Shown: one piece after another, positions 1 to 33,537 of the stretch
How the letters are laid out: every line of letters begins with the position of its first letter
Numbering within the stretch: position 1 is the first letter of the stretch
Origin: a virus
Length of the DNA stretch: 33,537 bases
Virus record (IMG/VR): IMGVR_UViG_3300008120_000187
Location: 1-33,537 of that record
Strand: one strand, 5' to 3'
Notes under the pieces: model-generated
The model's database searches: none
What the model saw: the letters and a program-made list of their open reading frames with translations, nothing else
Told to the model about the DNA's origin: nothing
Made by a program: the position numbers and the translations under genes

Positions 1-556
1 CAACAAAATTTGATGGGTATATGAGGGCGTCTCCAGCATTCAGCGACAACTCTTCGCCAATCAATGTAAAAACAAACTCCCCACCCTCAAAGTCATTGTT
101 AAGAACCACCGATGTACTCAAAGTATTGTCTATTGCAGATGACGAAATAACCTCAACTGAATTGTTTTTATAAGAAGCAGCACAATCAGAATGTGGACCC
201 ATTGCAGCATTTGGTGGATACTTAATGTAATGGAGTTGCTTATGCTCTGTTATGCATTCAACAACCGAAGGAAATATTTTGCAGTATCCAACAACTGATT
301 CATACACTTTTCTTTTCAACATTTTTGTAAAATTAACAGAATCTATATTTTCTGAATATCCGATTGGATGAGTAAAAGAACCTGCGTCTTTATCGTATTC
401 ATGGCCGCCAGTGTCGTAAAGTTTCCCATCTCTAGCCGTAAAGCCTTGAGGGGTAATGGAGTTTTCCACCAAAGATACATCGCATGCTTTTATTTCATTA
501 GCATCAAGCATTCCGCGAATAAGAACTATGCCATTTCCTAGGTGGGAAGCATTCAT
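1..556 (-). CDS. 2OG-Fe(II) oxygenase, partial (C-terminus beyond left edge)
   Basis: The frame is open from an ATG at 556 to the window edge (185 codons), so the 3' end is missing. The start overlaps the stop of the upstream gene as ATGA. The protein begins with HLGNGIVLIRG, matching the N-terminal LGGGV..F.N motif of the next two genes. It carries the first half of a double-stranded beta-helix: the metal-binding H122-S-D124 (MGPHSD), then LNNDFEGGEF and GDALIYPSNF, which are typical of prolyl-4-hydroxylase-like oxygenases. The distal His and the 2OG-binding Arg would lie just past the edge. Such enzymes use Fe(II), O2 and 2-oxoglutarate to hydroxylate a substrate; the substrate is unknown. 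It is the last of three tandem paralogues. Confidence 0.85.
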   Translation of the reverse strand, partial: MNASHLGNGIVLIRGMLDANEIKACDVSLVENSITPQGFTARDGKLYDTGGHEYDKDAGSFTHPIGYSENIDSVNFTKMLKRKVYESVVGYCKIFPSVVECITEHKQLHYIKYPPNAAMGPHSDCAASYKNNSVEVISSSAIDNTLSTSVVLNNDFEGGEFVFTLIGEELSLNAGDALIYPSNFV

Positions 557-1413
557 GAGTGCATTCTTTCAACTAGGTGCCACGCTGGTGAATCCTGGCT
601 AACACCAGATGCAGCCATGTAATTTCTGAAATCATCCCTCAGTGTAGGCATGTAAACATTCGTGGATACAGCGGCGAGTTCAGGTTGGGTAATCGGGTCG
701 GCAATAAACTCGTTTGCTGCTGGGTTTGGCGAGCCGTGAGCATACCAACCTAGATATGAATATCTATTTCCTTCTGTTACTGGCTCAACCTCATGTGCAG
801 CCATGAAATTTGATGGGAACATTAAAATGTCTCCGCGGTTTGGGGTATAGCGAATATCCAAATAGTTGAAATAATGTTGGCCACCAGAAAATCCATCATT
901 TAGATATATGAGCGCAGTAACGGTATTTCTGGTTGCAAGTTGGTCTGATGGATGGTCAAATCCGTATGCATAATCTGCACTAGTATCAGAATGAGGGCCC
1001 AAAAAACGGCCGCCGTGTTCAATAGAGTAAGCGACTAGGTGGCCTTTGACTTTCCACCATATATTTTTATACGCTAAAGGAAATTCCACCAAATATTTAA
1101 GTAGATACCTATCTCGTGAATTTTCAAGAAATTTAAGAAACTCAATTACTTCGCTTCTTTCATCCCTGTGTATTGATGCTCCACGACGAGGCATGTTCAT
1201 GGTGTCTTCGTAGTTGAAAAAATAACCACTTTTATTTAGGAATCCGCGTTTCCCAGATTCTGGGTCAATTGCTTCTTTGTACATATCTGCTCGCTCGGCG
1301 GAAACTGAATCTTCAGCAAAACTGCAAGCCCAATCAAAATCAAAAGTCAAGGCGTTCCTGAAGAGCACGACTCCACCACCAAGGTGCTCTAGGGGAACAT
1401 CATTATAAATCAT
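553..1413 (-). CDS. 2OG-Fe(II) oxygenase, prolyl-4-hydroxylase-like
   Basis: A 286-aa protein with a full Fe(II)/2-oxoglutarate oxygenase signature: H141-S-D143 (GPHSDTS), YLNDGFSGG, GDILMFPSNF, the distal H207 (AAHEVEPV) and R217 (GNRYSY) for the 2OG carboxylate. The N-terminus has HLGGGVVLFRN, shared with both flanking genes, and a WW.VKGHLVAY segment aligns with WWRTQGHVVAY of the neighbour at 1403-2320, so the two are clear paralogues. A C-terminal extension of about 60 residues (VYMPTLRDDFRNYM) also has a counterpart there (VWMPEIFRDYAEYL). It overlaps its upstream neighbour by 11 nt. The metal and cosubstrate residues are intact, so it is probably active. The substrate is unknown. Confidence 0.9.
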   Translation of the reverse strand: MIYNDVPLEHLGGGVVLFRNALTFDFDWACSFAEDSVSAERADMYKEAIDPESGKRGFLNKSGYFFNYEDTMNMPRRGASIHRDERSEVIEFLKFLENSRDRYLLKYLVEFPLAYKNIWWKVKGHLVAYSIEHGGRFLGPHSDTSADYAYGFDHPSDQLATRNTVTALIYLNDGFSGGQHYFNYLDIRYTPNRGDILMFPSNFMAAHEVEPVTEGNRYSYLGWYAHGSPNPAANEFIADPITQPELAAVSTNVYMPTLRDDFRNYMAASGVSQDSPAWHLVERMHS

Positions 1414-2320
1414 CTCTGTTTTTTTCCTTTATTACTTCTTGAATCGTTCCATTGCTTTTATTCGTCCTGTTTAGCGGAAGAGTAAGCATGTGGTGGTTAT
1501 CTAGGTCTTTCCCATATTTTGTTTTGAGATATTCAGCATAGTCTCTGAATATCTCTGGCATCCATACTTGAGATGATTTGAGTTTGAATGAATCAGAATC
1601 CGACGGACATATTCCCCTGCTTGGCTCTTCTGAACCGTGAGAAAAATACGATATATATGCATACCGAGAGCCACCAGATAATTCTTTAACCCTATGGGTC
1701 GCCATATAGTTTGATGGAAACATAATCACATCTCCAGATTTTGGTTTATGCGAAATCCCCAAATATGGGAATTCAATTTCACCACCCACATATTGGTATT
1801 GTCCGCATTCCTCTATTGATTCGGCAGAATCGTTCAGATATATGATTGCACCAAGAACATGCCTTGTTGCTACCTGCATATCTGGTACTGCGCCAGGCTG
1901 GTAGTTGACATCATTGTCGGAATGAAAGCCCATGTCGGAGCCGCTCCTGTAGGCAACAACATGACCCTGAGTTCTCCACCACAGCGAAGGAAGAATCATC
2001 GGGAATTGCTCTATGTACCTAATCAGGCAGGTGTAAACAGCATCTTCGCATTTGTTGAAGAATATGTACCTCTCATCATTTTCATCATCTGGCGCAAACC
2101 CCATAATCCTATTCACGCGATAAATATCGCTTAATGGATATCTATGTCCAGAACGGTTTATCGCGTACAGTTCTTTTCCATCGTCATCATGAATGACAGT
2201 AAAGTCCTCATGCACGACCTTTTCATGAAGTTCAGCCAAGTATGGAATTAAAAAATCATGGTTTATTTCAACCATGTTCTTAAACACGAGAACTCCTCCG
2301 CCGAGATTCTCAATTTTCAT
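1403..2320 (-). CDS. 2OG-Fe(II) oxygenase, prolyl-4-hydroxylase-like
   Basis: A 305-aa protein and the first of three tandem paralogues. The N-terminal motif is NLGGGVLVFKN. Catalytic residues visible are H133-S-D135 (GFHSDND), YLNDS, GDVIMFPSNY, the distal H209 (ATHRVKEL) and R219 (GSRYAY). Between the first metal motif and YLND it has a longer loop than its downstream paralogue, and the C-terminus is a basic, polar tail. It starts two bases after the glutathione peroxidase stop, with no strong Shine-Dalgarno, which suggests translational coupling. The family reaction is 2OG-dependent hydroxylation. The protein or other target is not indicated by the sequence. Confidence 0.9.
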   Translation of the reverse strand: MKIENLGGGVLVFKNMVEINHDFLIPYLAELHEKVVHEDFTVIHDDDGKELYAINRSGHRYPLSDIYRVNRIMGFAPDDENDERYIFFNKCEDAVYTCLIRYIEQFPMILPSLWWRTQGHVVAYRSGSDMGFHSDNDVNYQPGAVPDMQVATRHVLGAIIYLNDSAESIEECGQYQYVGGEIEFPYLGISHKPKSGDVIMFPSNYMATHRVKELSGGSRYAYISYFSHGSEEPSRGICPSDSDSFKLKSSQVWMPEIFRDYAEYLKTKYGKDLDNHHMLTLPLNRTNKSNGTIQEVIKEKNRDDL

Positions 2321-2321
2321 A

Positions 2322-2936
2322 TTACAAAACCGCGTCTATTGCTTCCCTGATTGTCCAGGCTGCACCGTGGACAAGAGGCTTGTCGGCAAGGGGCCAGTCT
2401 TGCCAGTTAAACCGCGAGATGAACACACCATCCCTGCTGACCAAAAACTTTTCCCAGTTGTGTGGAATTCGCATCATCGCCTGCATTGCCTTGTTCTGCC
2501 CACGCTGAGCGGTTTCAGAAGAGTCTGCAGTATTGTCGCTAAAGTTGCGTAATTCTGGGCCCTTTAGATATGTGTAAATTGGATGTTCGTCAGGACCGTT
2601 GACATCAATTTTTTCAGTTATTGGGAATGTCACAAATGGGTAATTTTTAGCAATGAATTCAGCAATCTCCTCGTTGCTTGCTGGCTCCATTCCGCCAAAT
2701 TGATTGCACGGGAAACCGACTACAGTAAATCCCCTGTCTTTGAATTCGTCATAAACTTTTTGCAATTCCCACAATTGGCGAGACGCTCGTGCGTATGACC
2801 AAAATTTGCTGCACTGCGGCTCGTATCCACATTTTGATGAAATGTTTACAAATAAAGAAATCTTTCCCCTGACCGATTCAAGCAAGTTCGCTTCACCAGT
2901 CAACGATGATATGTTCATGTCGTACGCAAAACTCAT
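2322..2936 (-). CDS. Glutathione peroxidase-like protein, divergent active site
   Basis: A 204-aa thioredoxin-fold peroxidase. The GPx landmarks are present: FVNISSKCGYEPQ with the peroxidatic Cys36, VVGFPCNQFGG with Gln79, ITEKIDVNG, and a C-terminal EKFLVSRDG. Two things are odd. The usual catalytic WNFxKFL is HNWEKFL here, so the tetrad Trp is replaced by His159 while Asn160 is kept. There is also an insertion of about 15 residues (CSKFWSYARASRQLW) after the active-site PQ. There is no in-frame UGA, so it is a Cys enzyme, not a selenoenzyme. The family reduces peroxides with glutathione or thioredoxin. In this operon it could detoxify peroxide formed by uncoupled oxygenases (inference). 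The start overlaps the upstream stop (ATGA) behind an AGAGG Shine-Dalgarno. Confidence 0.88.
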   Translation of the reverse strand: MSFAYDMNISSLTGEANLLESVRGKISLFVNISSKCGYEPQCSKFWSYARASRQLWELQKVYDEFKDRGFTVVGFPCNQFGGMEPASNEEIAEFIAKNYPFVTFPITEKIDVNGPDEHPIYTYLKGPELRNFSDNTADSSETAQRGQNKAMQAMMRIPHNWEKFLVSRDGVFISRFNWQDWPLADKPLVHGAAWTIREAIDAVL

Positions 2937-3259
2937 TGGTGCCTCTTTGCGGTTAAGGTTGTTGTGACAAATTCTCCGACGCTTACCGTTCCAGCAAACA
3001 GTTCGGAGTTATCCATTTTATTAAAACCCATTGAAACAGATGTGGTCATTGGGGTGTCAATGTCAAAACAGGCACTAAATGAGGACTCGTCAATAGAGTA
3101 GGTGCTGAATTTTGCGCTGCCTCGTTGAGTGGATATTTCTGCTTCTCCAGATACCTCGTCTATGAGCAGCAAGTAGTCTTCTTGACCAAATGGCGTATCT
3201 ACGCTTATGACAAAACTATGAGCGTATTGCTTATCGTGAATAATGTTCTGTGTGTTCAC
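2933..3259 (-). CDS. Small hypothetical protein
   Basis: A 108-aa protein I do not recognise. It starts at GTG preceded by GGAGAAGTAA, a good ribosome-binding site, directly after the stop of the oxygenase at 3260. The sequence alternates polar and hydrophobic residues (SFVISVDTPFGQEDYLLLID, then AGTVSVGEFVTTTLTAKR) and so looks like an all-beta domain. No signal peptide or membrane segment is seen. It sits between an oxygenase and the glutathione peroxidase and overlaps the latter by 4 nt, so it is very probably co-translated with it. It could be a substrate or accessory subunit of the neighbouring enzymes, but nothing in the sequence proves that. Confidence 0.75.
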   Translation of the reverse strand: MNTQNIIHDKQYAHSFVISVDTPFGQEDYLLLIDEVSGEAEISTQRGSAKFSTYSIDESSFSACFDIDTPMTTSVSMGFNKMDNSELFAGTVSVGEFVTTTLTAKRHQ

Positions 3260-3940
3260 TTACTTCTCCAGATAGAACCCGTTGTTCAGCAATCCTAGTG
3301 GTTTTTTGTCTTCGGACCAGACATTGACCACCAGTACCCTGCGAATGCCGTTTTCTGCAGGAGTGGTGTTATGAAGGGCGTGTCCAGCGTCAAATATGAT
3401 TAACCTGTTTGGCTTAAACGCAATTCTCTCGCGTTTTTCAATTGGGGAAGCCATGGAATCAAGCATCCCTCGCTCAAGTTGGGATTTGCTCCCATCTTTA
3501 AGCAAGAATTCATGCAACTCCAAAAATCCACCATCTATTGACTCGTGGTCTGGGTAATACACGCAGCCAATAGTCGGGCCATTGAATATTTGCTGTTCTT
3601 TGTAAAGATGAGAATCTTCATCAATATGCAAGCCTAAATACTGGCCTGGTTTAAATGTTTTGGCCCAATACTCAAAACCAGATATTTCATCTTCTGGAAG
3701 CGGTAAATTGTCTTTCCATATCTCCTGTATCACTCGCTTTTTGAGTGTATTCGCTGGAGACCTCCACCACCCATCCCAGAACATATACGGCGAAAAATAT
3801 GGGGACTCTGGGTCATGGTACTGATGAATTGAGTAATTTACTTTTTCGTCATCACCCATTGATTCTGGGAAAAAAGACTTATCGCTCCTTATCTCGTCCA
3901 ACAATGACTTATCGGTAATGAAATTATCTAATACTTTCAT
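3260..3940 (-). CDS. 2OG-Fe(II) oxygenase
   Basis: A 226-aa single-domain oxygenase, not closely similar to the 1-2320 trio. Visible residues are H105-I-D107 (LGLHIDEDS), IGCVYYPD, an insertion rich in charged residues, NRLIIFDAGHALHNTTP with the distal His (probably H190), and GIRRVLVVNVW with the 2OG-binding Arg (R200 or R201). The N-terminus (MKVLDNFITDKSLLDEI) is the usual opening of prolyl-4-hydroxylase-like phage enzymes. The start codon overlaps the stop of the methyltransferase-like gene as ATGA, implying coupling. The substrate is unknown. Confidence 0.87.
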   Translation of the reverse strand: MKVLDNFITDKSLLDEIRSDKSFFPESMGDDEKVNYSIHQYHDPESPYFSPYMFWDGWWRSPANTLKKRVIQEIWKDNLPLPEDEISGFEYWAKTFKPGQYLGLHIDEDSHLYKEQQIFNGPTIGCVYYPDHESIDGGFLELHEFLLKDGSKSQLERGMLDSMASPIEKRERIAFKPNRLIIFDAGHALHNTTPAENGIRRVLVVNVWSEDKKPLGLLNNGFYLEK

Positions 3941-4662
3941 TGTTTTGTCACAATCGTGAACCCGTAGTGGAGAGGGATGTGATGGACAAAAACAGAGCCA
4001 TTTGACTTCAACTGTTCATGAAGGTCGTGCATTGGGTGTCCATACATATCGTTTTCGTACAAAAATGCCCAATCAGATGTACCGTTTATCAAAATAACAC
4101 CATCGTCTGAAAGCAGATTTATAAACAACTCTATTTGAGATAGTGGCATGTCAATTTGGTTTACCCAAAGTTCTATCAAATCAAATTTACGACTGCTACC
4201 AGCAAAAATTTCTTGCATAGAGATGACATCGTATTCAAGTTTTGCAAATCTTGAGTTTATTGTTTTGAAGCATTTCTCAAAAGTATTTAAAGATATCCCA
4301 TTTAGGAGTGTGGTTTTTATGTTGCTTTCACAGCACTGGACTACACGGGTGCTTGAATAGTCTGGTCCACACAACAAAACAGTTGACGGATTCTTTAGAC
4401 CATATATAAGGTCTTGAAATATTTGCGAGATTGTGTATGTCCTAAAAGAACGCTCATTTGTCTGCTCAAACATTTCCCACGGGAATATTGCTAAGTCAAC
4501 ACCACCAGTCGCTATGTTGCGCCTGTCAAAATCCATTGACGCAGCAAAATCTGCCATCAACTTTGATGAATACCCATAATATTTACCAGGAAAGTCATCT
4601 GAATGGCTTTTGGTTTTTGAAAAGATATCGGCCAGATGAGCAAGATTGTAGTTAGCGTCCAT
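3937..4662 (-). CDS. Class I methyltransferase-like protein
   Basis: A 241-aa protein beginning at the ATG at 4662; a TTG two codons upstream is possible but has poorer support. The core looks like a Rossmann methyltransferase: STVLLCGPDYSS as a degenerate motif I, KTTLLNGIS as the second strand, YDVISMQEIF, then FDLIELWVNQIDMPL and SDDGVILINGTSDW, as in SAM-dependent enzymes acting on small or protein substrates. The canonical GxGxG loop is replaced by CGPDYSS, so SAM binding is uncertain and the enzyme may be altered or only fold-related. It overlaps both neighbours slightly and belongs to the oxygenase island operon. Confidence 0.6.
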   Translation of the reverse strand: MDANYNLAHLADIFSKTKSHSDDFPGKYYGYSSKLMADFAASMDFDRRNIATGGVDLAIFPWEMFEQTNERSFRTYTISQIFQDLIYGLKNPSTVLLCGPDYSSTRVVQCCESNIKTTLLNGISLNTFEKCFKTINSRFAKLEYDVISMQEIFAGSSRKFDLIELWVNQIDMPLSQIELFINLLSDDGVILINGTSDWAFLYENDMYGHPMHDLHEQLKSNGSVFVHHIPLHYGFTIVTKQ

Positions 4663-5125
4663 TTTCAATAACCTGCATTTTGTTAAAAGACCTTCGGACG
4701 CCTCTCAAAAGCGCAATATTTTTTCTTTTTATGTAAGTCTGGCTCGCCGTATCGCATGGTTGACCATGTTTATATTTGTAGACATCTCGTATTTTTTCAA
4801 CAATTGCATCTATTGTCGTTGATGCGATTTCTGAATCCGAAAACCCAAGAATGTACATGTAGGCCATAAATTCCGACTTGTTGAATTCAAGGTCTAAAGT
4901 ACGGTCATACTTGAACTCCGCATTTGCGGCGCATGTATCGGATGGAGAATTCCATGAAATTGTTTCCCCATTTGGGAGACTCTCAACAGGTGGTCCATAT
5001 AAATGGCAGTGTGCGCTATCCCCATCAACCACCCACGACTCACTCTTGGCATCCCAGAAAACAGTTGAATTGTCAAGAGATTTAAAGTCAACTGGGTCAA
5101 TCCCAATTATTGGTTCATTCTGCAT
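4652..5125 (-). CDS. Hypothetical protein
   Basis: A 157-aa soluble protein that I do not recognise. The first half is rich in Trp, Asp and Pro and contains several Cys and His residues (AHCHLYGPP, SDTCAANAEF). The second half is a predicted helical segment (NKSEFMAYMYILGFSDSEIASTTIDAIVEKI) followed by a basic tail. It overlaps the upstream small gene by 11 nt and the methyltransferase-like gene by 11 nt, consistent with tight co-translation. It has no signal peptide or membrane segment. A role with the adjacent oxidative enzymes is only a guess from position. Confidence 0.72.
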   Translation of the reverse strand: MQNEPIIGIDPVDFKSLDNSTVFWDAKSESWVVDGDSAHCHLYGPPVESLPNGETISWNSPSDTCAANAEFKYDRTLDLEFNKSEFMAYMYILGFSDSEIASTTIDAIVEKIRDVYKYKHGQPCDTASQTYIKRKNIALLRGVRRSFNKMQVIENGR

Positions 5126-5309
5126 GACCAGTCAACTTTCTGTATGCGTCAACTTCATGCATAAGGCAACAATACGAATCGTACAGTGCAGAAGACTTTT
5201 CAACTGGAATCTCTTTTAACGAAAAAGCATCAACACCAAGTATTGACGACAAAGTTTTAATTGAGCGTTCTAGGTACTGTGTTGCTTGTTGTCTTGAAAA
5301 GTCATTCAT
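5115..5309 (-). CDS. Small helical hypothetical protein
   Basis: A 64-aa, mostly helical, acidic/basic mixed protein (FSRQQATQYLERSIKTLSSIL, then ALYDSYCCLMHEVDAYRKL). It starts two bases after the upstream oxygenase stop, with an AGGGG element eight bases before the ATG, and overlaps the next gene by 11 nt. Its spacing and strand fit a real operon member rather than a chance frame. No family is recognised. Confidence 0.62.
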   Translation of the reverse strand: MNDFSRQQATQYLERSIKTLSSILGVDAFSLKEIPVEKSSALYDSYCCLMHEVDAYRKLTGHAE

Positions 5310-5311
5310 AT

Positions 5312-5872
5312 CTAACCCCTATAAACGCTCATGTCGGGTATCTCGGTCGTATTTGGCTCAATAGGAGCAAAATTGAAACTTACAGCAACTCTTGGTTCTT
5401 CTGACTGATGCATTGTCGTAAAGTGCGGAACATATGAATTGAAGAATACTACCTTGCCAATTTCTGGTTTTATTTTAACCATTGACTCAATTCTATTAAA
5501 TGCGAAAGAGTGCAGTACGAGTTCGGCTGAATCATCGTCAGATGATGTGTATACAACTCCACTCCAATATTCTTCTGGCCGCATATGGGTATTTGAATGG
5601 TGTGAGTGGTAGGAGACAGATTCGCCCTTGAATGTTGAGACCGCCCATATGTCAATCAGTCTTACTTTGACTGGAAGTGTATTACTGGCAAGGAGTTCAA
5701 TTTTATTGCGCAACGCAGCACATTCTCCTGTTTGCGGGTAAACACGAAAGCCGTACCCTTTTTCAAAAATTAATTTTTGTTGTAATACATCGTTTGTTAC
5801 AGTTCTGTAATCAATGCCGCCGATGCTGTCAACATAGGCGTGGGTTGCCATAAGCGTTATGGATTCGCTCAT
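5312..5872 (-). CDS. Putative 2OG-Fe(II) oxygenase of the Oxy_5 type
   Basis: A 186-aa protein resembling the 2OG-FeII_Oxy_5 group rather than the classical prolyl-hydroxylase group. The first metal motif is a His cluster, YHSHHSNTH (residues 88-96), instead of HxD. It is followed by WSGVVYT, the family's SGvyY signature, then GKVVFFNSYVPHF with the distal H150 and EPRVAVSFNF with R161. The start overlaps the DUF6065-like stop as ATGA. Family assignment is from memory of the motif order. If the His cluster does not bind iron the protein could be inactive or have a different metal geometry. Confidence 0.75.
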   Translation of the reverse strand: MSESITLMATHAYVDSIGGIDYRTVTNDVLQQKLIFEKGYGFRVYPQTGECAALRNKIELLASNTLPVKVRLIDIWAVSTFKGESVSYHSHHSNTHMRPEEYWSGVVYTSSDDDSAELVLHSFAFNRIESMVKIKPEIGKVVFFNSYVPHFTTMHQSEEPRVAVSFNFAPIEPNTTEIPDMSVYRG

Positions 5873-6570
5873 TTTGGTTCTTGTAGTTTTGGTAGTCCCA
5901 AAAATTCTGGACCAATACGGTTACCGTCAGCATCAAGGCCAGTTTTGATTCCCTTTGTCCATGTCCACGGATTTTCCTGTTGGTTTTTCATTTTCATTTC
6001 ACCGTATTTTTGGCGCTGAGAGACAAATTCACCATCTTCAAATAAATCAGTAAATTCTACTTCCGTATTTTGAAGTAGTGAATTATCAAATATATGGAAA
6101 AACATAAACGGACTTCCAGCCTCAAATATCACTGGTTCATTTATTTTGTTAATTTTCCAATTCATCTCAAATGGGTCTGGCCACCAACTTGACGGGATTA
6201 TTGCCGACAACGCTTCTGCTCCATCAACAAAATAATTCGGAGAACCACTAATCCAAAGGTCGTACCCAAGGTCTGTTTGAAATGCGCAATTAGTTCTGAA
6301 TGAAACCATCCCAGAGATATTGCCACTCGCTACTGTCATTCCGTCGTACTCCCCACCAGAAATGATTTGTGCTGGGTTTGTAGTGCCATCCCACTGAACA
6401 ACAACATCATGGGGTAAGCACAATTCCCAGCCGTAGACATTTGCATAGGTCATTGGCAGGCACTGATAGGCATGCTTGTTGTATGTTGCGTCCATCCAAT
6501 CTCGCTTAATACGAGATTGCTTTACTATTGGTAGTTCGTTAGAACTTCTTTTAATAGTTAGGCGTGGCAT
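5869..6570 (-). CDS. DUF6065-like protein
   Basis: A protein of about 233 aa if started at the ATG at 6570; an ATG at 6621 would overlap the upstream gene by about 70 nt and is less likely. The N-terminal half has YQCLPMTYANVYGWELCLP and VVVQWDG, followed by a Trp/Pro-rich middle (IIPSSWWPDPFEMNWKIN) and a C-terminal RQKYGEMK and NPWTWTKGIK. I associate this pattern with DUF6065, a family of unknown function. The predicted mix of strands and conserved aromatics suggests a beta-rich fold. It lies between two oxygenases and overlaps both, so it probably works with one of them. No catalytic motif is evident to me. Confidence 0.68.
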   Translation of the reverse strand: MPRLTIKRSSNELPIVKQSRIKRDWMDATYNKHAYQCLPMTYANVYGWELCLPHDVVVQWDGTTNPAQIISGGEYDGMTVASGNISGMVSFRTNCAFQTDLGYDLWISGSPNYFVDGAEALSAIIPSSWWPDPFEMNWKINKINEPVIFEAGSPFMFFHIFDNSLLQNTEVEFTDLFEDGEFVSQRQKYGEMKMKNQQENPWTWTKGIKTGLDADGNRIGPEFLGLPKLQEPK

Positions 6571-7210
6571 CGTAAGGATTTTTCTTATCCGTGTAATCGT
6601 GGAATGTGTCATTGTAGTCAAACATTGTTACTGCGGCATACTTAGTGCCTTTTGTGACTGGCTTTGAGGCGTGAGCATAAATAAATGTTGACGGAAACAA
6701 GATGATGTCGCCATATGTTGGCTTAAAAGACATCTCTAGGTACGGAAACCATAGTTCTCCACCTTCATACTCATCATTAAGGTACATAACCGACGAGACC
6801 GTGCACACATACGAGAAGCCATGGTCGCTGTGCACATTGAAGTGTTGATTCTCCCTGTACCTCACATAATTAATTGCTTCCATGAAATTCATGCTTATGT
6901 TGTATTTGCTTTGGTAGTCCTGCAGACATGGGATTAAGCCGTTTTTTGTATCTTCGTAGATGTTCTTCATTTCTGAAAATTCATCAGGAAGATGTTTGAT
7001 GTGCTCATTACTAATCTTGCAGTCAACGCAGTCTCTGTACTCTGGCATTTTCTGCCCATATCCGACTAGAGCGTCCATCCACATAAACGGCGCTTGCGTG
7101 CTATTGCCTATAGTCTCTTCAAGGCGTTCGGGTAGTCTGAGTTCTTTTCCAAGCGCGTTCCTGTAGGCGATAATCCCAAATTTTCTATCGCCGATGTATT
7201 CAAAATTCAT
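6551..7210 (-). CDS. 2OG-Fe(II) oxygenase, prolyl-4-hydroxylase-like
   Basis: A 219-aa oxygenase with an AAGGGG Shine-Dalgarno just before the ATG. Motifs are H127-S-D129 (NVHSDHGF), MYLNDEYEGGEL, YGDIILFPSTF and the distal H180 (YAHASKPV). In GTKYAAVT the usual 2OG-binding Arg is a Lys (K190), a position where other phage members also vary; it may still bind 2OG. The N-terminus EYIGDRKFGIIAYRNAL is a diverged version of the LGGGV..F.N motif seen in the genes at 1-2320. It overlaps the DUF6065-like gene by about 20 nt. Confidence 0.87.
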   Translation of the reverse strand: MNFEYIGDRKFGIIAYRNALGKELRLPERLEETIGNSTQAPFMWMDALVGYGQKMPEYRDCVDCKISNEHIKHLPDEFSEMKNIYEDTKNGLIPCLQDYQSKYNISMNFMEAINYVRYRENQHFNVHSDHGFSYVCTVSSVMYLNDEYEGGELWFPYLEMSFKPTYGDIILFPSTFIYAHASKPVTKGTKYAAVTMFDYNDTFHDYTDKKNPYDATPNY

Positions 7211-7219
7211 TGCTTCCCC

Positions 7220-7846
7220 TTAAAGAAGTTCTTCAACTGAATAAAATGTAGGTGTTGTAAATCTATCGTTTCCGATGACTGTTTTTACCCCATGTAAATA
7301 GTGAATATCTCCTGGGTGCATGACGGCTAAACCAGGTCGTGGCTTAACTACCAAGTCGTGTTCTGGGTAGTACAACTCCCCACCGTCAAAATCGTCGTTG
7401 TAATAGAAGAGGCCATTGAGGTCATAGTCGGGAAACGGATTGGGGGACCCATCAAGCATCTGTTTATCTGCATGTGGGCGCTGCTCAAGCCCATCAAACC
7501 ACCTAACTATGACAGGACTTCTTTTGCTTAGTTTGACTTTATAAAAATCTTCTGAGTATTTCTGAAGTTTTACGATATATGAGTCAATAATATCGTGAAC
7601 TTCTGGACTGTATTTTTTGATTAGGTGCGCAGGGCATTGGCGATTATTCCAATATTTAGCGTCGTAAATGCAGACTCCGTTTTCATCGTACTGATTTTCT
7701 GCTGCTGGGTTTTCCCATTCGGTTATTGATTTCGCAAATCCGTAAATTTTCTTCAAGTCTTCAAGTTCAATGAAATTATCAAGAATCAAAATATTGTTTT
7801 TTGTGGTTCCAAAATAGCCAGGCTGAACTTTCCACGGGGAGGTCAT
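7220..7846 (-). CDS. 2OG-Fe(II) oxygenase, prolyl-4-hydroxylase-like
   Basis: A 208-aa oxygenase with H125-A-D127 (RPHADKQ), LFYYNDDFDGGELYYP, a PGLAVMHPGD strand, the distal H185 (YLHGVKTV) and R195 (NDRFTT). All Fe and 2OG ligands are present. The N-terminus ILILDNFIELEDLKKI is the typical family opening. The region around residues 45-75 (NPAAENQYDENGVC) may form a substrate lid. It has an AGGA element eight bases before the ATG and is separated from its neighbours by about 10-17 bases. The substrate is unknown. Confidence 0.88.
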   Translation of the reverse strand: MTSPWKVQPGYFGTTKNNILILDNFIELEDLKKIYGFAKSITEWENPAAENQYDENGVCIYDAKYWNNRQCPAHLIKKYSPEVHDIIDSYIVKLQKYSEDFYKVKLSKRSPVIVRWFDGLEQRPHADKQMLDGSPNPFPDYDLNGLFYYNDDFDGGELYYPEHDLVVKPRPGLAVMHPGDIHYLHGVKTVIGNDRFTTPTFYSVEELL

Positions 7847-7863
7847 TGTTGAATCCTAGCCGA

Positions 7864-8526
7864 TTATAGAATCTTGAAAAAAGCATTTATAGAGAATCTC
7901 TCCCCCTTGGTCACTGGCTTGATTTCATGCACCATTGACTTGGTTGAGGTGTTGCTTAAAATAACTGCAGAACCACAAATTGGTTGCCACGAAACCCCTA
8001 GTTCCTCAAAATGTATAGAACCACCTTCAAAATCATCATTTAAAAACATAAAACAACTGAAGTCAATATCCACCAATTGAGTACCATTCAATACTGGACC
8101 GTCCTGGTGCGGTGGCATTGTTGCACCAGTTGTACCACGACGAAATATGGTCGCCATGAGGTCAAGTTTTTCTATGTCAAACATGCTGCTTATATGCTCG
8201 GATACTAAAGAGACTTGCCTATCAGCCAGCGCCCATAGTTCCGTGTCTTCGCGATAATTTATTGCAAAACCATTGTTTTTAGTTGGTTTTGGGTCTGCTG
8301 AAAAAGACGGAACATAATAAGGGGACCCATTACGAAGTTTTGTAGGTGCTTCTTCCCACCCCATATTCCCAACAGAGTTATCTGCTGTTGATATTTGTTT
8401 CCCGTCTTCAGTTATTTCAAAATTGAATTTTCCATCTGATTTTATTGCTAAATCAACAATATCTTTAGCGTCAATATCGGAAATAAAATTTGGGAGAATT
8501 GTAAGACTTGTTGTTTTACGCTGCAT
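7864..8526 (-). CDS. 2OG-Fe(II) oxygenase
   Basis: A 220-aa oxygenase started at the ATG at 8526, which follows AGAGGGCGT; an in-frame TTG at 8568 is possible but unsupported. Motifs are H140-Q-D142 (MPPHQDGP), FMFLNDDFEGGSIHFEEL, a distal H200 (MVHEIKPVTKG) and R210 (GERFSI). The loop after HQD (VLNGTQLVDID) is longer than in its neighbours. This is the first gene after the PPFF-tailed fibre protein, 42 bases downstream of its stop, so it is transcribed with the fibre genes. That position makes it the best placed of the eight to act on fibre prolines, which is an inference only. Confidence 0.87.
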   Translation of the reverse strand: MQRKTTSLTILPNFISDIDAKDIVDLAIKSDGKFNFEITEDGKQISTADNSVGNMGWEEAPTKLRNGSPYYVPSFSADPKPTKNNGFAINYREDTELWALADRQVSLVSEHISSMFDIEKLDLMATIFRRGTTGATMPPHQDGPVLNGTQLVDIDFSCFMFLNDDFEGGSIHFEELGVSWQPICGSAVILSNTSTKSMVHEIKPVTKGERFSINAFFKIL

Positions 8527-8568
8527 ACGCCCTCTTTGTAATAGTTGAAGCGATTTTATCGCATTCAA

Positions 8569-9546
8569 CTACTTAAATGCAGGTGGGAAAAACGGAGGAA
8601 AGTATGGTGGAAAGAACGGTGGGAAAAACGGCGGAAAGAACGGTGGGAAAAACGGCGGAAAGAACGGTGGGAAAAACGGCGGAAAGAACGGTGGGAAATA
8701 TGGAGGCGCTACTGGCGTTACGGAGTTTGAAGAAGCAGAAGTACTGGAGCCATATACGGTTGATGCTGTGACCGTAAATGTATAAGCGGTTCCGTTGGTC
8801 AAACCAGTCACCGTTATTGGTGATGCTCCAGTTGCGGTAAGTCCACCAGGACTTGATGTTGCAGTGTATGTGACCGACCCAGATGTGCCAGTGGCTCCAG
8901 CGGTATAGGCAACTGTTGCTTGCGCGTTTCCAGCAGTTGCTGTTCCAATTGTGGGCGCTGACGGCTTGATTCCAGGAGTAATGGAGTTTGATGCAGCAGA
9001 GGTGCTTGAACCGTATGCGTTCGTAGCCGTAACGGTAAATGTGTACGCGGTCCCAAGGGTGATTCCAGTTGGCGTGATTGGAGAAGCACCACTACCGCTA
9101 GCCCCAGAAGGTGTGGAGGCAACAGTGAATGTGACTCCACCAGAACCAGCCGAGCCAGCAGTATAAGGAACAGAGACGGCACCTGTTGTGTTATTAAACG
9201 ATGCTGTACCAATTGTTGGCGCACTTGGCTTAATTCCAGGAGTGACAGAACTTGAAGCAGAGGAAACACCAGATTCAACGCCATTTGACGCAGTGCCCTT
9301 GACGGTAAATGTGTAGGCGGTTCCAGCCGTGAGCCCGCTAACAACAATCGGGGAGGAACTGCCAGTTGCGGTAATGCTTCCAGGGTTAGATGTGACCGTA
9401 TAAGAGATTGTGCCTTTACCTATGTAGGTGGAACCAGTAAACGGAACAGAGACATTGCCATTCGTATTGTCAAATGTTGGTGTTCCAACAGTTGGCGTAG
9501 TTGGTTGTTTACCACCACTATCAAGAGATTGATTTTGTGCTGCCAT
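8569..9546 (-). CDS. FnIII-repeat fibre protein with PPFF tandem tail
   Basis: A 325-aa surface or fibre-like protein. After a short N-terminus come three fibronectin-III-like repeats of about 88 residues (near 18-103, 104-191 and 192-277). Each contains GTAYTFTV and ends with SVTP or SITP, joined by GIKPSAPTIGTA. The last 45 or so residues are almost purely Pro and aromatics (repeats of PPFF with two PPYF) ending in PAFK. There is no signal peptide. FnIII/Ig-like domains on phage structural proteins are commonly thought to aid weak surface binding. The Pro-Phe tail is unusual and its translation would likely rely on EF-P. It directly follows the large fibre gene. Confidence 0.82.
   Translation of the reverse strand: MAAQNQSLDSGGKQPTTPTVGTPTFDNTNGNVSVPFTGSTYIGKGTISYTVTSNPGSITATGSSSPIVVSGLTAGTAYTFTVKGTASNGVESGVSSASSSVTPGIKPSAPTIGTASFNNTTGAVSVPYTAGSAGSGGVTFTVASTPSGASGSGASPITPTGITLGTAYTFTVTATNAYGSSTSAASNSITPGIKPSAPTIGTATAGNAQATVAYTAGATGTSGSVTYTATSSPGGLTATGASPITVTGLTNGTAYTFTVTASTVYGSSTSASSNSVTPVAPPYFPPFFPPFFPPFFPPFFPPFFPPFFPPFFPPYFPPFFPPAFK
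8575..8706 (-). repeat. In-frame tandem repeat encoding PPFF units
   Basis: The plus strand shows back-to-back copies of a 24-base unit (AACGGTGGGAAA plus AACGGCGGAAAG), near-perfect in the middle and degenerate at the ends, where TTC becomes TAT or flanking codons vary. In the minus-strand gene each 12-base half-unit encodes Pro-Pro-Phe-Phe. The near-identity of internal units suggests recent expansion by slippage, so copy number may vary between related phages. Confidence 0.9.
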
Positions 9547-9549
9547 AAA

Positions 9550-12333
9550 TTATGCCGAAAGGTCTCCTACAGCCACCCATGAGTCTGATGCTCGCTTGAT
9601 TAGCGTAACATACGACCATTGGGCCCGAACCTTCAATCCTGGGGTGCCGTTAACCGTGACCCCAGCACCTGGTGTGATTGTGGTCTGCCCAGAGCCAGTT
9701 TGGAGCACATTTATCTGAGTTCCAATTGGATAGTTGACAGACGATGCTGGCGGGATGGTAAGTGTGTTTGCTGAGCCAACTCCCATTTCAACAATTTTTG
9801 ACCTGTCGCCTAACACAAGCGTATAACTTGCTGTCTGGGCATTCGTGACCACATCAGCCAATTTTGACAGGGCAATACTGGCGGCGCTATTGATGTCTCC
9901 ATCAACAATTGTTCCATCGGCAATCATTGAACTGGTAATCGTTCCAGATGGAGCACTGAAGGTTCCAGTGAAGGATGCGTTATTTACTGGTGCATAATAT
10001 GAACCATGTTGGCCATCAAGGAGGTCTGCGTTCAGGTTGGTTACAGCAGTTGTTGAAGCAACGGTTAGCGGAGCGGTGCCAGTTGCAACAGTGCTTTCGT
10101 ATGTGTTGGCAACAACATCTGCTGCCGCGTACGAGGCGTGTGCCGTATTGATTGGGTTAGTCGGCTCAACAGTCAAACCTTTAAAGAACTTAAATTTCTG
10201 TCCGTCAGATGCGTCGGCAAAAAGACCAGCATGTTTATATGTTCCGTCGTTGTAATTACCAGCAAATCCAAGGTCTGGGTTAGATACGGTGCTTCCGTCG
10301 TTAAGGTAAATCAACGGGTCTTCAATTGCCAAACTCGTTTGGTTCACAGTTGTTGTAGTGCCTGTAACCTGCAAGTTTCCACCGACAACAACATTCCCAG
10401 TTGTAGTGACCTTGGCAAATGTGACTTCGGAAGCCGTTCCAACTGCCTGGCCAATAGCGACGGTTGGAGATGAACCTTCTGCTGGGGTATGCGTAACCGT
10501 GACACCAGTTCCAGCAGTAATGTCGTTTACATAGTTTCCAGATGTATCTGTTCCCAAAGCAACGGAGTTTGCGGCGATAGTTGCTGTGAGGGTTCCGTTT
10601 CCAAGGTTTGTAAGCGTAACTGAACCAGTTAAATCGCCACCGAGGGTTATTACTGGAGATGCGGCTGAACTTGCCTTGTTATCCAGTTGAGACTGAATTG
10701 CAGAAGTTACACCATCTACATAGTTCAATTCTGTAGTTGTTAGCGTTGCTCCATCAAGGATGTTTAATTCTGATGCAGATGCAGTAACTCCATCAAGAAT
10801 GTTCAATTCTGCTGTTGAAGATGTTACACCGTCAAGAATATTAAGTTCAGCAGTTGAAAGTGTTGCTCCATCCAAAATATTTATTTCAGCAGCGCTGGCA
10901 GTAACACCAGTTAGGTCGGTGGGAGCAATGTTAATTGCCGCAGTTCCGTCAAATGGGTTTCCAGCAATATTCCTTGCTGTTGCGAGTTTTGTTGCAGTTC
11001 CAGCATTCCCAGAGACATCACCAGTGACATTTCCAGTAAGGTTTGCCGTTACTGTTGCAAAAGTGACATTTGATGTAGTCCCTACAGCCTGGCCAATTGC
11101 TACTGTTGGAGTTGCGCTTTCGCCAGAGTTGTTTGTTAAAGAGACACCAGTTCCAGCAACCAATGATGCTACATACGCACCATTCGTATTTGTGCCGAGA
11201 GTCAATTCGGCATTGTTGGTTGTTATTCCGAGAACTCGTCCATACCCATCTCTTGTTATTGAAGATACAAACGCAAGTGTTGGGGAACCAGAAACATCGT
11301 TTTGAGTAATCGGAGCAAGGTCAATGCTGTCTGAACCAACAAAAATACGACCAGAATCAGCAGTAACAACATTTAGCGTATTACCAGTAGTCGTCAAACC
11401 GTTTCCAGCGTTGAACGACGCAGTTCCGCTGTATTGAACAAATGTAATGCTGTCGGTTCCAATTATGTGAGCGCCATTTGTCCCAGTACCAGTTGATGAA
11501 ATTGAAAATTGCTGGTAGTAGTTATTTGTTCCTTCGCGAACACCAACGGATTCTCCAACTTTTATTTGTCCGACATGAGAGCCGTCCATATCATTTGCGC
11601 GCGTCAAAATCCAATGGGCCGAACCGCTTCCCTGTGCTGTTACATCATAAACACCGTTATGAAGTGCGTTGGCTTGGTTCTTTACAAGAATACGGTCGCC
11701 AGTTGCAGCCTCTGTCCCATCAACGCTTAGACGAGCATTTGTGGATGACTCAAGTACTGCGCCAATTCCATATCCACCGTCAAGGTCAAGCGTTCCAGCA
11801 GTATACGAAGGAGTATTTGGGAGCACTGCAGCCGTAGCAAGACGAGCGGTTTTGTGCCAGTGCTCTTCTCCAAGTCGCGCTTCAAGCGATGTGGCATTGA
11901 TAATGTCGTAGTAGTCTGTTCCATTTTCGGTTACTTGCCACTTGTCGGTTGATTCGTTCCAGCGCAAAACAACATTTGTTGAATCTCCGCGCTCAACCTC
12001 TATCCCAGAGTTCAGGGATGGGGAGCCAGTTACGCCAGAGTTAAGAATGACGATATTGTCCTCAACTGACAGTGTTGCCGTATTAAGGGTGGTCGTGTTG
12101 CCACTGACGGTAAGGTCGCCAGAAACCGTCAAGTTGTTGAAAGTGACATTGTCTGTTGTCGCGACCCTTTGCCCAACTGCGTAGGCAAGCGAGGTCCATG
12201 CGGTTGTGCCATCGCCAATCTTGAATTTTCCTGTATTTGTCTCGTAGCCAACTTCTCCACTGGACAGCGTCGGGTTAGCAGATGTCCAGTTAGACGCCGT
12301 ATCACGACGGAAAAGTATCTTTTTGTAAGCCAT
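9550..12333 (-). CDS. Large tail fibre with Mtd-like N-terminus
   Basis: A 927-aa fibre. The N-terminal 50 residues (LFRRDTASNWTSANPTL, GEVGYETNTGKFKIGDGTTA) match the major-tropism-determinant N-terminal trimerisation domain. The middle has typical fibre shaft motifs (NLTVSGDLTVSG; LTGNVTGDVSGNAGTATKL), an AGTG/PTVAIGQAVGT segment repeated twice, and five 13-residue AELNILDGVT-type repeats. The last 95 residues (SYTLVLGDRSKIV to WVAVGDLSA) form a tip domain shared with the 12520-14805 fibre. It probably mediates host adsorption. No C-type-lectin variable domain or reverse transcriptase is seen, so the Mtd resemblance is confined to the base. Confidence 0.86.
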   Translation of the reverse strand: MAYKKILFRRDTASNWTSANPTLSSGEVGYETNTGKFKIGDGTTAWTSLAYAVGQRVATTDNVTFNNLTVSGDLTVSGNTTTLNTATLSVEDNIVILNSGVTGSPSLNSGIEVERGDSTNVVLRWNESTDKWQVTENGTDYYDIINATSLEARLGEEHWHKTARLATAAVLPNTPSYTAGTLDLDGGYGIGAVLESSTNARLSVDGTEAATGDRILVKNQANALHNGVYDVTAQGSGSAHWILTRANDMDGSHVGQIKVGESVGVREGTNNYYQQFSISSTGTGTNGAHIIGTDSITFVQYSGTASFNAGNGLTTTGNTLNVVTADSGRIFVGSDSIDLAPITQNDVSGSPTLAFVSSITRDGYGRVLGITTNNAELTLGTNTNGAYVASLVAGTGVSLTNNSGESATPTVAIGQAVGTTSNVTFATVTANLTGNVTGDVSGNAGTATKLATARNIAGNPFDGTAAINIAPTDLTGVTASAAEINILDGATLSTAELNILDGVTSSTAELNILDGVTASASELNILDGATLTTTELNYVDGVTSAIQSQLDNKASSAASPVITLGGDLTGSVTLTNLGNGTLTATIAANSVALGTDTSGNYVNDITAGTGVTVTHTPAEGSSPTVAIGQAVGTASEVTFAKVTTTGNVVVGGNLQVTGTTTTVNQTSLAIEDPLIYLNDGSTVSNPDLGFAGNYNDGTYKHAGLFADASDGQKFKFFKGLTVEPTNPINTAHASYAAADVVANTYESTVATGTAPLTVASTTAVTNLNADLLDGQHGSYYAPVNNASFTGTFSAPSGTITSSMIADGTIVDGDINSAASIALSKLADVVTNAQTASYTLVLGDRSKIVEMGVGSANTLTIPPASSVNYPIGTQINVLQTGSGQTTITPGAGVTVNGTPGLKVRAQWSYVTLIKRASDSWVAVGDLSA
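10696..10890 (-). repeat. Five tandem 39-bp repeats (ELNILDGVT units)
   Basis: Five consecutive in-frame copies of a 39-base unit encode 13-residue repeats of the form A-E-L-N-I-L-D-G-V/A-T-x-S/T-x. The last copy is diverged (ELNYVDGVT). This is a known shaft repeat of phage fibres. It probably forms a trimeric beta-structure, and copy number sets shaft length. Confidence 0.92.
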
Positions 12334-12512
12334 CAGGCATCGCCTCCATCTACTGTGTTGATATCGCCAGAAACCGCGGTTGACGACAATCCACCGTCAA
12401 TTATCGCATATAAATTGCTCTTGTTCCATGTGGTACCACTCCAGACAAAGAGTTTGCCAACAATGAAGAATTGGTCATTTGTTGATGGTGATACTGGGAA
12501 TGAAATAGCCAT
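12333..12512 (-). CDS. 59-aa fibre-associated mini-protein
   Basis: A short gene filling the gap between two large fibres. The ATG at 12512 has a TAGGAG Shine-Dalgarno in front, and the stop TGA at 12335-12333 shares its last base with the ATG of the next fibre (TGATG), indicating coupled translation. It reads FPVSPSTNDQFFIVGKLFVW, then SGTTWNKS, then a polar tail. The VWSGTTW pattern resembles the short Y/W-x-G-x-x-W elements found in many fibre proteins (VYTGSAW and YYSSAW occur in its neighbours). It may be a small fibre-tip or chaperone-like component. Confidence 0.72.
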   Translation of the reverse strand: MAISFPVSPSTNDQFFIVGKLFVWSGTTWNKSNLYAIIDGGLSSTAVSGDINTVDGGDA

Positions 12513-12519
12513 AAAACTC

Positions 12520-14805
12520 CTACGATGCGCTCAGGTCGCCAGAAAGTATCCACTCATCGGCCGCACGCTTCACGAGCGTCGCCACCGCATATTGTGCCGA
12601 TAGGTAGAAACCAGGGTTGGAGCGGATTGTGACCCCAGATATGCCAACTACCTGTGTTTTTCCAGAACCATATTGGTAAACAGATATCGTAGTTCCTACT
12701 GGAAATGGAACTGAGGAGTTCAGGGGGACAGTAAGAGTATTTGCCGAAGAGGAATTTCGCTCAACTGTCTTATTCATGTCGGTTAAAACGAGTGTGTAAT
12801 TTGAGTCGGAAGACGCTGAGATTCCAACTAATGATGTATTTTCCCACTCTGTTCCGTTATACACAAGAACCTGACCATAGGTTTCATCGGTAATCAGAAC
12901 ATCAATCAAATCCCTGATTTCGCTAACGAGTGGTTCGTCATTGAACAACTGAATCCAAGCCGATGAATAGTAAATATAGGCATCAAGCGTAAGGGAGTTG
13001 TACCAAAGGTCACCCTGCTCCGCTGGAGTTGGTGCTGTATCGGAGACGGTAATACTGCTGCTCGGTGCTGCTGGTGCTGATGTAGCCCATGAAGTTCCAT
13101 TGAAAGAAATCAGGTCGCCAGTTGCTGCGCCAGTCGTTGACAATTTTGAAAGTGCTATTGCTGCAGTTGAACTAATGTCACCATCCACAATTGTGGAATT
13201 CGCAATCATCGTGCTCGTAACAGTTCCAACATCGGATGTTGTTACAACTGGGACACTTGAGCCGTTCGTAACGCGACCATATGTGTCAACCGTTACCGAG
13301 TTGAATGTTCCAGTTGCAGTCACAACACCGCTGCTTAACGCGACTGTTGGCGTAGCGCCTTCCAGCCCACTGTTATTCGTAAGTGTTATCCCAGTTCCAG
13401 CAACCAGTGATTCAACATATCCACCAGTCGTGTCTGTTCCTAGAGCGATTGAGCCACTAAGTGCCACCGTTCCAGTTGCGTTTGGAAGGGTGATTGTCCT
13501 ATCTGCTGTTGGGTCTCCGACCTGAAGAGTTGTTTCGTAGTCGTTTGCAGTGTCACCTTCAAAAACAATTGCACCGCCAACAGTTATGCTTCCAGCAACG
13601 CTTAAATGACCTGGGTCAGCAATTGAAGGGGCAGCAATAACTTGCGTTGAGCCTGCTATTTCTATTTTTCCGCCGCCTGCTGTGGCGTTTGAAGTTACTC
13701 TTACGAACCTGGTTGCTTCGTGGCTTATTAATTCAACAGTTCCAGTATTCGGCGCAATCAGTCTTATTCCGTTTGCTGTTCCGTTATTATCCGCTAATAG
13801 GGCAGTTCGTGCTCTCGCGTCAGTAAAATAGATGTTTGTTGTTCCCTCTGCAACATCGTCAGAATCGCCAACGGTATCTGTGCCAAGGTTGATTTGGTCA
13901 TTTACCCATAGTGTTCCGTTGTACTTTAGAAAATCCCCCGAAGTTCTATCAACAATAGAGACATCGTGCAGTTCGTCTAATTCATAACCGTTTTGTGTTG
14001 CGACATAGATGATTCCGTTTTCTGTAGCGCGGACTACTACGCCAATAAACACAAGATGCTCTGGTGCTGATGGTTTTGTCTTGGTAAATGCACCATCTTC
14101 ACCCAGCCACAGAACATCACCAGCGGCATAGCCAGAACTAAGGTTGATGCCGTCCACATAACCACGAGTTACTACAGGACCATTCTCTGCTGATGCGATG
14201 TTTGCTGCTACCAGGCCAACAGTCTTTGAGGAGGTTGTATCGGAATCGTTGTCTGCTCGTTTTACTGTGGCATGGTCGCCAGTTGCGCCAAACAGATAAA
14301 CCACTGTCCCAGTGGTGAGGGTTGTTGCTTCAGCGTTTCTTACATATGTGACTGTTGAGGCGTGTTTGTTTACCCAGTTTGTTCCGTCATATACGAGTGA
14401 TTGGAACTCTTCTGGGTTGGTGATGACGACATCTGTAATGTCATTGATTGATGCTATTTCTACGGAGACTTGAATCCATTGCCCACCAGAACGATAGTAA
14501 AATTCGTTGTTAGTTGTATCAACGGCGATAGCACCGTCCGCTATTGATACGGTAGGGACGCCTGCTGTGGTTAGTGTGATAACTCCAGAAAGAGCCTGAA
14601 ATACATCGTCTGTTTTTAGAACATTCGCACTATCTCGGTAAAGGGTCGTGTCACCAGTTGCTGAGCCAGAAGCCCATGTGATTCTTCCGCCTGCATCAAT
14701 GCGGATTCGCGGGTATGAGTCTGTGCCAACTCGCGCGGAGATTGCCTCATCACTAGCGCTTGAGAACTCTGTTCCGCGTAGCGGTGTCCCTACAAATCTT
14801 GTCAT
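12520..14805 (-). CDS. Large tail fibre protein
   Basis: A 761-aa fibre. The N-terminus (FVGTPLRGTEFSSASDEAIS) and early YYRSGGQWIQV lead into NVLKTDDVFQALSGVITL. The middle contains SSGYAAGDVLWLGEDGAFT and IYVATQNGYELDELHDVSI, widely shared fibre modules, and one copy of the ALGTDT..YV..AGTG..PTVAL segment also found in the 9550-12333 fibre. The last 95 or so residues (NYTLVLTDMNKTVERN to DEWILSGDLSAS) are the same tip domain as that fibre's. It likely assembles as a trimer and contacts the host surface. It starts 55 bases after the upstream fibre stop. Confidence 0.84.
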   Translation of the reverse strand: MTRFVGTPLRGTEFSSASDEAISARVGTDSYPRIRIDAGGRITWASGSATGDTTLYRDSANVLKTDDVFQALSGVITLTTAGVPTVSIADGAIAVDTTNNEFYYRSGGQWIQVSVEIASINDITDVVITNPEEFQSLVYDGTNWVNKHASTVTYVRNAEATTLTTGTVVYLFGATGDHATVKRADNDSDTTSSKTVGLVAANIASAENGPVVTRGYVDGINLSSGYAAGDVLWLGEDGAFTKTKPSAPEHLVFIGVVVRATENGIIYVATQNGYELDELHDVSIVDRTSGDFLKYNGTLWVNDQINLGTDTVGDSDDVAEGTTNIYFTDARARTALLADNNGTANGIRLIAPNTGTVELISHEATRFVRVTSNATAGGGKIEIAGSTQVIAAPSIADPGHLSVAGSITVGGAIVFEGDTANDYETTLQVGDPTADRTITLPNATGTVALSGSIALGTDTTGGYVESLVAGTGITLTNNSGLEGATPTVALSSGVVTATGTFNSVTVDTYGRVTNGSSVPVVTTSDVGTVTSTMIANSTIVDGDISSTAAIALSKLSTTGAATGDLISFNGTSWATSAPAAPSSSITVSDTAPTPAEQGDLWYNSLTLDAYIYYSSAWIQLFNDEPLVSEIRDLIDVLITDETYGQVLVYNGTEWENTSLVGISASSDSNYTLVLTDMNKTVERNSSSANTLTVPLNSSVPFPVGTTISVYQYGSGKTQVVGISGVTIRSNPGFYLSAQYAVATLVKRAADEWILSGDLSAS

Positions 14806-14838
14806 TGATACAGCCTCAACTGTCTCTTCATGTCTGTC

Positions 14839-14854
14839 GCACCCCTCAAGGTGC
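14839..14854 (-). other. Small stem-loop between fibre genes
   Basis: A 5-bp perfect stem (GCACC/GGTGC) with a 6-base loop lies in the 55-base gap between two fibre genes. There is no U-tract after it, so it is not a canonical terminator. It could be chance or an RNA-processing or stability element. Confidence 0.25.
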
Positions 14855-14860
14855 TATGTC

Positions 14861-16342
14861 TTAACCGATTACTACAACTGTATATGCGCCAGATGATGGA
14901 GCAGTTGAGAAAGAAACAGTAACAGTGTTTGCGTCTGTTCTTACGGTGTCGGCAATAACGGTGTCGTAGTTGCTTGAATCGTAAACCTGAATCATTACTT
15001 CGCGCGTATTGAAGGCGTGAACAACAGTGAACGATGTATCTGCTCCGTTACCAACGGCCTTTGTAACCTTGCGCGAAAGGACTGGGGTGCTTACTCCAGC
15101 GCCCTGCGTTCCACCAGCAGCGAGGTTTGTGCGCGCTCCAGACTCAGTGCTTGCGTTGGTACCACCATTTGCAATTGGCAATTGTCCAGTTACAGCGGCT
15201 GACTGCGCAAGATTTACAGCACCAAATTCTGGAACTCCACCAGAACCAGCCTGGAGGACTTGATATTGAGTTCCAGCAGCGGTTACATCAAGCGCGTTTG
15301 TGCCATCACCGTATACGATTCCATTATCCGTGAATGACTCAACGCCAGTACCACCAGCGGTTACTGCGACTGTGGTTGCGTCCCATGTACCAGTAGTAAC
15401 TGTTCCAAGTGTCGTAATTGATGATTGACCAACATAGGTTGACGCAATGTCAACAGTGTCGGCATTGACGGTGATTCTGTCTGCGGTTCCACCAACATTT
15501 AAGGTATTCCCGTCTTTTGAAAGACCGCTACCAGCAACAATTGAACCAGCACCAGAGAACTGAACCCAGTTCATTGCATCTGTTCCAACGGTAATTGCAC
15601 CATTGGTGGAAACAACCCAGCCACTGTCTGCGTTTACGGTTCCTTCTTCAACAAAGGTGAATGTTCCGCCAGATACGGTTCCAGTGTCTGCGGTTCCATT
15701 GGCGTCGGCCGCGCGGACAGGAGCGCCAGAAGCCTGAACGACATAGATACCGTTTTCAGATGCGGTGCTCTGGTTCTTGACAAGAACACGGTCGCCAGCA
15801 ACAAGAGTTACTGTCGTGTCAATGGTGTCCCCTGCCTCAAGGCCTGTTGCAACAGTAAGCGGTCCAGTAGTCGCTGCACGAACAGATTGCTTGACATCAA
15901 GGCCTTGACGGGCGGCATCAACATAGCCCTTTGTGGCAATGTGTGCAGCGTCTGTTGGTGTGGCAACTTTTGCATTACCGTTTGCGTCTCTTTTAACGAG
16001 TTTGCTTGCTGTTGCATCGGATGTCGCATCAGTCAGCATGTTCCAGAATGTGCTGGAGAGCAAACCAGCACTATCAGTGTCAGCAAGGTTCAGGGTTAAG
16101 GTTACTGTTCCGTTTGACTCTGTAATGGTGAGGGCATCTGTATGCGAGCCACCAGCAGAAATGGTGTGTGGCAAGGATTTCCATGCACTGCCCGTGTAGA
16201 CCTTGATGGTGTCCGTGGCTGTGTTATAAATCATCCGACCTTCAAAGTTGCCACTTGAAGGGTCGGTCGGTACCTTTTCAAAAGTTACATTGAGAAGTTG
16301 ATTTTGATTGATATCAAGATTTGTAACAAATTTCATTGCCAT
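14861..16342 (-). CDS. Tail fibre protein
   Basis: A 493-aa fibre with AAGGA six bases before the ATG. It opens with MAMKFVTNLDINQNQLLN and a VYTGSAWKSL element. Next comes the very common phage module ATPTDAAHIATKGYVDAARQ followed by VLVKNQSTASENGIYVV, also found (as RILVKNQANALHNGVY) in the Mtd-like fibre. It ends in a compact beta domain, FTVVHAFNTREVMIQVYDSS to GAYTVVVIG, which is typical of adsorption-tip domains. It is the first of three large fibre genes and probably the one attached to the baseplate via the small proteins just upstream (inference from order). Confidence 0.84.
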   Translation of the reverse strand: MAMKFVTNLDINQNQLLNVTFEKVPTDPSSGNFEGRMIYNTATDTIKVYTGSAWKSLPHTISAGGSHTDALTITESNGTVTLTLNLADTDSAGLLSSTFWNMLTDATSDATASKLVKRDANGNAKVATPTDAAHIATKGYVDAARQGLDVKQSVRAATTGPLTVATGLEAGDTIDTTVTLVAGDRVLVKNQSTASENGIYVVQASGAPVRAADANGTADTGTVSGGTFTFVEEGTVNADSGWVVSTNGAITVGTDAMNWVQFSGAGSIVAGSGLSKDGNTLNVGGTADRITVNADTVDIASTYVGQSSITTLGTVTTGTWDATTVAVTAGGTGVESFTDNGIVYGDGTNALDVTAAGTQYQVLQAGSGGVPEFGAVNLAQSAAVTGQLPIANGGTNASTESGARTNLAAGGTQGAGVSTPVLSRKVTKAVGNGADTSFTVVHAFNTREVMIQVYDSSNYDTVIADTVRTDANTVTVSFSTAPSSGAYTVVVIG

Positions 16343-16351
16343 GAGTAATCC

Positions 16352-16663
16352 TTAAGTGAGGTAGGCATATCCAGAGAACGCAGAACTAAAGTTTACTACA
16401 ATTTGCGTGTTGCTTACATATGAAATGTCACCAACGACAACGCTTTTTGCTGAATCAACAACCATTACAGACGGGTATCCACCGAGGACATGGTTTATCG
16501 TCCATATTGATGATGCGCTTGCTTGAGTGTGAATGTGGCGACGAACAGTTGCGGAACCAACCGTAGAGATGGTAATTAAACTAGGGACCTCTTCGTCAAC
16601 ATTTACATCAATAACAGAGTCTTCAATAATTACCTGATTGGGAACGGAGTTTGTCACTGTCAT
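16352..16663 (-). CDS. Small fibre/baseplate-associated beta protein
   Basis: About 103 aa, started at the ATG at 16663. That ATG overlaps the upstream stop as ATGA and follows a near-perfect AGGAGGTGA, so the longer in-frame start at 16690 is rejected. The C-terminal half (TQASASSIWTINHVLGGYPS, VVVGDISYVSNTQIVVNFSS) is the same type of beta-sandwich as the end of the next fibre and occurs widely as a short phage appendage protein. It is probably a fibre or baseplate-periphery component. Confidence 0.72.
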   Translation of the reverse strand: MTVTNSVPNQVIIEDSVIDVNVDEEVPSLITISTVGSATVRRHIHTQASASSIWTINHVLGGYPSVMVVDSAKSVVVGDISYVSNTQIVVNFSSAFSGYAYLT

Positions 16664-17034
16664 CGGGTCACCTCCTGCGACAGACGCCATGCACCTTGCA
16701 GAACTCTGCTGACAACCCCAGTATCAGAAATTATTTCAAGGTCATATACACCAGAACTCGTGAGCAATGCCGTATCTTCTGCGCTTATTGTTAGTTCTAT
16801 CGTTCCGTCTTCTCCGCCCAGAACAATGCTCCCATCATCGGTTGAAAGTTCTATGAGGGTCGTGGATGAGTCAACAGTCCGTCGCACATGCATGCGGGCC
16901 TCGTACCCGCTCAGGTCGTACAGGAGGTATGTAGGGTCGGATGGAGGCGACGCAGGGTCAGGGTAACGCATTGTGATAAAACGCGAAAATGTAGCCCCCT
17001 GCTGACAAGTTATGTTGTAAGTTCCTGCAAGCAT
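16660..17034 (-). CDS. Conserved phage structural protein (baseplate/fibre region)
   Basis: A 124-aa all-beta protein. It begins MLAGTYNITCQQGATFSRFI and continues with YDLSGYEARMHVRRTVDSST, DGTIELTISAEDTALL, SGVYDLEIISDTG and ends EVTR. This pattern (AGTYn-I-xxxQGATF ... DLSGY-x-ARM-x-VR ... G-x-YDLE) recurs in small proteins next to fibre genes of many tailed phages. It resembles an N-terminal attachment domain of baseplate or fibre linkers. The function is not established. The start has TTAGGAG a little far upstream (about 11 bases). Confidence 0.7.
   Translation of the reverse strand: MLAGTYNITCQQGATFSRFITMRYPDPASPPSDPTYLLYDLSGYEARMHVRRTVDSSTTLIELSTDDGSIVLGGEDGTIELTISAEDTALLTSSGVYDLEIISDTGVVSRVLQGAWRLSQEVTR
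16668..16676 (-). promoter_or_regulatory. Strong Shine-Dalgarno deciding the start at 16663
   Basis: AGGAGGTGA, four bases before the ATG, is embedded in the last codons of the upstream gene. It is one of the strongest ribosome-binding sites in the window and fixes the start of the 16352-16663 gene. Confidence 0.75.
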
Positions 17035-17079
17035 AGATGCGCGCTCCTAATTTTCCCGCGCCCCAATTGTAAGCCAATA

Positions 17080-17095
17080 CTGCCATCGCTGGCAG
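17080..17095 (-). other. GNRA-type hairpin after the holin gene
   Basis: A perfect 6-bp stem CTGCCA/TGGCAG closes a GCGA loop (GNRA class) ten bases downstream of the holin stop in a 70-base gap. No U-tract follows, so it is more likely an mRNA-stabilising or processing hairpin than an intrinsic terminator. The rest of the gap is unremarkable. Confidence 0.4.
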
Positions 17096-17104
17096 GAGGA
17101 ATGA

Positions 17105-17320
17105 CTACAAGACGCTTGAGGAATCCTTGTTTGGTCCGACTTTCTTGAGGCCCATGCTCATTGCAATTGATGCTGCTAGTGCAACAACTCCAACCTTGAG
17201 AGTTGCAGTGTCAACTAATGCATCAAAATCTGAACCAGCAGCAATCCAAGCACCGAGGTATGCGGTAACAAATGTTTTTGCTGCCTGCTCAACTGCGTCT
17301 TTGATGAACTTTGTGCTCAT
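17105..17320 (-). CDS. Holin, r1t-like
   Basis: A 71-aa membrane protein starting at the ATG at 17320, six bases after GGAGA; the longer frame back to 17383 overlaps the upstream gene and lacks a site. KFIKDAVEQAAKTFVTAYLG starts the first hydrophobic helix (about residues 13-30), a short polar turn (SDFDALVD) follows, and LKVGVVALAASIAMSMGL is the second helix, ending with a charged tail. This matches the two-helix r1t holin family, which permeabilises the host membrane at lysis. It lies among tail genes with no adjacent endolysin, which is an uncommon placement. Confidence 0.78.
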   Translation of the reverse strand: MSTKFIKDAVEQAAKTFVTAYLGAWIAAGSDFDALVDTATLKVGVVALAASIAMSMGLKKVGPNKDSSSVL

Positions 17321-17354
17321 AGTGTCTCCGTTTCGTTGGTACTCAATTTTACCA

Positions 17355-18617
17355 CTACGCGAGTACTGCTGTATCAAGAACACCAGCGCTCAGGCTTCCG
17401 AGCAAGAATACTGGAGCATACTCGCTAGAGCCAAGAACAGCCTCGTCCAAAATTCCATAATCAGGGTCGTCAAGAAGCAGCGGCAACTCGTCAAATACTT
17501 CGTGATGGAGTTCAAACCCAAGGGGGCGGGTCAAGTTGGCAATCGTCAACACTTCAACGCTTGTGTCGCCAACAGAAGAAACACCAGGCGTCTCGTCGGT
17601 GAGAGTGTAAATATTTATGGTAAAAGATGTTCCACCTGGAATTATGTAAACAACTTTGTTTCCAGTCAAGACTTGCTTGACCGTTTCACGAAGCGCCTGA
17701 GTCGTTCCAGCCTCGCGTCCAAGATATGCGGTCTTCAGTTGCCATGTAGCAAAAGCGTCAGGGTCTTGAATTATTTCGTTACCGCTAACCGTGATGCTTC
17801 TGATTAGTTTTGCTCCAACAAACTGAGCAAGCCACTGTTCGTAGTCGCTATCAACATAGTCTGCGTCAACCAATACGCTATTTGCCCAAATCGGGTTGCT
17901 GCCGAATTTCGCAGAGATTTCAGACTGACTAAACCTGTAAAAGTTTGAAGACATTTGGCTGGCAATTCCAGCGTAATATGTCAATGCGTGCATCAGTTTA
18001 TAAAACGGATACTGCGGGAACACCTGCTCTTTGTCTTTATCCCACATAAATGTAGGTAAATTGCGCCGTCCATTTTGCACAAATGGATTGTTATAAAAAG
18101 ACACATCGTCAACAAGTGTCGGCAGCGACATGTATATTTTTGAGCCACTATGGCCCATGATGGTGACACTTACCGTGAATTCAGAAGGGTCGTGGTCTGA
18201 CATGAGCAACTGCCCAGACCATGCGGTTGACCAGTTACCAGCAAATGTTGTGTTGGAATATATTGATTCCGCTCCATGTTGGTCATCCAGCATGGTCTCA
18301 ACTGTCAAAACTCGCGAGCATTTTAATCTGGAATGAAATTGAAGAAGCGATTGAATTACTGCTGCTGGTTCTGCTGGGAAGTTAGTTAATGAAACTACTA
18401 CTGGTTCATTTTCATCAATTGGAAGAATTTCAAAAGAGTATTGAAGCGGGTGGATGTATGTATCCGAAACCACTGTCGCTGAAGCGTTCGTGAATGTCCA
18501 GTCATGCTCGTACCCAGTAGGGCTCTGGACTTCCAGAGTTCCTCCAGATGTAGCAATCCTGGATTCCAGCCTGTTTCTAGGAGAAATCAGATTAGTGGTT
18601 AATTGACTGTATGCCAT
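17355..18617 (-). CDS. Baseplate wedge protein, gpI-like
   Basis: A 420-aa protein directly after baseplate J. The region around residues 255-310 (YEQWLAQFVGAKLI, then WQLKTAYLGREAGTTQALRETVKQVL) resembles the P2 gpI-type tail protein, where a helical segment is followed by WL and an RR/TR-rich helix. The N-terminal two hundred residues are beta-rich and the C-terminus repeats ILDEAVLGS and VLDTAVLA. Position (gp25, gpJ, this gene, then fibres) fits the usual baseplate wedge order, in which gpI links gpJ to the fibres. The family call is moderate: order carries more weight than motif. Confidence 0.62.
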   Translation of the reverse strand: MAYSQLTTNLISPRNRLESRIATSGGTLEVQSPTGYEHDWTFTNASATVVSDTYIHPLQYSFEILPIDENEPVVVSLTNFPAEPAAVIQSLLQFHSRLKCSRVLTVETMLDDQHGAESIYSNTTFAGNWSTAWSGQLLMSDHDPSEFTVSVTIMGHSGSKIYMSLPTLVDDVSFYNNPFVQNGRRNLPTFMWDKDKEQVFPQYPFYKLMHALTYYAGIASQMSSNFYRFSQSEISAKFGSNPIWANSVLVDADYVDSDYEQWLAQFVGAKLIRSITVSGNEIIQDPDAFATWQLKTAYLGREAGTTQALRETVKQVLTGNKVVYIIPGGTSFTINIYTLTDETPGVSSVGDTSVEVLTIANLTRPLGFELHHEVFDELPLLLDDPDYGILDEAVLGSSEYAPVFLLGSLSAGVLDTAVLA

Positions 18618-18618
18618 A

Positions 18619-20049
18619 TCAACTTGCGTATGCCTCTAGCGTCAAAAGAATGTTTCCTTCGGTTAATTGCAGGAGGCTTCCCTTTTTGTCGTACAGAAGG
18701 TCATTGCCATCTGCCCCACTCCATCCAGGAAGCGTCACGGTCGCAGTTCCTCCAGAGGAGTAGGAACCAGATGCACCACCAGAGACGCCAACTGTGAATG
18801 TTGTTGCGTTTCGTGCAGTAATAATCTTGTTGGAAATATTTAGACCCGAAGGGGTGATTCCAGTAACAGTAACCGTTTGTCCAATGCTGAAATTATTATT
18901 TGCCGTGTATGTGACGGCAGTTCCAGAAACGCTTGCGCCAGTTATAGACGCTGTTCTTGTATTGCTAATTGAAAGCGCTGTTACATGGATTACCTGCGAG
19001 TTGAGTTGGATGCCATTCAAAACAGTGTTGTAACGCAATCTTTCTTCTGTGTACTGAGCATTCAGTGGACTATACAACTCAAGAAGGTTCCCAGCGATTT
19101 GAGAAGACAAGGCGCTTGATGTCACGGATGAGTCATAAAGAACGGTTGCATTAATGAAGAAATTAAGCAGCGGCGGGTCTAATACATCCAGGGTGATGCC
19201 AGCGACAGACCTTGATACGGCATCATTTTTTATGTCAGTTTTTTCGTCAGCCGTCAAAAGCCTATTTGGGCCATAGGCATAGATGGTTGCATAACCAGCA
19301 ACATCGCTTTCGTCAACATCAAGCGAGCCCTCTGGGTCGGTCAAGTCATAGACTTTTGCTCGCGTAATCAAATCTGGGTATGCTGAAACCAGGAAACTTT
19401 GCAACTGGCTTTTTGTTGTATTTGCAACAGACAGCGATTGTATGTATGTAATGGCCCGAGACAAAAAGTCATTGGTTGACTCCATGCTTGTTCCGTTCGC
19501 AAAATCCCCACTGCATTTTGCAGAATAAATTGACTGGTCATACGACAAAACAACCAATTCGTCATTGATGTTCACATCTGGAACCAAGCCGATTGTGACT
19601 GATGTGCACGATACGGTCCCAGTTGGCAGAGGGTCATCTATACCAACCGCATTGATTACCAATACATCGTCCGTGTAGTACAAATATTGAACAACTTGCT
19701 CATTCTGAACCACCTCTTGAGCGAGGATGGTGCCTGATGGGATGGTTGTTCCGTTTGTTGAAATTGCAGTAATTTCAGCAGTTAGGGTGGCGCGAGTTCC
19801 CTCATGAACTGGAGCGCCAATCATCTTTGTGATGCCCATCATCAATGAGTTTGGGATTCTATTTATTGCGCCAACATTTAGTGCTGTCATGTATGAGATT
19901 GCCTGGAACATTGCATCTTCTGGTGTTCCAACTCTTAGCGAGAAGTCTGGCAGGACGGCACGCGCAACAGCGATTGAGTCCAAATAAATATCTGCAGGCT
20001 GGACATCAAGTGGCCGCAAGTCAATATATTGAGTGAAATCAATTGGCAT
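18619..20049 (-). CDS. Baseplate J protein (gp47-like) with inserted Ig-like module
   Basis: A 476-aa baseplate wedge protein. It opens DFTQYIDLRPLDVQPADIYL and has PDFSLRVGTPEDAMFQAISY, APVHEGTRATLTA, GTTIPSGTIL, then NTTKSQLQSFLVSAYPDL, the characteristic order of Baseplate_J proteins, with a GYATIYAYGPN segment and the C-terminal INATVLYDSS. Residues 367-438 (ITGASVSGTAVTYTANNNFS to SYSSGGTATV) interrupt the normal C-terminus with a beta module, after which the protein ends in LPGWSGADGNDLL. A GGTAGGAAC element precedes the ATG. It assembles the wedge with gp25. Confidence 0.86.
   Translation of the reverse strand: MPIDFTQYIDLRPLDVQPADIYLDSIAVARAVLPDFSLRVGTPEDAMFQAISYMTALNVGAINRIPNSLMMGITKMIGAPVHEGTRATLTAEITAISTNGTTIPSGTILAQEVVQNEQVVQYLYYTDDVLVINAVGIDDPLPTGTVSCTSVTIGLVPDVNINDELVVLSYDQSIYSAKCSGDFANGTSMESTNDFLSRAITYIQSLSVANTTKSQLQSFLVSAYPDLITRAKVYDLTDPEGSLDVDESDVAGYATIYAYGPNRLLTADEKTDIKNDAVSRSVAGITLDVLDPPLLNFFINATVLYDSSVTSSALSSQIAGNLLELYSPLNAQYTEERLRYNTVLNGIQLNSQVIHVTALSISNTRTASITGASVSGTAVTYTANNNFSIGQTVTVTGITPSGLNISNKIITARNATTFTVGVSGGASGSYSSGGTATVTLPGWSGADGNDLLYDKKGSLLQLTEGNILLTLEAYAS
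18736..18951 (-). other. Ig-like module inside gpJ
   Basis: About 72 codons encode a module reading VTYTANNNFSIGQTVTVTG then NKIITARNATTFTV. It lies inside the C-terminal part of gpJ and has the same pattern as residues of the connector module at 32746-32949 (VVYTSANDFTVGQTVDIQG, VITAVTPTTFTV). It is a recurring insertion module of this genome. Confidence 0.7.
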
Positions 20050-20057
20050 TTTTGTTC

Positions 20058-20354
20058 CTACCTGTTGTAAATGAATTTAACAGAAATTGTTCCGTCATCT
20101 GAACTTATTGTTCCACCAAGTGATTGGATTTGCACTTCTGGAATAAATTTTGAAGCCGATAGGGCAAGTTTTTCTGGAGACACTTTAGAGAAAGTTGGGT
20201 CATATACGCCAAAGTCTGGAGTCAGCGGCAATGACGCTGGCTCAGTCAAAATGCAGAAACTAATCAACTGCTTAAAATAACCGTCTGAATTTTGACGCAG
20301 TTTTGAAATGCTGCCGTCATTGTCAAACGATAAAGGAAATTTTAGTATGTCCAT
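20058..20354 (-). CDS. Baseplate wedge protein, gp25/GPW family
   Basis: A 98-aa protein with the size and position of gp25. It begins DILKFPLSFDNDGSISKL, is followed by a helix and LPLTPDFGVYDPTF, and ends with IQSLGGTISSDDGTISVKFIYN, the typical C-terminal strand. It is followed within ten bases by gpJ, the standard gp25-gpJ order. In contractile tails gp25 joins wedge and sheath and nucleates sheath assembly. This copy lacks the classic lysozyme-like length and is a minimal form. Confidence 0.8.
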   Translation of the reverse strand: MDILKFPLSFDNDGSISKLRQNSDGYFKQLISFCILTEPASLPLTPDFGVYDPTFSKVSPEKLALSASKFIPEVQIQSLGGTISSDDGTISVKFIYNR

Positions 20355-20387
20355 AAATTCACCAAATCAATTATCTCACAACGCTTG

Positions 20388-20714
20388 CTATGCCTCTAGC
20401 GCTTGAACGCGAAGTTCAAGTGCATCAAAATCAGCCTGGCTTACGAATACATCCTGTTTTTTAGAGACTGCACCAATTATGAATATTCTCTCCGTTGAGT
20501 TGTCTACAAATGTGCAAAGAACTTCGTCCCCAGCGGAAAGAGCGTAGGTTTCAGTTCGGCCAACAAATTGAACATCCTTGTAAACAATGTCCCCAAGCGC
20601 ACTTATTCTGATTGAAGGCAGGCCGCTGGAAGCGGAAACAACAGTCCCAACGAAAACGCCGTTAAGGCTTGCCGCATACGAGACTGCCCTGCCGCGGTGA
20701 ATATCGTTTTGCAT
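20388..20714 (-). CDS. OB-fold baseplate spike-like protein
   Basis: A 108-aa protein with GGAGG before the ATG. The core, GVFVGTVVSASSGLPSIRIS, DVQFVGRTETYALSAGDEVL and CTFVDNSTERIFIIGAV, is an OB-fold pattern as in gp5/gpV-like hub-spike proteins. The last twenty residues (QADFDALELRVQALEA) are a predicted coiled coil that could trimerise. There is no lysozyme or needle domain, so the tip may be supplied by another protein. Its place between hub and gp25 fits the baseplate centre. Confidence 0.68.
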   Translation of the reverse strand: MQNDIHRGRAVSYAASLNGVFVGTVVSASSGLPSIRISALGDIVYKDVQFVGRTETYALSAGDEVLCTFVDNSTERIFIIGAVSKKQDVFVSQADFDALELRVQALEA

Positions 20715-20725
20715 AAATCCTCCAG

Positions 20726-21943
20726 TTACTGTCTAGTGGTGTTTGATTGCTGTGAGCCAGCAGTATTAAAAGACCCAGAAAGTGCAATATTATTAAATGA
20801 CGACGGGAACTCAATTGCTCCTGGATATATTACACCAACATCAATTTGTTTGATTTGTTTAATTTCCTTGTCTGTCAATTCAGGAGTCCTAAACTGCACG
20901 CTTACTGGGTCTGGACTCATCTCCTCATAATCAACCGATGTGATTAGGTAATTGCCGTTCAGGAACGGTACATTCCCAACAAATGCAGTCATGCCAGGGC
21001 GCAGTCTTACGCCGTTCGTCCGCTCAACAATGCAGGAGCCGTCAGTCTCATGTGGGTCGTTTTCTGCCTTGTGCATGGTTGGGAGTTGCAACAACTTGAA
21101 TGTGTCATAGGCAACCCCAGTAAGATTGTCAACCGTTGATGGGTATGTCAGATACGAGTGATACCTTGTCTCGTCAACATTTTTTCTTTGCTTAGGCACC
21201 CATTTTTGAACGGTATATTCTTCAAGGCCCCATTTATGTAAAAGCCATTTCTGGCTTCCGAAGTAAAGCGTTCCATCTGCTTCAAAAACAACAAATTTAT
21301 TTTCTCCAGCAATTCTTTTTATTACATCCCAAACAGAATCTGCTTGCTTGTCACCTGAAGCGGTGGTTATGTTTGCCGTCTTTGTTGTCTGCTGGCCAAC
21401 AAAATCAAGGCCATATTTTCGTGCTGCATTTTCAACAAATGAAGTACTGGTTCCAGTTATTACACCTGGTTTTCTGTCCCTCTTCATTTGCTGTATTGCT
21501 TTCGTGTAGGCCTGAATTCTCACTATCGGCGAAGCACCATTTGACTGCTCGTATGTGACATCGGCGATTTCAAACGGGTAACCCCAATATTCTGGGGCCA
21601 AGCCAATTGATGTTCTGCTTACATTGCGGATATTTTGACTTTTGTAAATTACAGTTTGACCGACTTGAAAGTAATTTCTTTGCGCCATTTCAAAACCTGG
21701 GTCAACTACATCAAATGTCAATGCAGAAGCACTATCAAGCGTAAAACTGACTTTTAGTGACAAAATGTTGTTATGCAGAGTCGTAACAAAAGATTTTTCT
21801 GGATAAACAAAAATTAAAGGAACTAGTCTTTCAGAACCTTGCAATTCGTACCTGGGTTGATTAGCAACGATGTCGTCATACGACAATTCTGCTATGTCGG
21901 GAGACTCAACCGTAATACTTGAATTAGATGGACCAGATGGCAT
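20726..21943 (-). CDS. Baseplate hub protein, gpD/XkdQ-like
   Basis: A 405-aa hub. Visible motifs are SALTFDVVDPGFEMAQRNYF and VGQTVIYK (first beta-barrel), YWGYPFEIADVTYEQ, RIQAYTKAIQQMKRD, then TSTSFVENAARKYGLDFVGQ and ADSVWDVIKRIAGENKF-VVFEADGTLYFG, the signature of gpD/gp27/XkdQ hub proteins. A final region, RLRPGMTAFVGNVPFLNGNY and ITSVDYEEMSPDPV, completes the second barrel. It forms the trimeric hub through which the tube is initiated. It begins four bases after the upstream stop and is followed at once by the OB-fold spike-like gene. Confidence 0.82.
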   Translation of the reverse strand: MPSGPSNSSITVESPDIAELSYDDIVANQPRYELQGSERLVPLIFVYPEKSFVTTLHNNILSLKVSFTLDSASALTFDVVDPGFEMAQRNYFQVGQTVIYKSQNIRNVSRTSIGLAPEYWGYPFEIADVTYEQSNGASPIVRIQAYTKAIQQMKRDRKPGVITGTSTSFVENAARKYGLDFVGQQTTKTANITTASGDKQADSVWDVIKRIAGENKFVVFEADGTLYFGSQKWLLHKWGLEEYTVQKWVPKQRKNVDETRYHSYLTYPSTVDNLTGVAYDTFKLLQLPTMHKAENDPHETDGSCIVERTNGVRLRPGMTAFVGNVPFLNGNYLITSVDYEEMSPDPVSVQFRTPELTDKEIKQIKQIDVGVIYPGAIEFPSSFNNIALSGSFNTAGSQQSNTTRQ

Positions 21944-21946
21944 AAA

Positions 21947-23629
21947 TTATGGCTCCACTACTGGTTCCGTCGGAGGTGGGTTAAGCCATTTATCGTCAAT
22001 AAATCCAGTTGAAAGATTTTCACTGATTAGTTGCTGACTCGGTTCTGTCTCGGGGGTTGGTTGTCCAGGAATTCTTGGAGGAGTATGCACAAGTTTTGGC
22101 ATTGATATTAAATCTTGTTTTTCCATAGGAAACTCTTGAACCGTAATATTTGCCTGTGCCCGAGTAATTTGCATCAGTGAATTTCGTCGTTGCGCCGTAA
22201 TTGACAAATCTGTTATAACAAATTGGATTCCACGAGGTGTATTCCCAGTGTCGTATCTGAATTGGGAGGTAAACATATCGTCAAAATTGTAAAATGTAAT
22301 TGGGTAGGGAGTTTGCGCAATCCTACGCAAAGTTTCAATTTTCTTTTCAACATGAGTCAATAGCCCATCATCCTCGTTCGCAATGACAAAAGAAAAAGAC
22401 ATAGTTAATAATTGAAATTTTTTCCAGTCAACAAAAGAAAATCCGCCATTTCTGTCAACACTTACCCACTCGCCTCCAAGGCCAGCATATTGAACTTCAT
22501 TTGGTTTTTGTTCAAATACAAATCTGTTGTATCTATAGTTTGTGGTTCCAGTCGTTGAACTAGTTGCATAAATTTGAAACATTTGTGGTTCAAGCATGAA
22601 GTCAGAAGCATCATCTGCTTGTTTGTAGATTCTGTCAGATGTTAAATTGTCTGCAAATATGTTACGACTTCTTTGAATCTGTATACTTGAGACGACTCCA
22701 GGGATATACTCAAATAGCCCGTTGTCAACTGTTCCCTGTCTGCCCCCAGAACCGTTTCCGCCTCCTGAGCCGCTGCCGCCACCTGAACCGCCAGCGCCGC
22801 CGCCAACGCCGCCAGCGCCGCTATTTGCATCATCCCCTGGCGATTGCAGCGATACAACTGACGCCTGATTGCGAGCAATATTTATTTGAGCCTGCGTATA
22901 ACCCATATCAAGCAGTTCGCGTCTGATTGCATCATCGCTGAGACCGCGCTTTTTATACATACTCCACAAGCCTTGGCCTTCTCCTACATAGCCACCATTT
23001 CCAGCAGAATAAAATGCAGTTCCAGTTGCTCCAGTTATTGATGTAACCGCTTGCCTATTCAATTCATCTTCGTGCATAAAATGCGATTGATAGGCTCTTA
23101 CAACATCGTCGCGAGTTTGCAATAATTGAAATTTATTATCAGAGCGCCCAGGTGCCTTAAACCAGAGTGCTAGTCCAGAATCGTAACTACCCCTGGCGCC
23201 GCTTGCTAGGTATGCATTAAACCTATTGAGCAAATCTTGCAAAGATATATTTGTAAGTTTTTCTTCACCTAATTTGTATTCTGCATATGTCGTAGCAAGT
23301 GGCCCAGCCTTTATTAAGCCCCTTGCCTTGAATACTGGAGTTGCCGTATAAACAACATCATCAACATCTCGCCGCCCATCTTTGCCAGTCACCTTGGTTC
23401 CAGAGACAGAACATTTTGGGTCTACCGTATTTTTGTTGACTACTTCTGCTGTTAAAACTTTATCTTTAATACCAATAACATAATTGGTTGTTAAATCGTT
23501 GCTTCTTACAAAAACTTTTGGTTTATCACCGTAAATTTTTCTGTTTTCCTCGTTGAAATTTGTAATGACATAGTCTGTTTCCAAATAAGTGAAACCACCG
23601 ATATTTATGGTCTGGCCCTGATATGCCAT
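21947..23629 (-). CDS. Baseplate/tail protein downstream of the tape measure
   Basis: A 560-aa protein of uncertain family with AGGAGA before the ATG. There are two parts. An N-terminal domain (NIGGFTYLETDYVITNFNEE) is followed by helices including GLSDDAIRRELLDMGYTQAQ. A Gly/Ser linker near residues 275-297 leads to a C-terminal beta-rich part (FEYIPGVVSSIQIQ, NGGFSFVDWKKFQLLTMSF, TFYNFDDMFTSQFRYD, QARANITVQEF-like end). Position between tape measure and hub is that of gp53/XkdP-type baseplate proteins, which bridge the tube and hub. No peptidoglycan-binding motif is clear. Confidence 0.55.
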   Translation of the reverse strand: MAYQGQTINIGGFTYLETDYVITNFNEENRKIYGDKPKVFVRSNDLTTNYVIGIKDKVLTAEVVNKNTVDPKCSVSGTKVTGKDGRRDVDDVVYTATPVFKARGLIKAGPLATTYAEYKLGEEKLTNISLQDLLNRFNAYLASGARGSYDSGLALWFKAPGRSDNKFQLLQTRDDVVRAYQSHFMHEDELNRQAVTSITGATGTAFYSAGNGGYVGEGQGLWSMYKKRGLSDDAIRRELLDMGYTQAQINIARNQASVVSLQSPGDDANSGAGGVGGGAGGSGGGSGSGGGNGSGGRQGTVDNGLFEYIPGVVSSIQIQRSRNIFADNLTSDRIYKQADDASDFMLEPQMFQIYATSSTTGTTNYRYNRFVFEQKPNEVQYAGLGGEWVSVDRNGGFSFVDWKKFQLLTMSFSFVIANEDDGLLTHVEKKIETLRRIAQTPYPITFYNFDDMFTSQFRYDTGNTPRGIQFVITDLSITAQRRNSLMQITRAQANITVQEFPMEKQDLISMPKLVHTPPRIPGQPTPETEPSQQLISENLSTGFIDDKWLNPPPTEPVVEP

Positions 23630-23631
23630 GA

Positions 23632-26600
23632 CTATCTCCTGTACATTTCTTCGCGATTCATTCTGTCAAGGTGTGCTTTTACTTGCTGAACAATTTGTTC
23701 GGTATTTCCACCACTGACATTGATGTTAATTGTATTTCCACCGCTACGAGCAGAATCATTTGAATTTACTTGTTGCACGATAGGTCGGCTCATGGATGGA
23801 ACTGATGTATCACCCATTGGGCCTGGGACCACATGAAGGTGACGGTTTTGTGAGCCACCGTGGAATTCAGCAAATCCGCCATTTCGTTCAACTGTTGTCT
23901 TATACATACCAAGTTGATTGCCGACTAGGTCGTAAGCACGACCAGTCACATGGTCAGAGTTGATTGAGCCAAGACCAGTTGTTCTGTATGACGATGTAAT
24001 GTTTCGTTTTCCAGCAATACCAGCATTCATCATGCTATGGCGAGATAGTGTCTGCACAAGTCGTGAAGATGTTGTATCGCCAATTCCTTTGCCTCGCGGA
24101 GTAAATGTGTCATCAATGCCAGCAGCCTTAAACACTTCCGTGAGGGCTTCTTTGCTCCACCATTCTGGGCGCTGCGAAGATTCAGGACTGTAGAAAGCCC
24201 GTTGTTCCTCAATAAGTTTGCGCTGTTCGTCTGCGACCAAGGCCTGCTTTTCGGTTAGGTCAGCCAAATAGAAAGCCTTATCTTCAGTATTAAGCGTTTT
24301 GACATCCTGTTGATTGATTGATATTCCGTAACTGGAAAGGGCGGAAGATATGCTTCCCTGGGTGTTGAAAAGTTCACCGCTGCTAAGCGCAGTGGCAAAT
24401 CTTTGCTGGGAGTCAAGGTCAAGACCCTTGAATTGGTCTGCAATACTCTGCACGCCGCCTGCCCCAAGCATAATTCCTTGTTCGGCCATTTTTGCGGTGA
24501 ATTGGCCCTTTAGCGCACCCTGCATTGCTTGGTCTTGCTTGCCGAAGAAATCATTCATCGCTACACGCGAGGCGCTTCCAGTTGCATAAATGTCTGCGCC
24601 CATACCCTCAAGAGGTCCGCCCTTTTGGGAGTAGGCCTGCCCGCCTTCGCCAAACTGCCTGCGCAGTTCAAAGTAGGTCTTCATGGTGTCGCCACCACTA
24701 ATGATATTCATCTGCTCTGCAGCAGTCTTCATGAAAGAGCCGAGGTCCTCCATGTCAACTGGTCCACCACCAGAGGCTCGCCTATTCATTGAGAATGCCT
24801 TTGCCGCTTCGTCAAGAATCAATGGCGCTTTTTGGCGCTTTACAACCTCATCAAATACCGTGAGATTATTAACCATTGCTTGATTGAGGTCCATGTTGAT
24901 TTGTTCTGCTGTCTTGACAACAGTCAAACCAAGTTCCACCAGAACCTCGTTAAAGTCTTTTGTTGCGTCGTACAGATTCACGCCCAATGACATTGCTAGG
25001 CGGTCAATTTCCTTGCCGCTCATTCCTGTCATATCTTCAATGACTTTGGTGCGTCGTTCGTAAACGGTATTTAGTCTTTGTGCAGCAGTTGCCTGTGCAT
25101 CGCTTCTATCAGCAAATCGCTTAAGGGCAGTTCCTCGCGTATTATCGTTCTTGTTGTACTCGTCGTATTGTGCCTGCGAGATAAGACCACTTTGCAACAT
25201 ATTTACGAGTTCTGATTTTTGAGACTTCCTTGTTGCGGCGTCTTTTTGTTTTTTGCCAAAGAAGTCAAACATTTGTTTTGCGCCGAATGTGAGAACCCCA
25301 GCAGCCGCTCCAGTTATTCCACCGAGAACACCGCCAATTGCTGCTCCAGCAATCGTTCCAGCGACTGGAAGGATTGAGCCAATTGCAGCACCTATTGCCG
25401 CACCACTAGCAGCGCCAACACCAGCGCCAATAAGCATGGTGTTTCCAATACCGCGTCGGTTGCCGACTTTCGTCTGAGCCTTTCCACGCTTGTTCAGGTC
25501 GGTTGCCCTGCCGCGCGCCTGCGAAGCGAAGTCTTTCATCGCCTTAAGGTTCTCTGATTCACCAGTTCCAGTTCGTGTCAGAAGGGCTGCTTTGACCATG
25601 AAGTTATTAACGATGTTATCCATCACATCATCTACGGAGGCTTTAATCTTTTTAGATTCAGCGCGTGCTTTGTTGATTGGGGCCATGATTGCTCCCATTG
25701 CAACACCGAGTGCAGCGCCGACTACCGCTCCTGGTGCACCACCAAGTTTGGCACCGAGCATTGCGCCACCAAGCGCGCCTCCACCTGCGGCGACTGCAGT
25801 ATTGCCACTTCGCAAAGCCAATGTGCCGCCAGCAATTCCCAAACCAAGTTTTGGATTAAACATAGCGGCCATTGATGCAGCGTTCAGTCCACCCTGCAGT
25901 TCTGGTGATGCTTTGCCAGCAAGATAATTGAGTCCCATTGAGACGCCAAAGGAACCCATTCCTCCGCCCATTAGGCCTTTTTTATTTACCGCTTTATCGT
26001 TTGCTCTTTGACGAGATTCTCTAAACATTCGTCCAGTCATCTTTCGCCAACCAGTTACTTGGCTGCCTGGAATTTTTGTTGTACTCCCGTATTTCCATTT
26101 ATTTCCACCACTGCCACCACCAGATGGTCCGCCACCCATTGTGGGAATACCTGGAATTGATGGAGCAGAACTCGGACCTGGACCAACTCCTGGAAGGGTC
26201 GGGAACCTTCCAAGCATTGAACCAAAACCAGGACCAGTTTGCGACAAACCTTGCATTCTCAGTCTTGTTAGACCAGCAAAATGTTGTCTTGCGCTTTGCA
26301 GTCCGCCCATCTTGTATGAGTCGTAAATGCCACTTGTTGCAGTACTAAGGCGTCCGTTAATTGATGCTCTTACGCTTGCTGGAATCCCCTTGATGGAAGA
26401 AACAGCGCCTTGGCGCAAACTTCCCAGTCCACCTCTTAGCCCGTTGTTGGAGAAGTTGTTGTAAAGTCCACGAGCCGAGAACAGACCACCTGTTCCGCCA
26501 GCAATAGTTCCAGCGAGAGGACCAGCGCGACCAAGCAAACCACTGCCACCTAGCGCTCCAGCGGCTGCGCCATGTGGTCCGCCAGTCATAAATCCTTTTG

Positions 26601-28287
26601 CCGCCCCAATTGCTGCGCCTTTAATATTGACCGTTCCAGCGTCAACATTCATGTACTGGGTTTTTTCTCTGATGTATCCACCAAAGTTTGTCTTCATGCT
26701 TCGGCCCATAGCCATCGCGGCGATAAACGCACCTTGCGTGCCGAACATCTTTTGCATTCCGCCAAATACATCGTAAAGCATTTGAAGTGCGTCGGTCAGG
26801 GTCTCAATTACGCTTGTGAATTTTCCAAGCGTTTCTCCAAGTCCGTCGCCAACTTTGCTGAAGAACTTAATAAATGTGCCAATCAGTTCTCCAACTGCTT
26901 TGCCGAATCTCTCAAATTGGCTGCCCTGCTTTTGCAGCATTGAGTTAAGGCCAGTTGTTGCTGCTTTAATTTCTCTCCAAACTGGTTTGAACATTGCTGC
27001 GAACAACTTCTCAAGAACTTTTGCGCCTTCAATCAATGGCTTGAGGTTGTATGCTATTTCCTTAAACCCAGCCTTGAAGTTGTACCACCACTCCCCAAGA
27101 CGCTTAAACATCCCAACGGATTTTGGCAAGTAATCTCTAATTAGTTTTACATAGAAGTTTGAAAGTTTTTCAACTCCAGATGTAAGCGCACCAAGAAGAC
27201 CGCCATTTTTACCCCACGCGGCAACGCTCCCAGAAGTGGTTCTTAGTGCCTTGTCAACAGCCTTGTACATCGTCTCAAGAGCGACTTTTGTATCACCTAA
27301 AAATCCTTGACCAAAGTCAGCAAGATTTCCTCTTAGCATGGTGAAATATTTTTTAAATTGAGAAAATAGCGTTGAGTTGATTGCGTCAAATTGCCCAGTT
27401 ACACCGCCAAGTGCAGACAACTTTCCGCTATTCATTGCGGCAATAAATTTTTCTTTGGTATTGATTCCCTGCTTGTCGGCCTGCTTGATTGCCTCAACCA
27501 TTGCTGGCCCAAGTTCTTTTGCTGAGGCTTTAACCTGAGCGTAAGATTTCTTTGAATCCTGTAATGTCGCTACAAGTTCCGCTGCTTTTTCTACGCCCTG
27601 TTCAAGTGGTTGACCAGCAGAAGCAAAGTCCATCAATCCTTTTAGATACTTTTGGCTTGTTGCATTGAAGGACACATTTTGATTCTTTGAAACCGTGGCA
27701 AATGCCTTATTCAGGTTTTCCATTCCAAGACTTGCGAGGTCTGCGTCCATCGTCAGGTTACGCATCACCATTCTGGTTTGGTTTAGTCCACTGCCAAACT
27801 CTTTTGCGGTCTTGGTCTTGTATGCGTACATCGCTGCCTGCTGTTCGCGAACCGCCGCTGAAGCAATTGCAACTGCCGTAGTTAGTCCAGCAGCCGCTCC
27901 AGCCATCCCCTGCATGGCGACTTGATACGCTTTGACTGCAAATCTTCCAAGAATAAATGCACCGTGGGTGACAACCATTGCTGCGCCAAGAGCGGCCATT
28001 TGCATTGTTGCAATTTTGAGCATTGACACAAGACCCTTCATTGTCATTGCGCCCATTTTGCGAATCACTTTGTCGGTTGAGTCAATAACCTTTTTCCATC
28101 TATCGGTCTGCTTGCCAGCACCACCCATAGAACTACCCATCAATTTTGATGCAGCAGCATTAAGAAGCATGTCCTTGGACAGCCCTTTTATTTCGCGCCT
28201 TAGACCTTTGACGCTACCAATTGTTCTTAGTATCGCCCCAGTGTCAGCCCGCGAACTGATTTTAATAGATGGGTTTTGGTCAGCCAT
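23632..28287 (-). CDS. Tape measure protein with C-terminal M15-like peptidase domain
   Basis: A 1551-aa tape measure, the longest gene in the window, directly after the tail chaperones. The N-terminal and central regions have long helices and Gly/Ala-rich hydrophobic stretches (for example ALGAAMVVTHGAFILGRFAV, LIGAGVGAASGAAIGAAIGS) as expected for a tail-length ruler that inserts in the host membrane. Near the C-terminus (residues 1395-1500) lies SDHVTGRAYDLVG with H1446 and D1453, and RHLHVV with H1483 and H1485, the SxHxxGxAxD...HxH zinc motif of D-Ala-D-Ala/M15 peptidases, suggesting local peptidoglycan cleavage on entry. A short beta-helical tail follows. Confidence 0.86.
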   Translation of the reverse strand: MADQNPSIKISSRADTGAILRTIGSVKGLRREIKGLSKDMLLNAAASKLMGSSMGGAGKQTDRWKKVIDSTDKVIRKMGAMTMKGLVSMLKIATMQMAALGAAMVVTHGAFILGRFAVKAYQVAMQGMAGAAAGLTTAVAIASAAVREQQAAMYAYKTKTAKEFGSGLNQTRMVMRNLTMDADLASLGMENLNKAFATVSKNQNVSFNATSQKYLKGLMDFASAGQPLEQGVEKAAELVATLQDSKKSYAQVKASAKELGPAMVEAIKQADKQGINTKEKFIAAMNSGKLSALGGVTGQFDAINSTLFSQFKKYFTMLRGNLADFGQGFLGDTKVALETMYKAVDKALRTTSGSVAAWGKNGGLLGALTSGVEKLSNFYVKLIRDYLPKSVGMFKRLGEWWYNFKAGFKEIAYNLKPLIEGAKVLEKLFAAMFKPVWREIKAATTGLNSMLQKQGSQFERFGKAVGELIGTFIKFFSKVGDGLGETLGKFTSVIETLTDALQMLYDVFGGMQKMFGTQGAFIAAMAMGRSMKTNFGGYIREKTQYMNVDAGTVNIKGAAIGAAKGFMTGGPHGAAAGALGGSGLLGRAGPLAGTIAGGTGGLFSARGLYNNFSNNGLRGGLGSLRQGAVSSIKGIPASVRASINGRLSTATSGIYDSYKMGGLQSARQHFAGLTRLRMQGLSQTGPGFGSMLGRFPTLPGVGPGPSSAPSIPGIPTMGGGPSGGGSGGNKWKYGSTTKIPGSQVTGWRKMTGRMFRESRQRANDKAVNKKGLMGGGMGSFGVSMGLNYLAGKASPELQGGLNAASMAAMFNPKLGLGIAGGTLALRSGNTAVAAGGGALGGAMLGAKLGGAPGAVVGAALGVAMGAIMAPINKARAESKKIKASVDDVMDNIVNNFMVKAALLTRTGTGESENLKAMKDFASQARGRATDLNKRGKAQTKVGNRRGIGNTMLIGAGVGAASGAAIGAAIGSILPVAGTIAGAAIGGVLGGITGAAAGVLTFGAKQMFDFFGKKQKDAATRKSQKSELVNMLQSGLISQAQYDEYNKNDNTRGTALKRFADRSDAQATAAQRLNTVYERRTKVIEDMTGMSGKEIDRLAMSLGVNLYDATKDFNEVLVELGLTVVKTAEQINMDLNQAMVNNLTVFDEVVKRQKAPLILDEAAKAFSMNRRASGGGPVDMEDLGSFMKTAAEQMNIISGGDTMKTYFELRRQFGEGGQAYSQKGGPLEGMGADIYATGSASRVAMNDFFGKQDQAMQGALKGQFTAKMAEQGIMLGAGGVQSIADQFKGLDLDSQQRFATALSSGELFNTQGSISSALSSYGISINQQDVKTLNTEDKAFYLADLTEKQALVADEQRKLIEEQRAFYSPESSQRPEWWSKEALTEVFKAAGIDDTFTPRGKGIGDTTSSRLVQTLSRHSMMNAGIAGKRNITSSYRTTGLGSINSDHVTGRAYDLVGNQLGMYKTTVERNGGFAEFHGGSQNRHLHVVPGPMGDTSVPSMSRPIVQQVNSNDSARSGGNTININVSGGNTEQIVQQVKAHLDRMNREEMYRR

Positions 28288-28325
28288 ATTTAGATTTTCT
28301 CTAATAGGGCGGGCCGAGTGGAGTG

Positions 28326-29023
28326 CTACTTGTCTCTTTCGCGCCGTTCTCGCTCGCGGTCGTTAGATATAACTTTAGCACATGCCATCATTATCATCCA
28401 TTGCTCTTGGGTGTAATTGAGCAATTCTATTGGACTTGTCCCCCACAATTCGCCGAGACGAGCGGCGTTTACGATTGTGGAATCTTCAACTAGTTCGCTG
28501 AAGATTCCTTCGTAGGGTCCACGGTGTCCACCGTATCCGAATATCCAGCGGCTTCAAGAATTGCAAGCGCTGCACCTTCTGTGTGCGGGTCAACACCAAA
28601 GAATGCGCGAACGCAATCTGGGTGTGGACGAGTTGTTTCTGTCATCTCCATGATGAGGTCGGATGCAAATGTCAAAGGATTGCCTGAATCGTCAAACACT
28701 TCTTCGTCGCCAAAGATGATGCCAGTTGTAGTGTGACCCACTACTGCACATGCGAACTTCAATGAATCCAAACCATTCTTGGTGTCTTCACCAGCGTTGC
28801 GGCGCCATGAGCGAAGTTGTTGCTGTGAGATGTTTGGACTGATAATCAACTTGACGCCAGGTCGTTCTGGAACTTCAAGGTGAACTGTTGGTCGCTCAAC
28901 TTTTTTCTTAATTGCAGCGGTCAACTGGTCAAGAACAGTCTGTTCTTTCGCGCTCTTTGCTGGGACAGCCTTCTTCGCTGGCTGTTCTGGTGTTTGCTCT
29001 GAATAAAGTTCTGAATTTGTCAT
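28326..29023 (-). CDS. Tail assembly chaperone, long form by -1 frameshift (gpGT-like)
   Basis: The chaperone frame (178 codons from 29023) ends at 28490, but the -1 frame is open from upstream of the shift zone and continues for 62 codons after it to a TAG at 28326-28328. The extension YEGIFSELVEDSTIVNAARL ... GELWGTSPIELLNYTQEQWM ... RERERRERDK is helical with a charged end, the classic gpT look. The combined product would be about 232 aa. No ATG or Shine-Dalgarno was found that would let the extension be a gene by itself. The long and short forms normally coat the tape measure during assembly. The slip site is inferred at CCC-T (28514-28517). Confidence 0.75.
28490..29023 (-). CDS. Tail assembly chaperone, short form (gpG-like)
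   Basis: 177 aa if started at the ATG at 29023; a TTG at 29032 is possible. After a lysine-rich N-terminal tail (AKKAVPAKSAKEQTVLDQLT) comes a domain with LIISPNISQQQLRSWRRNAG, DSLKFACAVVGHTTTGIIFG, TFASDLIMEMTE and HPDCVRAFFGVDPHTEGAAL. This is the pattern of tail chaperones between tube and tape measure genes. It binds the tape measure and prevents early tube polymerisation. No strong ribosome-binding site is seen before the ATG, which agrees with a short or absent leader if the promoter at 29036-29063 is real. Confidence 0.78.
   Translation of the reverse strand: MTNSELYSEQTPEQPAKKAVPAKSAKEQTVLDQLTAAIKKKVERPTVHLEVPERPGVKLIISPNISQQQLRSWRRNAGEDTKNGLDSLKFACAVVGHTTTGIIFGDEEVFDDSGNPLTFASDLIMEMTETTRPHPDCVRAFFGVDPHTEGAALAILEAAGYSDTVDTVDPTKESSAN
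28514..28519 (-). other. Candidate slippery site for -1 frameshift
   Basis: On the coding strand GAC CCT is followed by A; a tRNA on CCT can re-pair on CCC one base back, after which the new frame reads TAC GAA GGA. The classic XXXYYYZ heptamer is absent, so the exact site is a guess. The open frames overlap over this zone, so the shift must occur at or near here. Confidence 0.45.
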
Positions 29024-29035
29024 AGCCGACAAACT

Positions 29036-29063
29036 AGCACAGGACCAATAGTGAGCCTGTCAA
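29036..29063 (-). promoter_or_regulatory. Possible sigma-70-type promoter before the tail chaperone
   Basis: In the gap between tail tube and chaperone the coding strand has a perfect TTGACA (29058-29063), a 16-base spacer, and TGTGCT (29036-29041), which matches three of six -10 positions. The chaperone ATG lies 12 bases beyond the -10, so a transcript would be nearly leaderless. The -10 is weak and no experiment supports it. Confidence 0.3.
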
Positions 29064-29085
29064 CAGTTGCGCTAAAAGCGTATAT

Positions 29086-29580
29086 TTATTGGTTGATTTG
29101 GCTTGCAACATTTGAGACCGAGAAGGTCAAAGCAAATGTTGAAGGTGCACCAGATGACGAGTCGCCGTCTGGCTCGGTCAAACCAACAAGGAGTGACTTG
29201 GAGTAGATGCGGTCAAGACCAGGAACCTTGAGGTCGCAGTTGAATACTTCAACCGTGATGTCGTAGTAAGCCTTGCCCACCATCGTGCGGAGGATTGCCA
29301 ACTTCTTGTCAACATAGTTCTTGTCATCGGTCAAAACGCCTTCTTTTTCAAAGTCGTAGTGAGCGGTGAGTGTAATGTCGCCAATGTCAAATGGAGCACA
29401 AAGAACCGTTGGTGACGAAGCGCCACCTTCGTAGATTTTTTCTACTGAAGCAGTGATTTCTCCACCAGATACCTGAGCGAACTTGAATGCTTCCCACTTT
29501 GGTGGTTTAGTTTCAAGAATGTTTGCCGAATTGTGTGGAGCAATCCGTGCGATTACTTGCCTTTGGGATACCTTTGCCAT
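29086..29580 (-). CDS. Tail tube protein
   Basis: A 164-aa tail tube protein immediately after the sheath, with a strong GGAGGA Shine-Dalgarno. Visible elements are a beta-rich core (FKFAQVSGGEITASVEKIYE, DIGDITLTAHYDFE), a helix with KKLAILRTMVGKAYYDITVE, then GLDRIYSKSLLVGLTEPDGD and a final strand SGAPSTFALTFSVS. Order (sheath, tube, chaperone, tape measure) and size match contractile-tail tubes, which stack in hexamers inside the sheath. It is the first gene before the possible promoter. Confidence 0.84.
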   Translation of the reverse strand: MAKVSQRQVIARIAPHNSANILETKPPKWEAFKFAQVSGGEITASVEKIYEGGASSPTVLCAPFDIGDITLTAHYDFEKEGVLTDDKNYVDKKLAILRTMVGKAYYDITVEVFNCDLKVPGLDRIYSKSLLVGLTEPDGDSSSGAPSTFALTFSVSNVASQINQ

Positions 29581-29598
29581 GTCTTATTCCTCCGTGGC

Positions 29599-31074
29599 TC
29601 AGACGACTGACTTAGTCAGGTTTGACTTGATGATGTCAACTTCAATTTTGTCGCCGACACTTGATACACGCAATCCTACGCGAGCCTTAACAAGGCCAGT
29701 TGCAAGTTGCGAAGTTGGGTTCAGCGTTGAGTCGCACTTTACGGTATAACCGAAGTCAATCCGCTTTCCAGTTGCGTCAAATGCTTCAAACAAAGCACCG
29801 TTGACACGGAGTGGCTCAAGGATTGCAAAGAGTTTTGATTCAACACTTGCAAAAACGGTATTGCGTCCGTCAATCACGCCGAAGAGCAGGTCTTCAAGTG
29901 AGCGGTTGGCTTCAATAACGACTTGGTTAACAACATCTTGCGCTGTGATATAGCGGAAGTTGTCGGTATCCGAGGACATACTGCGTGCTCCGTAGATGCG
30001 AACCGTGTTGTTAATAACACGGATTGCATTTACATAAGCATCGTCAATTGCGTCTCCGTTGGTCTTGTCAATGTCAGTTGCGACGCCGTTTACGAAGCGT
30101 GCTGCTGAAATCAATCCAGCGCCAGGCTGATGTGCGCCAGTTTGCACATGTGCAATAGCGCGCTTTGCTGCTGCGTATCCAACTGGTGGAATCAAACGGT
30201 TGATTCCATTCGTTGATGTTGGGATGTAAACCCAAGGGTAAAAGTAAGCAACATGCTCGGTGTTTACATCTGCAGCCGAAAGCGCAAATCCAGCAGTCTT
30301 TGTTTCTGCAATCGTGTCATCAAAGGCACCATGCAAGAATGCAAGACGGTTGTAATTGTTGGCATGGTTTGCAAGGCCAGTCTGAACCGTCGTGTGGCTT
30401 GACTCTGGACAAACAACAACACCAGTTCCGTATGAATCCAAGAAGTCGCTCAATGCTGTTACATAGTCGGCAACAACAACTGAAGCGCGGTCATCGCTTC
30501 CAGCGCTAAGCGCTGTCGCTGCCATGACTTCAGGCTGTGGTGAACCAGTTGCCAAAAGGTCTGTTGCTACAACGATTGCCGAGGCTGCTGCGCTGCTGTT
30601 GATGCGTCCAACTGCTTGTGCGGTTGTTGAGCAGTTTCCAGTGCTGTAGACCAAGTTGCCATCTTTGCGGATAAGGATGATAAATGTTCCAGTTGCGGTT
30701 CCAGCGGTTACCTGAACAGTGACATTGTCACTCCAGTCGCCAGCACCATTGGCACGAATCGTCATGACATTGTCTCCGCCAACGCCGCCCTCGTTCAAGG
30801 AGATTGCGCCGATTGTCGCAGCAGGTCCAACTACGCGCGAAATGTAAGCGCGGGTGCCACCCTCTTCAAAGAAGGTTTGAACTGTTGGGTGCAGGTAGGC
30901 ATATGAAACATAGCCACCGTATACTGCTTCAAATTCTGCAAGGCTTGTTACAAGCGTTGCTTCCCCTGCAGGGCCACTTTCTGCCAAGCCAACAGCGAAC
31001 ATCTGTGATGTTTCAACTGATGCTGGTGCTGATGGACCTTGTCTTACTGCTGTTGTGATGTTTACGCCTGGCAT
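29599..31074 (-). CDS. Contractile tail sheath protein
   Basis: A 491-aa sheath. The N-terminus PGVNITTAVRQGPSAPASVE and FAVGLAESGPAGEATLVTSL with EFEAVYGGYV is diagnostic of sheath proteins, as are TVQTFFEEGGTRAYISRVVG, the central domain with VAYFYPWVYIP and the C-terminal FAILEPLRVNGALFEAF ending GDKIEVDIIKSNLTKSV. This establishes myovirus morphology. AGGAAGG lies just before the ATG. The protein contracts around the tube on infection, and the C-terminal domain makes the mesh to neighbouring subunits. Confidence 0.93.
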   Translation of the reverse strand: MPGVNITTAVRQGPSAPASVETSQMFAVGLAESGPAGEATLVTSLAEFEAVYGGYVSYAYLHPTVQTFFEEGGTRAYISRVVGPAATIGAISLNEGGVGGDNVMTIRANGAGDWSDNVTVQVTAGTATGTFIILIRKDGNLVYSTGNCSTTAQAVGRINSSAAASAIVVATDLLATGSPQPEVMAATALSAGSDDRASVVVADYVTALSDFLDSYGTGVVVCPESSHTTVQTGLANHANNYNRLAFLHGAFDDTIAETKTAGFALSAADVNTEHVAYFYPWVYIPTSTNGINRLIPPVGYAAAKRAIAHVQTGAHQPGAGLISAARFVNGVATDIDKTNGDAIDDAYVNAIRVINNTVRIYGARSMSSDTDNFRYITAQDVVNQVVIEANRSLEDLLFGVIDGRNTVFASVESKLFAILEPLRVNGALFEAFDATGKRIDFGYTVKCDSTLNPTSQLATGLVKARVGLRVSSVGDKIEVDIIKSNLTKSVV

Positions 31075-31096
31075 GACACCTTCCTAAATTCCTCGC

Positions 31097-31123
31097 GGGA
31101 GATAACGCCGTGTTATTTCTCCC
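31097..31123 (-). other. Hairpin upstream of the sheath gene
   Basis: Arms GGGAGATAAC and GTTATTTCTCCC pair with a two-base bulge around a five-base loop, in the 59-base gap before the sheath. On the minus transcript no U-tract follows, so it is not a canonical terminator. It may stabilise or punctuate the abundant sheath message. Confidence 0.45.
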
Positions 31124-31133
31124 ATTGTACAGA

Positions 31134-31466
31134 CTATTGCTGACTAGTCGGTGCAACTGTCTCTTGAACTTCTGGAACTTCTTGTTCAACGACTGGTGCA
31201 CTTACTACTTCTTTTTCTTTTGGTTTTACTTTTGATGCAGAGTTGCTTGATGTTACTTCGCGAATAACGACCAATGCCCCAGACTTGATTCCTGCTTCAC
31301 AAATTTTGCAATTTGCATCAACAGCAGCAACTCCACGAGAGTGGATTTGGCGACCATCTTCGTCTATGACGAATGGTCCAGGAGTTACATTCTTTACAAT
31401 TTTGCTTGGCTTATCAAAATTAGTTTGTTTTTCCACAGTGTCAAGCAATGCGAATAAATGTGCCAT
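31134..31466 (-). CDS. Small hypothetical tail-region protein
   Basis: A 110-aa protein from the ATG at 31466; a TTG four codons earlier is less likely. The N-terminal two thirds contain FALLDTVEKQTNFDKPS, GPFVIDEDGRQIHSRGVA, ANCKICEAGIKSGALVVI with a CxxC-like pair. The C-terminus is a low-complexity Val/Glu/Pro/Lys tail. It overlaps the upstream gene by 26 nt and sits in the place where tail phages keep a neck or tail-completion gene. No family is recognised. The CKIC pair could bind a metal. Confidence 0.65.
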   Translation of the reverse strand: MAHLFALLDTVEKQTNFDKPSKIVKNVTPGPFVIDEDGRQIHSRGVAAVDANCKICEAGIKSGALVVIREVTSSNSASKVKPKEKEVVSAPVVEQEVPEVQETVAPTSQQ

Positions 31467-31995
31467 TTTTGTTTCCAATCGTTAAAACCAGTAGCCAATT
31501 GTACCCAATAAATGGACTATGGAAGTCAACTAGGCCAATCAGCAGTTGGGAGGTCGGTGTCAGAAAGATTTTGTTGTCTAACACTGAGTTCAATCTCAGA
31601 CAATTCGGCAATATCTTGACGAGTTCAAGCAGGGCTGAACGAACAACAGTGGTGAGCCTGTCTCTGGCAATTGTTGCCTCTTCCGACCCGAGGGCTCTGC
31701 ACCAAATATATGTGCGCATTACATAGTCAACTCTGTAGAGCGGGTCTGGACCGTCATAGGCGATTCTTTCAAATCCAGAAGTATTGATTGCCACTGTGAT
31801 AATTGTTGGCCAGTCATCAAGCGCCAATGGCTCGTATGTTAAGTACTTTGCTGGAGATGGAAGTTCAGTGTCGCTTATGTCCCACCCGTTGCGATATCTA
31901 ACAACTCGTTGCGGTATATCTAATTGTAAATAATTAGAAACATATTGTTTAGCAAACTGGGCACCATGCATTAGCGGATTGTCGTAGATTGGCAT
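31441..31995 (-). CDS. Tail terminator-like / neck protein
   Basis: A 184-aa protein, without a certain family. The segment RVDYVMRTYIWCRALGSEEA followed by TIARDRLTTVVRSALLE is typical of tail terminator/completion proteins upstream of tube and sheath. The C-terminal SQLLIGLVDFHSPFIGYNWL ends with a strand. The order connector, gp10-like, this protein, sheath, tube supports a role in closing the tail at the head side. Function is inferred from position. Confidence 0.6.
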   Translation of the reverse strand: MPIYDNPLMHGAQFAKQYVSNYLQLDIPQRVVRYRNGWDISDTELPSPAKYLTYEPLALDDWPTIITVAINTSGFERIAYDGPDPLYRVDYVMRTYIWCRALGSEEATIARDRLTTVVRSALLELVKILPNCLRLNSVLDNKIFLTPTSQLLIGLVDFHSPFIGYNWLLVLTIGNKNGTFIRIA

Positions 31996-31996
31996 A

Positions 31997-32464
31997 TTAG
32001 ATATTTCCGTTCGCTACAAAGTCTGCGGCCATGTCGGCAATTTCTTTTGTCCAAAGTTCTGGTGCAAAAAGTATCTGTCGTTTTGGCATCTTGGTTGTTC
32101 CGTATTGATGGAACTTTGCATACTCAACACCCTCAACAGAGTATGACGCCCATGTGTCATGAGCATCAATTTCAGGTCCAACAACAGCAACCGAATTAAA
32201 AAGTCTTCCAGTTCGTATCATTGGTGGAGCACCTGGGAATCGCGTTGCTTTCCACGCGGCATACTTCGGAGACAGTGGGCTCCAACCACCAACTTCAAGT
32301 CCGTTTGACAGATAGTTGCTTTTTGTATATTTGCGTAAAGCAAGTCCTGCTTTTTCAAAGACTGGTTTTAGGTTACGCGCTCTTTGGCGCATGTCCCTTA
32401 GTTCTTCTTCTGTTCCCTCAAGTCCAGATTCGTCAACATCAAGGCGTAAATCAAAATTACGCAT
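31997..32464 (-). CDS. Tail completion / virion morphogenesis protein (gp10/gpS-like)
   Basis: A 155-aa protein whose ATG shares a base with the upstream stop (TAATG). It contains a helix with EEELRDMRQRARNLKPVFEK and the characteristic WSPLSPKYAAWKATRFPGAP then IRTGRLFNSV, followed by AKFHQYGTTKMPKRQILFAP, as in the phage virion morphogenesis family (P2 gpS type) and HK97 gp10-like proteins. It connects head and tail or completes the tail end. The HQYGT...PKR motif is well preserved. Confidence 0.8.
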   Translation of the reverse strand: MRNFDLRLDVDESGLEGTEEELRDMRQRARNLKPVFEKAGLALRKYTKSNYLSNGLEVGGWSPLSPKYAAWKATRFPGAPPMIRTGRLFNSVAVVGPEIDAHDTWASYSVEGVEYAKFHQYGTTKMPKRQILFAPELWTKEIADMAADFVANGNI

Positions 32465-33024
32465 TAGGCAATCCTATTTCGTCTATACCGTTTCACCATC
32501 ATTAGTTCTTTTTCCAAGAACCCAGTTTCAGCAACAGCGACACCACGAGGGTTGAGGTCTTTAACACCGACGACATCGTCGTGCATGTTTTGCATTTCTC
32601 TTGTTGCAGCGCGAAGAATCATCAACTTAAACATCTTGATATTCTCGCCATCAAGACCAGCGGTATAGGTAATGGTTACGCGGTCATTTGCGTATCCACG
32701 ATAGAAATCAATACCAAAACGGCGAACCGTATAGTCCGAGCCCCTTGCGTCTGCCGTACCCGACTGGATGTATGTGCCAGCGGTTAGTCCACTTTGAGTA
32801 ACGGTGAATGTCGTTGGTGTAACTGCCGTTATGACTTTGAGGTCAAGGTTCAAGGCAGCGTACGACATTCCCTGGATATCAACAGTTTGGCCAACGGTAA
32901 AATCGTTAGCAGAGGTATAAACAACAGTGGAGCCAGTAACAACGGCGCGAGTAATCGTTGATGTCCGCTTAATCGCTTCTCCAAGCAATTGTTGGCGGTG
33001 GAGTGCTGTAAGTAAGAATTCCAT
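32464..33024 (-). CDS. Head-tail connector (gp6-like), C-terminal part in a second frame
   Basis: This frame contains, after an inserted Ig-like module, YTVRRFGIDFYRG, RVTITYTAGL and FKLMILRAATREMQN, the usual C-terminal half of gp6-like connectors, while the N-terminal half lies in the frame of 32969-33265. Its only ATG (33024) has no Shine-Dalgarno, and a TTG at 33075 has weak AGG support. The two frames overlap with an offset that needs a +1 shift (skip one base) between about 33024 and 32969. It may be a frameshifted gene, an assembly indel or two coupled genes. The connector forms the neck dodecamer. Confidence 0.6.
   Translation of the reverse strand: MEFLLTALHRQQLLGEAIKRTSTITRAVVTGSTVVYTSANDFTVGQTVDIQGMSYAALNLDLKVITAVTPTTFTVTQSGLTAGTYIQSGTADARGSDYTVRRFGIDFYRGYANDRVTITYTAGLDGENIKMFKLMILRAATREMQNMHDDVVGVKDLNPRGVAVAETGFLEKELMMVKRYRRNRIA
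32746..32949 (-). other. Ig-like module inside the connector
   Basis: Residues TRAVVTGSTVVYTSANDFTV to TYIQSGTADA form a beta module inserted between the connector halves. Its core (NDFTVGQTVDIQG, VITAVTPTTFTV) matches the gpJ module at 18736-18951. Spare copies in two unrelated proteins suggest it moves within phage genomes. Confidence 0.7.
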
Positions 33025-33265
33025 TTGGGTTAATGTCCGTCTGTTGGTAGCCCTCGTTGTAGAAGGTTGAACCAATTGGCAGACCTATGTGGTCAGATTC
33101 AAGAACATGAACTTCATCAACAAACTCAATTGGTTCAATTGGGCGACGCAGATAGGACTCAAGTTCGCTCTGTAGCCCACCAAGTATCAAGTCGGCAGCG
33201 TCTTCCTGTCGCAGGGACAGGGAGATGTCCATGTATGTCTTAAGTTCAGCAACTGATACAAGCAT
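32969..33265 (-). CDS. Head-tail connector (gp6-like), N-terminal part
   Basis: 98 aa with the helical start of gp6-like connectors: VAELKTYMDISLSLRQEDAA, LILGGLQSELESYLRRPIE, then a strand with VDEVHVLESDHIGLP. The frame stops in IAWRSD, just where the second frame (32464-33024) takes over. It has no C-terminal half by itself, which argues for one gene split by a +1 frame change. A GGGGG element lies a few bases before its ATG. Confidence 0.68.
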   Translation of the reverse strand: MLVSVAELKTYMDISLSLRQEDAADLILGGLQSELESYLRRPIEPIEFVDEVHVLESDHIGLPIGSTFYNEGYQQTDINPNGILTYSTPPPTIAWRSD

Positions 33266-33298
33266 TTAAATACCCCCATCCACGAGGTCTGGAGAAGT

Positions 33299-33314
33299 GG
33301 GGATAATTATCCCC
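33299..33314. other. Perfect 16-bp palindrome
   Basis: GGGGATAATTATCCCC is an uninterrupted inverted repeat that covers the stop of the upstream gene and the start of the 41-base gap. It could be a protein-binding dyad or chance. With no loop it is a poor transcript hairpin. Confidence 0.5.
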
Positions 33315-33537
33315 GATTGCGCCGAGCGCGCAACCTGTCTCGGAGTCGTCGGGCAGCGCGTGCTGCTGCTGATTCGCTCAAAATCTGAGCAGCAGTTGCA
33401 GTACGGGCGCGACCAGTCCGTCGGCGGCCCACGGTTTCTCCAGCAAGGTTGATGAGTCGGCGAGCGGTACCAGCACGACCTTCGTCGCGACCTTCGTTCT
33501 CGTCACCACCAATTTCTGTATCCAGATAGCAAATCAT
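33307..33537 (-). CDS. Arg-rich protein, partial (5' end beyond right edge)
   Basis: 76 codons to the stop at 33307. The frame begins with an ATG at the very edge, so it may be internal. The C-terminus is extremely basic (GRRRTGRARTA and AARRLRDRLRARRNRG) with Ala-rich helix, and the N-terminus is acidic (ETEIGGDE-like). A nucleic-acid or scaffold contact is possible. It lies upstream of the connector, where capsid-associated genes are usual. I do not recognise a family. Confidence 0.55.
   Translation of the reverse strand: MICYLDTEIGGDENEGRDEGRAGTARRLINLAGETVGRRRTGRARTATAAQILSESAAARAARRLRDRLRARRNRG

Follow-up and report, generated by a model that had tools for sequence, protein, structure and literature searches.

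An island of 2-oxoglutarate oxygenase genes accompanies an (F/Y)FPP-repeat fibre gene across related phages and may serve to hydroxylate its product

Proposals so far for the 2-oxoglutarate (2OG) oxygenases of phages are DNA repair or control of the 2OG level. Virus-encoded prolyl hydroxylases are already known from the chlorella virus PBCV-1, whose prolyl 4-hydroxylase (P4H), vCPH, was reportedly found by Eriksson in 1999 to hydroxylate virus-encoded proline-rich repeats. In collagen, P4H acts first, and a prolyl 3-hydroxylase (P3H) then modifies the proline that precedes 4-hydroxyproline. Oxygenase-rich phages are known as well (PMC9602691, PMC3037559): the T4-like cyanophage S-SCSM1, which like others of its kind has multiple PF13640 and PF13759 genes beside its tail-fibre genes, was reported with 24 2OG genes (PMC9602691). 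Such enzymes are widespread in aquatic phages, where their viral function has not been specifically investigated (PMC9602691); a Baltic Sea study found viral P4H genes to be abundant and called their use by viruses cryptic (PMC9301287), and a structure-based survey noted a resemblance of phage 2OG oxygenases to the human prolyl hydroxylase EGLN3 (PMC12774648).

We analysed a stretch of 33,537 bases (hereafter the window) from IMG/VR virus record IMGVR_UViG_3300008120_000187. On the minus strand, its genes run from neck and sheath through tape measure, baseplate and four fibre-type genes to an island of at least eight 2OG oxygenase genes (ox1 to ox8, Table 1) at the left end. The sheath protein shares 37% identity with its counterparts in actinobacterial phages, and a megablast of the island DNA (1-9600) against cultured phages gave no near-identical match. 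The island is incomplete in the window: a near-identical contig (L003; 100% identity in ox6) carries three further PF13640 genes past the window edge, giving eleven oxygenases in total. Whereas PBCV-1 is a eukaryotic virus with other repeats, we are dealing here with a bacteriophage in which an (F/Y)FPP repeat adjoins the enzymes, together with at least eight oxygenases and a DUF6065 protein. The locus differs from T4-like cyanophages by the repeat, a pattern absent from the four phage records checked (S-SCSM1 and three others); since these 2OG-rich cyanophages do without it, some phage 2OG oxygenases must have another substrate.

Table 1. Features of the oxygenase island and the adjoining fibre genes (window coordinates).
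Feature	Coordinates	Strand	Evidence or remark
ox1, 2OG oxygenase	1..556	minus	truncated by contig end before distal His
ox2, 2OG oxygenase	553..1413	minus	PF13640 E 7e-13
ox3, 2OG oxygenase	1403..2320	minus	PF13640 E 6e-8; HSD...H...R
glutathione peroxidase (Cys type)	2322..2936	minus	PF00255 E 1e-29
small protein, no function assigned	2933..3259	minus	no Pfam or PHROG match
ox4, 2OG oxygenase	3260..3940	minus	PF13640 E 2e-4 (below cut-off); PHROG 274 E 6e-8
protein, no function assigned	3937..4668	minus	no Pfam match in 12 relatives, no PDB match
protein, no function assigned	4652..5125	minus	
small protein, no function assigned	5115..5309	minus	
ox5, 2OG-FeII_Oxy_5 type	5312..5872	minus	PF13759 E 2e-10; HxH replaces HxD
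DUF6065 protein	5869..6570 (probable start 6570)	minus	PF19541 E 5e-44; core partner of ox6
ox6, prolyl 4-hydroxylase-like 2OG oxygenase, core gene	6551..7210	minus	PF13640 E 1e-11
ox7, prolyl 3-hydroxylase-1/P4H-like 2OG oxygenase, core gene	7220..7846	minus	Pfam E 3e-4 (below cut-off)
ox8, 2OG oxygenase, adjoins repeat gene	7864..8526	minus	PF03171 E 2.5e-5 (ORF 7864-8568)
fn3-domain fibre-type protein, C-terminal (F/Y)FPP x10 tail; proposed substrate	8569..9546	minus	fn3 E 1e-9
ten (F/Y)FPP tetrapeptide units	8581..8700	minus	read directly from translation
fibre protein with Mtd_N domain	9550..12333	minus	PF18454 E 4e-13

A sequence-only reading of this DNA had claimed eight proteins with an HxD...H...R signature or one close to it, and the claim held well. 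All eight open reading frames exist, on the minus strand; seven of the products carry HxD...H...(R/K), ox1 being listed among them with a window copy that ends before the distal His, and the exception is ox5. The 2OG-FeII_Oxy profiles did not fail for most of the proteins, since five match over the curated Pfam cut-off, two lie below it (E 2e-4 to 3e-4) and ox1 is supported through an intact relative (L003:9599-10357), which matches PF13640 at E 6e-8 and passes the cut-off; the ox1 copy in the window has a weak Pfam score (0.09) and matches PHROG 61 (2OG oxygenase) at E 3e-8. In alignments of relatives the ligands are invariant for ox2 (H141, D143, H207, R217; 17 relatives), ox4 (H105, D107, H190, R200; 13 relatives), ox5 (H89, H91, H150, R161, as HxH...H...R), ox6 (H127, D129, H180, K190) and ox7 (H125, D127, H185, R195), and for ox3 and ox8 the signature was read in the sequence. 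Altogether, motifs and profiles confirm the eight predicted products as 2OG oxygenases. As the same reading had noted, they are not all alike: where BLAST aligns them, pairwise identity is mostly 24-38% (31% between ox3 and ox2), and ox4 and ox5 barely align with the others. Each family is separately conserved across related islands, and the enzymes possibly have several substrates.

The structure model of ox6 (pLDDT 88.6) resembles peptidyl prolyl 4-hydroxylases in fold. The best 50 PDB matches found with it by Foldseek are all prolyl hydroxylases, algal P4H-1 first; they include PHD2, Bacillus P4H and, among the top ones, the PBCV-1 enzyme (5c5t). P4H is also the best PDB match of the ox6 profile (E 9e-10). 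Prolyl 3-hydroxylase 1 (P3H1) comes out best for the profiles of ox7 (E 1e-7, with P4H at 2e-5) and ox8 (E 1e-5), the ox5 profile matched two uncharacterised proteins, and the ox2 and ox4 profiles gave no PDB match, so that as many as half of the enzymes might have other targets. Judging from these profiles and the model, the closest solved structures are prolyl hydroxylases for ox6 and partly for ox7, and not for ox2, ox4 and ox5. The structural matches that the island has are peptidyl prolyl hydroxylases, not DNA or small-molecule oxygenases. Besides fold and profile matches, the likeness to collagen P4H and P3H1 and to algal P4H-1 includes the HxD...H...(K/R) arrangement, with the R/K ten residues past the distal His in ox6; identity is only about 17-20%, however, and the predicted substrate is neither the collagen GXY nor SP repeats.

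Between the fibre genes and the island, directly upstream of ox8, lies a gene whose product is made of fn3 domains, ten tandem (F/Y)FPP units and a final AFK. The (F/Y)FPP tail is conserved across relatives, and the third codon positions differ freely (synonymously) between its units, meaning that the repeat is not a fresh DNA expansion. The sequence-only reading overlooked both this repeat and the way it marks the island across phages, and thus named no substrate.

That reading had also taken the density of oxygenases beside the fibre genes as the sign of a dedicated oxidative-modification cassette, and comparison with other phages bears this out. With ox6 as sole query we retrieved 80 related loci, in which the island recurs with 2-12 oxygenases each in the stretch covered and gene order is conserved beside one fibre gene. 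Of the 58 loci whose upstream sequence was long enough, 54 have a repeat-type ORF near ox6; L038, the same contig as L082, has the repeat DNA and no called ORF, and L078, L080 and L081 begin at or near contig ends, so that their fibre region may be missing. We also scanned IMG/VR for the repeat alone, with no selection for oxygenases, and compared the 47 whole contigs among the matches listed with 39 viral contigs drawn by random 15-mer. Among the matches listed, PF13640 genes are present in 42 of 47 repeat-bearing contigs (compare 3 of 39 random contigs, so that the density in the window is far above chance) and at least four of them in 33 of 47 (compare 1 of 39), counts that are not independent because the repeat-bearing loci mostly come from a single group of phages that share genes (95 of the 118 listed fall in one cluster at 40% identity, with island genes removed); a 2OG gene occurs in the stretch covered in 5 of the 16 repeat-bearing clusters among those matches. 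The sole random contig with a cluster (15 PF13640 matches) is also the sole one with the repeat. Position follows the same trend: among the matches listed, 116 of 164 PF13640 genes are found no more than 10 kb from the repeat, compared with 44 expected, a count reached in 0 of 20,000 random placements. In one contig (G043) the detected repeat is about 30 kb from the island, and three others (G041, G073 and G079) have ample sequence and no PF13640. Per 100 kb, we counted 30 2OG genes at repeat loci (among the matches listed); loci of collagen-like (GPT) fibres, a stricter control, had 1.6 and random loci 0.1. The profiles for this comparison were built partly from the island, which makes the whole-record PF13640 counts the fairer measure.

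Repeat and large islands go together among relatives of the sheath too. The 8 of 25 with the repeat have 7, 12, 7, 1, 12, 7, 7 and 7 oxygenases, the single one belonging to a contig with the repeat at its end, and the other 17 have at most 3, many of them possibly ending before the fibre region. The Pfam sheath model, run over the repeat-bearing contigs among the matches listed, was uninformative (1 of 47, below cut-off).

As for the genes interleaved with the oxygenases, the glutathione peroxidase and the DUF6065 protein named in the sequence-only reading were borne out by their Pfam matches (Table 1), and the peroxidase gene is found in many related islands. The methyltransferase-like call for 3937-4668 was not: 12 relatives lacked any Pfam match at E <= 0.01, and the PDB yielded none either. 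The repeat co-occurs with, and adjoins, the set formed by ox6, DUF6065 and ox7. DUF6065 was found in 36 of the 47 repeat-bearing contigs among the matches listed (35 strongly) versus 1 of 39 controls, and an ox6-family gene is its immediate upstream neighbour in 33 of 35 loci. Its AlphaFold2 model (pLDDT 80.5) has a dUTPase-like beta fold (Foldseek dUTPase E 7e-5), and its many conserved aromatic residues would suit a proline-rich ligand. Two DUF6065 queries gave no match among cultured phages (50,697 phage records), a further difference from the oxygenase-rich cyanophages. A search of genome contigs gave three DUF6065 loci only (a Verrucomicrobiales MAG, a Chitinophagaceae MAG and Aquisphaera insulae); host assignment from these was dropped, as they are too few and MAG binning is unreliable.

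We consider it probable that the island is a late-gene cassette modifying the phage's own fibres, in which the oxygenases hydroxylate the (F/Y)FPP prolines, and we propose by analogy that it may work as the PBCV-1 prolyl hydroxylase does with its proline-rich proteins. We infer the following substrate, positions and division of labour. During infection, the 2OG/Fe(II) enzymes would hydroxylate prolines in the (F/Y)FPP tail that the adjoining fn3 protein carries. In this scheme, ox6 would be a 4-hydroxylase, and ox7 and ox8, candidate prolyl 3-hydroxylases by their sequence match to P3H1, would modify the proline that ox6 leaves in each PP pair, as P3H1 does beside 4-hydroxyproline in collagen, if that pairing may be transferred to F-F-P-P. 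The remaining oxygenases may have other target residues, in that protein or in adjoining fibre proteins. Half of the tail is Phe or Tyr, which would make it very hydrophobic; once hydroxylated, it should be more rigid and more soluble, and would form a rod or an adhesive tip of lower hydrophobicity. DUF6065 might serve to hold the repeat or present it; the peroxidase could clear peroxide from idle oxygenase cycles. More tentatively, and with rather more doubt than belief, we put forward a widespread module in which a repeat-tailed fibre, a P4H-like enzyme, DUF6065 and a P3H-like enzyme would write Phe-Phe-3Hyp-4Hyp onto virions, DUF6065 being a new repeat-handling partner.

The oxygenases might instead act on other virion proteins (other fibres, or Asn, Asp and Lys side chains), the repeat being a separate module of the same exchangeable region. 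Some of them do lack a clear prolyl-hydroxylase match, repeat-bearing contigs without PF13640 occur, and cyanophage oxygenase clusters adjoin fibres that have no repeat; however, the density of oxygenases is about 20-fold lower at collagen-like fibre loci, and ox6 and ox7 do match prolyl hydroxylases, so we regard this explanation as unlikely, though worth keeping in mind. We find it distinctly improbable that the enzymes alter the host, through its envelope (glycans or proteins, for superinfection exclusion) or through translation factors. EF-Tu is a substrate of bacterial P4H. Bacterial P4H-EF-Tu complexes are indeed among the structural matches of ox6, and glycosyltransferase and sulfotransferase genes adjoin some related islands, but the oxygenase genes are tightly linked to one particular fibre repeat and lie inside the fibre region, which is hard to reconcile with a host target.

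Two further explanations have very little probability in our view. That the oxygenases shift cellular 2OG or nitrogen signalling has been proposed for cyanophages (PMC3037559) and fits the many 2OG-consuming enzymes encoded here; yet consuming 2OG needs no eight diverged enzymes, conserved in order beside one fibre gene, and this idea is highly improbable. Lower still we place a TET/JBP-like oxidation of DNA bases in which DUF6065 would be the dUTPase-like partner. The fold of DUF6065 would agree with that role, and there are weak Tet_JBP matches (E 0.005-0.08), but the best of these reaches 16.6 bits against a curated cut-off of 34.9, and membership in the TET/JBP DNA oxygenases was rejected on this ground; in addition, the methyltransferase call is without support and the ox6 structure matches peptidyl hydroxylases.

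Returning to fibre hydroxylation, the repeat predicts where oxygenases are located and so offers a concrete substrate for phage hydroxylases, namely prolines on the phage's own fibres. If true, bacteriophages would have a virus-encoded system for the post-translational hydroxylation of their fibres; the repeat would be a new biomaterial-like one, and DUF6065 would gain its first functional lead. A literature search, largely limited to openly accessible papers, turned up neither the (F/Y)FPP repeat, nor a link between repeat and oxygenases, nor DUF6065 as a partner; new here are the repeat, the number of enzymes and the DUF6065 partner.

The association also exists in minimal versions. At L141 the repeat protein is followed directly by one PF13640 gene, then by one unassigned gene and a glycosyltransferase of PF11397, the family of the Dictyostelium enzyme that transfers GlcNAc to Skp1 hydroxyproline. 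As a general partner PF11397 was rejected: it is present in only 3 of 26 repeat-bearing contigs (among the matches listed) and 0 of 24 controls, and is thus accessory at most. L100 combines the repeat protein and one PF13640 gene with genes for an aspartyl hydroxylase, an APS kinase and a sulfotransferase. In some phages the proposed Phe-Phe-3Hyp-4Hyp repeats would perhaps also be glycosylated or sulfated.

The intein/HINT-like domain found at the C-terminal end of some (F/Y)FPP proteins (see table), whose last residues read, for example, VVHN, suggests that the repeat protein may process itself. At loci L100 (3297-6294) and L092, a repeat protein and one 2OG oxygenase are adjoined by genes for an APS kinase, an Asp/Asn beta-hydroxylase and a sulfotransferase; fibre sulfation is possible there. 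Locus L409 (G097:135000-154192) is a single island of at least ten oxygenases with a repeat-bearing protein on either side (two in all), one of which is adjoined by a PF11397 glycosyltransferase.

Among the sheath relatives without the repeat, both tryptophan-halogenase genes of L408 (G140/G142) adjoin 2OG oxygenases and fibre-type genes, and their products perhaps halogenate fibres or host molecules.

Intein/HINT-like ends of (F/Y)FPP proteins and tryptophan halogenases
Feature	Position	Evidence
Intein/HINT-like C-terminal domain	L071:7195-8679	sequence end
Intein/HINT-like C-terminal domain	L076:1963-3342	sequence end
Intein/HINT-like C-terminal domain	L154:8063-9304	Intein_splicing E 9e-5, below curated cut-off
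Intein/HINT-like C-terminal domain	L141:2140-3861	Intein_splicing E 0.002, below curated cut-off
Tryptophan halogenase, strong match	L408:1712-3148	PF04820 E 9e-99
Tryptophan halogenase, strong match	L408:11699-13207	PF04820 E 1e-100

The predicted model of the island's DUF6065 protein (window 5869-6570, minus strand) has a dUTPase-like fold. Two queries of 50,697 phage records gave no match to this protein among cultured phages; a homologue is carried by the planctomycete Aquisphaera insulae (locus L406).

The tail sheath (window 29599-31074) is 37% identical to Brevibacterium and Gordonia phage sheaths, and hints weakly at an actinobacterial host.
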